A DNA stretch of 64,000 nucleotides, taken from assembly GCF_900188185.1 (NCBI RefSeq), contig NZ_FZPA01000006.1:62001-126000 (forward strand), in the 5' to 3' direction. This document shows positions 1-64,000 of the stretch, piece by piece (the stretch's first letter is position 1; each line of letters starts with the position of its first letter). This DNA is from Sphingopyxis indica (GTDB lineage Bacteria > Pseudomonadota > Alphaproteobacteria > Sphingomonadales > Sphingomonadaceae). A program made the position numbers and the translations under genes. The notes under the pieces are model-generated. The model saw only the letters and a list, made by a program, of their open reading frames with translations, was not told the origin of the DNA and ran no database searches.

Positions 1-2
1 CG

Positions 3-734
3 CCGTCGGTGCAGGGCCGCCTGACCTTCGCGCGGACGATCTCGACCGCCGATCAGGAAGAGACGATGTCGTATGAAGCGGGCATCAAGACCGCGTTCCT
101 CGACGATCGCGTGCGCTTCAACCTCACCGGCTATTATTTCGACACCAAGGATCTGCAGCTGACCGCGGTCGGCGGCACGTCGAACGTCGCGAGCCTGCTC
201 AACGTCGATGCCAAGGGTCACGGGATCGAGGCCGAATTGCAGGCGGCGCCGGCGCGCGGGCTGACCTTCAGCGTCGGCGGCGCATGGAATGTCGCCAAGA
301 TCGACGACCCCAATGCCTTCGTCGCCGGCTGCGGTTCGGCGACGCCGTGCACGGTGCTCGATCCGGTGCGCGCGGGCAGCCCCGGCATCTATTCGATCGA
401 CGGCAACCAGCTGCCGCAGTCGCCGAAGTTCACGGCCAACTGGACCGCGGGCTATGAAGTTCCCGTCGGCAATGGCGCCCTCTATGCCTTCACCGACTGG
501 TATTACCGGTCGAAGGTGCAGTTCTTCCTCTATCGCTCGGTCGAATTTTCGGACGACGAGATGATCGAGGGCGGGCTGCGCGTCGGCTATCGCACCGATC
601 GCTATGATTTCGCGGCCTTCGTGCGCAACATCACCGGCGACGCCTCGCCGACCGGCGGTATCGATTTCAACAATCTGACCAGCTACGTCAACGAACCCCG
701 CATCTGGGGCGTCGAGGCGGGCGTGAAGTTCTGA
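3..734 (+). CDS. TonB-dependent receptor, C-terminal part (5' end outside window)
   Basis: The reading frame is already open at the left edge, so this is the last ~243 residues of a larger outer-membrane receptor. The visible part alternates short polar turns with amphipathic strands (for example 'LTGYYFDTKDLQL' and 'GAWNVAKIDDP'), as in the beta-barrel of siderophore or glycan receptors. It ends in a C-terminal Phe ('GVEAGVKF'), the usual BAM recognition end of outer-membrane barrels. The TonB box, the plug and therefore the substrate are not visible. It converges on the downstream membrane methyltransferase, with one palindrome in between. The barrel assignment is firm; the ligand is unknown. 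Confidence 0.85.
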   Translation, partial: PSVQGRLTFARTISTADQEETMSYEAGIKTAFLDDRVRFNLTGYYFDTKDLQLTAVGGTSNVASLLNVDAKGHGIEAELQAAPARGLTFSVGGAWNVAKIDDPNAFVAGCGSATPCTVLDPVRAGSPGIYSIDGNQLPQSPKFTANWTAGYEVPVGNGALYAFTDWYYRSKVQFFLYRSVEFSDDEMIEGGLRVGYRTDRYDFAAFVRNITGDASPTGGIDFNNLTSYVNEPRIWGVEAGVKF

Positions 735-742
735 CGAATGAA

Positions 743-770
743 AAGCCCCTCCTCTTCAGAGGAGGGGCTT
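743..770. repeat. CCCCTCCTC palindrome (single copy), possible bidirectional terminator
   Basis: Perfect inverted repeat: arms AAGCCCCTCCTC and GAGGAGGGGCTT around TTCA. It sits between two convergent genes, so it could act as a hairpin terminator in both directions, although there is no T-tract. The same core bounds the longer elements at 4089, 8258 and 14698. Confidence 0.7.
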
Positions 771-779
771 CAGGAATCC

Positions 780-2174
780 TCACGCCACCGGCCCGACGCG
801 CGGATCGGGCTCAAGGCGGATCAGCGGCACCGTGCGCCCCGTCAGCTTCGCGAAGAATCGCGGCACGGGTGCATTGGCCTGCGCCCAGTTCCAATAGGCC
901 TGATAGGCGGGGTCGCCGAGGAGGTGCTTCTCCTCGGTCTTTGCGCGCCAGTAATAGACACCGCTGACGAGCCCGAGCAGCACCATATTGCGCAGCGCCT
1001 CGACCCAGCTTCCGCTTGTCACGAGAAAGGGCATCGAGCCGACCCACCAGCTCAGATTCTTCGCAATATAGGCGGGGTGGCGCGTGAGGGCATAGGGGCC
1101 GTGGGTGATGATGCCGCGGTGCGTCAGGTTTGAAAAGCGGATGCCGAACGCCATCGTCGCCCACGCATAGACGGCGATCAGCAGGGCGAGCACGATGCCC
1201 CAGATCGTCATCAGCGTCTCGTGCCCCTGCAGCCAATAGCCCCAGTCCGCGCCGCCCACCTGATAGTCGAGCGGGCCGCCGTTCATCAGGATGAAGGGCG
1301 GATAGCAGATCAGCGCCGCGACCCACGCCATGCCATAGGGATTGGCGGTGCGGATATGCGCGTCGAGCGGCTTCAGGGTCAGGATATAGCCGACGGTCGC
1401 GATGTGGACATCGACCAGATAAAGCAGGTTGATCGTCCACAGCCCGGTCATATAGGGATTGGCGAGCACCTCGCTCATTTGCACCGCGACGAGCGCGGAG
1501 AAATTCCCCGGCACGATCGACAGCATGAAGGCGGTGAAGAAGCCCTTCACCGTCCACGCGCGCAGATGGTGCGCGATCGCGCGGGCATCGACCGGTGCCC
1601 CCGATGCGATCAGCCAGCGCCCGAAGGCGTAGCAACCGTCGCGCGGCTCGATCATGCGCCGGTCGAGCCACAGCATATAGGGCACCGACGCGAGCAGCAG
1701 CCACGGCGCCGCATGCGCGAGCAGGCTCATCGCAAAGGCATAGGGGCCCTGCCAATAATAGCGCATCACGAAATAGGCGAAGGCGATCAGCGCCCAGGTC
1801 GCCCACAGGCCGGCGAGCTTGGTGAAGCTGATGTCGAGTGTTTCGCGCCACGGCCGGCGCCGCGACCAGTCGATGCCGGTGGACGGATTGCGATGCACCT
1901 TGTCGACGAACACCGACCACAGCACCATTGGCAGGCCGCAGGCGAGCACGCTCGCGACCGCCGAGGCCGGCCCGCTCATCGGCCCGCGCCCGCCCCAGTC
2001 GATACCGAACGCGCCGGCGATTTGGGGGGCGTAGCGCGCGATCAGCAGATAAGCGAAAAGCCCGATCAGCCCGACGAGGCCGACCCCGGCGCTGACCGCC
2101 GAACGCGGCCGCGCGCGCCGCCCCGGATCGGCGTCGGCGGCGGGAAGGGATGCGGCTGTCGATGGATGCGTCAC
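780..2174 (-). CDS. Isoprenylcysteine carboxyl methyltransferase-like integral membrane protein
   Basis: A 464-residue polytopic membrane protein with about ten hydrophobic segments. The C-terminal part (residues ~350-440) carries the signature of the ICMT/phospholipid methyltransferase superfamily: 'GPYALTRHPAYIAKNLSWW' followed by an acidic 'RAKTEEKHL' stretch, the SAM-binding region of this fold. The substrate cannot be predicted; bacterial members methylate lipids or small molecules. The N-terminus is Pro/Ala/Arg-rich and cytoplasmic. The chosen ATG gives the full first membrane segment. It stands alone, divergent from the M23 peptidase gene. Confidence 0.8.
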   Translation of the reverse strand: MTHPSTAASLPAADADPGRRARPRSAVSAGVGLVGLIGLFAYLLIARYAPQIAGAFGIDWGGRGPMSGPASAVASVLACGLPMVLWSVFVDKVHRNPSTGIDWSRRRPWRETLDISFTKLAGLWATWALIAFAYFVMRYYWQGPYAFAMSLLAHAAPWLLLASVPYMLWLDRRMIEPRDGCYAFGRWLIASGAPVDARAIAHHLRAWTVKGFFTAFMLSIVPGNFSALVAVQMSEVLANPYMTGLWTINLLYLVDVHIATVGYILTLKPLDAHIRTANPYGMAWVAALICYPPFILMNGGPLDYQVGGADWGYWLQGHETLMTIWGIVLALLIAVYAWATMAFGIRFSNLTHRGIITHGPYALTRHPAYIAKNLSWWVGSMPFLVTSGSWVEALRNMVLLGLVSGVYYWRAKTEEKHLLGDPAYQAYWNWAQANAPVPRFFAKLTGRTVPLIRLEPDPRVGPVA

Positions 2175-2410
2175 GCGGTCGATCTAGTCGAAAATGGTAA
2201 GCAAGGCGTCAATGATAATCGGCCGATTCGCCTACCTCTTTTTCGGCCAAAAAGCCGCCATTCTGGCACTGTTCCACCGTTCATCGCGTGCATGGTTCGA
2301 CTCACCCCGACTCGCCCCTTCAGGATTCGCGCTTCACTGACACCGCTGTTAAGTGCGCTTCCCAGTCGGGGCGGAGGGGCTCCAACAAAACAACGAGACG
2401 GGGTCGTAGC

Positions 2411-3616
2411 TTGTCTTCGCAATCGACGGGTCTGCGCCATTGGCGGCAGCGCTTCAATGCGCTGTTTCAGGACCATGAAATTTTTATCCGCACGCACGGT
2501 CATGTGCGTTTCCTGCGCATCAGCGCTGTCTGGCAAAAGCGCGTCGCGCTGATCGCGGGGCTCGTGCTCTTCGCGTGGGCGGGCGTCACGCTATCGGTGT
2601 TCGTCAACCAGCTGCTCACCGCCGGCGAGCGCGCCGAAGTCGCGCAAAAGGAAGCCGCGGCAGAGGCCGCCGAAGCGCGCATCGCCAAATATCGCGACCG
2701 CGTCGCCGAAATCGCCGCCGACCTCGACGAGCGCCAGGCACAGCTCGAGGATTGGCAGAAGACCTATTTCGGTAACGAGGCGCTGCCCGAGGGCGCCAAA
2801 ACCGACGCCGCCGCGGCCGAAGCCCCCAAGCCCGTCGAAACCAGCGCGATCGACCCGCGCCTGCCCCCCGAGGCGCAGGCGCTCGCGCGCATCGAGGCGC
2901 GCCAGGAATCGCTCGCCGCGCGCCTGCTCGCCGCGGTCGATGCCCGCGCGACCAAGGCCGAAACCGCGGTCGCCGAACTCGGGCTCGATCCCAAATCGCT
3001 CGTCCGCAAGGCCAGCATCGGACAGGGCGGTCCCTTCATTCCGTGGCGCGGGCGCACCGGCCGCGCGAGCGCGCTCGGCAAGAGCTTCGCCGCGCTCGAA
3101 GGCGCGCTCTTCCGCATGGAGGTGCTCGAACGCACCCTCGTCGCCATCCCCTCGGGTCAGCCCGCGCATGTGCTGATGCTCTCGTCGAGCTATGGCTATC
3201 GCCGCGATCCCTTCACGGGGCAGAGCGCGATGCATTCGGGGCTCGACTTCCCCGGACCGCTCGGCACGCCGATCCTCGCCGCCGCGCCGGGCAAGGTCGT
3301 GTTCGTCGGCCGCCGCTCGGGCTATGGCAATGTCGTCGAGGTCGATCACGGCCAGGGCATCCTGACCCGCTACGCCCACCTGTCGGGCTTCACCGCCAAG
3401 GTGGGCGCGCAGGTGACGGCGGGTCAGCAGATCGCCAAGATGGGCTCGACCGGCCGTTCGACCGGCAGCCATCTTCATTTCGAAGTCCGTTTGAACGGCG
3501 TCGCGGTCAACCCGCGCCGCTTCCTGGAGGCCAAAGCCGATGTTCTCGAAGTCAAAGCCGACGCCCGACAGCGTGTCCACGCCCTCGCCGCAGCCGCCCG
3601 CGCAGGTGCCCGCTAA
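2411..3616 (+). CDS. M23 (LytM) murein endopeptidase, membrane-anchored
   Basis: Predicted zinc D,D-endopeptidase acting on peptidoglycan in the periplasm. With the TTG at 2411 the protein has 401 residues: a basic cytoplasmic start, one transmembrane helix (~44-66), an Ala/Glu/Lys-rich coiled coil (~70-120) and a LytM domain (~255-365) with both zinc motifs, HSGLD and HLHFE, so it should be active. I prefer TTG 2411 because the strongly conserved-looking 'SSQSTGLRHWRQRF' begins there and the stretch before it is Arg/Ser-rich noise. An earlier ATG at 2288 stays open in frame. Its 3' end overlaps the bactofilin gene by 77 bp, a pairing known from shape-control modules (bactofilin plus M23 enzyme). 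Confidence 0.88.
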   Translation: MSSQSTGLRHWRQRFNALFQDHEIFIRTHGHVRFLRISAVWQKRVALIAGLVLFAWAGVTLSVFVNQLLTAGERAEVAQKEAAAEAAEARIAKYRDRVAEIAADLDERQAQLEDWQKTYFGNEALPEGAKTDAAAAEAPKPVETSAIDPRLPPEAQALARIEARQESLAARLLAAVDARATKAETAVAELGLDPKSLVRKASIGQGGPFIPWRGRTGRASALGKSFAALEGALFRMEVLERTLVAIPSGQPAHVLMLSSSYGYRRDPFTGQSAMHSGLDFPGPLGTPILAAAPGKVVFVGRRSGYGNVVEVDHGQGILTRYAHLSGFTAKVGAQVTAGQQIAKMGSTGRSTGSHLHFEVRLNGVAVNPRRFLEAKADVLEVKADARQRVHALAAAARAGAR

Positions 3617-4022
3617 GATGGCGACCGGCGCGCGTCACACGACCTTTTCGATCATCGGATCGGACGTCGTCATCACCGGCAATGTCGCCGCGAGCGTCGA
3701 CCTGCACGTCGACGGCAAGATCGAGGGCGACCTCAAATGCGCGAACCTCGTCCAGGGCGAGGCGAGCGAAATCAAGGGCGCGGTCGCTGCCGACACCGCG
3801 AAGCTCGCAGGACTGCTCGACGGGTCGATCGAGGCGAAGACGCTGATCGTCCACGCGAGCGCGCGGATCACCGGCGACGTCGTCTATGAAACGATCACGA
3901 TCGAAAATGGCGGCAAGGTCGACGGCAAGCTGACCCACCGCCGCGCCGGCGCCCCCGGCATGGCCAAGGCCCCGCCACCGCTCGAGGTGGTGGAGAATAA
4001 GAGCGCATCGGCGAGCATCTGA
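3540..4022 (+). CDS. Bactofilin (polymer-forming cytoskeletal protein)
   Basis: A 160-residue protein. The core (~35-140) is the DUF583/bactofilin right-handed beta-helix, visible as repeated short strands with Gly turns ('VVITGNVAASVDLHVDGKI', 'SARITGDVVYETITIENGG'). It is flanked by disordered Pro-rich tails. Bactofilins self-assemble into membrane-associated filaments that localise peptidoglycan enzymes. The start lies 77 bp inside the M23 gene, so the two are probably translationally coupled and work together in local wall remodelling. Confidence 0.92.
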   Translation: MFSKSKPTPDSVSTPSPQPPAQVPAKMATGARHTTFSIIGSDVVITGNVAASVDLHVDGKIEGDLKCANLVQGEASEIKGAVAADTAKLAGLLDGSIEAKTLIVHASARITGDVVYETITIENGGKVDGKLTHRRAGAPGMAKAPPPLEVVENKSASASI

Positions 4023-4088
4023 CCGGCCGGCGATTCACGCCCTCTGTCGAAGTGTCGACTTCAGGGTGGATTCGAGACATTGTCTCAA

Positions 4089-4204
4089 CCCCTCCTCTTC
4101 AGAGGAGGGGCAGCGAGACTTGCGAGCTTGCTCGCTAGTCGCAGCGGGGTGGTGCTCCTGCACCGGCGTCCACCACCCCAAACCCCTCCTCTGAAGAGGA
4201 GGGG
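4089..4204. repeat. Paired CCCCTCCTC palindrome element, short inverted copy
   Basis: Two 22-bp palindromes (4089-4110 and 4183-4204) bracket ~72 bp. The left internal part (CAGCGAGACTTGCG...GCGGGGTGGTG) is the reverse complement of the right part of the 187-bp element at 8258-8444. This is therefore an inverted copy with an internal deletion. It has no coding potential of its own. Confidence 0.75.
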
Positions 4205-4240
4205 CTTAAGAACGACCACCTTCGCCCGCTGCCCGCCCCT

Positions 4241-5749
4241 TCAATTCCGCGGCGCCTGCCGCCGGTAACTGAGCGCCTCGGCGATGTGAATGCGCCCTAC
4301 GGCTTCGGCGCCGGCGAGGTCGGCGATCGTGCGCGCGACGCGCAAGATGCGGGTGTAGCCGCGCGCCGAGAGGCGCATCGCCTCGGCCGCCTGCGCGAGC
4401 AGCTTGCGCCCGGGCTCGTCGGGGGTTGCGACCGCTTCGAGCAGTTCGCCGTCGATTTCGGTGTTGGTGCGCGCCTTTTGGCTCGCATAGCGTTCGGTCT
4501 GGACCGCGCGCGCCGCGGCGACGCGCGCCGCGACTTCGGCGCTGCCTTCGGCGGGCGGCGGCAGGACAAGGTCGGCGGCGCTCACCGCTTCGACCTCGAC
4601 GTGGAGGTCGATGCGGTCGAGCAGCGGTCCCGACAGCTTCGCCTGATAGTCGGCGGCGCAGCGCGGCGCGCGGCTGCACGCGAGCGCCGGGTCGCCGAGG
4701 TGGCCACAGCGGCAGGGGTTCATCGCCGCGATCAGCTGGACCCGCGCCGGAAAGGTGACATGCGCATTGGCGCGCGCGACGCTGACCTCGCCCGTTTCGA
4801 GCGGCTGGCGCAGCGAATCGAGCACGCCGCGCTGGAATTCGGGAAGCTCGTCGAGGAAGAGGACGCCGAGATGCGCGAGGCTGACCTCGCCCGGCCGCAC
4901 GCGCAGCCCGCCGCCGACGAGCGCGGGCATCGACGCCGAATGATGGGGCGCGCGGAACGGGCGCGCGCGGACGAGCCGCCCGCCCTCGAGATGTCCGGCG
5001 ACCGAGGCGATCATCGACACTTCGAGCGCTTCGGCGGGCGTCAGCTCGGGCAGGATGCCGGGAAGGCACGCCGCCATCAGCGACTTGCCCGCACCCGGCG
5101 GCCCCGACATCAGCAGATTATGTCCGCCCGCGGCGGCGATTTCGAGCGCGCGCTTCGCGGTTTCCTGCCCCTTCACCTGCGCAAGATCGGCGGCGCGCAC
5201 CGGCTCTTCGACGGTGCCGGGCTGCGGCGCGGCGAGCAGCGCCGTGCCCTTGAAATGATTGAGGAGCGCGAGCAGGTCGGGCGCCGCGAGCACCTCGACA
5301 TTGCCCGCCCATGCCGCCTCCGGCCCCTGCGCGACCGGGCAGACGAGCCCGCGCTCGACGGTCCCGGCGTGGAGCGCGGCGAGGAGGACGCCGGGCGACG
5401 GCGCGACGCGCCCGTCGAGACCGAGTTCGCCGACGACCACGTAGGACGCGAGCGTTTCGGGATCGACCACCCCCATCGCACCCAGCAGCGCGAGCGCGAT
5501 CGGCAGGTCGTAGTGCGAGCCTTCCTTGGGCAAATCGGCGGGCGAAAGGTTGACGGTGATCCGCTTGGGCGGCAGCGCGAGACCGATCGCCGAGAGCGCG
5601 GCGCGGACGCGCTCGCGGCTTTCGGCGACCGCCTTGTCGGGAAGGCCGACGACCGCGAAGCCGGGGACGCCCGGCGCGATCTGGCACTGCACCTCGACCG
5701 CGCGCGCGTCGAGCCCGAGATAGGCGACGGTGGATACGATCGCGACCAA
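4241..5749 (-). CDS. comM: YifB/ComM family Mg-chelatase-like AAA+ ATPase
   Basis: A 502-residue protein. The N-terminal Lon-protease-like fold (1-~170, 'VGLPDKAVAESRERV', 'LSPADLPKEGSHYDLPIAL') is followed by an AAA+ module with Walker A 'GPPGAGKS', Walker B 'VLFLDELPEF', and the C-terminal Mg-chelatase domain with 'AAMNPCRCGH'. ComM proteins are hexameric helicases that promote branch migration during natural transformation. The start is TTG at 5749, preceded by a strong AGGGGGG; the protein then begins 'VAIVSTVAYLGLDA' as in the family, and the length matches the usual ~505 residues. Longer upstream frames lack family similarity. Confidence 0.93.
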   Translation of the reverse strand: MVAIVSTVAYLGLDARAVEVQCQIAPGVPGFAVVGLPDKAVAESRERVRAALSAIGLALPPKRITVNLSPADLPKEGSHYDLPIALALLGAMGVVDPETLASYVVVGELGLDGRVAPSPGVLLAALHAGTVERGLVCPVAQGPEAAWAGNVEVLAAPDLLALLNHFKGTALLAAPQPGTVEEPVRAADLAQVKGQETAKRALEIAAAGGHNLLMSGPPGAGKSLMAACLPGILPELTPAEALEVSMIASVAGHLEGGRLVRARPFRAPHHSASMPALVGGGLRVRPGEVSLAHLGVLFLDELPEFQRGVLDSLRQPLETGEVSVARANAHVTFPARVQLIAAMNPCRCGHLGDPALACSRAPRCAADYQAKLSGPLLDRIDLHVEVEAVSAADLVLPPPAEGSAEVAARVAAARAVQTERYASQKARTNTEIDGELLEAVATPDEPGRKLLAQAAEAMRLSARGYTRILRVARTIADLAGAEAVGRIHIAEALSYRRQAPRN

Positions 5750-5897
5750 TGAAATCCCCCCTGCGGCGAGCGCCCGCTCGGCCGCGTGCCCGCTTTGTTC
5801 CCATCTCCTTGTAGGGCAAGCGGCGGAGAGGTCGAGTCTTTTTCCGCGCTTCGGCAAAGTCGCGAAGGTCGCCCAGCGCGCAATCGGACTTGCACAA

Positions 5898-5926
5898 TTG
5901 ACAACATACCGACTGGTTGGTATGTA
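5898..5926 (+). promoter_or_regulatory. Sigma-70-type promoter with embedded TetR operator
   Basis: TTGACA (5898-5903), exactly 17 nt, then TATGTA (5921-5926). Between and over these elements lies the inverted repeat ACATACC-N8-GGTATGT (5904-5925), the usual layout for a TetR-family operator. It is 48 bp upstream of the tetR start, so I infer autorepression of the tetR-led operon. Confidence 0.8.
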
Positions 5927-5973
5927 GAGTCGCATGACGACGAATCGCCCCTCGACTTCAAGAGCCTCGTGAC

Positions 5974-6645
5974 ATGAGCTCAAACCCCTCCCCCGCGAGC
6001 GCCGCCGCCCGTGCAGTCCCCCCGGCGGGCGGCGGTAGCGCGCGTCGGGCGCCGCGCGGCAGCGCGCGCGCCAAGCTGATCGCCGCCGCGCATCAGACGG
6101 TGCGCCGCAAGGGCTATGCCGCAACGAGCGTCGACGAGATCTGCGCCGCGGCGGGCGTCACCAAGGGCGCCTTTTTCCACCATTTCGATTCGAAGGACGC
6201 GCTCGCGGTCGCGGCGGCCGAGGGCTGGACCGAACGCGCGCGCCCGATGTTCGAGCTGCCGCCGCACACCCGGCTCGAAGACCCGCTCGACCGGCTGCTC
6301 GGCCATATCGACTTCCGCCTCGCCATGCTCGAAGGCCCGGTCGAGGATTTCACCTGCTTCGTCGGGACGATGGTGCAGGAAGCCTATGCGACCAACGACG
6401 CGATCCGCGCCGCGTGCGAGGCGAGCATCAACGCCTATTGCGAGGCGCTGACCCCCGACATCGAGGCGGCGATCGCGCGCCACGGCATCGCCCACGGCGT
6501 CGGCGCGATGAGCCTCGCGCGCCATATCCAGGCGGTGCTGCAGGGCGCGTTCATCATGGCGAAGACCGCGAACGACGCCGGAATCGCGCGCGACAGCGTC
6601 ACCCATCTGAAGCGTTACATCCTCATGCTGTTCGGCAGAGGCTGA
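5974..6645 (+). CDS. TetR/AcrR family transcriptional repressor
   Basis: A 223-residue protein. The N-terminal HTH (~33-80) is typical of TetR: 'KLIAAAHQTVRRKGYAATSVDEICAAAGVTKGAFFHHFDSK' region, in which 'GAFFHHF' is the recognition helix. The helical C-terminal ligand/dimer domain gives no ligand. A Pro/Ala-rich ~30-residue tail precedes the HTH. It is the first gene of a co-directional run of VOC, GST and related genes. A palindromic operator overlapping its own promoter argues that it represses itself and this run until an inducer, perhaps an electrophile, binds. Confidence 0.93.
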   Translation: MSSNPSPASAAARAVPPAGGGSARRAPRGSARAKLIAAAHQTVRRKGYAATSVDEICAAAGVTKGAFFHHFDSKDALAVAAAEGWTERARPMFELPPHTRLEDPLDRLLGHIDFRLAMLEGPVEDFTCFVGTMVQEAYATNDAIRAACEASINAYCEALTPDIEAAIARHGIAHGVGAMSLARHIQAVLQGAFIMAKTANDAGIARDSVTHLKRYILMLFGRG

Positions 6646-6673
6646 TCCCCCGAGACGAGAGAGGAATTTCCCC

Positions 6674-7114
6674 ATGTCCGATACCCCCAGAATGATTTTC
6701 GTGAACCTGCCCGTCGCCGACCTCGAAAAGTCGAAGGCCTTTTACGAAGCGATCGGCTTCACCAACGAGCCGCGCTTCACCGACGAGACCGCCGCCGCGA
6801 TGGTCTGGTCCGAAACGATCTTCGTGATGATCCTGACCCACGACAAGTGGAAGAGCTTCACCGACCGGCCGATCGCCGATCGCGGGTCGAGCGAGGTGTC
6901 GCTGGCGCTGGCGCTGGGAAGCAAGGAAGCGGTCGATGCGATGGTCGAAGCCGCGGCCGCCGCCGGCGGCACCGCCGACGTCAATCCGGTGCAGGATCAC
7001 GGCTTCATGTACGGCCGCGACATCCTCGACCCCGACGGCCATGTCTGGGGCCCCTTCTGGATGGACCCCGCGGTCGCAAGCGGCGAGGCGCCGCTGCCCG
7101 AAGTCGCGGCCTGA
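6674..7114 (+). CDS. VOC family protein (glyoxalase/bleomycin-resistance fold)
   Basis: A 146-residue single VOC protein with two beta-alpha-beta-beta-beta modules ('MIFVNLPVADLEKSKAFYEAIGF' start and 'DPDGHVWGPFWMDP' end). The family includes glyoxalases, dioxygenases and fosfomycin/bleomycin resistance proteins; the specific reaction cannot be read from sequence. It lies 28 bp after tetR with AGAGAGGAA as ribosome-binding site, so it is almost certainly co-transcribed with the repressor. Confidence 0.9.
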   Translation: MSDTPRMIFVNLPVADLEKSKAFYEAIGFTNEPRFTDETAAAMVWSETIFVMILTHDKWKSFTDRPIADRGSSEVSLALALGSKEAVDAMVEAAAAAGGTADVNPVQDHGFMYGRDILDPDGHVWGPFWMDPAVASGEAPLPEVAA

Positions 7115-7138
7115 CGCGCGGGCCAAGGAGACGTAGCG

Positions 7139-7549
7139 ATGACGACGACCACCCCCTCCCCCAAGGCGCTGATCGCCGGCCGCGTGCTGAGCGGCCTCGT
7201 CATCGCCTTTCTGCTGTTCGATGCGGGCATCAAGATTGCGCGGCTGGGAATCGTCGGCGAGACTGCGGTGCAGCTCGGCTGGCCCGGCGACCCCGGCTTC
7301 TGGGCGGGGCTCGGCTGGCTGCTGCTCGCCTGCACCGCGCTTTATGCCTGGCCGCGCACCGCCTTCCTCGGCGCGATCCTGCTGACCGCGTGGATCGGCG
7401 GCGCGGTCGCGACGCATGTCCGCATCGGCAACCCGCTGTTCAGTCATACGTTATTCGGCGTCTATCTGGCGCTGATGCTTTGGGCGGGCCTGTGGCTGCG
7501 TTCGCCCGCGCTGCGCTTGCTAGTCCTGCCGGCGCCTGCACGAGACTGA
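7139..7549 (+). CDS. DoxX-like four-helix membrane protein
   Basis: A 136-residue protein with four hydrophobic helices: ~12-32, ~56-75, ~80-100 and ~108-128. The DoxX_2-like end 'NPLFSHTLFGVYLALMLWAGLWLR' region supports the call. DoxX-like proteins are inner-membrane proteins often encoded with oxidative or thiol-stress genes; biochemical function is uncertain. AAGGAG precedes the ATG and the gap to the upstream VOC gene is 24 bp. Confidence 0.8.
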   Translation: MTTTTPSPKALIAGRVLSGLVIAFLLFDAGIKIARLGIVGETAVQLGWPGDPGFWAGLGWLLLACTALYAWPRTAFLGAILLTAWIGGAVATHVRIGNPLFSHTLFGVYLALMLWAGLWLRSPALRLLVLPAPARD

Positions 7550-7579
7550 CTCCACCCCCACGATCCAAGGAGAGGATCC

Positions 7580-8248
7580 ATGTCCGTCAATCCCGATGCC
7601 CCCACCCAGATCACCTCGTTCGACTGGGTTCCCGATTTCGCACGCGGTTTCGTCCGCGACCTCCGGCCGCGCTGGGCGTGCGAGGAAATGGGCCGCGACT
7701 ATTGCGAGAAGCTGATCAGCGCGACGCAGCGCCCCGCCGACCATTATCTCGACCAGCCATGGGGCCAGGTGCCCGTGCTGCGCGACGGCGAGATCCAATT
7801 GTTCGAAAGCGGCGCGATCCTGCTCCACCTCGCCGAACAGGACGAGCGGCTGTTGCCGAGCGATCCGCAGGAGCGCGCGACGGTGCTGAGCTGGCTGTTC
7901 GCCGCCTATAACAGCGTCGAGCCGATGCTGTTCGAGCTCGGCAATGTCGACATATTTTCCGCCGGCGAGGAATGGGCGAAGCTGCGCCGCCCCGGGCTGA
8001 TCGAACATATTCGTGGCCGGCTGTCGCGGCTCGCCGATGCGCTCGGCGACAATCCCTATCTGGCGGGCGAGTTCAGCGTCGCCGACATCGCGATGGCGAC
8101 GGTGCTGCGCGAAGCGGTCGAGGCAGGCCTGATCGCCGAACAGCCGCGGCTCGCCGCCTATCTGGAGCGCTGCACGGCGCGGCCCGCCTTCGGTCGCGCG
8201 CTCGCCGCGCAGCTGGCGTCGTTCAGCGACGAGCCGGTGGCGGCGTGA
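7580..8248 (+). CDS. Glutathione S-transferase family protein
   Basis: A 222-residue protein with an N-terminal thioredoxin-like domain (~10-90). The cis-Pro element 'GQVPVLRDGEIQLFESGAIL' contains the glutathione-binding Glu-Ser. A helical C-terminal domain (~100-205) has the 'FSVADIAMATVL' motif. The N-terminus is atypical, since the catalytic Ser/Cys/Tyr position is not obvious. It probably conjugates or reduces small electrophiles with glutathione. It is in the tetR-led run, with AAGGAGAGGATCC before the start. Confidence 0.88.
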   Translation: MSVNPDAPTQITSFDWVPDFARGFVRDLRPRWACEEMGRDYCEKLISATQRPADHYLDQPWGQVPVLRDGEIQLFESGAILLHLAEQDERLLPSDPQERATVLSWLFAAYNSVEPMLFELGNVDIFSAGEEWAKLRRPGLIEHIRGRLSRLADALGDNPYLAGEFSVADIAMATVLREAVEAGLIAEQPRLAAYLERCTARPAFGRALAAQLASFSDEPVAA

Positions 8249-8257
8249 CGATTGAAG

Positions 8258-8444
8258 CCCCTCCTCTTCAGAGGAGGGGGGTGTCGGGTCGGTCGGTCCC
8301 CTGGACCGACCTGAACAGTCCGGGGGACTGTTCACCCGACGCCGGTGGTGGCGCGCGGCAGCGCGCAAGACGTCCAGCACCACCCCGCTGCGACTAGCGG
8401 GCAAGCCCCGCAAGTCTCGCTGCCCCTCCTCTGAAGAGGAGGGG
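8258..8444. repeat. ~187-bp structured palindromic element, copy 1
   Basis: 22-bp palindromes at both ends (8258-8279 and 8423-8444). Inside are further hairpins: GGTCGGTCC/GGACCGACC, GAACAGTCC/GGACTGTTC and GCGCGC pairs. It is nearly identical along its length to 14698-14886. It has no open frame of its own and sits between two genes of the cluster. Confidence 0.85.
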
Positions 8445-8465
8445 AAGGAAATGAGGAGAGAGACG

Positions 8466-9185
8466 ATGACCTATGTCGAAGGATTTGTCCTCGCGGTGCC
8501 CGCCGCGAACAAGGACGCGTATCGCAAGCACGCCGCCGATGCGGTGGCTTTGTTCAAGGAATTCGGCGTGCGCCGCCACGTCGAGGCGTGGGGCGACGAC
8601 GTCCCCGAAGGCAAGCTCAACGATTTCCGCACCGCGGTCGCGGCGAAGGAAGGCGAGGAGATCGTCTTCAGCTGGTTCGAATATCCCGACCGGGCGACGC
8701 GCGACGCCGCGAACGCGAAGATGATGAGCGACCCGCGCATGGCGGAAATGGGCGCGTCGATGCCCTTCGACGGGCAGCGGATGATCGTATCGGGGTTCGA
8801 TTCGTTCGTCGAGGAAGGCCTCGGCGGCGCGATGGGCTATACCGACGGCTTCGTCCTTGCCGTTCCCGACGCCAACCGGGAGACATATCGCAAGATGGCC
8901 GACAAGGCCGCGCTCGTCTTCCTCGATCATGGCGCGACGCGCGTGCTCGAATGCTGGGGCGACGATGTGATCGACGGCAAGGTCACCGACTATAAGCGCG
9001 CGACGCACGCCGAACCGGGCGAGAGCGTCGTGTTCAGCTGGATCGAATGGCCGAGCAAGGAGGCACGCGTCGCGGGTTGGGAGAAGTCCATGGCCGACGA
9101 GCGGATGAAGCATGACCCCAATGATCAGAGCTTCGACGGCAAGCGTATGATCTATGGCGGTTTTGTTCCGATTCTGGATGCTTGA
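8466..9185 (+). CDS. Tandem DUF1428 (YbaA-like) protein
   Basis: Two copies of the DUF1428 domain in one 239-residue chain, residues ~1-118 and ~123-239. The repeat is obvious: 'TYVEGFVLAVPAANKDAYRKHA' region against 'GYTDGFVLAVPDANRETYRKMA' region, each followed by 'WGDDV..GK' and 'VFSW.E(Y/W)P'. The fold is a dimeric alpha/beta-barrel (YciI/EthD-like), so one chain may mimic the usual homodimer. Function is unknown. I chose ATG 8466 over 8451 because GGAGAGAG is correctly spaced before it. Confidence 0.85.
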   Translation: MTYVEGFVLAVPAANKDAYRKHAADAVALFKEFGVRRHVEAWGDDVPEGKLNDFRTAVAAKEGEEIVFSWFEYPDRATRDAANAKMMSDPRMAEMGASMPFDGQRMIVSGFDSFVEEGLGGAMGYTDGFVLAVPDANRETYRKMADKAALVFLDHGATRVLECWGDDVIDGKVTDYKRATHAEPGESVVFSWIEWPSKEARVAGWEKSMADERMKHDPNDQSFDGKRMIYGGFVPILDA

Positions 9186-9196
9186 GGCTGAGGCTG

Positions 9197-9318
9197 CCCC
9201 TCCCTTCAGGGGAGGGGCAGCGATCCCCGGATCAAGTCCGGGGCGCAGCGGGGTGGGCCCATCGGCCTCGCGCAGTCCCGCGACCCCCGCCCCCAACCCC
9301 TCCCCTGAAGGGGAGGGG
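9197..9318. repeat. Paired CCCCTCCCC palindrome element with nested CCCCGGATC repeat
   Basis: End palindromes at 9197-9217 and 9297-9318. A nested CCCCGGATC/AAGTCCGGGG palindrome lies at 9225-9243. The ends are a C-rich variant of the 743/4089/8258 family. Non-coding. Confidence 0.7.
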
Positions 9319-9336
9319 CGAAAAGGGAGAAAGACG

Positions 9337-10071
9337 ATGCAACAGCTCTCCTTCCCGAACGAAAGCGCCGCCTATCGCGACGCGCGCGCGGCGTTGCTCG
9401 ATGCCGAGATCGACTTGAGGCGCCGGATCGAGGCGGTCGCGGCGCAGCGGCGCGCGCTGCCGCCGGGCGGCGCGGTGCCCGAGGATTATGTGTTCGAGCG
9501 GATCGGCGTTCATCACCGGCCCGAACCGGTGAAGCTGTCCCAATTGTTCGGCGGCTTCCCCAGCATCATCCTTTACAGCTTCATGTTCGGCGCCGAGCGC
9601 GACAATCCGTGCCCCGGCTGCACCCATATGCTCGACGCGATCGACGGCAGCGCGCGTCACGTCGGGCAGCGCGCGCCGCTCTATATCGTCGCCAAGTCGC
9701 CGGTCGCGCGGCTCGAGGCGTGGGCGAAGGACCGGCGCTGGCCGCACCTTGCCTTCCTCTCCGACGTCGAGGGCCGCTATTCGGCCGACTATTATGGCGA
9801 CACTTCGAAGCTGACCGCAGCGAAGCGCGCCGAGCGCGGCATGGCCGAGGGCGAGGATTGGGACGAGACGATCTTCAACGTCTTTCAGAAGGACGGCGAC
9901 ACCGTCCGCCACCATTGGGCGAGCGAGATGAGCTACGGCCCGTCCGACCCCGGCGAGCATCACCGCGCCGGCGACCTCGTCGATCCGCTGTGGGGCCTGC
10001 TCGACATGACCCCCGAGGGGCGCGGCAACTTCTTCCCCAGCCTGTCCTATGCGGGGGACGGTCGAGGATGA
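9337..10071 (+). CDS. DUF899 family thioredoxin-like protein
   Basis: A 244-residue protein of the DUF899 type, a thioredoxin-fold family distantly related to AhpC/TSA. The hallmark segments 'FGGFPSIILYSFMFG' and 'PCPGCTHMLD' (a CxxC-like Cys pair), and 'RFGDTSK'-like 'YYGDTSKL', are present. A redox role is likely but unproven. The ATG at 9337 follows GGGAGAAAGACG. Its stop overlaps the next start (ATGA), indicating translational coupling. Confidence 0.85.
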   Translation: MQQLSFPNESAAYRDARAALLDAEIDLRRRIEAVAAQRRALPPGGAVPEDYVFERIGVHHRPEPVKLSQLFGGFPSIILYSFMFGAERDNPCPGCTHMLDAIDGSARHVGQRAPLYIVAKSPVARLEAWAKDRRWPHLAFLSDVEGRYSADYYGDTSKLTAAKRAERGMAEGEDWDETIFNVFQKDGDTVRHHWASEMSYGPSDPGEHHRAGDLVDPLWGLLDMTPEGRGNFFPSLSYAGDGRG

Positions 10072-10622
10072 CGCAGCCCCGCCAACAATCGCCTGCGCAC
10101 CGCCGCGTCGCATCCTGCGCCTGCGGCGCGGTGGCGATCGAGCTTCGCCGGGCACCGATTCTGACCGTGACCTGCCATTGCCATAGCTGCCAGACAGCAG
10201 GCGCACGGTTTGCGGCCGAAGGCGCGGCGACGCTCGACCGCGACGGCGGCACCCCCTATGTCGTGTTCCGCAAGGACCGCGTCCATTGTATCAAGGGCGC
10301 AGCGCGGCTGGAGGATTATCGGCTGAGCCCCGACGCACCGACCCGGCGCATGATCGCCGCCTGCTGCCGCACGCCGATGTTTCTGGAATTCCTCAAAGGA
10401 CATTGGCTCAGCATCTATCGCGACCGCCTGCCGCCCGAGGACCGGCCGCCGGTCGAAATGCGGACCATGACCGCCGATCGGCGCGAAGGCGTCGAATTGC
10501 CCGACGATATACCCAATCTTGCCCGCCATTCGGGCAAATTCATGTGGCGACTGCTCGCCGCCTGGGCCGCGATGGGGTTTCGCACGCCGTCCATGGGACG
10601 CGTGCTGGGGGAAGAGGCATGA
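10068..10622 (+). CDS. GFA-like (CENP-V fold) zinc protein
   Basis: A 184-residue protein. The early 'SCACGAVAIEL' and 'CHCHSCQTAGARF' motifs are the zinc-cysteine pattern of glutathione-dependent formaldehyde-activating (GFA) family proteins. A later 'AACCRTPMF' may supply more ligands. Many GFA-family proteins do not act on formaldehyde, so only the fold is assigned. It overlaps DUF899 upstream and the next small gene downstream by 4 bp each. Confidence 0.8.
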   Translation: MTQPRQQSPAHRRVASCACGAVAIELRRAPILTVTCHCHSCQTAGARFAAEGAATLDRDGGTPYVVFRKDRVHCIKGAARLEDYRLSPDAPTRRMIAACCRTPMFLEFLKGHWLSIYRDRLPPEDRPPVEMRTMTADRREGVELPDDIPNLARHSGKFMWRLLAAWAAMGFRTPSMGRVLGEEA

Positions 10623-10924
10623 GCAAGGCCAGAAGCGAGGACCGCGTCGAAATGCTGAACGTCAACAGCCCCGGCCATGTCGTACGGGTCGAACGCGCCA
10701 AATATGAAGCGATGCGCGACGCGATGCTGGCGGTGATCCCCGCCTCTGCCCCCGGCCTGACCGCGGCCGAGATCAAGGCCGGGCTGTTGCCCCTGTTGCC
10801 CGAAGAGCTTTTCCCCGGCGGCGCCAAGGCGGGCTGGTGGCAAAAAGGCGTCCAGCTCGACCTTGAGGCGCGCGGCGTGGTGGCGCGCGCCGACACCAAG
10901 CCGCTACGTTTTCACCGCCGCTGA
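10619..10924 (+). CDS. Small conserved-looking protein, DUF6958-like
   Basis: A 101-residue soluble protein starting 'MSKARSEDRVEMLNVNSPG', with 'VERAKYEAMRDAMLAVIPASAPGLT' in the middle and a basic end. I believe it matches DUF6958, but that is from memory and moderately certain. It may be a small wHTH-like or accessory protein. ATGA overlap with the GFA-like gene places it in the same translational unit. Confidence 0.7.
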   Translation: MSKARSEDRVEMLNVNSPGHVVRVERAKYEAMRDAMLAVIPASAPGLTAAEIKAGLLPLLPEELFPGGAKAGWWQKGVQLDLEARGVVARADTKPLRFHRR

Positions 10925-10953
10925 CCACGGCCTTCCTTTCGGAGAGGAGAAGG

Positions 10954-11772
10954 ATGATGAACAGTTCGACGACGACCAATCCCAAGGGCAGTTTCATCTG
11001 GTACGAGCTGATGACCAGCGACCCCGACGGCGCGGCGCGCTTTTACGGCGCGGTCGTCGGCTGGACGATCGCGGCGCATAGCGACCCCGCGGCGTCCGGC
11101 GGCGTCGATTATCGCATGATCGTGCGCGGCGACGGCGGCCATGCCGGCGGCGTGCTCGCCCTCAATGCCGACATGCTCGCGGGCGGCGCGCGGCCCGCGT
11201 GGATGGGCTATCTCTATACCCCCGATGTCGACGGCACGATCGCGGCGATCGAAGCCGACGGCGGCAAGCTGCACATGCCCGCGACCGACCTGCCCGTCGG
11301 GCGCATCGCGATGGTGACGGACCCGCAGGGCGCGCCCTTCTATATCATGAACCCGATCCCGCCCGCGGGTAAGGAGGACATGGACAGCGACGCTTTTTCG
11401 GTGACCGAGGCGCAGCATGTGCGCTGGAACGAATTGTCGACGAGCGATCCCGAAGCGGCGATCGCCTTTTACCGCAAACATTTCGGCTGGGGGCAGGAAG
11501 GCGCGATGGATATGGGCGCGATGGGCCAATATCGCTTCCTGCAGGTCGGCGAGGTCGGGATCGGCGCGGTGATGCCGATGATGCCCGATATGCCCGCGCC
11601 CGCCTGGACTTTCTACATCGGCGTCGACGACATCGACCGCGCGAAGGCGGCGATCGAGGCCGAAGGCGGGACGCTGGTCAACGGGCCGATGGAAATCCCC
11701 GGCGGCGAATATGCGATGAACGGTATCGACCCGCAGGGCGCTGCGTTCGGGCTGGTCGGGCCGCGGAAATAA
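10954..11772 (+). CDS. Two-domain VOC family protein
   Basis: A 272-residue protein with two full VOC units. The first (~8-125) starts 'GSFIWYELMTSDPDGAARFYGAVVGW'; the second (~145-270) starts 'HVRWNELSTSDPEAAIAFYRKHFGW' and ends 'DPQGAAFGLVGPRK'. This arrangement resembles CFP30B/YdfO-like glyoxalase-superfamily proteins. Substrate unknown. GGAGAGGAGAAGG precedes the start. Part of the tetR-led run. Confidence 0.88.
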   Translation: MMNSSTTTNPKGSFIWYELMTSDPDGAARFYGAVVGWTIAAHSDPAASGGVDYRMIVRGDGGHAGGVLALNADMLAGGARPAWMGYLYTPDVDGTIAAIEADGGKLHMPATDLPVGRIAMVTDPQGAPFYIMNPIPPAGKEDMDSDAFSVTEAQHVRWNELSTSDPEAAIAFYRKHFGWGQEGAMDMGAMGQYRFLQVGEVGIGAVMPMMPDMPAPAWTFYIGVDDIDRAKAAIEAEGGTLVNGPMEIPGGEYAMNGIDPQGAAFGLVGPRK

Positions 11773-11777
11773 TCAAC

Positions 11778-11803
11778 AGCCCCTCCCCTGAAGGGGAGGG
11801 GCT
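11778..11803. repeat. Single CCCCTCCCC palindrome
   Basis: Arms AGCCCCTCCCCT and AGGGGAGGGGCT flank GA. It lies just after the VOC stop and before the next VOC gene. It is a hairpin that could attenuate, but not clearly terminate, transcription. Confidence 0.6.
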
Positions 11804-11826
11804 GAGAAAAGGAGAGGAGAAGGACG

Positions 11827-12249
11827 ATGACCATACCCGCGAACCAGGCTCCGACCGGCGGCCTGACCCCGCACATCACGATCCGCGACAAGCGCGCGGC
11901 CGAGGCGATCGACTTTTACGCCAGGGCGTTCGGCGCGACCGAGGTGGTGCGCGTGCCCGCCGACGACGGCGTGCGGCTGATGCACGCGCATATGCACGTC
12001 AATGGCGCATCGCTGATGATGCACGACGACTTCCCCGAATATAGCGGCAATCCGGCGCCGGCACCGGCGGGGGTCGTGCTGCATCTGCAGGTCGACGACA
12101 CCGACCGCTGGTACGGCCGCGCGGTCGAGGCCGGCGCGGAGAGCGTGATGGCGCCCGAGGACATGTTCTGGGGCGACCGCTATGCGCAGGTCAAGGACCC
12201 CTTCGGCCATCTGTGGTCGATCGGCACCCCGCTGAAAGGAGAGAAATGA
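11827..12249 (+). CDS. VOC family protein, PhnB/YcrX-like
   Basis: A 140-residue VOC protein: 'LTPHITIRDKRAAEAIDFYARAFGA' at the start, 'MHAHMHVNGASLMMHDDFPE' in the middle and 'DPFGHLWSIGTP' at the end. PhnB-type VOC proteins lack an assigned reaction. The start follows GGAGAGGAGAAGGACG; the stop overlaps the next gene's ATG. Fourth protein of the cluster with a dimeric alpha/beta stress-associated fold. Confidence 0.88.
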   Translation: MTIPANQAPTGGLTPHITIRDKRAAEAIDFYARAFGATEVVRVPADDGVRLMHAHMHVNGASLMMHDDFPEYSGNPAPAPAGVVLHLQVDDTDRWYGRAVEAGAESVMAPEDMFWGDRYAQVKDPFGHLWSIGTPLKGEK

Positions 12250-12734
12250 TGGCGAAGACCCCCGTGACGCTGTGCCTGTGGTATGATGGCGACGCCGAAG
12301 AAGCGGCGAATTTCTATGCCGCGACCTTCCCGAACAGCAAGGTCGGCGCGGTTCACCGCTCGCCCAGCGACAATCCGAGCGGCAAGGAAGGCGACGTATT
12401 GACCGTCGACTTCACCATCCTCGGCATTCCGTGCGTCGGCCTCAACGGCGGTCCCGCCTTCAAGCATAGCGAGGCCTTCAGCTTTCAGGTCCACACCGAC
12501 ACGCAGGAGGAAACCGACCGCTATTGGAACGCGATCGTCGAGGGCGGCGGGCAGGAAAGCATGTGCGGCTGGTGCAAGGACAAATGGGGCTTGAGCTGGC
12601 AGATCACTCCGCGCGTGCTGCTCGACGCGACGACGGGCGACGACAAGGCGGCGGCGAAGCGCGCGTTCGAGGCGATGATGGGCATGAAGAAGATCGACGT
12701 CGCCGCGATCGAGGCCGCGGTCAAGGGGGGCTGA
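12246..12734 (+). CDS. VOC family protein (PhnB-like, '3-demethylubiquinone methyltransferase' type)
   Basis: A 162-residue protein of the VOC subgroup often misnamed 3-demethylubiquinone-9 3-methyltransferase. Evidence: 'VTLCLWYDGDAEEAANFYAATFPNS', 'GGGQESMCGWCKDKWGLSWQI' and 'VLLDATTGDD' regions. It has no methyltransferase motif. Overlaps the preceding VOC gene; two adjacent ATGs (12246, 12249) could start it. Confidence 0.88.
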   Translation: MMAKTPVTLCLWYDGDAEEAANFYAATFPNSKVGAVHRSPSDNPSGKEGDVLTVDFTILGIPCVGLNGGPAFKHSEAFSFQVHTDTQEETDRYWNAIVEGGGQESMCGWCKDKWGLSWQITPRVLLDATTGDDKAAAKRAFEAMMGMKKIDVAAIEAAVKGG

Positions 12735-12736
12735 GA

Positions 12737-13192
12737 GTGGCGGCGCGACCTTCGCCGCTCCGCGCGTGGCTGCTCTGCGGGACACTCGACATCGCCTATG
12801 CCGCGCTGTGGAGCATCGCCGCCGGCGGCACCGTCGGCGGGATGCTGCGCGGGGTCGCGAAAGGCCCCTTCGGCGACGGCGCCGCCGGCTGGGGGCCCGG
12901 CGGCGCGGTCGCGGGGCTTGCCACCCATTATGCGATCATGGGCGCGATGGTCGCGGCCTTTGTGGGCTTCGCGCCGCGCTGGTCGGCGCGGACGGGCTGG
13001 CCGTGGTGGCTGACCGGCACGCTTTACGGGCTGCTGCTTTACCTCATCATGAACGCAGCCGTGCTGCCGCTGCGTTTCGGCGCGCCCTTTCCGCCCGCCG
13101 ATCCGGTCAAGGGCCTCGTCGCGCTGTTTCCGCATATCGCCTTCGTCGGGCTGCCGCTCGCCTGGCTCTATCTTCGGGGGGACAAGCAATGA
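12737..13192 (+). CDS. Four-helix membrane protein of unknown function
   Basis: A 151-residue protein beginning at GTG 12737, two bases after the VOC stop. Hydrophobic helices lie at ~8-30, ~58-76, ~86-108 and ~120-142, with a Gly-rich periplasmic or cytoplasmic loop between the first two. It resembles YagU/DUF1440-type proteins only loosely. Tight packing between the VOC gene and a 4-bp overlap with the downstream GST make it part of the operon. Confidence 0.75.
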   Translation: MAARPSPLRAWLLCGTLDIAYAALWSIAAGGTVGGMLRGVAKGPFGDGAAGWGPGGAVAGLATHYAIMGAMVAAFVGFAPRWSARTGWPWWLTGTLYGLLLYLIMNAAVLPLRFGAPFPPADPVKGLVALFPHIAFVGLPLAWLYLRGDKQ

Positions 13193-13845
13193 TCCCGACT
13201 TTCTATGGCCACCCCTTCTCCTCCTATACGTGGAAGGCGCTGATCGCGCTCTACGAGAAGGGTGTCCGTTTCGACTATCGCGTCATCGAGCCCGATCGGC
13301 CGCAGCATGGCGAAGAGTTGCGCGCGCACTGGCCGGTGGGGAAATTCCCGCTGCTCGTCGATGGCGAGCGGGCGCTGTTCGAGGCGAGCATCATCATCGA
13401 ATATCTCGACGCGCGCTATCCGAAGCCGCGGTTGATCCCCGCCGACGCGGACGCAGCGCTGGAGGTGCGATTGTTCGACCGGGTGTTCGACAATCATGTG
13501 ATGACGCCGATGCAGGAGGTCGTGGCCGACGCGCTGCGCGGGCCGGAAAACCACATGCCGATGATCGTCGACAAGGCGAAGGCGGCGCTCGAGACCGTCT
13601 ATGGCTGGCTCGACAAGACGCTCGCGGGGCGCGAGTGGGCGACGCCTTACGGCTTTTCACTCGCCGATTGCGCGGCGGCACCGTCGCTCTTCTATGCCGA
13701 CTGGGTGCATGAAATCGCGCCGGGCTATGCGGCGCTGCGCGCCTATCGCGCGCGGCTGCTCGCGCACCCGCCGGTCAAGCGCTGCGTCGACGATGCGCGG
13801 CCGTACCGCGCCTATTTCCCCTTGGGGGCGCCCGACCGCGACTGA
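13189..13845 (+). CDS. Glutathione S-transferase family protein
   Basis: A 218-residue canonical GST. 'MIPTFYGHPFSSYTWKALIAL' has the N-terminal catalytic Ser/Tyr region, 'GKFPLLVDGERALFEASIIIEYL' has the cis-Pro and the Glu-Ser glutathione site, and the C-terminal helical domain has 'FSLADCAAAPSLFYADW'. Last gene of the tetR-led run, overlapping the membrane protein gene by 4 bp. Likely a detoxification or reductive dehalogenation type enzyme; substrate unknown. Confidence 0.92.
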   Translation: MIPTFYGHPFSSYTWKALIALYEKGVRFDYRVIEPDRPQHGEELRAHWPVGKFPLLVDGERALFEASIIIEYLDARYPKPRLIPADADAALEVRLFDRVFDNHVMTPMQEVVADALRGPENHMPMIVDKAKAALETVYGWLDKTLAGREWATPYGFSLADCAAAPSLFYADWVHEIAPGYAALRAYRARLLAHPPVKRCVDDARPYRAYFPLGAPDRD

Positions 13846-13920
13846 CCCATTATGCGGTTAACGGCGCGCTGACCGCACTTCTTTGCACTTTGCTAGCCGC
13901 GCGCGCGCGAGGACGGGGGC

Positions 13921-14655
13921 ATGGTTTCGCCAGCCGCCCTCGCCCGCCTCGCCGTCGTCGCTCTCGCGGCCGCCGTGCTGGCGCTCGCGCCGGCGCACGC
14001 GCAGCGCGTGGTCACCGTCACCACGACAACGACCGTCACCACCTGGACGTGGGAAGCGGACGACAGCGACGTCGCGGCAGACGATGCGGCGGCGACGCGG
14101 CGCTATGCGCCGTCGGGCGCGCTGGCGGCGCTCGGCGAGGCGAAGGCGCGCTTCGGTCCGTTCGCGGTGATCGACGCCGCGACCGCGCGCATGGCGGGCG
14201 ACGTCACCAGCGCGACGCCGCGCCAGTTCGCGGCGATGCTCGCGGCCTTTCCGGGGCTCAAACGCATCGAGATGGTCGATTGCCCGGGGAGTCTCGACGA
14301 GGAGGCGAATCTGATCCTCGCGCGCGCGATCCGGCGCGCGGGGCTGGAGACCGAGGTGCCGAGCGGCGGGTCGGTGCGATCCGGCGCGGTCGAGCTGTGG
14401 CTCGCGGGCGTCCATCGCCGCGCCGCCCCCGACGCCGAATTCGGGGTGCATAGCTGGATCGACGAATATGGCCGCGAGGCGCGCGACTACCCGGCGAGCG
14501 ATCCCGTCCACGCCGAATATCTTTCCTATTACCGCGAAATGGGCATGGACGATGCGAAGGCGCGTGCCTTTTACGCGCTGACCAACAGCACGCCGTTCGA
14601 CGATGTCCGCTATCTGACGCGCGATGACATGGCGCGCTTCGTCGCGCTGAACTGA
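13921..14655 (+). CDS. Secreted ClpP/crotonase-fold-like hypothetical protein (COG3904-like)
   Basis: A 244-residue protein with a signal peptide (~1-28, cleavage near 'AHAQ'), then a Thr-rich strand and an alpha/beta body. The block 'VRSGAVELWLAGVHRRAAPDAEFGVHSW' resembles the nucleophile-Ser segment of periplasmic ClpP-fold proteins of the COG3904 type, and 'MDDAKARAFYALTNSTPFDDVRYLT' matches their C-terminal region. A periplasmic serine hydrolase is possible but inferred. Monocistronic. Confidence 0.7.
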   Translation: MVSPAALARLAVVALAAAVLALAPAHAQRVVTVTTTTTVTTWTWEADDSDVAADDAAATRRYAPSGALAALGEAKARFGPFAVIDAATARMAGDVTSATPRQFAAMLAAFPGLKRIEMVDCPGSLDEEANLILARAIRRAGLETEVPSGGSVRSGAVELWLAGVHRRAAPDAEFGVHSWIDEYGREARDYPASDPVHAEYLSYYREMGMDDAKARAFYALTNSTPFDDVRYLTRDDMARFVALN

Positions 14656-14697
14656 GCCGCGGCGGGGGGCGGAGCGGGCGGTCGCTGCCATTATAAG

Positions 14698-14886
14698 CCC
14701 CTCCGCTTCAGAGGAGGGGGGTGTCGGGCCGGTCGGTCCCCCGGACCGACCTGAACAGTCCGGGGAACTGTTCACCCGACGCCGGGTGGTGGCGCGCGAC
14801 AGCGCGCAAGGCGCCCTTGCACCACCCCGCTGCGACTAACGCGCAAAGCGCGCAAGTCTCGCTGCCCCTCCTCTGAAGAGGAGGGG
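14698..14886. repeat. ~189-bp structured palindromic element, copy 2
   Basis: Near-identical to 8258-8444, in the same orientation: end palindromes 14698-14719 and 14865-14886, the same internal GGTCGGTCC and GAACAGTCC hairpins, and a few substitutions. It fills most of the 343-bp gap between the secreted protein and the PGPGW protein. The rest of that gap shows nothing further. Confidence 0.85.
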
Positions 14887-14998
14887 TCGGTCGAACGTCC
14901 GCTCCCCACCCCAATGCCGCCGCGCGCCGCCAGCCAACGGTGCGCTCCCAACTGCCCTATGCTTGCAACACGCCTGCCGCCTCCCCACATCGCGGGCT

Positions 14999-15307
14999 AT
15001 GGCGAAGCCCGGCCTCTATCAGCGATTGCGCGCGAATGCGCAGGTGCGGTTCGCGCTGTTCGTGACGGGCATCGTGCTGATGATCGCGGCGCCGATCGTC
15101 GGGGTGCTGCCGGGGCCGGGGTTCATCATCCTGTTCCCGATCGGGCTGATGCTGAGCCTTCAGAACAGCCTGTGGGCGAAGCGGCGCTATGTCGACTTCA
15201 AGCGGCGCCATCCGCGCTACGGCGCGTGGACCGACCGCGTCATGCGCCGGGTCAGCGCCGCGCGGCGGCGCGCGCGCGGCGCCTTGGAAAAGCCAGATGG
15301 CGATTGA
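14999..15307 (+). CDS. Small PGPGW-type membrane protein
   Basis: A 102-residue protein: an amphipathic start, one or two membrane helices (~20-60) with the motif 'LPGPGFIILFPIGL', and a very basic C-terminal tail. The PGPG(W/F) motif is that of the putative transmembrane family PGPGW; function unknown. The start is uncertain: I take ATG 14999, since upstream in-frame TTG 14963 adds no recognisable sequence. Followed by a probable terminator. Confidence 0.7.
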   Translation: MAKPGLYQRLRANAQVRFALFVTGIVLMIAAPIVGVLPGPGFIILFPIGLMLSLQNSLWAKRRYVDFKRRHPRYGAWTDRVMRRVSAARRRARGALEKPDGD

Positions 15308-15345
15308 CTTTCCGCCGACTCTTGCTTATCCGCGCCCCCAACGGT

Positions 15346-15371
15346 GGCCGCCCACGCTTGGCGGCCCTTTT
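15346..15371 (+). terminator. Probable terminator or attenuator before rpmH
   Basis: Stem GGCCGCC/GGCGGCC with a 7-nt loop followed by CTTTTC. A possible promoter (TTGACT, 17 nt, TATCCG at 15304-15332) lies upstream of it. The hairpin may therefore end the PGPGW transcript or attenuate rpmH. Confidence 0.5.
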
Positions 15372-15408
15372 CTGTTCGAGCTTTTGACAAGATTTAGGGA
15401 AAACCGCG

Positions 15409-15543
15409 ATGAAGCGCACCTATCAACCGAGCCGCCTCGTGCGCAAGCGCCGTCACGGCTTCCGTGCCCGCAAGGCCACCGTCGGCGGCCGCAAGGTTCT
15501 GGCCGCCCGCCGCGCCCGCGGCCGCAAGAAGCTGTCGGCCTGA
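15409..15543 (+). CDS. rpmH: 50S ribosomal protein L34
   Basis: 44 residues, highly basic, beginning '[20 protein letters not shown]' and ending 'RGRKKLSA', the invariant L34 sequence. It sits directly upstream of rnpA, as in nearly all bacteria, with 20 bp between stop and the chosen rnpA start. TTTAGGGA serves as ribosome-binding region. Confidence 0.98.
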
Positions 15544-15563
15544 GCGCCGCCGGTGCGCCGCCC

Positions 15564-15902
15564 GTGCGCACCCTCAGCAAAAGAAGCGAATTTCTGGCCG
15601 CGAATCGCGGCCTTCGCTTTCCCATGCCCGGCTTCGTCCTGCTCGTCCGCCCGCGCGGCGACGGCGATGCAGGCATTGGCATCGGCTATACCGTCAGCAA
15701 GAAGGTCGGCAACGCCGTCACGCGCAACCGGATGAAGCGCCGGCTGCGCGCGCTGGCGCGCGCCGCGCTGCCGCAAGCGGGAATCGCCGGCGCCGACCAT
15801 GTGCTGATCGGCCGCGCGGGCGGCAACGATATCGCCTTTTCCGACCTTGGCGAACATCTCGATTCGGCGCTGCAGCGCGCCGCGAAAAAGCTGGCGCGAT
15901 GA
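15564..15902 (+). CDS. rnpA: Ribonuclease P protein component
   Basis: A 112-residue basic protein that binds RNase P RNA and assists 5' maturation of tRNAs. The signature 'NAVTRNRMKRRLRAL' contains the RNR motif; 'GIGYTVSKKVGNA' precedes it. The start is GTG 15564 ('RTLSKRSEFLAANRG'), the family-typical N-terminus; no ATG is available. The frame is open upstream through rpmH, but that part is not RnpA. Confidence 0.95.
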   Translation: MRTLSKRSEFLAANRGLRFPMPGFVLLVRPRGDGDAGIGIGYTVSKKVGNAVTRNRMKRRLRALARAALPQAGIAGADHVLIGRAGGNDIAFSDLGEHLDSALQRAAKKLAR

Positions 15903-15931
15903 CGGCCGTGCGCGTGGCAGCGCCCCTCTCT

Positions 15932-16007
15932 CGTCACCCCGGACTTGATCCGGGGTCCAATCCTTCTACGTCGCGTGAATGGATCCCGGATCAAGTCCGG
16001 GATGACG
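15932..16007. repeat. REP-like inverted repeat (CGTCACCCCGGACTTGATCC type)
   Basis: Left arm CGTCACCCCGGACTTGATCC and right arm GGATCAAGTCCGGGATGACG flank ~36 nt. The same family occurs at 29421-29497 and, degenerate, at 62770-62842, and as a half-unit inside 9197-9318. Located between rnpA and yidD. Confidence 0.8.
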
Positions 16008-16062
16008 AAGGAAGGGGCGTGCGAATCGCGCGTGACGTTGCGCAGTTTTCTGAGCTTTCGGC

Positions 16063-16275
16063 ATGATCGCCAGGCTGCTCATTCTGCTCGCGCGCGGCTG
16101 GCAGATCGGCCCGTCCCGCATCCTGCCGCCGACGTGCCGCTATGCCCCGTCGTGCAGCGAATATGCGATCACCGCCCTCTCGCGCTATGGCGCGATCAAG
16201 GGTGGCTGGATTGCGGCAAAGCGGCTATTGCGCTGCCATCCTTGGGGCGGCCACGGCTACGACCCGGTTCCGTAG
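16063..16275 (+). CDS. yidD: Membrane protein insertion efficiency factor YidD
   Basis: A 70-residue protein with the family core '[18 protein letters not shown]' and '[14 protein letters not shown]'. YidD is a small membrane-associated protein that aids YidC-dependent insertion. It lies between rnpA and yidC, its conserved genomic place. Confidence 0.96.
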
Positions 16276-16321
16276 GCGCATTTTCCCCCGACCAATTAGA
16301 GACGAAGAGAGACTGAACAGC

Positions 16322-18070
16322 GTGGACGACAAGCGGAACCTGATCGCGGCGATTTTATTGTCGGTGGCCATCCTGCTCGGATGGAATTTCGTCGCCGACA
16401 AATTCTTTCCGACGCCCGACAAGCCCGATGTGACCACGACGGTCGCCGGAAGCGACGGTGCGGCGCCGAAAGCGCAGGGCGAGCCCAACGGCCTGCCCGA
16501 GGCCGGGACGGCGGTGCCCGCGGCAAAGCCCGCGACGCAGGCGATCCGCCCTGTCGAGGCGGTGCTCGGCGGCGGACAGCGCATCGGAATCGAAACCCCG
16601 GCGCTGTCGGGATCGATCAACCTCGTCGGCGCGCGCATCGACGACATCACGCTGACCAAATATCGCCAGACGGTCGAGAAGAATTCGCCCCCCGTCCGCC
16701 TGTTCGCCCCCGCGGGCACCAAGGCCGCCTATTTCGCGAGCATCGGCTGGTCGGCGCAGGGGATCGCAACCCCCGGCGCCGATACGGTCTGGACGGCGAG
16801 CGGCGACAAGCTGACCCCCGAAACGCCGGTGACGCTGAGCTGGTCGAACGGCAGCGGCCAGAGTTTTCGCATCGAATATAGCATCGACAAAAATTACCTG
16901 ATCACCGCGAAGCAGACGATCGCCAACAGCGGCAGCGCGCCGGTGACCGCGAGCAGCTATGCGCTGATCGACCGCCTCGGCAAACCGACCGACCCGCACG
17001 AGAAGGACAGCTATACAATCCACGTCGGCCCGACCGGCTATCTCGACGGCAAATCGGTATTCGACGTCGACTACGACGATCTCGACGAGAGCGGCGCGGT
17101 CAAATATGCGAGTGCGGGCTGGCTGGGCTTCACCGACAAATATTGGCTAGCCGCGATCATCCCCGCCAAGGGCGAGCGCGTCACCGCGTCGATCAGCACG
17201 CCGTCGGCGGACAATTACCAGACGCTGTTCGCGCGGCCCTTCACACAGGTCGCGCCGGGCCGGCAGGTCACGACGACGAGCCGCATCTTTGCCGGCGCGA
17301 AGGAAGTCGGCATCCTGTCGGCCTATCAGAACAAGCAGGACATCACCCGCCTGTCGAACGCGATCGACTGGGGCTGGTTCGAATTTTTCGAGGTGCCGAT
17401 CTTCAAGCTGCTCGACTGGCTGTTCCGCATGGTCGGCAATTTCGGCGTCGCGATCATGCTGCTGACCCTGATCATCCGCGCCGCGATGTTCCCGGTCGCG
17501 CAGCGGCAGTTCCGCTCGATGGCGCAGATGCGCCTCGTCCAGCCGAAGATGAAGGCGCTGCAGGAGCGGCACAAGGACGACAAGCCGAAGATGCAGCAGG
17601 AGCTGATGAAGCTCTATAAGGACGAGAAGATCAATCCGCTCGCCGGCTGCCTGCCGATCGTCATCCAGATCCCGATCTTCTATGCGCTCTACAAGGTGCT
17701 GATGCTGACGATCGAGATGCGCCACCAGCCCTTCATCCTGTGGATCAAGGATCTGTCGGCGCCCGATCCGCTGCACATATTGAACCTGTTCGGCCTCTTG
17801 CCCTTCACGCCGCCGTCCTTCCTCGGCATCGGCGTGCTCGCGCTGATCCTGGGCGTCACCATGTGGCTGCAGTTCCGCCTGAACCCGCAGGCGACCGACC
17901 CGGTGCAGCAGCAGGTGTTCAAGATCATGCCGTGGCTGTTCATGTTCATCATGGCGCCCTTCGCGGCGGGCCTCCTGCTCTACTGGATCACCAACAACTG
18001 TCTGTCGATCGCGCAGCAGCAGTGGATGTACCGCAAATATCCGCAGCTGAAGGCGGTGGCGGCGAAATAG
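16322..18070 (+). CDS. yidC: Membrane protein insertase YidC
   Basis: A 582-residue inner-membrane insertase/chaperone. N-terminal transmembrane helix ('NLIAAILLSVAILLGWNF'), a large periplasmic beta-sandwich (~60-340), and the C-terminal five-helix YidC/Oxa1 core (~360-575) with 'MRLVQPKMKALQERHKDDK' and 'NPLAGCLPIVIQIPIFYALY'. The hydrophilic-groove Arg is expected in the first core helix. The GTG start at 16322 gives the standard 'MDDKRN' N-terminus. Confidence 0.97.
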   Translation: MDDKRNLIAAILLSVAILLGWNFVADKFFPTPDKPDVTTTVAGSDGAAPKAQGEPNGLPEAGTAVPAAKPATQAIRPVEAVLGGGQRIGIETPALSGSINLVGARIDDITLTKYRQTVEKNSPPVRLFAPAGTKAAYFASIGWSAQGIATPGADTVWTASGDKLTPETPVTLSWSNGSGQSFRIEYSIDKNYLITAKQTIANSGSAPVTASSYALIDRLGKPTDPHEKDSYTIHVGPTGYLDGKSVFDVDYDDLDESGAVKYASAGWLGFTDKYWLAAIIPAKGERVTASISTPSADNYQTLFARPFTQVAPGRQVTTTSRIFAGAKEVGILSAYQNKQDITRLSNAIDWGWFEFFEVPIFKLLDWLFRMVGNFGVAIMLLTLIIRAAMFPVAQRQFRSMAQMRLVQPKMKALQERHKDDKPKMQQELMKLYKDEKINPLAGCLPIVIQIPIFYALYKVLMLTIEMRHQPFILWIKDLSAPDPLHILNLFGLLPFTPPSFLGIGVLALILGVTMWLQFRLNPQATDPVQQQVFKIMPWLFMFIMAPFAAGLLLYWITNNCLSIAQQQWMYRKYPQLKAVAAK

Positions 18071-18090
18071 CATACCGACCCTGTCGGCGT

Positions 18091-18173
18091 GCGTCCCCGC
18101 GAAGGCGGGGACCCATCTCCGACAGGTACGGATTTGAACGACAGGAGATGGACCCCCGCCTTCGCGGGGGTAC
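18091..18173. repeat. REP-like inverted repeat (CCCCGCGAAGGCGGGG type)
   Basis: Each end is itself a hairpin (CCCCGC GAAG GCGGGG and CCCCCGCC TTCG CGGGGG) and the whole unit is inverted (ACCCATCTCC against GGAGATGGAC). It ends 6 bp before engB. Non-coding. Confidence 0.75.
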
Positions 18174-18179
18174 ACGACA

Positions 18180-18827
18180 ATGACCGATAACGAGATCGAC
18201 CCCATCCTTTCCGAACGCGCGCGCAAGCTGTTTGCGGGGCCGATCGCCTTTCTGAAATCGGCGCCCGCGCTCCAGCATCTGCCGGCGCCGAGCGTGCCCG
18301 AGATCGCCTTTGCGGGGCGGTCGAACGTCGGCAAATCGTCGCTGCTCAACGCGCTGACCAATCGCAACGGGCTCGCGCGCACCTCGGTCACGCCGGGGCG
18401 CACGCAGGAGCTCAACTATTTCGACGTCGGCGAACCGCTGGCCTTCCGCCTCGTCGACATGCCCGGCTATGGCTTTGCGAAGGCGCCGAAGGATGTCGTC
18501 AGGAAATGGCGCTTCCTGGTGAATGATTATCTGCGCGGGCGCGCGGTGCTCAAGCGGACGCTGGTGCTGATCGACAGCCGCCACGGGCTGAAGGACGTCG
18601 ACCGCGAGGTGCTGGAGATGCTCGACGTCGCCGCGGTCAGCTATCGGCTCGTCCTCACCAAGACCGACAAGATCAAGGCGAGCGACCTCGCCGCGGTGCA
18701 GGCGGCGACCGAGGCCGAAGCGCGCAAGCATCCCGCCGCGCACCCGCAGGTGATCGCGACGAGCAGCGAAAAGGGCATGGGGATCGCCGAGCTGAGGACC
18801 GCAGTGCTCGAGGCGGTGGAGAGTTAA
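18180..18827 (+). CDS. yihA: Ribosome biogenesis GTPase YihA/YsxC (EngB)
   Basis: A 215-residue TrmE-Era-EngA-EngB-type GTPase: G1 '[12 protein letters not shown]', G2 'TSVTPGRTQ', G3 'DMPGYG', G4 'TKTDK' and G5 'SSEKG'. It is needed for large-subunit assembly. It follows yidC as in other alphaproteobacteria, here separated by a REP-like repeat. The repeat leaves no room for a strong ribosome-binding site outside the hairpin, which may dampen translation. Confidence 0.96.
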
Positions 18828-18831
18828 TTCT

Positions 18832-18928
18832 CCCCTCCCGCTTGCGGGAGGGGTCGGGGGAGGGCATGTCATACCGACCCGCGGGCCGCAACAGCCCCTC
18901 CCCTAACCCCTCCCGCGAGCGGGAGGGG
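18832..18928. repeat. Paired CCCCTCCCGC palindrome element
   Basis: Palindromes CCCCTCCCGCTTGCGGGAGGGG-type at 18832-18853 and 18907-18928 bracket ~50 bp. The second copy of this element is 33716-33810. Non-coding. Confidence 0.8.
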
Positions 18929-18942
18929 AATATGGAGTCGCC

Positions 18943-19614
18943 ATGAAACTCTTCATCGGCAACAAGGCCTATTCGAGCTGGAGCCTGCGCGGCTGGCTCG
19001 CGGTCAAGCACAGCGGCCTCGCGTTCGAGGAGGTGACCGTCCCGCTTTACGACGAGGATTGGTCGAACCGCCGCGAGGGCGACGAGTTCGCGCCGTCGGG
19101 CGGCAAGGTGCCGATCCTGTGGGACGGCGAGGACATCGTCGTGTGGGACAGCCTCGCGATCATCGACTATCTCAACGAAAAGACCGGCGGAACGCGAGGG
19201 TTTTGGCCCGAGGACTGGGCCGCGCGCGCGATGGCGCGGTCGATGGCGGCCGAAATGCATTCGAGCTTTGCAGCGCTGCGCCGCCATCACAGCATGAACA
19301 TCCGCCGCATCTACCCCACCGCCGAGCTGTTGCCCGAGGTCGAAGCCGATGTGATGCGCATCCTGCAGATCTGGGCCGAGGCGCGGGCGCGCTTCGGCGA
19401 CGGCGGCGATTATCTGTTCGGCGACTGGTCGGCCGCCGACATGATGTTCGCGCCCGTCGTCACGCGCTTCCTGACCTATTCGATTCCCTTGCCGCGCTTT
19501 GCCATCCCCTATTGCCAGGCGGTGATCAGCCACCCGTGCATGCAGGAATGGATCGGCGGCGCGCAGGCCGAGGATTGGGTGATCGAACAGTTCGAGGGGC
19601 CGGAGCAGCGGTGA
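18943..19614 (+). CDS. Glutathione S-transferase family protein (YfcF/zeta-like)
   Basis: A 223-residue protein. 'MKLFIGNKAYSSWSLRGWLAV' supplies the catalytic Ser (SSWS motif as in maleylacetoacetate isomerase-like GSTs), 'GGKVPILWDGEDIVVWDSLAIIDYL' holds the cis-Pro and Asp-Ser glutathione site, and the C-terminal helical domain has 'DWSAADMMFAPVV'. Third GST in the window but outside the tetR run. AUG follows GGAG with good spacing. Confidence 0.92.
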   Translation: MKLFIGNKAYSSWSLRGWLAVKHSGLAFEEVTVPLYDEDWSNRREGDEFAPSGGKVPILWDGEDIVVWDSLAIIDYLNEKTGGTRGFWPEDWAARAMARSMAAEMHSSFAALRRHHSMNIRRIYPTAELLPEVEADVMRILQIWAEARARFGDGGDYLFGDWSAADMMFAPVVTRFLTYSIPLPRFAIPYCQAVISHPCMQEWIGGAQAEDWVIEQFEGPEQR

Positions 19615-19675
19615 GGGCGTGCGGGGCGGGAGACGACCCCATTGCGGACATCGTGGAACCGGGTAAATTCGTGCG

Positions 19676-20050
19676 ATGAAACTCGTCCGCTCTTACAACC
19701 TTTTACTGGGCGTAACGCTGTGTCTTACTGCGCTACTTGCAATCGGTTCAATGGCGCAGTCAATGAGCCGTTACGCCGAAGAGCCGGAAGATGTTTGGCT
19801 CTTGGCCTTCTGGGCTGCATTTCTTACGCCTCTCCCAGCATTGTGTCTGGCGAACGGACTTGGTCGCAGGCTGGCTGGATCGATCTGGCTCAGGGGCGGC
19901 AACATGCTCGCCGTATCAGTCATCTGGTTGTTAGTAATCATCGGAAAAGACGATCCTTTCATCGTTGTTGCGGGTGCGTTGGCCGTTCTCGGGCCTCTTC
20001 TCGCACTGCTCTTTTCACAAACTCGGGCTCCTGCTGAACACGGCAGCTAA
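19676..20050 (+). CDS. Orphan small membrane protein with atypical base composition
   Basis: A 124-residue protein with hydrophobic helices ~7-27, ~42-60, ~75-92 and ~96-115. I recognise no family. Its codons are clearly less GC-rich than those of neighbours (many third-position T and A, for example in 'LLLGVTLCLTALLAIGS'), and there is no good ribosome-binding site. This fits recent acquisition, or poor annotation. A second frame (19642-20037) is also open over the same DNA, so confidence is moderate. Confidence 0.55.
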   Translation: MKLVRSYNLLLGVTLCLTALLAIGSMAQSMSRYAEEPEDVWLLAFWAAFLTPLPALCLANGLGRRLAGSIWLRGGNMLAVSVIWLLVIIGKDDPFIVVAGALAVLGPLLALLFSQTRAPAEHGS

Positions 20051-20071
20051 CCACCCCAAAGCCGCCCATCG

Positions 20072-20539
20072 TCACGGCACCCGCGTCGTCGGATAGGGCG
20101 TGCCGTCCTTGTGCGTATAGCCTTCGGGGGTGAAGAGCATGTCGATGTCCGAATAGCCGCCGCCGGTGTCGTATTTCTTGCCGCCGCCCAAGGCGACGAA
20201 CACGCAATCGGCGTCCGATTCGTTGACCAGGTGATGGCCGTTGGTGCTGCCCTTCGGCCAGACGGCGATGTCGCCCGCGGCCATCGGTGTGCGGCCGTCG
20301 TCCTCGATCAGCACCGCCTCACCCGAGATCATGACCAGCATCTCGTCCTCGCCGTCGTGCCAGTGGCGCTGCGACGACCAGGCACCGGGTTTCAGCACGA
20401 CATGGCTCGCGGCGAAATCGGTCAGCCCGGAGGGCGGCGCGAGGCGGCGATACCAGCGCCCCTGCACCGGCTGGTCGAAGGGCGCGGGATAGCCGGTGGC
20501 GTTGGTCTGTTCGATCGTGTCGAGGTCGAGTTTGGGCAT
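20072..20539 (-). CDS. Cupin domain protein
   Basis: A 155-residue protein with a single cupin barrel. Motif 1 is around 'GAWSSQRHWHDGEDEMLVMISGEAVLIEDD' (His-x-His..Glu metal ligands) and motif 2 around 'GDIAVWPKGSTNGHHLVNES'. Typical of small metal-binding cupins; substrate unknown. I use the ATG at 20539, since the longer upstream frame runs into a repeat element. Convergent with the orphan gene. Confidence 0.85.
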   Translation of the reverse strand: MPKLDLDTIEQTNATGYPAPFDQPVQGRWYRRLAPPSGLTDFAASHVVLKPGAWSSQRHWHDGEDEMLVMISGEAVLIEDDGRTPMAAGDIAVWPKGSTNGHHLVNESDADCVFVALGGGKKYDTGGGYSDIDMLFTPEGYTHKDGTPYPTTRVP

Positions 20540-20573
20540 GGGGCAGTCCTCTTGCGTTGGCTCCTCTTTTGTT

Positions 20574-20675
20574 TCGCACAAAGGCACGAAGACACAAAGA
20601 GGCTGTATGCGGGACCGGCGACTCTTGCCGATCGCGCGAAGCGCACCCCCTTTGTGTCTTCGTGTCTTTGTGCGA
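20574..20675. repeat. Tandem-octamer hairpin element 1 (GCACAAAG/GAAGACAC arms)
   Basis: 25-bp arms (20574-20598 and 20651-20675) differ by one base and are made of short near-repeats (GCACAAAG, GCACGAAG, ACACAAAG). The loop contains GATCGCGCGAAGCGC, which recurs inverted in the element at 21865. Lies between the cupin and dapE genes, which are divergent. Confidence 0.8.
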
Positions 20676-20727
20676 GCCCCATTCTGCCGTCTCGACTTCA
20701 CCCGGTGCCAGCGGGTAAGGGGCGATC

Positions 20728-21858
20728 ATGACCATCGACCCCATTGATCTCGCAAAAGCGCTGATCGCCGCGCCGAGCGTCACCCCCGCCACCGGCGCCG
20801 TGTTCGGCGTGCTAGAAGCGGCGCTCGTCCCGCTTGGCTTCACCGTCGAGCGCTTCATCGACGGGATCGAGCCCGACGGGCCGGTCGAAAATCTGCTCGC
20901 GGTGCGGCGGGGGGCCGGGCCGGTGCATTTCGGCTTTGCCGGCCATCTCGACGTCGTGCCGCCGGGAGTGGGCTGGGCAAGCGACGCGTTCGTCCCCGAA
21001 ATCCGCGGCAATCTGCTCTACGGGCGCGGCGCGGTCGACATGAAGGGCGCGATCGCCGCCTTCGTCGCCGCGGCGGCCGCAACGCCGGTCGAGGCGGGAA
21101 CGATCAGCCTGATCGTCACCGGCGACGAGGAAGGCGCGGCGATCTTCGGCACCCGCGCGCTGATGGAGCATATGGATGCGCGCGGCGTCCGCCCCGACAT
21201 GATCCTGGTCGGCGAACCGACGTCGGTGAACCGGCTCGGCGACATGATGAAGATCGGGCGGCGCGGATCGGTCAATATCTGGATCGACGTGCCGGGGGTG
21301 CAGGGACATGTCGCCTATCCGCACCTTGCCGACAATCCGATTCCCAAACTGGTGCGGATCCTCGCGGCGATCGACGGGGTGACGCTCGACGAGGGAACCG
21401 ACTGGTTTCAGCCGTCGAACATCGAATTCACCGACATCGAGGTCGGCAATGGCGCGACCAACGTCATCCCCGCCTCGGCGCGGGCGCGGCTGTCGATCCG
21501 CTTCAACGACCAGCAGACGGGCGCCGAACTGGTCGAGATGATCGAGCGCATCGCGCACGACGTCGAGCCGCGCGCGAAGGTGGTGGGCAAGATTTCGGGC
21601 GAAGCCTTTCTGACCCCGCCGGGCGACCTGTCCGCGCTCGTCGCCGAGGCGGTTCATGCCGAAACCGACATCATGCCCGAACTGTCGACGACGGGAGGCA
21701 CCTCCGACGCGCGCTTCCTCCACGCGCTGTGCCCGGTGGTCGAATTCGGGCTGCCCAATGCGACGATGCACAAGCTCGACGAGGCGGTCGCGGTCGCCGA
21801 TCTGCACAAACTCGCTGCCATCTATCGCGGCGTGTTGATGCGCGCGCTGCTCGATTGA
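20728..21858 (+). CDS. dapE: Succinyl-diaminopimelate desuccinylase
   Basis: A 376-residue M20-family zinc amidohydrolase of the DAP/lysine pathway, hydrolysing N-succinyl-LL-2,6-diaminopimelate. Metal sites: 'GHLDVVPPG' (His, Asp), 'RGAVDMKG' (bridging Asp), 'TGDEEG' (catalytic/metal Glu pair), 'GEPT', and the C-terminal His near 'NATMHKLDE'. The dimerisation lid is ~185-295. Length matches the family. Feeds DAP to peptidoglycan and lysine synthesis. Confidence 0.95.
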   Translation: MTIDPIDLAKALIAAPSVTPATGAVFGVLEAALVPLGFTVERFIDGIEPDGPVENLLAVRRGAGPVHFGFAGHLDVVPPGVGWASDAFVPEIRGNLLYGRGAVDMKGAIAAFVAAAAATPVEAGTISLIVTGDEEGAAIFGTRALMEHMDARGVRPDMILVGEPTSVNRLGDMMKIGRRGSVNIWIDVPGVQGHVAYPHLADNPIPKLVRILAAIDGVTLDEGTDWFQPSNIEFTDIEVGNGATNVIPASARARLSIRFNDQQTGAELVEMIERIAHDVEPRAKVVGKISGEAFLTPPGDLSALVAEAVHAETDIMPELSTTGGTSDARFLHALCPVVEFGLPNATMHKLDEAVAVADLHKLAAIYRGVLMRALLD

Positions 21859-21864
21859 ATTGAT

Positions 21865-22083
21865 CTCACGCAAAGGCGCAAAGGCGCGAAGAAGAAAAAT
21901 CTCACACAAAGACACAAAGATGTCAGTTCGTCCGCGCGGCGAATGCTTGTCGCCGCAGGCGACATTTACAAAGGCGCTTCGCGCGATCTTCGAATAACCT
22001 GATCGGTGTGAACTACCCTCTTTGTGTCTTTGTGTGAGATCCTTTTTTTTTGCCTTCTTCGCGCCTTTGCGCCTTTGCGTGAG
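21865..22083. repeat. Tandem-octamer hairpin element 2 (nested double)
   Basis: The outer arms (CTCACGCAAAGGCGCAAAGG... against ...CCTTTGCGCCTTTGCGTGAG) enclose a second inverted pair (CTCACACAAAGACACAAAG against CTTTGTGTCTTTGTGTGAG). The loop contains GCGCTTCGCGCGATC. It fills the convergent dapE-smr gap completely. Non-coding. Confidence 0.85.
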
Positions 22084-22091
22084 AAATTTAT

Positions 22092-22661
22092 TCAATCGCG
22101 CCCGCGCCGCAAAATCACATAGACCGCGCCCGCGCCGCCGTGGCTGATGTGCGCGGGGCGGAGCGCGACGATGCGGCCGGCGAAGGGCGAGGCGGCGAGC
22201 CAGTCGGCGAGCGAGGCGCGGATCGCACCGCGCGGGCGGGGTTCGCCGTGCATTTGCGGCAGGCGGTCGGCGCCGGGACGCAGCCGCCCCGCGACGACGA
22301 GCAGCACGCGCGCGCCGCGGATCAGCGCGCGGCCGATCGCATCGTCGAGCAAAGCCTGCGCCGAGGCGAGGTTGTGGCCGTGGAGGTCGATCGAGGCGTC
22401 GGGGCGCACGAGCCCCTTGCGCAGGCGCCGGTCCCAATGGCTGTCGAGCGTCGCCTGGCTGTGGGTACGGCGCGGCGGCGGCAGCGGTGCCGGGCGCGGC
22501 GGCGCGGCGGGTGCCGCGGTGTTGCGCGGAGCCGCTTTCGGCGGCCGAACCGTGGGCGGCGCTTCGGGGGGAAGCGAAGCCGGCCCCTTGCGGAGCGGCT
22601 GGACCGTCGCGGCGACCTTTTTCCAGAGCGCCGCTTCGTCGGGGTCGAGGCGCCGGGGCAT
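22092..22661 (-). CDS. Smr/MutS2-type endonuclease domain protein
   Basis: A 189-residue protein. The N-terminal ~85 residues are Pro/Ala-rich and probably disordered. The C-terminal Smr domain (~105-185) has 'IDLHGHNLASAQALLDDAI' and 'GRGLRPGADR..P'-like 'AGRLRPGADRLPQ' and 'HGGAGAVYVILRR'. Smr domains nick DNA or RNA. I start at ATG 22661 ('MPRRLDPDEAALWKKV'), not further upstream, where the frame runs into an inverted repeat. Follows mltA on the same strand. Confidence 0.88.
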   Translation of the reverse strand: MPRRLDPDEAALWKKVAATVQPLRKGPASLPPEAPPTVRPPKAAPRNTAAPAAPPRPAPLPPPRRTHSQATLDSHWDRRLRKGLVRPDASIDLHGHNLASAQALLDDAIGRALIRGARVLLVVAGRLRPGADRLPQMHGEPRPRGAIRASLADWLAASPFAGRIVALRPAHISHGGAGAVYVILRRGRD

Positions 22662-22673
22662 TAGTGGCGCTCC

Positions 22674-22752
22674 GGCACCGGCCCACTCCCCCACCCGGCC
22701 TCCCACAGACTATCAGGATCGGGGAGGCCGGGTGGGGGAGTGGGCCGGTGCC
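22674..22752. repeat. Perfect 31-bp inverted repeat between mltA and smr
   Basis: 22674-22704 and 22722-22752 are exact reverse complements (GGCACCGGCCCACTCCCCCA... type) around a 17-nt loop. This is a very stable hairpin without a T-tract, placed 12 bp upstream of the smr start and just after the mltA stop on the minus strand. Confidence 0.85.
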
Positions 22753-22758
22753 GCATTT

Positions 22759-24036
22759 TCAACGCCCCGTCAGCCGCGCGACGCTGGCGCGCGGGAGCAG
22801 CAGCAAGGCCGAGCCGCGCGCCGCCATACCGCCGGCAATCGCCCGCGCGCTATCGCCCGCCCCCCAGAAGCTGTCGAAGCGGTTCGCCCCCTTGATCGCG
22901 CCGCCGGTATCCTGCGCGATCCACAGCCCGTTCGGTTCGGCGCGGTCGAGCGAGAGGAAGACCGGCGCGCCGAGCGGGACATATTTGGGATCGGCGGCGA
23001 CGCTGACCCGCCCGGTGACCGGCACGCCGAGCGCGCCGAGCGGACCGGCGCCGGTCAGCTCGCGAAAGAAGACCCAGCTGGGATTTTCGTTCATCACCGC
23101 GGCGCCGCGCACCGGGTCGGCGTGCAGATAGTCGAGGATGCCCTGCATCGACGCCTGCCCCGGCTGGAGCTCGCCGCGGTCGCGCAGCAGCTTGCCGATG
23201 CCGACATAGTCGCGCCCGTTCTGGCTGTCGTAGCCGATCCGCATCACCGACCCGTCGGGGAGGCGCAGGCGGCCCGATCCCTGAATCTGAAGAAAGAAGA
23301 ATTCGGCGGCGTCGGCGGCCCAGGCGATTTCGAGCCCGCGATTCGCGAGCGCCCCGCCCTCGATCGCCGCGCGGTCGTAATAGGGGACGAAATTGCTGCC
23401 CTGGACACGGCCGCGAATCTTTTTGCCCTTCAGCGCGTCGGAGAAAAGGCCGAGATCGACGTCGACGAGGTCGGCGGGGCGGCGATAGATGGGAACCTCA
23501 TAGCCCGGCCGCCGCGTGCGCGATGCCGCGATCTCGGGCTCGAAATAGCCGGTGACGAAGGCGCTGCCCGCGCCGACCTGCACCGTGCCGAAATAGCGGC
23601 TGAAGAAATTGCCCGCGTCGCGATCGGGCCAGCCGGTCGCGGCGGCGCAGCTTTCGGTCCATTCGCCGCTTTGGGTGAGTCCGCTCGCGTCGGTCCGGCG
23701 CTGGAGCGCGGGGCAGCTCAGCCGGAACGCCTTGAGCGCGGCCGTCGCCTGTTCGGGGGCGACGCCGAGTTCATTATATTCGGGGCCGAGCACGATCCCC
23801 GCCTCGACCGCGGTGGTCGCACCTTCGGGAGCCGGTGCGGCGGCGAGCGGCGGGTTCGGAGTCGCGGGGACCGGCTGCGCGGCAGCGTCCGGCGATGGCG
23901 CAGGACGCGGTGCCGGCACCGGCCGCGCGGCGGGCGCGTCGGCGGGCGGTATCACCGACGCGCAGGCCGATAGCAGCGGCAGGATGGCGAACAGCGCGTA
24001 ACGCGACGCCGACGGGCGGCGCCTTGCGGGGTTCAC
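22759..24036 (-). CDS. mltA: Membrane-bound lytic murein transglycosylase A
   Basis: A 425-residue outer-membrane lipoprotein. The signal sequence with lipobox 'LLSAC' follows a basic start, then a Pro/Ala-rich linker (~25-65), the MltA barrel (~100-290, 'VTGYFEPEIAASRTRRPGYEVPIYRRP') and the 3D domain (~320-415) with the catalytic Asp at 'IAQDTGGAIKGANRFDSFWG'. It cleaves the MurNAc-GlcNAc bond with 1,6-anhydro formation. The GTG start at 24036 lies in the arm of a repeat element; it is the only start giving a proper lipoprotein leader. Confidence 0.93.
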   Translation of the reverse strand: MNPARRRPSASRYALFAILPLLSACASVIPPADAPAARPVPAPRPAPSPDAAAQPVPATPNPPLAAAPAPEGATTAVEAGIVLGPEYNELGVAPEQATAALKAFRLSCPALQRRTDASGLTQSGEWTESCAAATGWPDRDAGNFFSRYFGTVQVGAGSAFVTGYFEPEIAASRTRRPGYEVPIYRRPADLVDVDLGLFSDALKGKKIRGRVQGSNFVPYYDRAAIEGGALANRGLEIAWAADAAEFFFLQIQGSGRLRLPDGSVMRIGYDSQNGRDYVGIGKLLRDRGELQPGQASMQGILDYLHADPVRGAAVMNENPSWVFFRELTGAGPLGALGVPVTGRVSVAADPKYVPLGAPVFLSLDRAEPNGLWIAQDTGGAIKGANRFDSFWGAGDSARAIAGGMAARGSALLLLPRASVARLTGR

Positions 24037-24180
24037 GCGGAGACGCGGAGGCGCGGAGATGCCGTGTTTCCCGCGAAGCGGCCTTTCCCGGCCCACATCC
24101 TGCCGCGATGCGGCGTCGGGAGAGAAAAGGGTCTTTTGGCCCAAGGCCTTTTCTCCGCGTCTCCGCGTCTCCGCGTGAAC
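24031..24180. repeat. Tandem-octamer hairpin element 3 (GCGGAGAC arms)
   Basis: 28-bp arms (24031-24058 and 24153-24180) differ by one base and consist of GCGGAGAC-type tandem repeats. They enclose ~94 bp. The left arm overlaps the 5' end of mltA, so mltA's translation start lies in a potential stem. Confidence 0.8.
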
Positions 24181-24186
24181 CTCTTT

Positions 24187-24249
24187 CTCTGCGGCCTCTG
24201 CGCCTCTGCGCGGGAAAAATATTCGCGCAGAGGCGCAGAGGCCGCAGAG
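24187..24249. repeat. Tandem-octamer hairpin element 4 (GCAGAGGC arms)
   Basis: Perfect 26-bp arms (24187-24212 and 24224-24249) with an 11-nt A/T-rich loop. The arms are built of GCAGAGGC-type near-repeats. It is directly adjacent to element 3, between timA and mltA. Confidence 0.85.
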
Positions 24250-24328
24250 ATGCGAAGCGAGTCCCGGAAATGCGCTTTGCGCGGCCGACGGGCGGCTCCG
24301 CTCGCTCCCCCCGCGCAATGGCATGGGA

Positions 24329-24997
24329 TCAGGCCGATTCGGCTTCGTCGAGCACCCAGTTCGGGTCGCTGCTGCCCACCGCGCGGCGGAAGGTCCAGAG
24401 GTCGGTGGCCGGCACCGCGTCGCTGAGCGAGCCCGCGATCACCTTGCCCTCGGCATCGCGCGTCACCGCGCTGATGTCGGCCTGATAGCGCACGGTGATG
24501 CGCGCGTCGCTGCGTCCGACCTCGACCGCGGTGATCCTGGTCGCCTCGATACCGACAAGGCGGTTGTCGAGCGTTTCGCCGCGCGCCTCACGCGCGTCGA
24601 TCGCGTCCGCGAACGCCTGATAGCTGTCGTCGTCGCACAGGTCGCGCAGCGTGTCGCGGTCGCCCGCCCAATAGGCTTCGAGGATCATGCGATAGGCGGC
24701 GTTCGCGCCCTCGACGAAGCGGCCGGCGTCGAAATGGCGGTCGGCGGCGAGCAGGGTGCGCAGCCCGGCCTCGGCGGCGGGTTCGTATACGAGGCCCGCG
24801 GCGTCGGTCGCGGCGGTCGCCGGCGGCGGCAGCGCATCGCCCTCATCGACGCGCACCGGCGCCAGCGCGGTGCGCTCCTCGCGGCGCGGCAGCACCGGTT
24901 CCTGCTCATGTCCCGTGCGCTTGCCGAGCACCGAATAGAGCCGCATGCCGAGGAAAGCGGCAATCATGGCGAGCAATACGATCGAGAATGCGGTCAC
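24329..24997 (-). CDS. timA: TimA/Tim44-domain protein
   Basis: A 222-residue protein. One N-terminal membrane helix ('FSIVLLAMIAAFLGMRLYSVLG', then 'GKRTGHEQEP'), a Pro/Ala-rich linker and a Tim44-like alpha/beta domain (~85-218). Alphaproteobacterial TimA is the homologue of mitochondrial Tim44, a putative adaptor in protein traffic. The start is GTG 24997 ('TAFSIVLLAMI'). Divergent from secB, its usual neighbour. Confidence 0.92.
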   Translation of the reverse strand: MTAFSIVLLAMIAAFLGMRLYSVLGKRTGHEQEPVLPRREERTALAPVRVDEGDALPPPATAATDAAGLVYEPAAEAGLRTLLAADRHFDAGRFVEGANAAYRMILEAYWAGDRDTLRDLCDDDSYQAFADAIDAREARGETLDNRLVGIEATRITAVEVGRSDARITVRYQADISAVTRDAEGKVIAGSLSDAVPATDLWTFRRAVGSSDPNWVLDEAESA

Positions 24998-25253
24998 GGG
25001 CAAAGGTCCAATGCGTGCGAAATATCCCCACCAACATAGGCGATGGGCGGCCATGTTTCAAATGCCATGGCGTCTGGGCGCTGACAGGTCAACGCTTTGC
25101 CCGCGTCCGGGTTGCGACGCACCGTGCGCGGTGCGCGGCGGGCAGCCCCATTGTGCTGGCGGCGGCGCGCTGCTAAGCGCGCCCGCAACGCCCGTGCGGC
25201 CGGCCCGCGGCGCGCGCGGCTTCCGTTCGAATTTCCAGTGAAAGCTTGATTCC

Positions 25254-25769
25254 ATGGCCGACGACACCACCCCCGACTTCACGCCCGAAACGCTGACCAA
25301 CGGCGAGGACAACAGCCCCGCGATCGGCCTGATCTCGCAATATGTGAAGGATCTGTCGTTCGAGAATCCGAACGCCCCCGCGGTCTATCAGTGGCAGTCG
25401 GCCCCGCAGATGGACGTTCAGTTCAACATCGGCGCCGAGGGCGTCGGCGAGAATCTGTTCGAAGTCACGCTGAAGATCGACGTGACCGCGAAGAATGACG
25501 AAGGCACCGGCTTTGTCGTCGAGCTGAAATATGCCGGCCTGTTCGGCGTCCGCAACATTCCCGAGGACCAGCTTCAGCCCTTCTTCCTCGCCGAAGCGCC
25601 GCGCATCCTGTTCCCCTTCGCGCGCCGCGTCGTCGCCGACGCCGTGCGCGACGGCGGCTTCCCGCCCTTCCTGCTCGAGCCGATCGACTTCCACGGCCTG
25701 TTTCAGCAGCAGCTGCAGGCGCAGCAGGGCGACGGCCAGACCATGGCCGCGCCGGCCGGCGAGGCCTGA
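25254..25769 (+). CDS. secB: Protein-export chaperone SecB
   Basis: A 171-residue chaperone that keeps preproteins unfolded and passes them to SecA. 'YVKDLSFENPNAP', 'FEVTLKIDVTAKN', 'YAGLFGVRNIPEDQLQPFFLAEAPRILFPFARRV' and 'PPFLLEPIDF' are the family blocks. Divergent from timA, the conserved alphaproteobacterial layout. Confidence 0.97.
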   Translation: MADDTTPDFTPETLTNGEDNSPAIGLISQYVKDLSFENPNAPAVYQWQSAPQMDVQFNIGAEGVGENLFEVTLKIDVTAKNDEGTGFVVELKYAGLFGVRNIPEDQLQPFFLAEAPRILFPFARRVVADAVRDGGFPPFLLEPIDFHGLFQQQLQAQQGDGQTMAAPAGEA

Positions 25770-25802
25770 CCCGAAGCGCGATCGGACGCATTTGGCTTCC
25801 GT

Positions 25803-25884
25803 CGTCATTGCGAGGGCCGGAGGCCCGTGGCAATCCAGGGTGGATGAAACCGCTCTGGATTGCTTCGCTTCGCTCGCAATGACG
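25803..25884. repeat. GTCATTGCGAG-type inverted repeat
   Basis: Arms CGTCATTGCGAG and CTCGCAATGACG end the unit; inside, GGCAATCCAG and CTGGATTGC pair as well. A common intergenic palindrome type in sphingomonads. Located between secB and murJ. Confidence 0.8.
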
Positions 25885-25913
25885 CATTGTCTTGACCCCA
25901 TCATGCTCCGCCG

Positions 25914-27506
25914 ATGAGCAGCCTGGTCAAAAATGTCGGGACGATCGGCGGGCTGACGCTGGTCAGCCGCATTTTCGGCTTCGTGCGCGACATGCTGCTC
26001 GCGCGCGTGCTCGGCGCGGGGCTCGCGGCCGACGCCTTCCAGCTCGCCTTCATCCTGCCCAACACTTTTCGCCGCCTGTTCGCCGAGGGTGCCTTTTCGG
26101 TCGCCTTCGTGCCGATGTACAGCCGCGCGCTGCACGGGGAAGGCGGCGAAGGCGCCGCCGACCGCTTCGCCAACGACGTGCTGTCGGTGTTCCTCTGGGC
26201 GCTGCTCGTCTTTTCGGGCGTCATGATGGCGGCGATGCCGGGGGTCGTGTGGGTGCTCGCGCGCGATTATCAGGACGTGCCCGGCAAATTCGAGCTCGCG
26301 GTGTTTCTGAGCCGCGTCACCTTTCCCTATCTCGCGCTGATCAGCCTCGTCGCGATGCTCTCGGGCCTGCTCAACGCGCGGTCGCGCTTCGCGCCGGGCG
26401 CCTTTGCCCCGGTGCTGCTCAACATCGTGCTGATCGGCGGCATATTGACCGGCGCCTGGCTGCGCGGCGACAGCCATGACGACCGCATCGTCGCGCTCGC
26501 TCTCGCCATCTCGGTCAGCCTCGCCGGGGTCGCGCAGCTCGCCTATCTCTGGTGGGCGGTGCGCCGCGCCGGGCTGAAGCTCCATATCCGCGTGCCGAAG
26601 CTGACCCCCGAGGTGCGGCGGCTCGGCATGTTGATCCTGCCCGCGACCTTCGGCGCCGGAATCTATCAGGTCAGCCAGTTCGTCGACACCTTCTTCGCGA
26701 CGTCGCTGCCGCAGGGATCGCTGACCCTGCTCAAGCTCGCCGACCGCCTCAATCAGATGCCGCTCGGCATCGTCGGCATCGCGCTCGGCACCGCGATCCT
26801 GCCGATGCTGTCGCGCCATATCCATTCGGGCGACGCCGCCGAGGCGCAGCGCTTGCAGAGCAATGCCTTCGAAATGGCGACCCTGCTCACCCTGCCTGCC
26901 GCCGCGGCGCTCGCGATCTGTGCCCCCGCCTTCACCGCTGCCTTTTTCGTCGGGGGCAAGTTCACCGCCGCCGACGGCGCGATCATGGCGAACATCGTCG
27001 TCGCGCTCGTCGCCGGGCTGCCCGCCTATGTGATCGTCAAGATTTTGAACCCCGGTTTCTTCGCGCGCGAGGATACGCGGACGCCGGTGTGGACCGCGCT
27101 CGCGGCGCTGATCGTCAACATCGCGATCAACCTCTATGTCGTTCGCCGCTTCGGCATCGTCGGCCTTGCAGGCGCGACCGCGGCGTCGGCGACGATCAAC
27201 TGCCTCCTGCTCTACGCGATCCTGCACCGGCGCGGCTGGTTCCGCTTCACCGCGAAGCTCGGGCTTCGCATTTTGCGCCAGCTCGTCGCGGTCGCCGCGA
27301 TGTCGGCGCTGCTCTGGTGGCTGATGCCATTGCTTGCCGCTCACTATAGCGGCGGCGCGTTCGAGCGCGCCTGGTCGCTTTCGGCGCTCGTCGCGGCGGG
27401 CGGAACCAGCTTCTTTGCAGCTGCTTGGGTGGTCGGCGCGCTTGACAAGGATCTCCTCGCCATGCTGACGCGGCGGCGCGCCAGGCCGGCGCCGGCACAG
27501 GAGTAG
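25914..27506 (+). CDS. murJ: Lipid II flippase MurJ
   Basis: A 530-residue MOP-superfamily transporter with ~14 membrane helices. The start 'SSLVKNVGTIGGLTLVSRIFGFVRDMLLARVLG' with conserved Arg residues, 'PNTFRRLFAEGAFSVAFVP' and 'INLYVVRRFG' match MurJ. It flips lipid II to the periplasm for peptidoglycan synthesis. Immediately followed by trpS (3-bp gap), a conserved pairing. Confidence 0.96.
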   Translation: MSSLVKNVGTIGGLTLVSRIFGFVRDMLLARVLGAGLAADAFQLAFILPNTFRRLFAEGAFSVAFVPMYSRALHGEGGEGAADRFANDVLSVFLWALLVFSGVMMAAMPGVVWVLARDYQDVPGKFELAVFLSRVTFPYLALISLVAMLSGLLNARSRFAPGAFAPVLLNIVLIGGILTGAWLRGDSHDDRIVALALAISVSLAGVAQLAYLWWAVRRAGLKLHIRVPKLTPEVRRLGMLILPATFGAGIYQVSQFVDTFFATSLPQGSLTLLKLADRLNQMPLGIVGIALGTAILPMLSRHIHSGDAAEAQRLQSNAFEMATLLTLPAAAALAICAPAFTAAFFVGGKFTAADGAIMANIVVALVAGLPAYVIVKILNPGFFAREDTRTPVWTALAALIVNIAINLYVVRRFGIVGLAGATAASATINCLLLYAILHRRGWFRFTAKLGLRILRQLVAVAAMSALLWWLMPLLAAHYSGGAFERAWSLSALVAAGGTSFFAAAWVVGALDKDLLAMLTRRRARPAPAQE

Positions 27507-27509
27507 ACC

Positions 27510-28526
27510 ATGCGGATCGTATCGGGCATCCAGCCCACCGGACAATTGCACCTCGGCAACTATCTGGGCGCGATCCGCAACTGGGTGCGGATGCAGGACG
27601 AGGCCGCAGCGGCGGGGGGCGAATGCCTCTTCTTCCTCGCCGACCTTCATGCGATCTCGATGCCGCACGTCCCCGCCGAGCTGACCGCGAGCACGCGCGC
27701 GATGACCGCCGCGCTGGTCGCCTGCGGGATCGACCCCGACTGCTCGACGCTGTTCAACCAGGCGCGCGTCCCCGCGCACGCCGAGCTGCAATGGCTGCTG
27801 AACGGCACCGCGCGCATGGGCTGGCTGAACCGCATGACGCAGTGGAAGGACAAGGCGGGCAAGAACCGCGAAAGCGCGTCGGCGGCGCTCTTCACCTATC
27901 CGGTGCTGCAGGCGGCCGACGTGCTGCTCTATCAGGCGACGCACGTCCCGGTCGGCGAGGACCAGAAACAGCATCTCGAGCTCGCGCGCGACATCGCACA
28001 GAAGTTCAACAATGATTTCGCGAGCGAGGATCGTCCGGTCTTCACCCTGCCCGAACCGATCATCCCGCCGGGCGCGGCGCGGATCATGAGCCTGCGCGAC
28101 GGCAGCGCGAAGATGTCCAAGTCCGACCCGTCGGACATGAGCCGCATCAACCTGACCGACGATGCCGACACGATGATGCAGAAGGTGAAGAAGGCGCGCA
28201 CCGACCCCGAGGTGCTGCCCTCCGAAGCCGCGGGACTCGAGGGGCGGGCCGAGGCGCGGAACCTGGTCGGCATCTATGCGACGCTCGCCGATACCAGCGT
28301 CGATGCGGTGCTCGGCCAGTTCGCCGGGCAGGGGTTCGGCGCGTTCAAACCGGCGCTCGGCGAGCTGCTCGTCGAAAAGCTGGCGCCGATCACCGCGCGC
28401 TTCGTCGCCTTGAAGGACGATCAGGCCGCGCTCGACGCGATCCTCGACAAGGGGGCGGCAAAGGCGCGGGCGCTTGCAAAACCGACGCTCGACACCACCT
28501 ATCAGGCATTGGGATTGTGCCGCTGA
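27510..28526 (+). CDS. trpS: Tryptophan--tRNA ligase
   Basis: A 338-residue class I aminoacyl-tRNA synthetase. 'SGIQPTGQLHLGNYLGA' contains the HIGH-type motif (HLGN) and 'AKMSKSDPSD' is the KMSKS motif. The length fits bacterial TrpRS. Probably co-transcribed with murJ. Confidence 0.97.
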   Translation: MRIVSGIQPTGQLHLGNYLGAIRNWVRMQDEAAAAGGECLFFLADLHAISMPHVPAELTASTRAMTAALVACGIDPDCSTLFNQARVPAHAELQWLLNGTARMGWLNRMTQWKDKAGKNRESASAALFTYPVLQAADVLLYQATHVPVGEDQKQHLELARDIAQKFNNDFASEDRPVFTLPEPIIPPGAARIMSLRDGSAKMSKSDPSDMSRINLTDDADTMMQKVKKARTDPEVLPSEAAGLEGRAEARNLVGIYATLADTSVDAVLGQFAGQGFGAFKPALGELLVEKLAPITARFVALKDDQAALDAILDKGAAKARALAKPTLDTTYQALGLCR

Positions 28527-28656
28527 TTCAGGCACAAGCGGATTTTGGCGCGAACGAAGCTGCGACGAGCCGAGTTCAACCAAGGTTAAGTCGCATTGGT
28601 GTAGTCATGGTATAAAGCGCGCGGGCAAAGCGCGCACCGAATCACGGAGCAGAACC

Positions 28657-29346
28657 ATGAGCAAGACGAATTTCCGGCGGCTGGGTCTCGCCGTCCTCAC
28701 CGGGGCGGCGCTCGCGCTCGCGGGCTGCGCCACCCCCTTCAAGGCCGACGTCGCGCGCTTCCAGGCGCAGCTGCCCGCGCCGCAGGGTCAGAGCTTCGTC
28801 GTCGAGGCGTCGAATCCGGCGCTCGAAGGCGGGATCGAGTTCGGCCAATATGCCAATCTCGTTGCGGGCGAACTGACCCGCTATGGCTATCGCCCCGCCG
28901 CGCCGGGGGAAAACGCCGACATGGTCGTGCATATGGACTATGGCATCGACAAGGGCCGCGAACGCGTCGTGAGCACGCCGGGCTTTCGCGATCCGTGGTA
29001 CGGCGGCTGGTACGGCCCGGGCTTCTATACCCCGGTCGTCGTGCGCGGGCGCCACGGGCGCCGCTATATCGCCGGCTATTACGACCCCTTTCTGTGGGGC
29101 GGCTATGGGGCGGGCTGGGGCTATGACGACGTCAGCAGCTACACCGTCTATACGAGCGACCTCAACCTGACGATCGACCGCAAGTCGACCGGCGAGCGAT
29201 TGTTCGAAGGCCGCGCGCAGGCGCAGTCGCGCGACAACGACCTGACCGCAATCGTCCCCAATCTGGTGCAGGCGATGTTCACCGGCTTCCCCGGCAATTC
29301 GGGCGAGCGCGTCCGCATCACGGTGGCGCCGCCCGAAAAGGGCTGA
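28657..29346 (+). CDS. DUF4136 domain lipoprotein
   Basis: A 229-residue protein with lipoprotein leader and lipobox 'LALAGC'. A DUF4136 domain covers most of the rest ('FGQYANLVAGELTRYGYRPA', 'LNLTIDRKSTGERLFEGRAQ'). A Tyr/Gly/Trp-rich insert (~105-165) lies in the middle. Probably outer-membrane or periplasmic; role unknown. ATG follows GGAGCAGAACC. Ends at a clear terminator. Confidence 0.88.
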   Translation: MSKTNFRRLGLAVLTGAALALAGCATPFKADVARFQAQLPAPQGQSFVVEASNPALEGGIEFGQYANLVAGELTRYGYRPAAPGENADMVVHMDYGIDKGRERVVSTPGFRDPWYGGWYGPGFYTPVVVRGRHGRRYIAGYYDPFLWGGYGAGWGYDDVSSYTVYTSDLNLTIDRKSTGERLFEGRAQAQSRDNDLTAIVPNLVQAMFTGFPGNSGERVRITVAPPEKG

Positions 29347-29369
29347 GGCCGGTCGAGGCGAAAGAAGAG

Positions 29370-29402
29370 GCCCGCTTTCCGGCGTGGAAGGCGGGCTTTT
29401 TT
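29370..29402 (+). terminator. Rho-independent terminator of the DUF4136 gene
   Basis: 11-bp stem GCCCGCTTTCC/GGAAGGCGGGC (one G-U pair), loop GGCGT, then six T. Confidence 0.9.
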
Positions 29403-29420
29403 GCGGATGTTTGCCTTCTT

Positions 29421-29497
29421 CGTCATCCCGGACTTGATCCGGGATCCATTTCTCCAGCGCTGCCTCAAGTGGACCCCGGATCAAGTCCGGGGTGACG
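29421..29497. repeat. REP-like inverted repeat (CGTCATCCCGGACTTGATCC type)
   Basis: Same family as 15932-16007; arms CGTCATCCCGGACTTGATCC and GGATCAAGTCCGGGGTGACG. Located between the DUF4136 terminator and the dnaA 3' end. Confidence 0.8.
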
Positions 29498-29541
29498 ATG
29501 TCGGATGGGTCTGCTTCCGCCCGAAAGCGGCCGCCCCGATT

Positions 29542-30900
29542 TCAGCTGTTCAGGCTGCGCCGGATCGCGGCGATTTCGGCGTCGAGTTCGCTGTCGCTGA
29601 CGCGCAGCGCCTCGACCGTGCGGACCGCATGGATCACCGTCGAATGGTCGCGCCCGCCGAAGCGGCGGCCGATTTCGGGGTAGGAGCGCGGGGTCAGTTC
29701 CTTCGCGAGATACATGGCGACCTGACGCGGGCGCGCGATCGCGCGGACGCGGCGTTTCGACGCCATTTCGGCCTTGTCGAGCTTGTAATGCGCGCACACC
29801 GCGCGCTGAATCTCGTCGATCGTGATCCGCGGGCGCGCGCAGCGGACATTTTCGGCGAGCCGGTCCTCGGCGAGCGCGAGGTCGACGCGCACCCCGGTGA
29901 GCGCCGCATAGGCGAGCAGCTTGTTGAGCGCGCCCTCGAGCTCACGGATGTTGCGGGTGAAATGCTTGACCAGCCAGGCGACGACCTCATCGGGCACCTC
30001 GACCATCGGCATCGCGGCGAGCCGCTGGCGGATGATGCGCTCGCGCAGATCGTCCTCGGGCGCCTCGATGTCGGCGACGAGCCCGCCCGCCAGCCGCGAC
30101 AAAAGCCGCGCCTCGACCCCGTCGAGCATCGCAGGCGGCCGGTCGGCGGTGACGACGAGGCGCTTGCCCGAGCACATCAGATCGTCGATCGTGTGAAGCA
30201 ATTCTTCCTGTGTCGAATTCTTGCCGATCACGAATTGCAGATCGTCGAGCAGCAACAGGTCGGCGGCGCGCAGCCGCGCCTTGAATGCCATCATGTCGCC
30301 GCCGCGCATCGCGCCGACGAATTCGAGCATGAATTTTTCCGCCGACATCAGGATGATCGTCGCAGCCGGATGCTCGGCCTCATAAGCCTGCGCGATCGCG
30401 TGGAGCAGGTGCGTCTTGCCCTGCCCGGTGCCCGAGCAGAGGTAGAGCGGGTTGAACTGCGGCGCCTCGACCATCGCCATGCGGCGCGCGGCGTTGGCGG
30501 CGAGGATATTGCTGCGCGCGACGACGAAGCGTTCGAAGCTGAGCTTCGCATCGAAGGCCGATGGCGCGGCAGGCGCAGCGATGGCAGCGGGCGCGAGCGG
30601 CGGCAGCGGCGCCGCGGTCATCGCCGCCTGGCGCTCGGCGGCGCCGGGTCCCGCGCGCACGAGCACCGAGCGCACCGCGGGCAGATGGTGCCGCCAAGCC
30701 AGTTCGAGCCGGTCGCCGAAGCGTTCGTTGATCCAGTTCGCCGAAAAGCGGCTCGCCGTTTCGAGCGTCACGACGCCCGACAATGTGCAATAATCGGCGA
30801 AGCGCACCGGCTTCAGCCAGTGGTCGAAGGTGCGTGCGCCGAGATCGCGGCGCAGCCCCTCGGCAACGCGCGGCCAGAGCGCCGCGGCGTCGCCGCTCAT
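29542..30900 (-). CDS. dnaA: Chromosomal replication initiator DnaA
   Basis: A 452-residue protein. Domain I (~1-85, 'VAEGLRRDLGARTFDHWLKPV'), a Pro/Ala linker (~90-115), the AAA+ domain (~118-340) with Walker A 'GTGQGKTHL' and Walker B 'LLLLDDLQF', and domain IV with the DNA-binding signature 'RDHSTVIHAVRTVEAL'. The Walker A loop reads GTGQGKT rather than the commoner GGVGLGKT. Lies downstream of rpsT on the same strand, a usual alphaproteobacterial layout. Confidence 0.97.
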   Translation of the reverse strand: MSGDAAALWPRVAEGLRRDLGARTFDHWLKPVRFADYCTLSGVVTLETASRFSANWINERFGDRLELAWRHHLPAVRSVLVRAGPGAAERQAAMTAAPLPPLAPAAIAAPAAPSAFDAKLSFERFVVARSNILAANAARRMAMVEAPQFNPLYLCSGTGQGKTHLLHAIAQAYEAEHPAATIILMSAEKFMLEFVGAMRGGDMMAFKARLRAADLLLLDDLQFVIGKNSTQEELLHTIDDLMCSGKRLVVTADRPPAMLDGVEARLLSRLAGGLVADIEAPEDDLRERIIRQRLAAMPMVEVPDEVVAWLVKHFTRNIRELEGALNKLLAYAALTGVRVDLALAEDRLAENVRCARPRITIDEIQRAVCAHYKLDKAEMASKRRVRAIARPRQVAMYLAKELTPRSYPEIGRRFGGRDHSTVIHAVRTVEALRVSDSELDAEIAAIRRSLNS

Positions 30901-31331
30901 CGGCCCATGTCCCGCGCTGCAATCATGGCTGTCCCCTTCATCGTCACCTGATCCATCCCTCGCTGGCCCCCGTGTCGCCGCCGCTCGAGCCGGGAGCCGC
31001 CGCCACGCTGCTTCTTCCGCCTGACCGCAGGGCGCAGACGTCCCGTCCCGGGCACGTGGCCCGAAAGCGAACGAATCATGTCGATGTGGCGGCCGCCGGC
31101 GATGGCTGGCGACGTCCCTTGTTAGGCAGGAGAAAGAGCAACGATCAAGGCCGCGACGCGTAAAAATTCTGAAATAAAATTCTTGACTCGCCGGACCCCC
31201 CGGAAAAGCAAGAAATGGGCAATTTATTGCCTGATTTCAGATAGATATAGCTGACAATTTTCCCGGTCACCAACGAATCGCCACGAATCCGTCACTTACC
31301 GCATTGCAACAGCAATGACTTTTAGCGGTCA
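30901..31331. other. dnaA upstream region (non-coding)
   Basis: The ~240 bp nearest dnaA are GC-rich, the next ~190 bp unusually A/T-rich for this window (around 31155-31250). I find no TTATCCACA-type DnaA box, so I do not call it an origin. The A/T-rich half probably carries the dnaA promoter. A 60-codon minus-strand frame whose stop overlaps the dnaA ATG lies here; see findings. Confidence 0.5.
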
Positions 31332-31363
31332 CAAAAAAAGACCCGCCGGAGGGCCGGCGGGTC
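31332..31363 (-). terminator. Rho-independent terminator of rpsT
   Basis: Read on the minus strand: GACCCGCCGG/CCGGCGGGTC 10-bp stem, 4-nt loop, then seven T. It lies 31 bp after the rpsT stop. Confidence 0.9.
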
Positions 31364-31393
31364 CTTGTCTTTCGCATCGGTGCGAAGGGCGAA

Positions 31394-31657
31394 TCAGCCG
31401 ATCGCGTTGACGCTCTTCGTCAGGCGCGAATATTTGCGCGCGACGGTATTCTTGTGCAGCACGCCCTTCGCGACGCCGCGCGCCATCTCGGGCTGCGCCG
31501 CGGCGAGCGCCGCGGTCGCGGCGTTCTTGTCGCCGGCAGCGACGGCGGCTTCGACCTTCTTGACCAGCGTGCGGATGCGCGACACGCGGTTCTTGTTGAC
31601 GATCGTGCGCGCCGTGTTGCGGCGGATGCGCTTCTTTGCCTGCGGCGTATTGGCCAT
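31394..31657 (-). CDS. rpsT: 30S ribosomal protein S20
   Basis: An 87-residue basic protein: '[21 protein letters not shown]' region and '[16 protein letters not shown]' are the S20 blocks. GAGGA precedes the ATG by 5 nt. It has its own terminator, so transcription into dnaA is probably limited. Confidence 0.97.
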
Positions 31658-31884
31658 AAGTTCCTCAAAAATCCAATCGGTTCAACGGTCGGAGCACAGC
31701 CGGAAGCGGAGCAGCCGAATCGCGCGCGGGCGGCGAATCAATGTCCGGATACGGCCGGTTCCGGATGACCGGACCCTGCTCGAAGGGTGCGCCCATAGCC
31801 ATGCGGGCCGCGAAGGTCAATGGTTTTCGGGCGGTTTGCCCGCATGTAATACCATATCCCGGCGATGCGCTGGCGCGATTTTGG

Positions 31885-32028
31885 TTTCACGCGAAGACGT
31901 GAAGAAGAAAGCGGAGACCGACAGGCCTCTTTCCTGTCTCCACGGCGCCTCACGATCCAACGGGGTGATTGAGGAGACCGCTTCGCGGCAATCGCCATAT
32001 CTTCGCGCCTTCGCGTCTTCGCGTGAAA
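31885..32028. repeat. Tandem-octamer hairpin element 5 (GCGAAGAC arms)
   Basis: Left arm TTTCACGCGAAGACGTGAAG and right arm built of CTTCGCGC/CTTCGCGT repeats. Encloses ~100 bp. It sits between rpsT and the 3' end of mutM. Confidence 0.75.
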
Positions 32029-32053
32029 TTTTCGTCAAAACCGGGGCCGAACC

Positions 32054-32866
32054 TCAGCGCTGACATTTGGGGCAGTAAAAGGTCGACCGTCCGCTCTGCA
32101 CGATCCGCGCGATGGTGCCGCCGCATTCGCACCGCTCGCCCTCGCGGCCATAGACGCGCCAGTCCTTCGCGAAATAGCCGAGGTCGCCTTCGGGGCTGAG
32201 GAAATCGCGCAGGGTCGATCCGCCCGCGGCGATCGCGGCGGTGAGCACCGCCTTGATCGCCGGGACGAGCGCCGCGAGCTTCGCGCGCGCGACGTCGGCC
32301 GCGGCGCGCGCCGGCGCGATCCGCGCCATGTTGAGCGCCTCGCAGACATAGATGTTGCCGAGCCCCGCGACGATCGTCTGGTCGAGCAGCATCGCCTTGA
32401 CCGGCGCGCGGCGCCCCGCGAACGCTTTGGCCAGATGCGCGGCGTCGAACGCATCCGAAAGCGGTTCCGGCCCGAGCGTCACGAAGGCGGGGAAGATCGT
32501 CAGCGGATCGCCGCTTACCAGATCGACCGATCCGAAGCGCCGCGGGTCGTGGAGGAAGAGGCGGTGCCCGGCGCCGGTTTCGAGCAGCAGATGGTCGTGC
32601 TTTCCCGCCTCGCCGCCCTCGGTGCGCCAGCGCCCCGACATGCCGAGGTGAAAGATCATGTGATCGTCGCGATCGGTCGATACGATGCCATATTTGGCGC
32701 GCCGCGACAGGCGCGTGACCGTCGCCCCGGTCAGCCGCTGCGCCAGGTCGACCGGAAAGGGACGGCGCAGGTCGGGGCGGAAGGTGCTGACGGTGACGAG
32801 CCGCTGCCCTTCGAGGAAGGGCGCGAGGCCGCGCACGGTGGTTTCGACTTCGGGCAGCTCGGGCAT
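32054..32866 (-). CDS. mutM: Formamidopyrimidine-DNA glycosylase
   Basis: A 270-residue base-excision enzyme that removes 8-oxoguanine and formamidopyrimidines. Catalytic N-terminus 'MPELPEVET' (Pro2 and Glu3 after Met removal), lesion-recognition helix-two-turn-helix around 'IVAGLGNIYVCEAL', and the C-terminal zinc finger with CxC and CPKC. I place the start at 32866 because the catalytic Pro must be residue 2; longer frames would be inactive. Divergent from ubiE. Confidence 0.96.
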   Translation of the reverse strand: MPELPEVETTVRGLAPFLEGQRLVTVSTFRPDLRRPFPVDLAQRLTGATVTRLSRRAKYGIVSTDRDDHMIFHLGMSGRWRTEGGEAGKHDHLLLETGAGHRLFLHDPRRFGSVDLVSGDPLTIFPAFVTLGPEPLSDAFDAAHLAKAFAGRRAPVKAMLLDQTIVAGLGNIYVCEALNMARIAPARAAADVARAKLAALVPAIKAVLTAAIAAGGSTLRDFLSPEGDLGYFAKDWRVYGREGERCECGGTIARIVQSGRSTFYCPKCQR

Positions 32867-32959
32867 GATGTCCTCGCGGCTACGCGCCATTTGCGCGCGC
32901 GGCAAGGCCCGGCTAAAGGCGCAGCTTCACTTCTCCACTCCCCGCAAAGGCGCGACTCC

Positions 32960-33697
32960 ATGGCCACCCCCGATACCGTCAGCTTCGGCTATGAACAGGT
33001 TCCCGCGGGCCAGAAGACCGCGAAGGTCGGCGAAGTGTTCAGCCGCGTCGCGCGCAAATATGACATCATGAACGACGCGATGTCGGGCGGGATGCACCGG
33101 TTGTGGAAGGACCGTTTCGTGCGCCGCGTCAAGCCGCGCGCCGGCGAGGCAATCCTCGACATGGCGGGCGGCACCGGCGACATCGCCTTTCGCATGGAGC
33201 GCTCGGGCGCGAGCATCACGGTCGCCGACATCAATCCCGACATGCTGGGCGTCGGCATGGAGCGCGCGGCGGAGCGCGGCATCGACAGCCTCGTCTGGTC
33301 CGAACAGAATGCCGAGGCGCTGAGCTTTCCGGACCGGTTTTTCGACGCCTATACGATCGCCTTCGGCATCCGCAACGTCACCGACATTCCGGCGGCGCTC
33401 AAGGAAGCGCACCGCGTGCTGCGCTATGGCGGGCGCTTCTTCTGCCTCGAATTTTCGACCAACGAATGGCCGGGTTTCGCGCAGCTGTACGATGCCTATT
33501 CGCACCATCTGGTGCCGAAGCTCGGCAAGCTGATCGCGAACGATGAAGACAGCTATCGCTATCTGATCGAATCGATCCGCCGCTTCCCGCCGATGCCCGA
33601 ATTTGCGCAGATGATCCGCGACGCGGGCTTTTCGCAGGTCAAGGTCGAACCGATCATGGGCGGGCTGGTCGCGATCCACAGCGGGTGGAAGGCGTGA
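32960..33697 (+). CDS. ubiE: Ubiquinone/menaquinone C-methyltransferase UbiE
   Basis: A 245-residue class I SAM methyltransferase. 'SRVARKYDIMNDAMSGGMHRLWKDRFV' and the SAM loop 'DMAGGTGDIAFRM', plus 'IAFGIRNV' and 'GLVAIHSGWKA' at the end, match UbiE. It methylates the benzoquinol ring in ubiquinone synthesis. Next to ubiB. Confidence 0.97.
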   Translation: MATPDTVSFGYEQVPAGQKTAKVGEVFSRVARKYDIMNDAMSGGMHRLWKDRFVRRVKPRAGEAILDMAGGTGDIAFRMERSGASITVADINPDMLGVGMERAAERGIDSLVWSEQNAEALSFPDRFFDAYTIAFGIRNVTDIPAALKEAHRVLRYGGRFFCLEFSTNEWPGFAQLYDAYSHHLVPKLGKLIANDEDSYRYLIESIRRFPPMPEFAQMIRDAGFSQVKVEPIMGGLVAIHSGWKA

Positions 33698-33715
33698 GGG
33701 GGCGAACCCGTCTCT

Positions 33716-33810
33716 CCCCTCCCGCTTGCGGGAGGGGTCGGGGGAGCGCCTGTTTGTCCCGCGCCCGCCTCGACATGCCCTCCCCTAGCCCCTCCCGCAA
33801 GCGGGAGGGG
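33716..33810. repeat. Paired CCCCTCCCGC palindrome element, second copy
   Basis: Palindromes at 33716-33737 and 33789-33810, the same design as 18832-18928, separate ubiE from ubiB. Non-coding. Confidence 0.8.
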
Positions 33811-33818
33811 GATTTCGC

Positions 33819-35375
33819 ATGACCCGTCCCGTCACCCATATTTTCCGGCTGCTGAAATGGGGCCGCATCCTCGCGCGCCACGGGGCGCTGCGCGGGATCG
33901 AGAGCGCGCCGGCGACGCCGAGCGGGGTCAAAAGGCTGTGCCGCATCGCGCGGCTCGGCACGATCCAGCCGCGCGTGCCCGACTATGCCGCCGCGTTTCA
34001 GGCGATCGGCCCCGCCGCGGTCAAGCTCGGCCAGACGCTCGCGACGCGCCCCGACCTCGTCGGCGAGGAGGCCGCGCGCAACCTCCTCTCGCTTCAGGAT
34101 GCCCTGCCCCCCGTCGCCTTCGACCGGATCAGGGCCGAGATCGAGGCGACGTTCGAGGCGCCGCTCGAAAGCCTCTACGCCGAATTCGACCCCGAACCGG
34201 TCGGGTCGGCGTCGATCGCACAGGTTCACCGCGCGGTGACCGCCGACGGGCGGCAGGTCGCGGTCAAGGTCCGCCGCCCCGGCATCGACAAGCAGTTCGC
34301 GCGCGACATCGAAACCTATGAATGGGCCGCCGCGCATCTCGAAGCGTTCGGCGGCGAGGCGGCGCGGTTGCGGCCGCGGCAGGTGATCGCCAATTTCCGC
34401 CGCTGGACCTTGCGCGAGCTGGATTTGCGGCGCGAAGCGGCGTCGGCGTCGGAGCTCGCCGACGCGATGGCGGCCGACCCGACCTATGAAGTGCCGCCGA
34501 TCGACTGGGACCGCACCGCCAATCGGGTGATGACGCTCGGGTGGATCGACGGGATCAAGATTTCGCACCGCGACCAGCTGATCGCCGCGGGGCACGACAT
34601 GGAGGCGCTCGCGGCGAACCTCGTCCACGCCTTTCTGCGCCAGGCGATCGCCGAGGGCTTTTTCCACGCCGACATGCACCAGGGCAATTTGTTCGTGAAG
34701 GCCGACGGGACGATCGCCGCGGTCGATTTCGGCATCATGGGGCGGATCGACCGGCGCGCGCGCTATTGGCTCGCCGAAATCCTCTATGGGCTGACCACGG
34801 GCAATTACCGCCGCGTCGCCGAGATTCATTTCGAGGCGCAATATGTGCCCGACTATCACAATGTCGAGGAGTTCGCGACGGCGCTGCGCGCGGTCGGCGA
34901 GCCGATGCGCGGCAAGCCGGTGAGCGAGCTCAGCGTCGGGCAGATGCTCGACGGGCTGTTCGCGATCACCCGCGATTTCGACATGCAGACGCAGCCGCAC
35001 CTGCTGCTCCTGCAAAAGACGATGGTGATGGTCGAAGGCGTCGCGACGATGCTGAACCCCGCGATCAACATGTGGGACGTATCGGGGCCGTTCGTGCGCG
35101 AATGGATTCGCGACGAACTCGGCCCCGAGGCCGCGCTCGCCGACGGGCTGCGCAAGCAGGCGGGGACGCTCGCGCTGATCCCCGACATCATCCGGCGGCT
35201 CGACGAGCAATTGCCGAGGAAAGGCGCCGCGCCGCCCGCACCGCCGCTGCCCGACATTCCGCTGATGTGGGAACCGGGCGAGCGGCGCGTCTGGTGGCGC
35301 TATGCGCTGACCGCGCTCGCCGGTGCGGCAATAGGCGTCGCCGCCATGATGTGGCTTCCCCTCACTCCGCCCTAA
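33819..35375 (+). CDS. ubiB: UbiB, atypical kinase for ubiquinone synthesis
   Basis: A 518-residue ABC1/ADCK/UbiB-family protein. The family KxGQ motif is 'VKLGQTLATR', and the kinase core has 'SIAQVHRAV', 'FHADMHQGNLFV' and 'AAVDFGIMG' (metal-binding DFG). C-terminal membrane helices (~488-515). It supports ubiquinone biosynthesis at the inner membrane. Its last 4 bp overlap the convergent GNAT gene. Confidence 0.96.
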   Translation: MTRPVTHIFRLLKWGRILARHGALRGIESAPATPSGVKRLCRIARLGTIQPRVPDYAAAFQAIGPAAVKLGQTLATRPDLVGEEAARNLLSLQDALPPVAFDRIRAEIEATFEAPLESLYAEFDPEPVGSASIAQVHRAVTADGRQVAVKVRRPGIDKQFARDIETYEWAAAHLEAFGGEAARLRPRQVIANFRRWTLRELDLRREAASASELADAMAADPTYEVPPIDWDRTANRVMTLGWIDGIKISHRDQLIAAGHDMEALAANLVHAFLRQAIAEGFFHADMHQGNLFVKADGTIAAVDFGIMGRIDRRARYWLAEILYGLTTGNYRRVAEIHFEAQYVPDYHNVEEFATALRAVGEPMRGKPVSELSVGQMLDGLFAITRDFDMQTQPHLLLLQKTMVMVEGVATMLNPAINMWDVSGPFVREWIRDELGPEAALADGLRKQAGTLALIPDIIRRLDEQLPRKGAAPPAPPLPDIPLMWEPGERRVWWRYALTALAGAAIGVAAMMWLPLTPP

Positions 35376-35833
35376 AGCGTCATCCGATAGACGAGAAAGC
35401 CCGAACGCTCGGCGAGCGCGTCATAGAGACGGCGCGCATTATGGTTGGTTTCGTGCGTCTGCCAATAGACGCGCGCCGCCCCCGCGAGGCGCGCCTCTTC
35501 CGCCACGCGAGCGATCAGCGTCGAGGCGATGCCGCGGCCGCGCGCGCTTTCGGCGGTGAACAGATCCTGCAGATAGCAGACGTCGGCGATCGACGTCGTG
35601 CTGCGGTGATAGAGATAGTGGACGAGGCCGACGAGCTCGCCATCCGCTTCGGCGACGAGCGCGTGCATCGGCTGGTCGGGGTCGAAGAAGCGCACCCAGG
35701 TCGCCGAGGTGACATCGGCGGGGAGCGCGGCGCGCCCGCTGCGGCCATAGAATTCATTATAACCGTGCCACAGCGGCAGCCAGCGGTCGAAGTCGCCCTG
35801 CACCGGGGGACGAATGTGAAGCGCGTCGGACAT
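35372..35833 (-). CDS. GNAT family N-acetyltransferase
   Basis: A 153-residue GNAT fold: 'IRPPVQGDFDRWLPLW', the acetyl-CoA loop 'LFTAESARGRGIASTLIARVAEEA' (Q/RxxGxG/A) and 'YWQTHETNHNARRLYDAL' (the N..A..LY segment). The acceptor is unknown. It may be co-transcribed with the channel gene 9 bp upstream. Confidence 0.92.
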   Translation of the reverse strand: MSDALHIRPPVQGDFDRWLPLWHGYNEFYGRSGRAALPADVTSATWVRFFDPDQPMHALVAEADGELVGLVHYLYHRSTTSIADVCYLQDLFTAESARGRGIASTLIARVAEEARLAGAARVYWQTHETNHNARRLYDALAERSGFLVYRMTL

Positions 35834-35842
35834 GCGCCAGCG

Positions 35843-37120
35843 CTACGCGCTCGCGGGGCGCCTGTCGACGGACGATCGGGCCGCGAGCCCGCGCTGGAGG
35901 TCGAGCCCGCTCGGCTGCTGAAAAACGCGCAGGCCGAATTCGGGCAGGATCGCGAGCAGATGGTCGAAGATGTCCGACTGAATGCCTTCATAATCGCCCC
36001 ATGCGGTCGTGTTGGTGAAGCAATAGATTTCGAGCGGCAACCCCTGCGGGGTCGGGTCGAGCTGGCGCACCATCAAGGTCATGCCCTGCGCGATATGGGC
36101 GTTGGCGCGCAGATATTCGACCACATAGGCGCGGAAGGTGCCGATATTGGTGACGTTGCGCTCGTTCACCGGATCGCGCCCCGCCTTTTCGAGCGCGGCG
36201 TTCCATTCGCCGAGTTCCTTCTGCTTGCGGCCGAGATAGGCGTCGAGCAACTGGAAGCGGTGCAGCTTCTGTTTCTCGTCGGACGAAAGGAAGCGGATGC
36301 CGTTCTGGTCGATGAACAGCGATCGCTTGATCCGCCGCCCGCCGGCTTCGGACATGCCGCGCCAGTTCCTGAAGCTTTCGGAGATCAGCCGGTGCGTCGG
36401 AATCGTGCTGATCGTCTTGTCCCAATTCTGCACCTTGACCGTGTGGAGCGCGATGTCGATCACGTCGCCGTCGGCGCCGAGCGCTGGCATTTCGATCCAG
36501 TCGCCGACGCGGATCATGTCGTTCGAGGTGAGCTGGACCGACGCGACGAGCGAGAGGATCGTGTCCTTGAACACCAGCAGCAGCACCGCCGCCATCGCAC
36601 CGAGCCCCGACAGGAGGAGGAACGGTGACTGGTCCATCAGCGCCGCGACGATCAGGATCGCGGCACCGGCATAGAGCGCGATTTTCAAGAGCTGAATATA
36701 ACCCTTGATCGGCCGGCTCGCGGCGTCGGGGCGGTGATTGTAGATGTCGTTGCCGAGGCTGAGCGCCTTGCTGAGCGCCATCGCGACGAACAGGATGATC
36801 GACGCCGCGACGACATTGCTGACCAGCGTTACGATGGCGCCCGGCAGATTCGGGACGAGGACGATCCCCGACGAGATAATCAGCGCCGGAACGATATTGG
36901 CGAGCCGCGCCGCAACAGGCAGCGGCGTCAGGTCGTCGTGCGGCAGCCAGCGCGTGACGATACGCAGCACGATATGCTTGACGATGAAGTTGGCGAGCCA
37001 CGCGACGGCGGCGAGCAACAGGAGGCCAAGCAGGGTTTCGGCCCAGGGCGGCAGATGGCCGAGGAAGGGCAGGGCGTCGGCGAGGTCGAGGCTGAGGCTT
37101 TCGGTCGTAAACTGGCGCAT
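35843..37120 (-). CDS. MscS/YbdG-type mechanosensitive channel
   Basis: A 425-residue inner-membrane protein. Several N-terminal helices (~25-185), then a pore-lining helix and the MscS beta-domain around 'FKDTILSLVASVQLTSNDMIRVGDWIEMPALGADG'. The family phrase 'NWDKTISTIPTHRLISESFRNWRGMSE' identifies the YbdG (miniconductance-like) group. Likely an osmotic-shock channel or sensor. Confidence 0.93.
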   Translation of the reverse strand: MRQFTTESLSLDLADALPFLGHLPPWAETLLGLLLLAAVAWLANFIVKHIVLRIVTRWLPHDDLTPLPVAARLANIVPALIISSGIVLVPNLPGAIVTLVSNVVAASIILFVAMALSKALSLGNDIYNHRPDAASRPIKGYIQLLKIALYAGAAILIVAALMDQSPFLLLSGLGAMAAVLLLVFKDTILSLVASVQLTSNDMIRVGDWIEMPALGADGDVIDIALHTVKVQNWDKTISTIPTHRLISESFRNWRGMSEAGGRRIKRSLFIDQNGIRFLSSDEKQKLHRFQLLDAYLGRKQKELGEWNAALEKAGRDPVNERNVTNIGTFRAYVVEYLRANAHIAQGMTLMVRQLDPTPQGLPLEIYCFTNTTAWGDYEGIQSDIFDHLLAILPEFGLRVFQQPSGLDLQRGLAARSSVDRRPASA

Positions 37121-37214
37121 GGCGTCGTGCCCGCCGGCGGCGGGGCGTGGCTCCTCTGGCTATCGGTAACGCGCGCTAGGTGGCAATTGCCGCCGCGCAT
37201 GTCAAATCGAGCGC

Positions 37215-37607
37215 CTATGCTTCGGAGCGCCCCACTCCTTCGCGGTCGCGTGGATAATGGCGCGCGAGCGGGAAGGGCGGCAGCCACGCTTCGCGGCGGA
37301 TGATCCAGCTTTCATACGTCGGAACGAAGCGATCGGGCCCATCGAACGCGCCGAGATTCACTTCGATCTCGTCGCCGCTGCGCCCAAACGGCGACGAGCC
37401 GCAGCGCGGGCAGAAATGCCGTCCTTCATAGGCGCGCGTTTCTCCCGCGACCGTCACCGCATCGGCGGGAAAGATCGCCGAGGCGTGGAAGAGCGCGCCA
37501 TGATGCTTGCGGCAATCGAGGCAATGGCAAAGCCCGACGCGATAGGGCTCGCCGCGCGTCTCGAAACGCACATCGCCGCACTGGCAACCACCGCTCTGCG
37601 CATCCAT
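37215..37607 (-). CDS. GFA family zinc protein
   Basis: A 130-residue CENP-V/GFA fold: 'GGCQCGDVRFETRG' and 'CHCLDCRKHHGA' then 'HFCPRCGSSPF' give the two zinc-cysteine clusters. Named for glutathione-dependent formaldehyde activation, but most members have unknown substrates. The ATG at 37607 starts directly before the first cysteine motif. Just downstream of GH92. Confidence 0.93.
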   Translation of the reverse strand: MDAQSGGCQCGDVRFETRGEPYRVGLCHCLDCRKHHGALFHASAIFPADAVTVAGETRAYEGRHFCPRCGSSPFGRSGDEIEVNLGAFDGPDRFVPTYESWIIRREAWLPPFPLARHYPRDREGVGRSEA

Positions 37608-37638
37608 GTCTGCGTCCTTTCCGTTTCGAGGAGCCCCT

Positions 37639-39978
37639 CTAGCGCGCGCTCGACATCGAATAGGGCCGCGCCGACGCCGCACTGCCCCACGCCTTGTCGG
37701 GCTCTGCCTGCATCGTGAAGCGCAGCGTGCCGCCGGCGCGGATTTCGGCGTCGGAGATCCAGCTTCGCGCGAGCGGCTTGCCGTTGAGTTCGACCTTGCC
37801 GACATAGCGGTTCGCGTCGGACAGCCCGGCCGTCTCGACCGTGAAGCGCTTGCCGTTCGGCAGGGTCAGCACCGCATGATCGACGAAGGGGCGGCCGATC
37901 ACATATTGGTTCGACCCCGGCGCGACCGGATAGAAGCCCAGCCCCGTGAACAGCAGCCACGACGACATCTGGCCGAGGTCGTCGTTGCCAGAGAGGCCGT
38001 CGGGGGTCGGCTTATACTGGCTGTCGACGATCTGCTTGAGCCGCTCCTGCGTGCGCCACGGCGCGCCGGCATAGGCGTAGAGATAGGCGACATGGTGGCT
38101 CGGTTCGTTGCCGTGGATATATTGGCCGATCAGCCCGGCGATGTCCTCGGCATGGCTGTAGTCGAGCTTCGACACGTCATAATCGAACATCGCGTCGAGC
38201 TTGGCGATCGTCTTCGCATCGCCCCCGAGCAGGTCGAACAGCGCCTTCTGATCCTGCGGCACGAACCAGCTATATTGCCACGCATTGCCCTCGGTATAGT
38301 CCGAGCCATAGTTGATCGCGGTCGGATCGAAGGGGGTGCGGAAGCTGCCGTCGCTCAGCCTTGCGCGCAGCCAGCCCGACTTTGCATCGAAGCTGTTCCG
38401 CCAATAGCCCGCGCGCTTGTAGAAGCGGTCGGCGACATCCTTGCGCCCCATCTTCTCGGCCATGCGCGCGATCGTCCAGTCGTCATAGGCATATTCGACC
38501 GTCTTCGACGCCGCCTCGGGCTCGCGGTCGATCGGGACATAGCCCAGCTTCATATAGTCGCCGAGCCCGCCATAGGGCGCATAGTCGGCGCTCGCGACCA
38601 TCGCGGCGAGCGCCGCGTCGGCATCGAAATCGCCGACGCCCTTCAGATAGGCATCGGCGATCACCGGGACCGCGTGATAGCCGATCATCGTCCATGTCTC
38701 GCGCCCCGCGAACTGCCAGACCGGCAATATGCCGTGCGGGCTGTGCTCCCGGCTCGCGACGAGCGATTTGACGATGTCGGTCGTCACCTGCTCGGGCTGG
38801 ACGAGGGTGAGCAAAGGATGCTCGGCGCGGAACGTATCCCACAGCGAGAAGGTCGAGCGGACGGTAAAATCCCTGGCGACATGCACCTGGTCGTCGGGCC
38901 CGCGGTAGCGGCCGTCGACGTCGCTCCACACGCTCGGTGCGAGCAAAGCGTGATAGAGGGCGGTGTAGAGATTGGTGCGCATCGGCGCCGGCGCGTCGAT
39001 CCGAAGCCGGCCGAGCGCCTCGCGCCACGCGGCTTCGGTGCGCGCGCGCACCGCGTCGAAGCTCGCGCCCCCGGCTTCTTTTTCGGCCGCATCGAGATTG
39101 GCGATCGCGCCCGCCTCGTCGACCCCCGACAGCGCGACGCGCACCTCGAGCGGCGCCGTCAGCGTGCCGAAGTCGATCCGCGCCTCGAGCGCCTTGCCGA
39201 GCTTTTCGGCGAGCGCGTCGCTGCCGCGCCCCGGCGCCTGAAAGCCCTTGTAGGGGATATTTTCGTCGCGATCGAGGAAGGCATGGTTCGCGACCGGCGC
39301 CGAGAAACGCATCGCGAAGAAGAGCTTGCGCCCCGGCGCCCAGCCGCGCGTTTCGCGAAAACCGGTGAGCGTGCCGTCGGGGCGCAGGTGCAGCCCCGAC
39401 CAGAGGATCTTGCCCGGATAATCATAGAGCGACGCGCGGAGATCGAGGAGCAGATGCGCCTCCTTCCCCGCCGGAAAGCTGTAGCGATGGATACCGATGC
39501 GTGTTCCGGCGGTCAGTTCGGCGCGGATGCCGCTGTCGGCCAGCGTCACCGCATAATAGCCGGGACTTGCCTTCTCGGTCGCATGGTCGAAGCGCTGGCG
39601 ATAGCCCGAGCCGGGCTTGGCGGGATCGCCGGGGTCGAGCCGGACCTCTCCCGCCTGCGGCATGACGAGGATGTCGCCGAGGTCCGAATGGCCGGCGCCC
39701 GAGAAATGCGTGTGGCTGAACCCCTGAATCGTCGGGTCGGGATAGCTGTAGCCCGCGGCATGGTCATAGCAGTCGCGCACCCGGCACGTCGCATCGGTGT
39801 CGGGCGACAATTGAACCATGCCGAAGGGCGCCGTCGCGCCGGGGAAGGTGTGGCCTTCGGGGCCGGTGCCGATCATCGGGTCGACAAAAGCCAGCGGATC
39901 GGGTGCCGCGGGTTCGGCGGCGGACTGGAAGGGAAGGGCGGAAACGAGCAGCGCGGCGGCGAGGGGGATATGCTTCAT
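37639..39978 (-). CDS. GH92 family alpha-mannosidase, secreted
   Basis: A 779-residue protein. Signal peptide (~1-22), then 'VDPMIGTGPEGHTFPGATAPFGMVQLSPD', 'GFSHTHFSGAGHSDLGD', 'LWDTFRAEHPLL' and 'GNDDLGQMSSW', the hallmark segments of GH92 (Ca-dependent alpha-mannosidases acting on N-glycan-like or mannan substrates). Acts in the periplasm or at the surface. I start at ATG 39978, which is followed by the signal peptide. No other mannan-degrading gene is adjacent. Confidence 0.95.
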   Translation of the reverse strand: MKHIPLAAALLVSALPFQSAAEPAAPDPLAFVDPMIGTGPEGHTFPGATAPFGMVQLSPDTDATCRVRDCYDHAAGYSYPDPTIQGFSHTHFSGAGHSDLGDILVMPQAGEVRLDPGDPAKPGSGYRQRFDHATEKASPGYYAVTLADSGIRAELTAGTRIGIHRYSFPAGKEAHLLLDLRASLYDYPGKILWSGLHLRPDGTLTGFRETRGWAPGRKLFFAMRFSAPVANHAFLDRDENIPYKGFQAPGRGSDALAEKLGKALEARIDFGTLTAPLEVRVALSGVDEAGAIANLDAAEKEAGGASFDAVRARTEAAWREALGRLRIDAPAPMRTNLYTALYHALLAPSVWSDVDGRYRGPDDQVHVARDFTVRSTFSLWDTFRAEHPLLTLVQPEQVTTDIVKSLVASREHSPHGILPVWQFAGRETWTMIGYHAVPVIADAYLKGVGDFDADAALAAMVASADYAPYGGLGDYMKLGYVPIDREPEAASKTVEYAYDDWTIARMAEKMGRKDVADRFYKRAGYWRNSFDAKSGWLRARLSDGSFRTPFDPTAINYGSDYTEGNAWQYSWFVPQDQKALFDLLGGDAKTIAKLDAMFDYDVSKLDYSHAEDIAGLIGQYIHGNEPSHHVAYLYAYAGAPWRTQERLKQIVDSQYKPTPDGLSGNDDLGQMSSWLLFTGLGFYPVAPGSNQYVIGRPFVDHAVLTLPNGKRFTVETAGLSDANRYVGKVELNGKPLARSWISDAEIRAGGTLRFTMQAEPDKAWGSAASARPYSMSSAR

Positions 39979-40043
39979 GCGCCCCTTTGTGCCGCGAAGC
40001 GGCGGGCGTGCCAATGATGGAATAGGAATGCGGTGCCGAGGCG

Positions 40044-40559
40044 TTATTGATATTCGACGGTCACCGGAATCCGGCCGCGATAGTCGCCGTCGTCGCGCGC
40101 GTCGAGCTGGAGCCGTCCGCCGAAGCGGAAGCGCAGCCGGCCGTCGGGGCCGAGCCGCGGGACGCCCGCAAGGTCGGTGACGAGCCCCGTTACCCGCGCG
40201 CGGCCGCCGCTGCTGCTTTCGAGATCGACCGTCGGCGGCAGGATCACGCGCAGCTCGGCGCCGGGTGCGCCGCGCACCGAAACGACGCCGCTCACCGCAT
40301 AGCCGCCGAGATCGACGATCTGCCCGCTCAGCCGCCGCGCGCCGGTGGCGGGGTCGAGCGCGACTTCGCCCCCCATCGCGCCGACCGCGACGCGGCTGAA
40401 ATCGAGCTGGGTTTCGATTTCGACGTGCAGCGGCGTGTCGCGCCCGGCCGCGCGGCCGCTGCCGAATGCGCTGCTATCGTCCTTTGCGCAGAGCAGGCAT
40501 TGCGCGCCGGCACCGGACGGCGCGGCGAGGAGCAGACCCAGAACGAGGAAAGAGCGCAA
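40044..40559 (-). CDS. DUF4402 domain secreted protein
   Basis: A 171-residue protein: signal peptide (~1-20, cleaved near 'GAGAQ'), then the DUF4402 beta-rich domain (~50-170) with 'LDFSRVAVGAMGGEVALDPATGARRL' and a beta-strand end 'RGRIPVTVEYQ'. DUF4402 proteins resemble pilin-like/periplasmic structural proteins. I prefer TTG 40559, which lies 7 nt after GGAGG (complement of 40567-40571), over GTG 40565. A 270-bp element with inverted ends sits 3 bp beyond that ribosome-binding site. Confidence 0.82.
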   Translation of the reverse strand: MRSFLVLGLLLAAPSGAGAQCLLCAKDDSSAFGSGRAAGRDTPLHVEIETQLDFSRVAVGAMGGEVALDPATGARRLSGQIVDLGGYAVSGVVSVRGAPGAELRVILPPTVDLESSSGGRARVTGLVTDLAGVPRLGPDGRLRFRFGGRLQLDARDDGDYRGRIPVTVEYQ

Positions 40560-40574
40560 ATTCACGCCTCCATC

Positions 40575-40844
40575 CTAGGGTCAGGACCCAAGAATTGCAC
40601 GATCGAGGCGTCGAAATGGCGAAGATATCGGGTTCGGGCGGGTGCAGCGGGTAGCATCGCTACCCGCAAGGCCGCGCGGGCCCGAGATCGAAGCCATTTC
40701 GGCGTCCCCTCGGGATTTGACCGATTTTGCCCATGGCTTCGTCGAAAAGTCTGGAAATATCGGCATATTCCTGCGCCTTTTCTCCTCGCCCTGAGCAAAA
40801 TCGCTTCAAACCTCGAGCGCGCAATTCTTGGGTCCTGACCCTAG
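40575..40844. mobile_element. MITE-like element, 270 bp, perfect 24-bp terminal inverted repeats
   Basis: Ends CTAGGGTCAGGACCCAAGAA-(24 bp, 40575-40598) and its exact reverse complement at 40821-40844; the match continues imperfectly for ~10 bp. It is flanked by ATC on both sides (40572-40574, 40845-40847), or alternatively by TA within the CTAG ends. No transposase frame is inside. An internal hairpin GCGGGTAGC/GCTACCCGC is present. Probably mobilised in trans; the parent family is not identified. Confidence 0.85.
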
Positions 40845-40974
40845 ATCATTCGTGGTTAATCCCGCGTAAAGCGGCGATCGGCCACTTGGGGCGCCCCTTG
40901 CGATGCGCCGGCGCGGTGCCGATATTGCGGGACGAACGGCCGCGCACTCGCGGCCCGGCAAGGAGATCATCGCC

Positions 40975-41382
40975 ATGACCGATCCCAGGAGCGACGCGGC
41001 CCTCGACCCGATGGCCTTTCATGTGCTGCGCGAAGGCGGCACCGAGCGCGCCTTCACCGGCAAATATACCGACCACAAGGGCGACGGCATGTACCGCTGC
41101 GCCGGCTGCGGCGCGCCGCTGTTCGACAGCCGGACCAAATATGACAGCGGGTCGGGCTGGCCGAGCTATACCGCGCCCGCGAGCGACGGGGCGGTGAGCG
41201 AGCATCGCGACGCGAGCCACGGCATGATCCGCACCGAGGTGCGCTGCGCCAAATGCCAAGGCCACCTCGGCCACGTCTTCCCCGACGGCCCCGGTCCCGA
41301 AGGCCTGCGCTATTGCATCAACAGCGCGGCGCTTGACTTCGCCGAGCGCGGACGGGATGAGGCGGACACGAACGAAGGCTGA
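40975..41382 (+). CDS. msrB: Peptide-methionine (R)-S-oxide reductase
   Basis: A 135-residue MsrB. Two zinc CxxC pairs ('CAGCGAPLF', '[12 protein letters not shown]'), 'SGSGWPSY' and the catalytic-Cys motif 'RYCINSAAL'. It repairs oxidised methionine. ATG 40975 lies after AAGGAG. The 3' end is followed 55 bp on by the PBP1A start. Confidence 0.95.
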
Positions 41383-41437
41383 TCGTCGGCCCTTCGGGGA
41401 CCAGCGCCGGGGCAGAGCGAGAGAAGGAATTTGGGCT

Positions 41438-43633
41438 TTGCCCCGCAAGCAAGCATCTTCGGGTAAATCGTCATCGGGCAAGAAAAGCGGCAGCGCGCCG
41501 TCGGGCGTGCGGCTGTGGCTGCGCCGGATCGTCCGCTGGGGCCTCGGCCTCGCGCTGGCGGGGGCGGTCGCGCTCGCGGTCGCGGTCGGCATCGCGGTGC
41601 AGCGCATTCCGAGCTTCGAGGCGCTCAAGAAATCGCCCGCCGGCCAGACGATCCGCATCCACGCCGCCGATGGCACCATCTTTCTGTCGCTCGGCCCCAA
41701 TTACGGACGCTGGCTGACGCTGAGCGAGACGCCGGAGGTAATGCAGGACGCGATGGTCGCGGTCGAGGACCGGCGCTTTCGCTATCACCCCGGGGTCGAC
41801 CCGGTCGGCATGGCGCGCGCCGCTATCTTCGCGGTCGAACATTATGGCACCGGGCGGCGGATGCAGGGCGCCTCGACGATCACCCAGCAGCTCGCGCGCA
41901 ACGTCTTTCTGTCGAACAGCTATACCTGGTCGCGCAAGCTGCGCGAGGCGGTGCTGGCGCTCGCGCTCGAATGGAAATTCTCGAAGGACGAGATTCTCGA
42001 GCTTTATCTGAACAAGGTCTATTTCGGCGGCGGCAGCTATGGCATCGACGCCGCCTCGCGCCGCTTCTTCGGGCATAGCGCGACCGACATGTCGCTCTCC
42101 GAGGCGGCAGTGGTCGCGGGTCTGGTCAAGGCGCCGTCGCGCTATTCGCCGACCGCCGACGCGCAGGCGGCGCTGGGCCGCGCCGGCGTGGTGCTGAACA
42201 CGATGGTCGATGCGGGCTTCATCACCCGGTCGCAGGCCGACAGCGCGAAACCCGCCGACGTCGAACTCGCGTCCGAAACCGGACAGAACAGCGCGCGCTA
42301 TTTCACCGACTGGGCGCTGCCGCAGCTCGACATGCTGATCGACGAGGGCAATGAGCCGCTCGACGTCTATACGACGATCGACCTCGGCATGCAGCGCGCG
42401 GCGACCTCGGCGATCCAGGCCGATGTGCCGAACGGGGCGCAGGGCGCGCTCGTCGCGCTCGACCGCGACGGCGCGGTGCGCGCGATGGTCGGCGGCACCG
42501 ACTATGTGGCCTCCAACTACAACCGCGCGACGCAGGCGGTGCGCCAGCCCGGATCGGCGTGGAAGCTGTTCGTCTATATGGCGGCGCTCGAGGCGGGGTA
42601 TAAGGTCGACGATCAGCTGGTCGACGAGCCGGTGACGATCCAGGGCTGGAGCCCGCGCAACTCGTCGGGGCGCTTCGCCGGGCCGATGAGCGTCCGCACC
42701 GCCTTTGCCTATTCGGTGAACACGATCGCGGCCAAGCTGGGCAGCGACATCGGCTTTTCCTCGGTCGCCAACATGGCGCGGCGCTTCGGCATCACGACGC
42801 CGATCAACACCCACCCCTCGATGGTGCTCGGCAGCGCCGAGGTCCGCGTGATCGACATGACCGCCGCCTTCGCCGCGGTCGCACGGGGGGGCGTGTCGGT
42901 GCATCCCTATGGCATCACCAAGGTGACGACCGCCGACGGGCGCCTCCTCTATCAGCGCGAGGCCGACCGCGGGCAGGTGCTCGTCGATCATTGGGTCGCG
43001 GCGGGGATCACCGACCTGTTGCAGACCGCGGTCAACACCGGCACCGGCCGCGCGGCGCAGATCGGCCGCCCGGTCGCGGGCAAGACCGGCACGACGTCGA
43101 GCAACAAGGACGGCTGGTTCCTCGGCTTTTCGAGCGGCATCACCACCGGCGTCTGGATGGGCCGCGACGATGCGAAGCCCGTCGGCGGGTTGCAGGGCGG
43201 CCGGTCGCCGGCGCGCGCCTTTGCCGATTTCATGCGTGTTGCCGTCGCGAAGCGCCCGGTCGAGCCGTTCGACACCGAGGTCGTGCTGCCCGAATGGCAG
43301 CTCGAAGAGGATGACGACGCCTGGTTCGGCGCGCCCGAGGACGGCAGCGGGCTGGTCGACGAAAATGGCATGCCGATCGAGCTTCCCGGCGCAGCGCCGC
43401 TGCCCGGCACCGAAGGCGAGGCGCAGCCCGCGCCGCCGGGCGAGGACGGACCGGTGCTCAACCAGCAGTGGATCGAGGAGCAGACCGGCCGCCGACCGCC
43501 GCAGCCCGAAGCGGGGGCGCCCAAGGCGGCACCGCCGATCCGCGTCCCGCTCCCTGCCGCGCCGAAGAATGGGACGCCGACCGCGCCAAAGGCCGTACCG
43601 CCGCGCGAGCCATCGCCCAACGCGGGCGGGTAG
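41438..43633 (+). CDS. Class A penicillin-binding protein (PBP1A type)
   Basis: A 731-residue bifunctional peptidoglycan synthase. Basic cytoplasmic tail and one membrane helix (~28-48), GT51 glycosyltransferase (~75-245: 'AMVAVEDRRFRYHPG', 'GASTITQQLARN', 'EILELYLNKVYFG'), transpeptidase (~320-600) with S-x-x-K in 'QPGSAWKLF', SVN and KTGTTS. A Pro-rich tail follows. The start is TTG 41438, after GAAGGAA, giving 'LPRKQASSGK'; earlier in-frame starts overlap msrB. Confidence 0.94.
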   Translation: MPRKQASSGKSSSGKKSGSAPSGVRLWLRRIVRWGLGLALAGAVALAVAVGIAVQRIPSFEALKKSPAGQTIRIHAADGTIFLSLGPNYGRWLTLSETPEVMQDAMVAVEDRRFRYHPGVDPVGMARAAIFAVEHYGTGRRMQGASTITQQLARNVFLSNSYTWSRKLREAVLALALEWKFSKDEILELYLNKVYFGGGSYGIDAASRRFFGHSATDMSLSEAAVVAGLVKAPSRYSPTADAQAALGRAGVVLNTMVDAGFITRSQADSAKPADVELASETGQNSARYFTDWALPQLDMLIDEGNEPLDVYTTIDLGMQRAATSAIQADVPNGAQGALVALDRDGAVRAMVGGTDYVASNYNRATQAVRQPGSAWKLFVYMAALEAGYKVDDQLVDEPVTIQGWSPRNSSGRFAGPMSVRTAFAYSVNTIAAKLGSDIGFSSVANMARRFGITTPINTHPSMVLGSAEVRVIDMTAAFAAVARGGVSVHPYGITKVTTADGRLLYQREADRGQVLVDHWVAAGITDLLQTAVNTGTGRAAQIGRPVAGKTGTTSSNKDGWFLGFSSGITTGVWMGRDDAKPVGGLQGGRSPARAFADFMRVAVAKRPVEPFDTEVVLPEWQLEEDDDAWFGAPEDGSGLVDENGMPIELPGAAPLPGTEGEAQPAPPGEDGPVLNQQWIEEQTGRRPPQPEAGAPKAAPPIRVPLPAAPKNGTPTAPKAVPPREPSPNAGG

Positions 43634-43692
43634 AGGCTCCTGTTCCGGCGGAATCGTTTTTCAGGGCTACGGTTAATTCAGCAAGACAGGCG

Positions 43693-44424
43693 CTAACCCG
43701 CGCCGAAGCGATAGCGGTGAAGTCCGCGTCCTTCGCGGCGCAGCCACTCGCGCGCCGCGGCGACGTCGCCATCGTGCAATTCGTCGACGAGCGCGTGAAA
43801 GGCACGGCCATGGTCCATGTGCCGCAAATGCGCGACCTCGTGCGCGACGGTCGCGCGGCGGACATGGTCGGGCGCCATGATCAGCCGCCAGCTGTAGCGC
43901 AGGTCGCCGGTCGCGGTGCAGCTGCCCCAGCGGCTGCGCGGATCGCCGACGCCGACGCGGCCGACGGCCAGCCCGGCGCGCGCGGCGAGCGCGCGGCTTT
44001 CGGCTTCCATCACCGCGAGCGCCTCGGCCCGCAGCCAGCGCTCGATCCGGCGCCCGACGGTTTCGGCCGGGCCGCCCAGAAGCAGCGCGCCGCCCTCGGC
44101 GCGCACCGCGCGCGGGCGCGCCGGATTCCAGTCGATAGGGTGCGCAATGCCGCGCAGCGGCACCTCGCTCCCCGCGCCGACGGTGACCGGCAGCACCGCC
44201 TTGTCCAGCTGCGCCGCGAGCCAATCCTGTTGCTCTGCGGCCCATGCGAGCGCCTTCGCGCTGTTGCCGCGCCGCGGCAAGGTCAAGCGGAGTTCCGAGC
44301 GCGCCGCGTCGAAGACGAGGCGATAGCGGCGCGCGCGCGCATGGTGGACGAGCCGCACCGGCCACGCCTCCTCGCCGATCAATATTTCGGGCGCCGCCGC
44401 GCGGTCAGACGATGCGCCGAACAA
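43693..44424 (-). CDS. YgjP-like M48-related metallopeptidase (DUF45)
   Basis: A 243-residue protein. The C-terminal zinc site is 'VAHEVAHLRHMDHGRAFHAL' (HExxH plus downstream His), preceded by 'SRWGSCTATGDLRYSWRLIMAP', the YgjP/DUF45 signature. Substrate unknown. Its start overlaps the YcgN gene by 20 bp, so the three genes here are one unit. Confidence 0.92.
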   Translation of the reverse strand: MFGASSDRAAAPEILIGEEAWPVRLVHHARARRYRLVFDAARSELRLTLPRRGNSAKALAWAAEQQDWLAAQLDKAVLPVTVGAGSEVPLRGIAHPIDWNPARPRAVRAEGGALLLGGPAETVGRRIERWLRAEALAVMEAESRALAARAGLAVGRVGVGDPRSRWGSCTATGDLRYSWRLIMAPDHVRRATVAHEVAHLRHMDHGRAFHALVDELHDGDVAAAREWLRREGRGLHRYRFGAG

Positions 44425-44848
44425 GATGATTCTCCAGCGGGCCGGCGATGTCCTCGCTGACCGTCCAGCCGACGATCGATTCGCCCGCGCGATGCACCGC
44501 GTCGCGGTCGCCGCAGACGAGATAATGCCAGTCGGGCAGCGGCCGCCCCTCCGCGCGCAGGCGGTAGGCGCAGCTTTGCGGCAGCCATTCGATATCGGCG
44601 ACCTTGCCCTTGGTCAGCGTCAGACAGTCGGGGACGTGGCGGCGGCGGTGCTTGTAATCGCCGCAGCGCGCGGTCGAAAGGTCGAGCAGCCGGCACGCGA
44701 CATTGGTGGGATAGATGCGCCCGGTATCCTCATCCTCCAGCTTGTGCAGGCAGCATTTGCCGCAGCCGTCGCACAGCGCCTCCCACTGCCCCGCGTCGAG
44801 GCTGGCGAGCGGGGCCTCCCAAAAGGGCCGCGTGCCTATTTCACCCAT
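44405..44848 (-). CDS. YcgN family cysteine cluster protein
   Basis: A 147-residue protein. Cysteine cluster 'LCDGCGKCCLHKLED', then 'TNVACRLLDLSTARCGDY' and 'DCLTLT', plus 'WLPQSCAYRLRAEGRPLPDWHYLVCG' match the YcgN/UPF0260 family; metal or Fe-S binding is likely. Function unknown. Overlaps SCO1 upstream by 13 bp and YgjP downstream by 20 bp. Confidence 0.93.
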   Translation of the reverse strand: MGEIGTRPFWEAPLASLDAGQWEALCDGCGKCCLHKLEDEDTGRIYPTNVACRLLDLSTARCGDYKHRRRHVPDCLTLTKGKVADIEWLPQSCAYRLRAEGRPLPDWHYLVCGDRDAVHRAGESIVGWTVSEDIAGPLENHLVRRIV

Positions 44849-45480
44849 TTCGCAAGCTCGGCGGCGACCTTGTCCGGCGCGCCTTCGTCGATGTCGGTCG
44901 AGGGATCGTCGAGCGGCAGCATCGCCATCGGCTTGCCATCGGGGTCCATCAGAAAGGCGATCTGCGTGTGCGCCATCAGATAGCGGTCGGGCGCCGATCC
45001 TTCGACCTTGTTGTAAACGACCGCATAGCCCTTGGCGACCTTGGCGATCTGTTCGGGCGTTCCGGTGAGGCCGAGCAGCCGCGGATGGTAGCGGCTGACA
45101 AAGGGTTTCAGCGCCTCGGGCGTGTCGCGCGCGGGGTCCACCGTGATGAACAGCGGCTGCACCTTCGCGCCGAGCTTTGGCGAGGCCTTTTCGAACGCGG
45201 CGAGCCCGCGCATCAGCTTTTGCAGATCGACCGGGCAGATGTCGGGGCAGAAGCTGTAGCCGAAATAGACGATGCGATACTGGCCGGCGAAGTCGGTATC
45301 GCTGACGGTGCGGCCGTTCTGGTCGGTGAGGGTGAACGGCCCGCCGATGCGCGCGCCGGCAAGCGGCGGCTGGGCATCGCCAGCGGGCGCCGCGCCATTG
45401 CACGCGGCGAGCGCAGCGGCCAGCATCAGGACAAGGCTTGAACGGACGAACTTTCGGCCCATAATTACGCTATTCATCAT
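44836..45480 (-). CDS. SCO1/SenC copper chaperone lipoprotein
   Basis: A 214-residue protein: lipoprotein leader with lipobox 'LAAC', then a thioredoxin fold with the copper site 'YSFCPDICPVDL' (CxxxC) and the distal conserved His in 'LMAHTQIAFLMD'. SCO proteins deliver copper to cytochrome oxidase CuA or act as thiol reductases. I start at ATG 45480; a later ATG (45462) would still keep the leader. First gene of the SCO1-YcgN-YgjP unit. Confidence 0.94.
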   Translation of the reverse strand: MMNSVIMGRKFVRSSLVLMLAAALAACNGAAPAGDAQPPLAGARIGGPFTLTDQNGRTVSDTDFAGQYRIVYFGYSFCPDICPVDLQKLMRGLAAFEKASPKLGAKVQPLFITVDPARDTPEALKPFVSRYHPRLLGLTGTPEQIAKVAKGYAVVYNKVEGSAPDRYLMAHTQIAFLMDPDGKPMAMLPLDDPSTDIDEGAPDKVAAELAKWVK

Positions 45481-45562
45481 CGGTCCAGCCTTGATCGGCC
45501 AGGCTCCGAAAATCAACCTTTGTCGTCGCATCGACGACGCTTCTGCCCCGGGGGTTTCATCC

Positions 45563-46183
45563 ATGTTTCGTCGCGCGGACTTTCGCCTCGCCGCCCTGAC
45601 CGCCGCCTTTGCGGCCTCCGCCCTGCTCGCCGCGCCCGCGGCGGCGCAGTTCAGCGACAGCTACAGCTTCCTGCAGGCGGTCGAAAAGCGCGACGGCGAC
45701 GAAGCGACGAAGCTGCTCAACGACAATGACGCGGGCATCGTCAACACGCGCCACCCCGACACCGGCGAAACCGCGCTGATGATCGTCGTCAAGCGCCGCG
45801 ATTCGACCTGGCTGCGCTTCCTGCTCGCCAAGGATGCCGATCCGTCGATCGCCGACCGCCAGGGGATGACGCCGCTGATGCACGCGGCGATGCTCGACTT
45901 CACCGACGGTGCGACGCTGCTCCTCGACGACGGCGCCCCGATCGATCAGACCAACCGGCGCGGCGAGACGGCGCTGATCCTAGCGGTGCAGGCGAACAAC
46001 CCCGCGATGGTGCGGCTGCTCGTGCGGCGCGGCGCCAATCCCGACAAGGCCGATCATATCGCCGGCATGTCGGCGCGCGATTACGCCCGGCGCAACGACC
46101 GTTCGGGCCGGATGGCGGCGCTGCTCGACGAAAAGGCCGACGCCGCGGCGCGCGATACGGGAGCCGTTTTCGGACCAAAATGA
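45563..46183 (+). CDS. Periplasmic ankyrin-repeat protein
   Basis: A 206-residue protein: signal peptide (~1-28), then about four ankyrin repeats ('TGETALMIVVKRRDSTWLRFLLAK', 'QGMTPLMHAAMLD', 'RGETALILAVQANNPAMVRLLVRRGANPD'). Binds a protein partner, probably in the periplasm. Divergent from SCO1; 56 bp before the ribBX start. Confidence 0.92.
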   Translation: MFRRADFRLAALTAAFAASALLAAPAAAQFSDSYSFLQAVEKRDGDEATKLLNDNDAGIVNTRHPDTGETALMIVVKRRDSTWLRFLLAKDADPSIADRQGMTPLMHAAMLDFTDGATLLLDDGAPIDQTNRRGETALILAVQANNPAMVRLLVRRGANPDKADHIAGMSARDYARRNDRSGRMAALLDEKADAAARDTGAVFGPK

Positions 46184-46191
46184 TCATGGTG

Positions 46192-46228
46192 ATGTGATTG
46201 ACGGATTGACAATCACATTATGATGTGA
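46192..46228 (+). promoter_or_regulatory. Operator-like promoter of ribBX (ATGTGA half-sites)
   Basis: Perfect 9-bp inverted repeat ATGTGATTG-N9-CAATCACAT (46192-46218), followed by a third half-site making TCACATTATGATGTGA (46213-46228). A -10 like TATGAT (46219-46224) lies inside, with TTGACG (46198-46203) as a 15-nt-spaced -35. The RNA would start only a few bases before the ATG at 46240. Repressor binding here would block the promoter. Confidence 0.7.
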
Positions 46229-46239
46229 ATATTGGCGGC

Positions 46240-47514
46240 ATGTCTACGCAGCTCATTGATCGCATCCGCGCCATCGTCGACGATGGTGCGATGTCGCGCT
46301 CGGGCCTCGCCCGCGCCGCCGGCCTCCACGCCAACAGCCTGCGCGATCTCGATTCGCCCGGCTGGAACCCGACGGCGGAAACGCTGCGCAAGCTCGAAAA
46401 CTGGCTCGCGCACGGCAGTGACCTGTCGCCGATGGCCAGCCCTGAGGAAATCATCGCCGAGGCGCGCAACGGCCGCATGTTCATCCTCGTCGACGACGAG
46501 GACCGCGAGAATGAGGGCGATCTGATCATCCCGGCGCAGATGGCGACCCCCGATGCGATCAACTTCATGGCGACCCACGGGCGCGGCCTGATCTGCCTTG
46601 CGATGACGCGCAGCCGCGTCGAGGCGCTCGGGCTCGAGCTGATGAGCCGCAACAATGGCACGCGCCACGAAACCGCCTTCACCGTGTCGATCGAGGCGCG
46701 CGAGGGCGTCACCACCGGCATTTCGGCGGGCGACCGCGCGCGCACCGTCTCGGTCGCGATCGACGCCTCGAAGGGCCGCGACGACATCGTGACGCCGGGG
46801 CATGTCTTTCCGCTGATCGCGCGCGACGGCGGCGTGCTCGTGCGCGCGGGGCATACCGAGGCATCGGTCGACATCGCGCGCCTCGCCGGGCTGACCCCCG
46901 CGGGCGTGATCTGCGAGATCATGAACGAGGACGGCACGATGGCGCGCCTCGACGACCTGATCCCCTTCGCGCGCCGCCACGGGCTGAAGATCGGGACGAT
47001 CGCCGAGCTGATCGCCTATCGCAGCCGCAGCGACCGGCTGGTCGAATGCGTGTCCGACGAGCCGTTCGAATCGGACTATGGCGGCGACTGGCGGCTCAAA
47101 TCCTATCGCAACAAGATCGACGGCAGCGTCAACATGGTGCTGCAGAAGGGCGCGGTCGATCCCGAGGGCGTGACCCTGGTGCGGATGCATCCGGTGTCGC
47201 TGTTCGACGATCTGATGGGCCGCCCGGGGCCGAAGAAGCGCCGCCTGCAACGCTCGATGGACGCGATCGGCGAGGCGGGTGCGGGCGTGATCGTGCTGCT
47301 GATGCGTCCGCTGCCCGGCTCGGCCGCCGCCGAAGCCGCGCCGCCGCCGTCGGGCGGCATGGACCTTCGCACCTATGGCATCGGCGCCCAGATCCTCGCC
47401 GACCTCGGCGTCCACGCGATGGAGCTGCTGACGCCGACGCACAGCAACCTCGTCGGGCTCGAAGGCTATGGCCTGTCGATCGTCGGCGAACGCGCGATTC
47501 CGGGAGAGGCATGA
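46240..47514 (+). CDS. ribB: HTH-fused 3,4-dihydroxy-2-butanone-4-phosphate synthase with degenerate GCHII domain (HTH-RibBX)
   Basis: A 424-residue protein in three parts. Residues 1-60 form a Cro/XRE-like helix-turn-helix ('[19 protein letters not shown]' with '[14 protein letters not shown]'). Residues ~68-265 are an intact RibB: '[11 protein letters not shown]', 'TPGHVFPL' and '[16 protein letters not shown]'. It converts ribulose-5-phosphate to the four-carbon riboflavin precursor. Residues ~266-424 resemble GTP cyclohydrolase II, but the region that should carry the zinc cysteines reads '[18 protein letters not shown]', without Cys, so that activity should be lost. This matches RibBX-type proteins of alphaproteobacteria, here with an added DNA-binding domain. 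ribH follows with a 4-bp overlap. Confidence 0.9.
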
Positions 47515-47939
47515 TGGCGCACCTATTGATCGTCGAAGCCCGTTTCTATTCGCACCTCAACGACATGCTGCTGGGTGGCGTGAAGAGCGCGCTCGAGGCC
47601 GAGGGGCACAGCCACGAAACGGTGACCGTGCCCGGCGCGCTCGAAGTGCCCGCCGCGATCGCGCTCGGCCACGAGACCGGGCGCTTCGACGCCTATGTCG
47701 CACTCGGCGTCGTGATTCGCGGCGAAACCTATCATTTCGAGGTGGTGTCGAACGAAAGCGCGCGCGGCATCATGGCGCTGACGCTCGACGGGCTCGCGAT
47801 CGGCAACGGCATATTGACCGTCGAAAACGAAGAACAGGCGCTTGCGCGCGCCGACAAGACGCGCAAGGATAAGGGCGGCGAGGCGGCGAAGGCCGCGCTC
47901 GCGATGCTGGCCCTGAAGGAACAGTTCGGCGTTGCTTGA
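47511..47939 (+). CDS. ribH: 6,7-dimethyl-8-ribityllumazine synthase
   Basis: A 142-residue lumazine synthase: '[20 protein letters not shown]', '[15 protein letters not shown]', '[22 protein letters not shown]' and '[18 protein letters not shown]'. It makes the ribityllumazine that RibE converts to riboflavin. The start overlaps the ribBX stop (ATGA), so the two enzymes, which act in consecutive steps, are coupled. Confidence 0.96.
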
Positions 47940-48573
47940 CCGACCACCGCCCAGCCGATTTTCCGTCGTCGAACGCGGCGGGCGGCTGGTGGTGATCGAC
48001 CGGGAAAGCGGGCGCACGCCGCCGAGCGCGGCCGAGCGCATGGCGGACCATGACCGGCGCATGGGGCTGGAAGCGGCCCGTCCCGCCATGCCCGAACCCG
48101 TGTCCGAAACGCTGGTTGTTCCGGCGCCGCCGCCCCGAACGGTCGCCGCTCCCGCCGCCGGCTTGCAGCAGGCGAAGCACGAGGGCGATGCCGCGAATCG
48201 GGGCCGCGCCGCGCGCGGCGACCGGCCGTGGGGAAAGGAGACGACGCAGCCCGAATCGCGTCGGGCACAGCCCGCGCCGGCGCGTATCCCCGATCGCGCG
48301 CCGCCCTCTCCCGGTCGCAAGACGATCACCACCGCGAAATGGTGGGACGCGAAGGGGCCGCGCACCGTGCAGGTCGGCCCGAGGGGGCAGGCCGAACTCA
48401 ACGCGGGCCTGATCGCTTTCCTGTTCATGGTGCTGGCGATTACCGTCGTCACCGCGCTGATCGCGCTGCCGCTGCTGTTCGTCGCCGGCTTCCTCGCGCT
48501 GCGCTTCGCCGACAAGATCGTCGCGCCGATCGGCGCCTCGCTGATCGACAAGGCGCTCGCGACGCGCGAATAG
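47932..48573 (+). CDS. Hypothetical protein, Pro-rich cytoplasmic region plus C-terminal membrane hairpin
   Basis: A 213-residue protein. Residues ~1-155 are Pro/Arg-rich and low complexity; ~160-195 form one long or two short membrane helices ('[30 protein letters not shown]' region), then 'ADKIVAPIG'. I recognise no family. It begins at TTG 47932, 8 bp inside ribH, with AAGGAA upstream. Conventional nusB, often placed after ribH, is not here. Confidence 0.65.
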
Positions 48574-48593
48574 CCCGTGCGGCATATGGGGCT

Positions 48594-48684
48594 CGTCGCC
48601 CCAGCGACAGCTGGGGCCGCCGTCGGTTTACGCCATCGCATCTGCGGCAAGCCGATGACGGCCCCAGCTTTCGCTGGGGCGACG
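48594..48684. repeat. Inverted repeat with CGTCGCCCCAGCG ends
   Basis: Each end is a small hairpin (CCCCAGC..GCTGGGG) and the whole is inverted (CGTCGCCCCAGCG against CGCTGGGGCGACG). Lies between convergent genes, so it may also terminate transcription. Confidence 0.75.
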
Positions 48685-48700
48685 CATATAGATCAGTAGA

Positions 48701-49786
48701 TCAGGCGGCTTCGAGCGCCGGATAGTCGATATAGCCCTCGGGGCCCGGCGTGTACCAGGTCTTCGGATTGTCGGCGGCCCATTCGGCGCCGGTCCTGATA
48801 CGCTCGACAAGGTCGGGGTTGCCGATGAAGGGGCGTCCGAAGCTGATCGCATCGGCCCGCCCGCTCGCCAGATCGGCTTCGGCCTTTTGCGCGTCATAGT
48901 CGCTGTTGAGGATCAGCGGGCCCTTGAACGCGGCGCGGATCGACGGCGACTGCTTGGGCACGTCGGTGCGGCCGAAGGTGCCGTCGGGGCCGGGCTCGCG
49001 CAGTTCGAGGAAAGCGATGCCGAGCTTGTCGAGCGCCGCCGCCGCGGCCGGGAACAATTTCTCGGGCGCGCTGTCGTCGACCCCCTGCGTCTCGCCATTG
49101 GGCGACAGGCGCACGCCGACACGGTCGGCGCCCCAAATGCCGATCAGCGCCTCGGTCACTTCGCGCAGCAGGCGGATGCGGTTCTCGACCGGGCCGCCAT
49201 AATCATCGTCGCGCAAATTGGTACGATCGCGCAGGAACTGGTCGATCAGATAGCCGTTCGCGGCGTGGAGCTGCACCCCGTCGAAGCCTGCGCGCTTCGC
49301 ATTCTCGGCCGCCTTCGCATAATCGGCGATCACGCGCGGAATTTCGTCGAGGCGCAGCGGCCGCGCTTCCTCGAGGTCGAGGCGGCCGACCGGCGTGTGC
49401 GCCCGGCCCTCGCCCTTCGTCGCCGAGGCCGAAACCGGCGGCTTGCCGTCGTTGAACACCGAATGGACGAGGCGGCCCATGTGCCAGAGCTGGGCGACGA
49501 TCCGCCCGCCGGCGGCGTGGACCGCATCGGTCACCGGCTGCCAGCCTTCGACCTGCGCATCGGTCCACAGCCCCGGCGCCGACGGCCAGCCGAGCCCTTC
49601 CTGCGAAATGCCGGTCGCTTCCGAAATGATCAGCCCGGCGGCGGCGCGCTGGCGATAATATTCGACGGCGAGCTCGTTCGGCACGAAGCCCGGCCCCGCG
49701 CGGCCGCGCGTCAGCGGCGCCATGACGATGCGGTTCGGCGCCTCGATGGCGCCCAGCGTGATCGGATCGAAAAGCGTTGCGGTCAT
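48701..49786 (-). CDS. Old yellow enzyme (NADH:flavin oxidoreductase, NemA-like)
   Basis: A 361-residue FMN-dependent ene-reductase: 'PNRIVMAPLTRGRAG', 'LWHMGRLVHS', 'FDGVQLHAANGYLIDQFLRD' (His-Ala-Ala-Asn) and 'SFGRPFIGNPDLV' (phosphate site). It reduces activated C=C bonds or nitroesters. GGAGG precedes the ATG by 6 nt. The intergenic region to the divergent transporter contains TTGTTTCA and TGAAACAA 64 bp apart. Confidence 0.95.
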   Translation of the reverse strand: MTATLFDPITLGAIEAPNRIVMAPLTRGRAGPGFVPNELAVEYYRQRAAAGLIISEATGISQEGLGWPSAPGLWTDAQVEGWQPVTDAVHAAGGRIVAQLWHMGRLVHSVFNDGKPPVSASATKGEGRAHTPVGRLDLEEARPLRLDEIPRVIADYAKAAENAKRAGFDGVQLHAANGYLIDQFLRDRTNLRDDDYGGPVENRIRLLREVTEALIGIWGADRVGVRLSPNGETQGVDDSAPEKLFPAAAAALDKLGIAFLELREPGPDGTFGRTDVPKQSPSIRAAFKGPLILNSDYDAQKAEADLASGRADAISFGRPFIGNPDLVERIRTGAEWAADNPKTWYTPGPEGYIDYPALEAA

Positions 49787-49903
49787 AAATCCTCCGGCTT
49801 GTTTCAATTTTGCCGCGACGGTCCGGCGGGCCGCCGCTATGGGCCGACCGAGCTATGGACGCCCGCCATATGAAACAATAGCCGGTAGCAAAAGAAAATC
49901 TAA

Positions 49904-50809
49904 ATGACCGCCAAGACCGACAGCCTGGACAAGAGCGCGGCGACGCTGCCGCAGGCTCTGGCCTTTGCGGGCCTGCTCGCGGGCAATATCTGCCTGTCGC
50001 TCGGCGCCATGCTCGTGCGGCTCGTCGATACCGGGCCGGTCGCCGCGGCTTTCTGGCGGCTGCTGCTCGCGCTGCCGGTCATCGCCCTGCTCGGCTGGCG
50101 CGAGGCGGGCGGGCGGCTGCCGTCGCGTCACGCCCTTCTGGTCGCCGCCGGCGCGGGCGCCCTTTTCGCGCTCGACCTCGCTGCCTGGCACCTCGGCATC
50201 ATCCGCACCAAGGTCGCCAATGCGACGCTGTTCGGCAATTGCGCGAGCCTGCTGCTCGTGATCTGGGGCATCATGCTCGCACGCAAACTGCCGCGCGGGT
50301 GGCAGGCGCTGGCGATCCTGCTCGCCTTCGCGGGTGCGGCGCTGCTGATGGGGCAAAGCTACGAGCTTTCCCCCGCCTATCTGGCCGGCGACCTGCTCTG
50401 CCTGCTCGGGGGCGGCTTCTATACGGCCTATGTGCTGCTGATGCAGCGCGTCCGCGGCGAGCTCGGCGCATGGTCGGCGCTGGCGATTTCGGTTCCCGCC
50501 GGCGTCCCGATCCTGCTCGGAACCGCGATCCTGCTCGGCGAGCGCATCTGGCCGCAGAGCTGGACCGTCGTCGTCATCCTCGCGCTCACCAGCCAGATCA
50601 TGGGGCAGGGGCTGCTCATCTGGGCGCTTCCGCGTTTCTCGTCGCTCGTCGTCGGGCTGACCTTGCTCGTCCAGCCGGCGTTCGCGGCGCTTGCGGGGTG
50701 GCTGATGTTCGGCGAACGGCTGGGTCCGGTCGATCTGCTCGGCGGGGCGATGGTCGGCGCGGCGCTCGTGCTGATACGGTTGCCGTCGCGCGCCGCGCGG
50801 CGTATCTGA
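49904..50809 (+). CDS. EamA/DMT superfamily transporter
   Basis: A 301-residue protein with about ten membrane helices in two EamA repeats (~20-145 and ~155-295; 'GPVAAAFWRLLLALPVIALL', 'PAFAALAGWLMFGERLGPVDLLGGAMV'). Substrate unknown. Preceded by an A/T-rich start region. 5 bp before the COQ9 gene. Confidence 0.9.
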   Translation: MTAKTDSLDKSAATLPQALAFAGLLAGNICLSLGAMLVRLVDTGPVAAAFWRLLLALPVIALLGWREAGGRLPSRHALLVAAGAGALFALDLAAWHLGIIRTKVANATLFGNCASLLLVIWGIMLARKLPRGWQALAILLAFAGAALLMGQSYELSPAYLAGDLLCLLGGGFYTAYVLLMQRVRGELGAWSALAISVPAGVPILLGTAILLGERIWPQSWTVVVILALTSQIMGQGLLIWALPRFSSLVVGLTLLVQPAFAALAGWLMFGERLGPVDLLGGAMVGAALVLIRLPSRAARRI

Positions 50810-50814
50810 AGGTC

Positions 50815-51480
50815 ATGGCCTCGATCCTGCCCGCCGACCCGACGCTCGACGAGATTCGCGCCGCGCTCGCGCCGCTGATCGCCGACAACGCCGCCTTCGA
50901 CGGTTTCGGCGAGGCCGCGCTGACGGCCGCAGCCGAGCGTATCGGGGTGGACCTCGACGTCGCGCGCCTCGCCTTCCCCGGCGGCGCGCGCGATCAGGTC
51001 GACGCCTGGTTCGCCGATATCGACGCCTCGATGGCGCGCCGCTGGCCCGCCGAAAAACTCGCGACGCTCAAGATTCGCGAGCGGATCACCACCCTCGTCG
51101 AAACGCGGCTCGACCTGCTCGCGCCGCGCCGCGAATCGCTGCGCCGCGCACTCGCCCTGCTCGCGCTGCCGACCAACCTGCCGTTCGCCGCAAAGCTGGG
51201 CTGGCGCAGCGCCGACGTCATGTGGCGTCTCGCCGGCGACACCGCGACCGACTATAATCACTACAGCAAGCGCGCGATCCTCGGCACCGTCTATGCTTCG
51301 ACGCTCGCGGTCTTTCTGAACGACGAAAGCGAGAATTTCGCCGGCACGCGCGCCTTCCTCGCGCGGCGGATCGACGGCGTGATGCGTTTCGAAGGCTGGA
51401 AGCACCGCCGCGCCGCCCGCCGCGCCGAGCGCCCGAGCCTCGCGCGTTTCGCCGGGCGGCTGCGCTATCCGGGGCGGTAG
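50815..51480 (+). CDS. COQ9 family ubiquinone biosynthesis protein
   Basis: A 221-residue helical lipid-binding protein. 'VARLAFPGGARDQVDAWFADID', 'IRERITTLVETRLDLL', 'WRLAGDTATDYNHYSKRAILGTVYASTLAVFLNDES' match COQ9 (TetR-like fold, supports COQ7 hydroxylation). Spaced 5 bp after the transporter. Confidence 0.94.
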   Translation: MASILPADPTLDEIRAALAPLIADNAAFDGFGEAALTAAAERIGVDLDVARLAFPGGARDQVDAWFADIDASMARRWPAEKLATLKIRERITTLVETRLDLLAPRRESLRRALALLALPTNLPFAAKLGWRSADVMWRLAGDTATDYNHYSKRAILGTVYASTLAVFLNDESENFAGTRAFLARRIDGVMRFEGWKHRRAARRAERPSLARFAGRLRYPGR

Positions 51481-51524
51481 GACGGTCCGGCCGGCGGCAA
51501 AACAAACGCTGGCATTGGCGCACC

Positions 51525-51543
51525 GTTATTGATAATCGCTCGC
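51525..51543 (+). promoter_or_regulatory. Candidate Fur box upstream of feoAB
   Basis: GTTATTGATAATCGCTCGC matches the 19-bp GATAATGATAATCATTATC Fur consensus at 13 of 19 positions. The left half-site is better than the right. It ends 3 bp before the feoA ATG and covers a GATAAT -10-like sequence, consistent with iron repression and a very short leader. Confidence 0.5.
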
Positions 51544-51545
51544 AA

Positions 51546-51803
51546 ATGATCGCGAAACTTGATTCCGCGCCGCTCGGAACCCCCGTGCGCATCGCCCGCA
51601 TCGACTGGCCGCTCCTCTCGCACGACGAGGGACGCCGCCTGCGCGAATTCGGGCTGATGGAGGGGGTCGAGATCACGCCGCTGCACCGCGGCAGCCTTTT
51701 CTCGCGCGAGCCGCTCGCGCTTCTCGTCGGACGGATGCAGGTGATCATCCGCGCCAGGCAGGCCGCCGCCATCGAGGTCGAGGCGATCGCGGCCGCAGCA
51801 TGA
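51546..51803 (+). CDS. feoA: Ferrous iron transport accessory protein FeoA
   Basis: An 85-residue SH3-like protein: 'GTPVRIARIDWPLLSHDEGRRLREFGLMEGVEITPL' and 'LALLVGRMQVIIR'. Stimulates FeoB. No ribosome-binding site is visible, so the message may be near-leaderless. Overlaps feoB by 4 bp. Confidence 0.93.
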   Translation: MIAKLDSAPLGTPVRIARIDWPLLSHDEGRRLREFGLMEGVEITPLHRGSLFSREPLALLVGRMQVIIRARQAAAIEVEAIAAAA

Positions 51804-53671
51804 CCGGTGCCATTCCCACGATCGCGCTCGCCGGCAACCCCAACGCCGGCAAGTCGAGCCTGTTCAACGCGCTGACCGGCGCGCGGCAGAAGATCGCCAA
51901 CTATCCCGGCGTCACCGTCGAGCGCAAGGCGGGGCACGCGAGCTTCGCCGACGGGCGCCCGCTGTCGCTGATCGACCTGCCGGGGAGCTACAGCCTCACC
52001 CCGTCGAGCCCCGACGAAGCGGTGACGCGCGACGTCGTGCTGGGGCAGCAGGCGGGACAGAAGCGCCCCGACGCGATCGTCATCGTCGTCGACGCCGCCA
52101 ATCTCGACAATCATCTCTGCTTCGCGCTCGAACTGATCGCGCTCGGCCTGCCGACCGTCGTTGCGCTCAACATGCTCGATCTTGCGGAGCGCGACGGGCT
52201 GACGCTCGATGCCGAGCGGCTCGCCGGCGAACTCGGCGTTCCCGTGGTGCCGACCGTCGCGGTGCGCCGCCGCGGCCTGTCCGAGCTGCTCGCGGCGATC
52301 GACCATGAAATACTGGTCCACCAGCTCGAAACGCACACGCACGCCGCACCGCCGCCCGGCGACGTCGCGCTGCACCGGCGCGCCCGCGCGATCGCGCGCG
52401 CCGCCACCCTGTCGGAAACGCCGGTGCGCCGCTGGACGCAGCGCGTCGATGCGGTGTTGCTGCATCCGGTCGCGGGCTTCCTGATCCTGCTCGCGCTGAT
52501 GTTCGTGATGTTTCAGGCGGTCTATGCCGCGGCGGAAGCGCCCGCCGACCTGCTCGAATCGGGGGTCGGCCTGCTCCAGCAATGGGTCGTCGGCGCGATG
52601 CCCGACACTATCCTGCGCGGGCTGATCGTCGAGGGGCTGCTCGCCGGGGTCGGCGCGGTCGTCGTCTTCCTGCCGCAGATCCTGATCCTCTTCCTCTTCA
52701 TCCTGCTGCTCGAAGCCTCGGGCTATATGACGCGCGCCGCCTTTCTGATGGACGGGCTGATGGCGAAGGTCGGCCTGTCGGGGCGCGGGTTCATCCCGCT
52801 CCTCTCCAGCTTCGCCTGCGCCGTTCCGGGCATCATGGCGACGCGCGCGATTCCCGACGCCAAGGACCGGCTGACGACGATATTGATTGCGCCGCTGATG
52901 ACCTGTTCGGCGCGGCTGCCGGTCTATGCGCTGATCATCGCCGCCTTCATCCCCGACCGCGCGGTCGGCGGATCGCCGGTCGGGCTGCAGGGGCTCGTGC
53001 TGTTCGGCCTCTATGTGTCGGGGATCGTCGGTGCGCTGGTCGTCGCCTTCGTCCTGCGCCGCACCGTCGCGCGCGGCAATTCGGCGAGCTTCATGATGGA
53101 AATGCCGCGCTATCAGATGCCGCGGCTGCGCGACATTGCGATCGGCCTGTGGCAGCGCGCGTGGATCTTCCTGCGCCGCGCGGGCACGATCATCGCGATG
53201 ACCACGGTGATCCTGTGGCTGCTGCTCAGCTTTCCCAAGGCCCCGGCCGACAGCGACATGCGCCAGGTCGATTACAGCATCGCGGGCCGCATCGCGAGCG
53301 GGCTCGAGGTGGCGGTGAAGCCGATCGGCTTCAACCATGACATCGCGCTCGCGCTGATCCCCGCGATGGCGGCGCGCGAGGTCGCGGTCTCGGCGCTCGC
53401 GACCGCCAATGCGATCGACGCCGGCGACGACGAGGAAGCGATGTCGCAGTCGCTGGGCGAGCGGTTGCAGGGACGATGGAGCCTCGCGACCGCGCTCGCC
53501 TTTCTCGCCTGGTTCGTCTTTGCGCCGCAATGCATTTCGACGATCGCGATCACCCGGCGCGAGACCAACGGCTGGAAATGGCCAATGTTCATGGTTGGCT
53601 ATTTGTTCCTGCTCGCCTATGCCGCTGCTGGTATCACCTATTGGACGGCGGTTGCCTTCGGGCTCGGCTGA
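51800..53671 (+). CDS. feoB: Ferrous iron transporter FeoB
   Basis: A 623-residue protein. The N-terminal G domain (~5-165) has 'GNPNAGKSSLFNALTG' and 'DLPGSYSL'; the GDI-like spacer follows; then two gating/FeoB membrane modules (~230-610) with 'MTRAAFLMDGLMAKVGLSGRGFIPLLSSFACAVPGIMATR', containing the Cys in the membrane. Takes up Fe2+ across the inner membrane. Confidence 0.97.
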   Translation: MTGAIPTIALAGNPNAGKSSLFNALTGARQKIANYPGVTVERKAGHASFADGRPLSLIDLPGSYSLTPSSPDEAVTRDVVLGQQAGQKRPDAIVIVVDAANLDNHLCFALELIALGLPTVVALNMLDLAERDGLTLDAERLAGELGVPVVPTVAVRRRGLSELLAAIDHEILVHQLETHTHAAPPPGDVALHRRARAIARAATLSETPVRRWTQRVDAVLLHPVAGFLILLALMFVMFQAVYAAAEAPADLLESGVGLLQQWVVGAMPDTILRGLIVEGLLAGVGAVVVFLPQILILFLFILLLEASGYMTRAAFLMDGLMAKVGLSGRGFIPLLSSFACAVPGIMATRAIPDAKDRLTTILIAPLMTCSARLPVYALIIAAFIPDRAVGGSPVGLQGLVLFGLYVSGIVGALVVAFVLRRTVARGNSASFMMEMPRYQMPRLRDIAIGLWQRAWIFLRRAGTIIAMTTVILWLLLSFPKAPADSDMRQVDYSIAGRIASGLEVAVKPIGFNHDIALALIPAMAAREVAVSALATANAIDAGDDEEAMSQSLGERLQGRWSLATALAFLAWFVFAPQCISTIAITRRETNGWKWPMFMVGYLFLLAYAAAGITYWTAVAFGLG

Positions 53672-53702
53672 TCCTTTTCACATCTAGCGGAGCGGAGCGG
53701 CG

Positions 53703-54245
53703 ATGGCTGGCAGCGTCAACAAGGTTATTCTCATCGGCAATCTGGGCGCCGACCCCGAAATCAAGTCGTTCCAGAACGGCGGCCGCATCGCCAATATCCG
53801 CATCGCGACGTCCGAGCAGTGGAAGGACCGGATGACCGGCGAGCGCAAGGAGCGCACCGAATGGCATAATGTCGTGATCAACGGCGACGGGCTGGTCGGC
53901 GTCGTCGAGCGCTATCTGAAGAAGGGCTCGAAGGTCTATATCGAAGGGAGTCTCCGCACCCGCAAATGGCAGGACCGCGACGGCAACGACCGCTATACGA
54001 CCGAAGTGGTGATCGCGGGCATGGGCGGCAATCTGACCATGCTCGACGGCGCGCCGGGCGGCGGCGGATCGCGCGGCGGCAGCGACTGGAACCAGGGCGG
54101 CGGATCGTCGGGCGGCTGGGATCAGGGCGGCGCTTCGGGCGGAAGCTCGGGCGGCGGTGGCTGGAACCAGGGCGGCGGCGGAAGCGGCGGCGGTGGCGGC
54201 CGCCCCCCGTTCGACGACGATCTGGACGACGACGTCCCCTTCTGA
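53703..54245 (+). CDS. ssb: Single-stranded DNA-binding protein
   Basis: A 180-residue protein. OB fold (~1-110, '[20 protein letters not shown]' and '[38 protein letters not shown]'), a Gly/Ser/Trp-rich linker (~112-165), and the acidic tip '[10 protein letters not shown]' that recruits partners. Binds ssDNA as a tetramer. Confidence 0.97.
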
Positions 54246-54256
54246 GGATTTGAGGC

Positions 54257-54730
54257 ATGGCGAGCGACCTGCTGACCGCCGCGGACGTCGCGCGCGGCGT
54301 GTGCCGGCTGTTCGTGCAGGCCGGGCTCGTCGCGATTCCCGAGGTCCCGCTGCCCAACGGGCGGCGCACCGACCTTACCGCGATCGACGCGAAAGGGCGG
54401 ATCACGATCGTCGAGATCAAGGTCAGCCGCGCCGACCTGCACGGCGACGGCAAATGGCCCGACTATTGCGACTGGTGCGACCATTTCTATTGGGCGCTCG
54501 CGGCGGGGCTCGATCCCGCGATTCTCGAAACCCCCGATTACCGCCCCGAAACCTCGGGCCTGATCGTCGCCGACCGCTATGGCGCCGCAGTGGTGCGCGA
54601 GGCGGCACGCTGCGACCTAGCGCCCGCGCGCCGCAAGGCCGAGCTGCTGCGGATCGGACGGCTCGCGATGCGGCGGTCTATGGTCGCCGCCGACCCCGAT
54701 TTGGCGGCCGGATGGGGCGAGGGCGTCTGA
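54257..54730 (+). CDS. mmcB: MmcB family DNA repair protein
   Basis: A 157-residue protein. A PD-(D/E)XK-like core 'RRTDLTAIDAKGRITIVEIKVSRADL' and 'PDYCDWCDHFYWALAAG' identify the alphaproteobacterial MmcB family, part of the SOS translesion/repair system (with ImuABC in Caulobacter). Starts 11 bp after ssb, fitting a shared repair role. Confidence 0.9.
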   Translation: MASDLLTAADVARGVCRLFVQAGLVAIPEVPLPNGRRTDLTAIDAKGRITIVEIKVSRADLHGDGKWPDYCDWCDHFYWALAAGLDPAILETPDYRPETSGLIVADRYGAAVVREAARCDLAPARRKAELLRIGRLAMRRSMVAADPDLAAGWGEGV

Positions 54731-54734
54731 AATT

Positions 54735-54879
54735 TTTTCGCGCGAAGACGCGAAGAGACCATGTCTGCCGCGGAGTGGCCTTTGCCTATTCGTCGTTGCC
54801 TCTGGCTGTGCCGTCGATGGTGAAGAGGGCCTGACGGCCCCAGACCTTCTTCTTCGCGCCTTCGCGTCTTCGCGTGAAA
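54735..54879. repeat. Tandem-octamer hairpin element 6 (GCGAAGAC arms)
   Basis: Left arm TCGCGCGAAGACGCGAAGAG and right arm of CTTCGCGC/CTTCGCGT repeats, ~90 bp apart. The same family as 31885-32028. It lies between convergent mmcB and ribE. Confidence 0.75.
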
Positions 54880-54883
54880 CCGG

Positions 54884-55513
54884 CTAACCCCGCACCTGCT
54901 GCATCCGCGCCAGATAGCGCGCGAGCACGTCGATCTCGAGGTTCACCGGCCGCCCCGCCGCGGCTTCGTCGAGCGTCGTCACCGCCTGCGTATGCGGGAT
55001 GATGTTCAGCGTGAAATGCGCGGCTCCGCCCGGCTGATCGGTCACTTCGTTGACCGTCAGCGAGACGCCGTCGAGCGTGATCGAGCCCTTGGGCGCGATG
55101 TGCGGCGCGAGCGACGCCGGGGCTTCGACGGTGACCTTGACGCTGTCGCCGACGGGTTCGACCGCGACGATCCGGCCGACCGCATCGACATGGCCGGTGA
55201 CGATATGCCCGCCAAGCTCGTCGCCGACCTTGAGCGCGCGTTCGAGATTCAGGCGGCGGCCGACGTCCCACATCCCGGGCGCGGTGCGCGCGATCGTTTC
55301 GGCGCTCGCGTCGATCGCGAACCAGCCCGCGGGGCCGTTGCTGCCCGCATCGACCCCCTTGTCGACCACGGTCAGGCACGCGCCCGAGCAGGCGATCGAC
55401 GCGCCGAGGTCGATCGTGTCGACGTCATAGGCGGTGCCGATAATCAGGCGCGTATCGCCGCGATCCTCGCGCGCGCGGACGGTGCCGATGTCGGTGACGA
55501 TTCCGGTGAACAT
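54884..55513 (-). CDS. ribE: Riboflavin synthase (alpha subunit type)
   Basis: A 209-residue protein of two similar beta-barrels: 'MFTGIVTDIGTV' and later 'GGHIVTGHVDAVG'; active-site region 'SIACSGACLTVV' and 'SITLDGVSLTVNEV'. Dismutates ribityllumazine to riboflavin. It starts at ATG 55513, 7 bp after ribD, so the two are co-transcribed. Confidence 0.96.
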   Translation of the reverse strand: MFTGIVTDIGTVRAREDRGDTRLIIGTAYDVDTIDLGASIACSGACLTVVDKGVDAGSNGPAGWFAIDASAETIARTAPGMWDVGRRLNLERALKVGDELGGHIVTGHVDAVGRIVAVEPVGDSVKVTVEAPASLAPHIAPKGSITLDGVSLTVNEVTDQPGGAAHFTLNIIPHTQAVTTLDEAAAGRPVNLEIDVLARYLARMQQVRG

Positions 55514-55520
55514 GAAGCGG

Positions 55521-56495
55521 TCAATCCTTCCTGATGCGCTCGTAGACGTCGAGCCGGTCGCTGCCAAGCATCCGGCTGTCGGCGAGCCGCCAGCGGCCGT
55601 GCGCCGTCGCAAGGTCGGCGAGGCCGATGTCGCCGAGCGCAGGCCGGCCGCCGCCGATCAGGATCGGCGCGCGATAGAGGAGCAGGCGGTCGACCTTGTC
55701 GGCAGCGAGGAAGGCCGACGCCGCCCCCGCGCCGCCCTCGACGAGCAGCGAATCGACGCCGGGGTCTGCCTCGGGTCCGGCAAGCGCGGTCCAGCCGTCG
55801 GGGGCGTCCCCACGAGTGAGCAGGAAACGCCGCGGACTGCGCGCCTCGAGCCCGGCGAGCCGCACGTCGAGCCGCGGCCTGTCGGCAGCGAGCGTGCCGC
55901 GCCCGACCAATATGCCCTCGTGCAACGCGCGCTCGAGATGGCCGTGCGCGCGCGCGCGGTCGCCGGTGATCCAGCGGCTCGACCCGTCGGGCATGGCGAT
56001 GCAACCGTCGAGCGAGGTCGCGAGCTTGAGCGTCACGAACGGCCGCCCGTGCGTCGCGCGCAACCACCAGGGCGCCATCGCCGCGCGGGCTTCCTGCGCG
56101 AGCACGCCCGTTTCCACCGCGATCCCCGCCGCGCGCAGCCGCGCGATACCCTGGCCATCGGTGCGCGGGTCGGGGTCCTGCACCGCAACCACCACCCGCG
56201 CGACGCCGGCGGCGATCAGGCTGTCGGTGCAGCACGGGCCGCGCGCGCTCGTATGCGCGCAAGGTTCGAGCGTGACGTAAACGGTGGCTCCGCGCGCCGC
56301 ATCGCCCGCCGCGGCGAGCGCCATTGCTTCGGCGTGCGGACGGCCGCCGGGTTGGGTCCGGCCGCGCGCGACGATCCGCTCTTTCGCAACGATCACGCAG
56401 CCGACATTGGGATTGGGCGCCGTCAGGCCGCGCCCGCGCCATGCCAGCGCGACGGCGGCGGCCATCCAGTCGGCATCGGCGCGCGGTCGCTGCAT
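55521..56495 (-). CDS. ribD: Bifunctional riboflavin deaminase/reductase
   Basis: A 324-residue protein. N-terminal deaminase (~1-145) with zinc motif 'HAEAMAL' and 'EPCAHTSARGPCCTDSL'; C-terminal reductase (~150-320, 'PFVTLKLATSLDGCIA', 'LLVEGGAGAASAFLA'). It carries out the second and third steps after GTP ring opening. Its start touches the stop of the upstream membrane-protein gene (1-bp overlap). Confidence 0.96.
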   Translation of the reverse strand: MQRPRADADWMAAAVALAWRGRGLTAPNPNVGCVIVAKERIVARGRTQPGGRPHAEAMALAAAGDAARGATVYVTLEPCAHTSARGPCCTDSLIAAGVARVVVAVQDPDPRTDGQGIARLRAAGIAVETGVLAQEARAAMAPWWLRATHGRPFVTLKLATSLDGCIAMPDGSSRWITGDRARAHGHLERALHEGILVGRGTLAADRPRLDVRLAGLEARSPRRFLLTRGDAPDGWTALAGPEADPGVDSLLVEGGAGAASAFLAADKVDRLLLYRAPILIGGGRPALGDIGLADLATAHGRWRLADSRMLGSDRLDVYERIRKD

Positions 56496-56968
56496 CAGCG
56501 CCGCGGCGCCTCGTCGGCGGGGGGCGGCGGGGTCCGCGCGGCGCGCTCGGCGAGCGTCGAGCGTTTGGGCGGCGCGGGCTTTTCGTCGAGGGTGTCGGCT
56601 TCCTTGCCCAAGGTTTCGCGCGTCACCCTGTCGGCTTCGCGCGAATCATAATCGACCCCCATCATATCGGCGAGCTTCTGGAATTCGGCGCGGCGCCGTG
56701 CATTTTCGCGCGTCGTTTCCCTGGCACGCGCGATCCAGTCGGCGCGAATATCGGCCTCGCTGCGGTCGGCCTTCCAATTTTCGAAATAGATGATCTGCGG
56801 TTTCGGCTTTTCATAGGGGATCAGATATTTTCCAAATCCCCAGAACAGCAGGATCGCGATCGCGATCGCCACGCCCCAGCTCGTCCAGCGGTGCGGCCGC
56901 GGCTGGCGGACATAGTCCCAGAAGTCGGAGACGCCGCCGCCGATATCCCAATTGTTCAACATTCCCAT
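56495..56968 (-). CDS. Hypothetical single-pass membrane protein upstream of ribD
   Basis: A 157-residue protein. A ~30-residue cytoplasmic start, one membrane helix (~32-50, 'GVAIAIAILLFWGFGKYLIP'), then a charged, Arg/Glu-rich extramembrane part and a Pro-rich end. No recognised family. 1-bp overlap with ribD makes it the first gene of a ribD-ribE operon. Confidence 0.75.
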   Translation of the reverse strand: MGMLNNWDIGGGVSDFWDYVRQPRPHRWTSWGVAIAIAILLFWGFGKYLIPYEKPKPQIIYFENWKADRSEADIRADWIARARETTRENARRRAEFQKLADMMGVDYDSREADRVTRETLGKEADTLDEKPAPPKRSTLAERAARTPPPPADEAPRR

Positions 56969-57084
56969 CGCGCCAATTTAGGCGATCGTGGACAGGATGG
57001 CGAGCAAAAGCGAGGATTGCGCGCGACGAAGATTGCTAGCGCTACCAGTTGCAAAAAATGCAATCACGGATGCTGATTTCGCAG

Positions 57085-57113
57085 TTGCACAATTCATTGT
57101 GCAGTGCAATATC
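57085..57113 (+). promoter_or_regulatory. Promoter with TGCACAAT palindrome, upstream of sRNA
   Basis: TTGCAC (57085-57090), 17 nt, AATATC (57108-57113) is a plausible weak promoter. The perfect inverted repeat TGCACAAT-TC-ATTGTGCA (57086-57103) sits in it. A second palindrome TTGCA-N5-TGCAA lies at 57049-57063. Either could regulate the sRNA or the divergent membrane-protein-ribD-ribE operon. Confidence 0.5.
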
Positions 57114-57115
57114 AC

Positions 57116-57178
57116 ACTTGCCTTTTAGGCATCCTCTCCCAAAACTTTCACGGGCCGCCTTCGGGCGGCCCTTTTTTT
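57116..57178 (+). ncRNA. Small RNA, MmgR/suhB (alpha-r8)-like
   Basis: About 60 nt with the layout of alphaproteobacterial alpha-r8/MmgR sRNAs: a short 5' hairpin (TGCC-TTTTA-GGCA, 57119-57131), a single-stranded CCTCTCCC stretch (57133-57140) that could pair with ribosome-binding sites, then the terminator hairpin. No reading frame. The family match is from memory and needs a covariance search. Confidence 0.55.
57152..57178 (+). terminator. Rho-independent terminator of the small RNA
   Basis: Stem GGGCCGCC/GGCGGCCC, loop TTCG, then seven T. It points right, while both neighbouring protein genes point left, so it must end a plus-strand RNA. Confidence 0.85.
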
Positions 57179-57232
57179 CGACTTTTTTGGTTGAGAGTCG
57201 CACCGCCCCTCGCGAATCGGGGTCTTTCCCGA

Positions 57233-57694
57233 TCAGTCCTGAAGCGGCGTTCGCATCTCGAATCGCCGGACTTCCGCGATAAATGTGCCCGGAAGCGGCG
57301 TCGGCTGGCCGCTGTCGCTGTCGACATGCGCATAGCTGATTTCGATGTCGGTCAGCCGCTCCTCGTCGCGGAAAATGCCGCAGTGGAGTGTGAAGCTGGT
57401 TCGTCCGAACCGGCTGATCCGCGCTGCTATGGTGATCAATTCGTCGAGCCGCGCCGGCGCGTGATAGTCGATTTCGCAATGGGTTTCGCGAATATCTGTA
57501 CCATATTGGTGAAAATAGGGTCCGGGCTGCCCTTCGCCGAGCGCGCGGAAATATTCGGTGACGCCGATGTCGGCGTAAACGAGATAATTGCCGTTGAAGA
57601 CGATATTCTGCCCGTCGATCTCGTTGAAGCGCACGCGAATCACCTCGCGCACGCGAAAGTCGCCGAGCGGCACCGCGCTGCGATGACCGGTCAT
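57233..57694 (-). CDS. Acyl-CoA thioesterase (4HBT/YbgC hotdog fold)
   Basis: A 153-residue hotdog-fold protein: 'VRFNEIDGQNIVFNGNYLVYADIGVTEYFRAL', 'THCEIDYHAPARLDELITIAARIS' and 'RLTDIEISYAHVD' match the 4HBT group; the catalytic Asp is in 'NEIDGQ'. I start at ATG 57694, leaving 7 bp to the peptidase upstream, which is probably in the same operon. Confidence 0.92.
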   Translation of the reverse strand: MTGHRSAVPLGDFRVREVIRVRFNEIDGQNIVFNGNYLVYADIGVTEYFRALGEGQPGPYFHQYGTDIRETHCEIDYHAPARLDELITIAARISRFGRTSFTLHCGIFRDEERLTDIEISYAHVDSDSGQPTPLPGTFIAEVRRFEMRTPLQD

Positions 57695-57701
57695 CCGCGG
57701 A

Positions 57702-59528
57702 TCAGGCCGCGAGCGCTGCGGGAGCACGCGCGATCGGCGCGCAGGCGGCTTCGAGCCATGCCCGGTCGCCCTCGCTCATCCCCGGCGCCAGTTTCTCGAA
57801 AACCTGCGCGTGATAGGCGTCGAGCCAGTCGGCCTCGGCCGGCGAGAGCAGCGCCGGTTCGACCAGATCGCGCGCGATCGGCGCAAAGGTGATCGTCTCG
57901 AATCCCAGCATCTCCTCTTCGGCGCCGTCGATCCGGGCGGGCACGACGATCACCAGATTTTCGATCCGGATGCCGAAATGCCCAGCCTTGTAATAGCCGG
58001 GCTCGTTGGAGAGGATCATCCCCGCGTGCAGCGGCTCCTCGGTCCCCGCCTGCCCGCCGGCGGGCTTGGCGATGCGCTGCGGCCCCTCGTGAACCGCCAG
58101 ATAGGCGCCGACGCCGTGGCCGGTGCCATGCGCATAATCGACCCCGTCGGCCCACAGATATTGCCGCGCCAGAATGTCGAGCTGGCTGCCGCGCGTGCCC
58201 TTTGGAAAGCGCGCGGTGGCGAGCGCGATATGGCCTTTGAGCACCTGCGTGAAGCGGCGGCGCATTTCGGCGGTCGGCGTGCCGATCGCGATCGTGCGCG
58301 TGATGTCGGTCGTGCCGTCGGCATATTGGCCGCCCGAATCGACGAGGTAGAGCGTGCCGGTCTCGATTTTGCGGTTGGTCGTTTCATCGACCTTGTAGTG
58401 CGGCAGCGCGCCGTTCGGCCCCGCCGCCGAAATGGTATCGAACGACAGGTCGACGAGCGCGCCGCTTTCGTCGCGAAAGGCCCGGAGCTTCGCCGCGGCG
58501 CCGAGCTCGTCGAGCCCGCCCTGCGGCGCCGTCTCCTCCATCCATTTCAAAAAGCGCGCGACCGCGACCCCGTCGCGGACATGCGCGGCGCGGGTGCCGC
58601 CGAGTTCGGTATCATTCTTGATCGCCTTGGGCAGCACCGCGGGGTCGCGGTGGCGCGCGATGTGTGCGCCCGCCGCCTCGAGCGCGGTGAAGATCGCCGC
58701 GACCGCGCGGTCGGGATCGACCGCGACCTTCTTGCCGGCGAGACCCGCGAGCGCGCCCTCGAACGCGTCGCGATCATGGATCCGCACGCTGTTGCCGAGG
58801 TGCGCGCGCACCGCGTCGGTGAGTTTTTCGGGGGCGATGAACAGGTCGGCGGTCGCGTCGGCGTGGAGCAGCGCGAAGGCGAGCCCGACTGGGGTATGGG
58901 CGACGTCCGATCCGCGAATGTTGAAGGTCCAGGCGATCGAATCGAGCGCGGTCATCACCGTCGTGTCGAGCCCCTGCGTCTTCAGCCAGTCGGCGATCAC
59001 CGCGCGCTTGTCGGCGGCCGACTGGCCCGCCTGCCGTGTGTCATAGACCGTCACCGGCGCGTCGCTCGGCGCGGGCTGGTCGTCCCACACCGCGTCGACG
59101 GGATTGCTCTCGACCGCGACCAGCTCGGCGCCCTTCGCCTCGAGCGCCTTCGCCAGCCCGCGCGCCCAGTCGATGCCGTGGAGCCACGGATCATAGCCGA
59201 TTTTCTGCCCCGCGCTGACATTGGCGCCAAGCCATTCGGCGACGCTCGACTGCGGCACCCCCACATAGTCGTAGAGCGACCCGTCGACTTGATCGCGCAC
59301 CTGCACCGTATAGCGCCCGTCGACGAAGATCGCCGCCTTTGCGGGCAGCACCGCCGCGGTGCCCGCCGAACCGCCGAAGCCGGTGAGCCATGCGAGCCTT
59401 TGCGCATAGGCGCCGACATATTCGCTCATATGCTCGTCGCTGATCGGAATCACGAAACCGTCGAGGCCGCGGCGCGCGAGTTCGGCGCGGAGCTTCGCGA
59501 GACGGGCGCGATAGTCGGGGGTGGACAT
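57702..59528 (-). CDS. Xaa-Pro aminopeptidase (M24B)
   Basis: A 608-residue cytosolic enzyme. N-terminal creatinase-like domains (~1-300) and the pita-bread catalytic domain (~310-530) with metal ligands in 'VDSGGQYADGTTDITRT', 'GTGHGVGAYLAVHE' and 'SNEPGYY', followed by 'IENLV'. Removes N-terminal residues before Pro. ATG 59528; divergent from a prolyl oligopeptidase gene. Confidence 0.95.
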   Translation of the reverse strand: MSTPDYRARLAKLRAELARRGLDGFVIPISDEHMSEYVGAYAQRLAWLTGFGGSAGTAAVLPAKAAIFVDGRYTVQVRDQVDGSLYDYVGVPQSSVAEWLGANVSAGQKIGYDPWLHGIDWARGLAKALEAKGAELVAVESNPVDAVWDDQPAPSDAPVTVYDTRQAGQSAADKRAVIADWLKTQGLDTTVMTALDSIAWTFNIRGSDVAHTPVGLAFALLHADATADLFIAPEKLTDAVRAHLGNSVRIHDRDAFEGALAGLAGKKVAVDPDRAVAAIFTALEAAGAHIARHRDPAVLPKAIKNDTELGGTRAAHVRDGVAVARFLKWMEETAPQGGLDELGAAAKLRAFRDESGALVDLSFDTISAAGPNGALPHYKVDETTNRKIETGTLYLVDSGGQYADGTTDITRTIAIGTPTAEMRRRFTQVLKGHIALATARFPKGTRGSQLDILARQYLWADGVDYAHGTGHGVGAYLAVHEGPQRIAKPAGGQAGTEEPLHAGMILSNEPGYYKAGHFGIRIENLVIVVPARIDGAEEEMLGFETITFAPIARDLVEPALLSPAEADWLDAYHAQVFEKLAPGMSEGDRAWLEAACAPIARAPAALAA

Positions 59529-59598
59529 GCTTGCTTCCTTGTTCCTACATCGCTGCCGTTCCTGCCCAGAGGGGGCGGCGCAGCGGGGGTGTCGGTCT

Positions 59599-61752
59599 AT
59601 GCGCGCTATTTGGATGTTTCTGGCCGCAATTGCCACCCCGCTTGTCGTATCCCAGCCGCTTTCGGCCCAAGAGAAAGACCGCGATTTGACCCAAATGCCT
59701 TCCGCGCCCCTCGCCGAACAGCGGCCGCACGAATTGACGCTCCACGGCGAAACGCTGTCCGACCCGTGGCACTGGCTGCGCGACGAAAGCTATCCGGTGG
59801 TCGATGACGCCGATATTCTGGCCTATGTGAAGGCCGAGAATGCGTATTTCGAGGCGGCGATGAAGCCGCACGCAGCGCTGGTCGAGACGCTGTTCCAGGA
59901 GATGAAGGGCCGTATCAAGGAAGCCGATGCGAGCGTGCCGCAAAAGGACGGCGACTGGCTCTACTGGATCGAGTTCGAACAGGGCGCCGAATATAAGAAA
60001 TGGTATCGCAGGCCGGCCGCGGGCGGCGAGCCGCAGCTGATCCTCGATGAAGTCGCGCTCGCCGCGGGCAAGGAATATTTCCGCCTCGCCGACATGGCGG
60101 TAAGCCCGAACGGCAGGCTGATGGCCTATGCCTTCGACGACAATGGTTCCGAGCGGTTCGAGGTGCGTTTCCGCAACCTCGATACGGGAGAGCTGCTGCC
60201 CGACGTGATTCCGGGCACGCTGTCGGCGCTCGTCTGGACGGCAGGCAGCGACGCGCTGCTCTATGGCCTCGCGAACGAAAATTGGCGCACCGACAATGTC
60301 CGCCTCCACAAGCTCGGCACGCCGGTTTCCGGCGACAAGCTGCTCTACAAGGAGGCCGACATCGGCTTCGGGGTCGGCATCGGCAAGACCGCGGCGGACA
60401 ATTATATCGTCATCGCGACGGGGGATAACGAGACGAGCGAGGTCTATCTGCTCCCCGCCGACGATCCCGAAGCCACGCCGCTGCTCGTCGCGCCGCGCCG
60501 GAAGGGGCGCGAATATAGCGTCGATGAGCGCGAAGGGACGCTCTACATCCACACCAACGACGAGCATCCCAATTTCCGCATCGCGACCGCCTCTCCCGAA
60601 CGGCCGGGCGAATGGACGACGCTGGTTCCGGGGTCCGATTCGACCTACATCACCGGCCTCGCGGTCTTCCGCGACTATTTCGTGCTCGAAAGCCGCGAAG
60701 AGGGGCTCGATCAGGTCGACGTGCGCCGTTACGACGCGCCGCTGACCCCCGGGCGGATCAAATTCCCCGAGGCGACCTATGTGGCGGGGCTCGGCGACAA
60801 TCCCGAATATCATCAGGACAAGCTCAGGCTCGACTATGAATCGATGGTCACCCCCGACACCGTCTATGATTATGACGTCGCGAGCGGGGCGCTCGAAACG
60901 CTAAAGGTGCAGGAAATCCCTTCTGGCTATGATTCTTCACAATATGTAACCGAATGGGTCAACCTGCCGAGCCGCGACGGCAAGACGATGATCCCCGCGT
61001 CGCTCGTTTACAAGAAGGGGACGAAGCTCGACGGCAGCGCGCCGCTGCATCTCTATGCCTATGGCAGCTACGGCTATCGCGTCGCGCCGGGCTTTTCGAC
61101 GACGCGGCTCAGCCTCGTCGATCGCGGGATGATCTATGCCATCGCGCATGTGCGCGGCGGCGACGATCTGGGGCGCTCATGGTATCTCGCGGGCAAGACC
61201 GGCCGCCGCAAGAACACGTTCGACGATTTCATCGACGTCGCGAAAGGCCTGATCGCGAAAGGCTATACGAGCGCGGGCAAGATCTCGATCGAAGGCCGCT
61301 CGGCGGGCGGGCAGGTGATGGGCGTGGTTTACAACGAAGCGCCCGAGCTGTGGGGCGCGGTGCTCGCGGGGGTGCCCTTCGTCGACGTGATCAACACGAT
61401 GATCGACGAGGATCTGCCGCTGACCCCCGGCGAATGGCCCGAATGGGGCAATCCGGTCACCGACAAGACGGCGTTCGACTATATGCTGAGCTACAGCCCC
61501 TACGACAATGTGAGCGCCAAGGCCTATCCGCCGATGCTCGTGTCGGCGGGGCTCAACGATCCGCGCGTCACCTATTGGGAGCCCGCCAAATGGGTCGCCA
61601 AGCTGCGCGCTACGCGCACCAATGATGCGACGCTGCTGCTGCGCACCAACATGGGCGCGGGCCACGCGGGCAAGTCGGGCCGCTGGGGCGCGCTGCGCGA
61701 GGATGCCGAGGAATATGCCTTCGTGCTGACCCAGCTGGGGGTGGAGGAGTAA
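59599..61752 (+). CDS. Prolyl oligopeptidase/oligopeptidase B (S9A), secreted
   Basis: A 717-residue protein. Signal peptide (~1-22, ends near 'PLSAQEK'), beta-propeller (~110-430) and alpha/beta-hydrolase domain with Ser in 'EGRSAGGQVMG', Asp in 'LNDPRVTYWEP' and His in 'GAGHAGKSG'. 'FDDFIDVAKGLI' follows the family. Cleaves oligopeptides in the periplasm after basic residues (oligopeptidase B) or after Pro; by the sequence pattern I favour oligopeptidase B. Confidence 0.94.
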   Translation: MRAIWMFLAAIATPLVVSQPLSAQEKDRDLTQMPSAPLAEQRPHELTLHGETLSDPWHWLRDESYPVVDDADILAYVKAENAYFEAAMKPHAALVETLFQEMKGRIKEADASVPQKDGDWLYWIEFEQGAEYKKWYRRPAAGGEPQLILDEVALAAGKEYFRLADMAVSPNGRLMAYAFDDNGSERFEVRFRNLDTGELLPDVIPGTLSALVWTAGSDALLYGLANENWRTDNVRLHKLGTPVSGDKLLYKEADIGFGVGIGKTAADNYIVIATGDNETSEVYLLPADDPEATPLLVAPRRKGREYSVDEREGTLYIHTNDEHPNFRIATASPERPGEWTTLVPGSDSTYITGLAVFRDYFVLESREEGLDQVDVRRYDAPLTPGRIKFPEATYVAGLGDNPEYHQDKLRLDYESMVTPDTVYDYDVASGALETLKVQEIPSGYDSSQYVTEWVNLPSRDGKTMIPASLVYKKGTKLDGSAPLHLYAYGSYGYRVAPGFSTTRLSLVDRGMIYAIAHVRGGDDLGRSWYLAGKTGRRKNTFDDFIDVAKGLIAKGYTSAGKISIEGRSAGGQVMGVVYNEAPELWGAVLAGVPFVDVINTMIDEDLPLTPGEWPEWGNPVTDKTAFDYMLSYSPYDNVSAKAYPPMLVSAGLNDPRVTYWEPAKWVAKLRATRTNDATLLLRTNMGAGHAGKSGRWGALREDAEEYAFVLTQLGVEE

Positions 61753-61764
61753 TTCACTATATTT

Positions 61765-61834
61765 GTCATTCCCGCGAAAGCGGGAATCCAGCGAGCGAAC
61801 GGAGAAGCCGGATTCCCGCTTTCGCGGGAATGAC
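61765..61834. repeat. REP-like inverted repeat (GTCATTCCCGCGAAAGCGGG type)
   Basis: Arms GTCATTCCCGCGAAAGCGGG and CCCGCTTTCGCGGGAATGAC around ~30 nt. Lies between convergent genes and may terminate transcription. Confidence 0.85.
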
Positions 61835-61845
61835 GAGATTGGCTA

Positions 61846-62454
61846 TCAGCCCAGATAGCCCCGTGTCACCAGTTCAGCCTCCAACCCCGCCGCATCCTCG
61901 AACCGGTGCGCCGCAATCCCCGCCGCTTCGGCCCCCGCGACATTTGCGGGGTTGTCGTCGATGAACAGCGCGCCCGCCGGGTCAATGCCGAAGCGTTCGA
62001 TCGCGAGCGCGTAAATCGCGGGATCGGGCTTCATCAGCCTTTCGGTGCCCGAGACGATGATGTCCTGGAAACGGTCGAATATCGGCTGGGTCGGGCGGAA
62101 GCCGTGCCAGAAGTCATGGCCGAAATTGGTGATCGCGAACAGCGGCACACCCGCGGCGGCGAGCCGCTCGACAAGGTCGAGGCTGCCGGGCACCGGGCCA
62201 GGAATCGTCTCGTTGAAGCGCGCGGCATAGGCGTCGATCAGATGCGCATGGTCGGGAAATTCGGCCCGGCGCTCGGGCACCATGTCGGCGAGCGGGCGGC
62301 CGGCGTCGTGCTGGAAATGCCATTCGGGGGTGACGACATGGCCCAGAAACCATTCGAGCTCGCCCGCATTGTCGATCAGTTTCGCGAACAAATGGCGCAA
62401 ATCCCATTCGAACAGCACCTTGCCGACGTCGAAGATCACGCTTTGCCGAATCAT
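61846..62454 (-). CDS. HAD family hydrolase (YihX-like)
   Basis: A 202-residue HAD phosphatase: motif I 'IFDVGKVLFEWD' (nucleophile Asp, G-x-V form), motif II 'FAITNFGHDF', motif III Lys in 'RLMKPDPAIYALA', motif IV 'LFIDDNPANVAGAEAAG'. YihX-type enzymes dephosphorylate sugar phosphates. ATG 62454 puts motif I at the usual position. Confidence 0.93.
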   Translation of the reverse strand: MIRQSVIFDVGKVLFEWDLRHLFAKLIDNAGELEWFLGHVVTPEWHFQHDAGRPLADMVPERRAEFPDHAHLIDAYAARFNETIPGPVPGSLDLVERLAAAGVPLFAITNFGHDFWHGFRPTQPIFDRFQDIIVSGTERLMKPDPAIYALAIERFGIDPAGALFIDDNPANVAGAEAAGIAAHRFEDAAGLEAELVTRGYLG

Positions 62455-62551
62455 GCGTCCCCCACGCACGCGAAAGCGCCGCCGGAAGCATCCGACGGCG
62501 TTACGCTAACTCGCAAATCGCGCAGGGGCGGTAATCGCCCCGGCAGGGACA

Positions 62552-62677
62552 TCAGCCCTGGCGCGCCTTGAAGCGGCGGTTGGTCTTGTTGATCACATAG
62601 GTCCGGCCCCGGCGGCGGATCACGCGGTTGTCCCGGTGGCGGTCCTTCAGCGACTTCAGGCTGTTGCGAATCTTCAT
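62552..62677 (-). CDS. rpmJ: 50S ribosomal protein L36
   Basis: 41 residues, '[20 protein letters not shown]' region then '[20 protein letters not shown]', the alphaproteobacterial L36 without the zinc cysteines (C-minus form). Separate promoter expected; lies between rpoN and the HAD gene. Confidence 0.97.
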
Positions 62678-62769
62678 GGCTCTTGTCCGTAAATCTCTAG
62701 CGTTGTCACGCGAAGCGGCGCAACTATGGGGATAAGGCCAAAAAGTCAACCGCCCCTCTCCCCTAATTT

Positions 62770-62842
62770 CGTCATGCCGGGCTCGGCCCGGTATCCATCG
62801 CCGCGCCGACGTCATGGACCCCGGATCGAGTCGGGGGGGGAC
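62770..62842. repeat. Degenerate REP-like inverted repeat
   Basis: CGTCATGCCGGGCTCGGCCC against GGACCCCGGATCGAGTCGGG: an eroded copy of the 15932/29421 family. It lies just after the rpoN stop. Confidence 0.6.
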
Positions 62843-62850
62843 GAAGAGGA

Positions 62851-64000
62851 TTATCCCGCCAGCGCTTTCTGCCGCCGCCTTTGCACCGACGAGCCATAGC
62901 CCATCGCCTCGCGATATTTGACGACGGTGCGCCGCGCGATATCGTGGCCTTCGGCAGCGAGCTTCTGCGCGATCACCTCGTCCGACAGGATCGCCTTCGG
63001 GTCCTCGGCGTCGATCAGCGCCCTGATCCGGCTCTTCACCGCCTCGGCCGACACCGCGCCGTCGCCGGCGGTCGCCGAAATGCCGCTCGAAAAGAAATAT
63101 TTGAGTTCGAACAGTCCGCGCGCGCACGACAGATATTTGTTGCTCGTCACGCGGCTGACGGTCGATTCGTGCATACCGATTTCCTCGGCGACCTGACGCA
63201 AGGTCAGCGGGCGCATATGCGCGACGCCGTGGAGGAAAAACCCCTCCTGCTGTTTGACGATCTCGCTCGCGACCCTGACGATCGTGCGCTGGCGCTGGTC
63301 GAGCGCGCGCACGAGCCAGTTGGCGCCCGCGAGCTGTTCGGACAACCACGCCTTGTTCTTCGCCGCCGCGCCCTGCGCCAGCTCGTCGTAATAGCGTCGG
63401 TTGACGAGCAGCCGCGGCAGGGTGCCGCTGTTGACCTCGACCGCCCAGCCCTCGGCGGTGCGGCGGACGTAGAGGTCGGGGACCACAGCTTGCGCCGCGC
63501 CGCCGCCGAAGCGCAGCCCGGGCTTGGGATCATAGCCGCGCAGCTCGCGGATCATGTCGGCGAGATCCTCGTCATCGACCCCGCAGATGCGCTTCAATTG
63601 CGGAAAGGCGCCCTTCGCGACGAGGTCGAGGTGCGCGACCATGCATTGCATCGCGGGGTCGTAGCGGTCGGCCTCGCGCGCCTGAATCGCGATGCATTCG
63701 GACAGGTCGCGCGCGCCGACGCCCGCGGGGTCAAACGTCTGAACCCCTGCGAGCACCGCCTCGACGAGCGCGAGCGGCACCCCCAGCCGCTGCGCGAGTT
63801 CGGGAAGGTCGGCGCGCAAATAGCCGGCTTCGTCGATCAGCGCGACGATCTGCTCGGCGACCATCGCCTCGAGCCCCGAAAAACGCTCGCCGACCTGCGC
63901 GAGCAGATGGTCGTAAAGCGTTTCGTCGGCGCCGGCGAAACTGTCGAAGTCGATTCCTTCGCTCGACCCCGACAGGCCGACCGAATCGCTGGCGCTGTCG
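62851..64000 (-). CDS. rpoN: RNA polymerase sigma-54 factor (5' end beyond window)
   Basis: The last ~383 residues are visible. Region III: core-binding part (~'[29 protein letters not shown]'), HTH '[24 protein letters not shown]' and the RpoN box '[13 protein letters not shown]' for -24 recognition. The frame remains open to the window edge. Drives genes activated by bacterial enhancer-binding proteins. Confidence 0.96.

Follow-up and report, generated by a model that had tools for sequence, protein, structure and literature searches.

Phage repressors of the Cro type are small helix-turn-helix (HTH) proteins that bind palindromic operators in their own promoter as part of the CI/Cro switch. 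Control of a promoter can also be exerted by metabolic enzymes: the trigger enzymes PutA, BirA and NadR bind DNA, repress genes of their own pathway and have established ligand switches. In the riboflavin pathway, regulation by the archaeal protein RbkR, a fusion of an HTH and a riboflavin kinase, is controlled by its ligand. The RibBX proteins of Proteobacteria, reportedly described by Brutinel et al. in 2013, consist of a RibB enzyme fused to a degenerate RibA domain. Earlier work cited in PMC10012899 attributes to the X domain of Shewanella RibBX a control over RibB activity whose mechanism is unknown, and the passages on RibBX in that paper make no mention of an HTH or an operator. For Wolbachia, the available part of another study reports wBmxR1 and wBmxR2 as protein factors that act at the ribA promoter and regulate it positively (PMC3518464). 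In the open-access literature, a scope that leaves subscription papers mostly outside, no description was found of an HTH-RibB protein or of a TCACAT-N4-ATGTGA operator. The comparison of loci presented here suggests that, in a Sphingopyxis-like host and in most of its sampled family relatives, RibBX carries such a domain behind the probable target site of the latter and very probably lowers the expression of the gene that encodes it.

The ribBX locus and its N-terminal domain

The window, that is, the whole 64-kb stretch of DNA that was analyzed, carries ribBX together with ribH, and the two genes are presumed to form one transcript. ribE and ribD are found about 7-9 kb from ribBX (Table 1). 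Further on, positions 57113-57186 match the suhB/mmgR small RNA family with 54.9 bits.

Table 1. Positions of the genes, domains, promoter elements and putative operators in the window.
Feature	Position	Strand	Basis or remark
O2, second degenerate putative operator GATCATGGTGATGTGA	46182..46197	+	31 bp upstream of O1; only the right half (46192-46197) fits well
-35 box TTGACA	46206..46211	+	Promoter scan; conservation of TTG across loci
O1, main putative operator TCACAT-N4-ATGTGA	46213..46228	+	At ≤2 mismatches in 143/145 HTH+ and 0/103 HTH- loci
Probable -10 region	46229..46234	+	17-nt spacer; the promoter scan instead scores AATATT at 46228-46233 (16-nt spacer)
ribBX ORF	46240-47514	+	424 aa; intact RibB followed by a degenerate GTP-cyclohydrolase domain
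HTH domain, RibBX residues 1-58	46240..46413	+	Found in 145/249 loci
RibB (DHBP synthase) domain, residues 69-260	46444..47019	+	Pfam PF00926 DHBP_synthase, 8.6e-85, 283.5 bits, full length
RibX, degenerate GTP cyclohydrolase II domain, residues 273-417	47056..47490	+	Pfam PF00925 GTP_cyclohydro2, 3.4e-28
ribH	47514..47939	+	tblastn, 74% identity; overlaps the ribBX stop codon
ribE	54890..55513	-	tblastn; away from ribBX, opposite strand
ribD	55536..56477	-	tblastn; away from ribBX, opposite strand

An earlier reading of this DNA, made from the sequence only, had placed an intact RibB behind some 60 additional N-terminal residues, and the open reading frame and its Pfam domains confirm this arrangement. 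The RENEGD motif of the RibB domain is invariant in an alignment of 30 rows. The C-terminal domain, when aligned with RibBA 4i14, has no counterpart of the zinc-ligand cysteines of the SEC...RRCDC stretch, and the protein is therefore a RibBX. A separate and intact GTP cyclohydrolase II domain (201.6 bits) is encoded elsewhere in the same genome. The closest named relative found is a Sphingopyxis sp., with 92% protein identity.

The N-terminal domain is harder to classify. For residues 1-60, no Pfam family scores above its cut-off, and a profile of the HTH has no match among solved structures at E < 0.18. The AlphaFold models are of moderate quality (mean pLDDT of 76.9 for the HTH and 79.4 for the full-length protein), with the recognition helix unassigned. 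Foldseek searches return mostly HipB, SinR and similar HTH proteins as best matches, at E values of 0.096 and above, which are compatible with an XRE-type fold and no proof of it. The Cro/XRE-like HTH that had been read from the sequence does exist as a domain of about 60 residues, but its membership in Cro/XRE is weak from sequence alone and is assigned mainly because its relatives adjoin CI-type repressors. Across 385 genomes of the class, the HTH profile finds matches in 27, of which four belong to the family of the window (E < 1e-28) and 23 are other genomes with E values of 1.7e-11 or weaker.

The HTH and its probable operator across genomes

TCACAT-N4-ATGTGA (O1) occurs without mismatch in front of ribBX and is the only match in the window at up to two mismatches, a tolerance at which shuffled sequences give a mean of 0.77. 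The sequence-only reading had described a different palindrome over this promoter, ATGTGATTG-N9-CAATCACAT, accompanied by a third half-site. Both elements are present, the former exactly at 46192-46218 and as the sole match in the window at up to three mismatches (0 in 100 shuffles). However, this 27-bp palindrome is made of the right half of O2 and the left half of O1, and it was rejected as the main operator because its exact spacing is kept in only 32 of 143 loci. The conserved unit is instead the 16-mer formed by the second and third half-sites, whose N4 spacing is common to all 143 loci, although the same pattern also defined that set.

The comparison comprises 249 RibB loci. For the family, 199 genomes were drawn, 193 of them with a RibB relative, and the loci of 167 were examined; 25 listed ones and the contig-edge fragment of G176 were left out. 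This yielded 169 family loci, to which 80 named loci, where species may repeat, were added; L001 is the window's own genome. A free-standing HTH without RibB core (L206) was dropped. Taking a phmmer E value below 1e-3 as the criterion, the HTH is encoded in 145 of the 249 loci and missing from 104; within the family alone, the figures are 132 of 169 with the domain and 37 without. All 145 HTH+ loci, as defined, hold the enzyme and the DNA-binding domain in a single open reading frame, and the recognition helix GLH[AP]N[ST]LR and the motif WNP[TS]..T are nearly invariant among these proteins. Many HTH-less RibBX proteins of the family (L195, L200, L214 and others) carry, in place of the HTH, a short N-terminal stretch ending in RLRH[AG][FY].

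The operator was searched in the 400 nt upstream of the RibB core, allowing up to two mismatches. It is found in 143 of the 145 HTH+ loci (80 exact, 46 with one mismatch and 17 with two), the best site in the remaining two having three mismatches. The HTH- loci, 103 after exclusion of one with less than 200 nt upstream, contain none, again with three mismatches at best. Neither the pattern read backward nor shuffled upstream regions ever fell below three mismatches. A control stretch inside the gene did so in 5 of the 145 HTH+ loci (exact in L016; one to two mismatches in L030, L035, L121 and L124); these operator-like sequences occupy the same codons close to the ribX end and are probably a coincidence. 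The aligned sites give a consensus of about ATCACATT-NN-AATGTGATA. The question raised by the sequence-only reading, whether homologues conserve the HTH together with the ATGTGA palindrome, is thereby answered in the affirmative for the N4 form. A tree built from 156 RibB cores requires at least 8 changes of the HTH and 9 of the site, and in the independent contrasts on well-supported branches the site goes with the HTH in 3 of 3, a number too small, among related loci, for a claim of significance.

At the scale of whole genomes, the exact operator is present in 85 of the 199 family genomes, and the reversed pattern is not among the matches listed for the same set. Of the 75 exact sites among the matches listed family-wide, 70 fall within 200 nt upstream of ribBX. 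Since nearly all of them stand directly before ribBX, the sequence has the appearance of a site for local autoregulation and not of one that serves a regulon, and a wider regulon left no sign, just five of these 75 sites being located away from the ribBX upstream region. The five are in G152, in codons of ribX; in G104 and G165, where the genes that contain or follow them are unrelated; and in G103 and G101. The G103 site (L456 2430-2445) is intergenic, some 1 kb past ribH, and no target gene is evident for it. G101 (G101:C21, L441 3186-3316) has three operator-like sites, one exact and two overlapping with one mismatch, the last of which ends 14 nt before the gene for a phage terminase large subunit; the HTH-RibBX of this genome has that exact site too, and beyond it the genome has a single, weak relative of the HTH.

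The position of the operator relative to the promoter is conserved as well. O1 fills the spacer between the -35 and -10 elements of the ribBX promoter, overlapping the TTGACA-16-AATATT promoter-like site, and two minus-strand sites are also predicted there. The TTG of the -35 box is exact at the expected place in 40 of the 143 loci and within one base in 78, compared with 4 at a control place. At the -10 position, the first two bases are T in 69% and A in 65% of the 143 loci, and agreement with TATAAT is modest, with a mean of 2.13 of 6 positions, where shifted places give 1.03-1.68. In 82 of the 143 loci, the distance from the operator to the first in-frame ATG is 11-14 nt; in the remaining 61 this ATG is at a different distance or the gene starts with a different codon. 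A standard -10 box would place the start of transcription at or beside this ATG, so the ribBX transcript is probably leaderless, judging from the -10 position, and the leader of about 10 nt assumed earlier is more likely to be near zero.

Prophage relatives and probable origin of the HTH

Free-standing relatives of the HTH, proteins of 60-140 aa, are present in viral contigs. In the family, three genomes (G017, G021 and G036) encode such relatives at E <= 1e-6, besides a few weaker ones, and all three adjoin a CI-like repressor of the Peptidase_S24 type. The G017 element additionally includes a terminase small subunit and a D5-type primase. Its HTH protein has a GLHPNTLR helix and, before its own gene, two operators of the RibBX type 31 bp apart. 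About 2.8 kb from this Cro-like gene the same prophage carries a second pair of such operators, also 31 bp apart (L288 162-208), in an arrangement resembling OL/OR. The two RibBX copies of G017 (L204 and L205) are HTH-less, so that the genome combines them with a prophage bearing the free-standing domain.

Where the recognition helix of a relative differs, the palindrome at this position is also another one, still with N4 spacing; for example, GCATAT...ATATGC pairs with an HHNTLLG or HRNTLYG helix, and ACGCAT...ATGCGA with MNDTTLR. That the half-site differs where the helix differs supports the notion that the HTH and its site are one functional unit. Eleven free-standing copies, picked by their palindrome, were tabulated; L422 and L264, with no clear palindrome, L427, with a different one, and L291, a copy of L290, were left out. 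In 8 of the 11, TTG stands 6-7 nt before the site and the start codon of the gene 13-15 nt after it, L294, L295 and L263 falling outside this layout. A 14-base form of the operator occurs in at least 120 stretches of viral contigs and is uninformative, and no relative of the HTH is found in those loci at E <= 0.01. The phage collection gives 5 records at E <= 1, the best at 1e-3, and the plasmid collection 3 records, one of them annotated as RibB.

The genomic context of the family loci fits the insertion of one promoter-plus-HTH unit. The gap between ribE and the RibB core measures 19-74 nt in 30 of the 37 HTH-less family loci, whereas it reaches 238-867 nt in the 50 HTH+ loci that have ribE before ribBX (238-308 nt in 38 of them); in 85 of the 132 HTH+ family loci, ribE is not within the stretch examined. 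The outgroup Alphaproteobacteria in the RibB core tree have no HTH, so that the domain may have been acquired early in the family and lost again in some lineages, or may have spread by recombination. A tree of the HTH itself, built on 58 columns, does not resolve its origin.

In origin, the HTH and its promoter most likely go back to a Cro-type autorepressor cassette such as those in Sphingomonad prophages, and transfer from phage to rib gene is the likely direction. A fuller scenario is speculative and rather unlikely in its entirety: in an ancestral member of the Sphingomonadaceae, the Cro gene of a temperate phage would have entered the interval separating ribE from ribBX together with its promoter-operator and been fused in frame, producing a flavin-responsive autorepressor in a lineage devoid of the FMN riboswitch; the enzyme may still bind the same-site operators of incoming phages.

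Proposed autorepression, its alternatives and known systems

With high confidence, although from comparative evidence, RibBX is proposed to be both an enzyme and its own repressor, with the HTH acting at O1 in the ribBX-ribH promoter. The self-regulation of ribBX-ribH put forward by the earlier reading is strongly supported by comparison, given the co-occurrence of HTH and site described above; the place of the site in the promoter spacer, its near confinement to ribBX, the prophage relatives and the rarity of the FMN riboswitch in the family also count in favor. In the proposed mechanism, the N-terminal Cro-like domain would act as a dimer, presumably held together by the RibB dimer, and would bind TCACAT-N4-ATGTGA between the -35 and -10 boxes, where bound RibBX would block the RNA polymerase. 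The weaker O2, 31 bp upstream of O1, probably helps. As RibBX accumulates, transcription of ribBX-ribH would decrease.

RibB or RibX might additionally bind a ligand that switches DNA binding, whether FMN, riboflavin or a substrate of the pathway such as ribulose-5-phosphate. This is the sensing of FMN or pathway state suggested by the earlier reading, an extension that would add to autorepression rather than replace it and that is tentatively considered possible, somewhat short of an even chance. The fusion of the HTH to an enzyme, instead of its production alone, speaks for it, as does the near absence of the FMN riboswitch (RF00050) from the family, in 1 of 199 genomes, although with the riboswitch in just 40 of 240 genomes class-wide (38 over the cut-off) this near-absence alone is not special. 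The window and its own genome have none, in agreement with the earlier observation that no such leader precedes ribBX or ribD, and control by an FMN riboswitch elsewhere in the genome is thereby rejected. The sole family genome with the riboswitch (G164) has it directly before ribD (L432 3051-3200) and encodes a complete RibBA, with 47% identity and without HTH or operator, whereas G008, of the same genus, has the HTH and the exact operator. The riboswitch and RibBA of G164 look like a replacement of HTH-RibBX; the contrast is a single case, an illustration rather than a test. Against ligand gating, a Cro-like repressor works without a ligand, and among the rest of the HTH-less family members examined the riboswitch is missing as well, so that flavin feedback is not obviously required. 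On the favorable side there is also the regulation of RibB activity by the X domain of Shewanella RibBX, as related in PMC10012899.

Autorepression has to be weighed against the opposite sign of control. A second site upstream of the -35 box would suit an activator and is common: a right half-site with at most one mismatch lies 30-33 bp upstream of the main operator in 83 of the 143 loci, compared with 6 when a control spacing is used, and a full second operator, at up to three mismatches, in 36. Nevertheless, the best conserved site fills the spacer between -35 and -10, which is the position of a repressor, making activation of ribBX by the HTH improbable. HTH families often have many copies per genome, and the site could in principle serve a separate transcription factor unrelated to the HTH of RibBX; this is very improbable, since the HTH- loci have no site, the exact site is nearly confined to ribBX and the gene of a prophage relative of the HTH is preceded by the same site. 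Hardly any weight is given to the HTH as a vestige without regulatory function, for although its absence from 37 of 169 family loci marks it as dispensable, recognition-helix residues and operator are retained together.

Autorepression by RibBX would be a concrete and testable way in which a family of bacteria nearly devoid of the FMN riboswitch controls riboflavin, and it suggests a route by which a phage switch module joins a metabolic enzyme. It also makes the RibX domain testable as a possible sensor, because the effects of ligands in HTH-RibBX could be read as DNA binding.

Compared with phage Cro repressors, the similarities are a small HTH, a palindrome in its own promoter and, beside the free-standing relatives, an S24/CI-type repressor; here, however, the HTH forms part of an enzyme, with no CI partner taking part. 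The Wolbachia factors wBmxR1 and wBmxR2 are likewise proteins that act at a riboflavin gene promoter of an alphaproteobacterium, but they are separate from the enzyme and are reported to regulate positively. RbkR also joins an HTH to an enzyme of the riboflavin pathway, although it is archaeal, a kinase and ligand-controlled, whereas the protein described here contains another enzyme and probably another HTH. PutA, BirA and NadR, which belong to other pathways and folds and have established ligand switches, share with RibBX, whose regulatory role is predicted, the union of an enzyme and a DNA-binding domain in one protein. The proteobacterial RibBX proteins likewise combine an intact RibB with a RibA-like domain lacking the zinc cysteines, next to a separate intact GTP cyclohydrolase II in the genome, and to this plan the protein described here adds an N-terminal HTH with its own putative operator.
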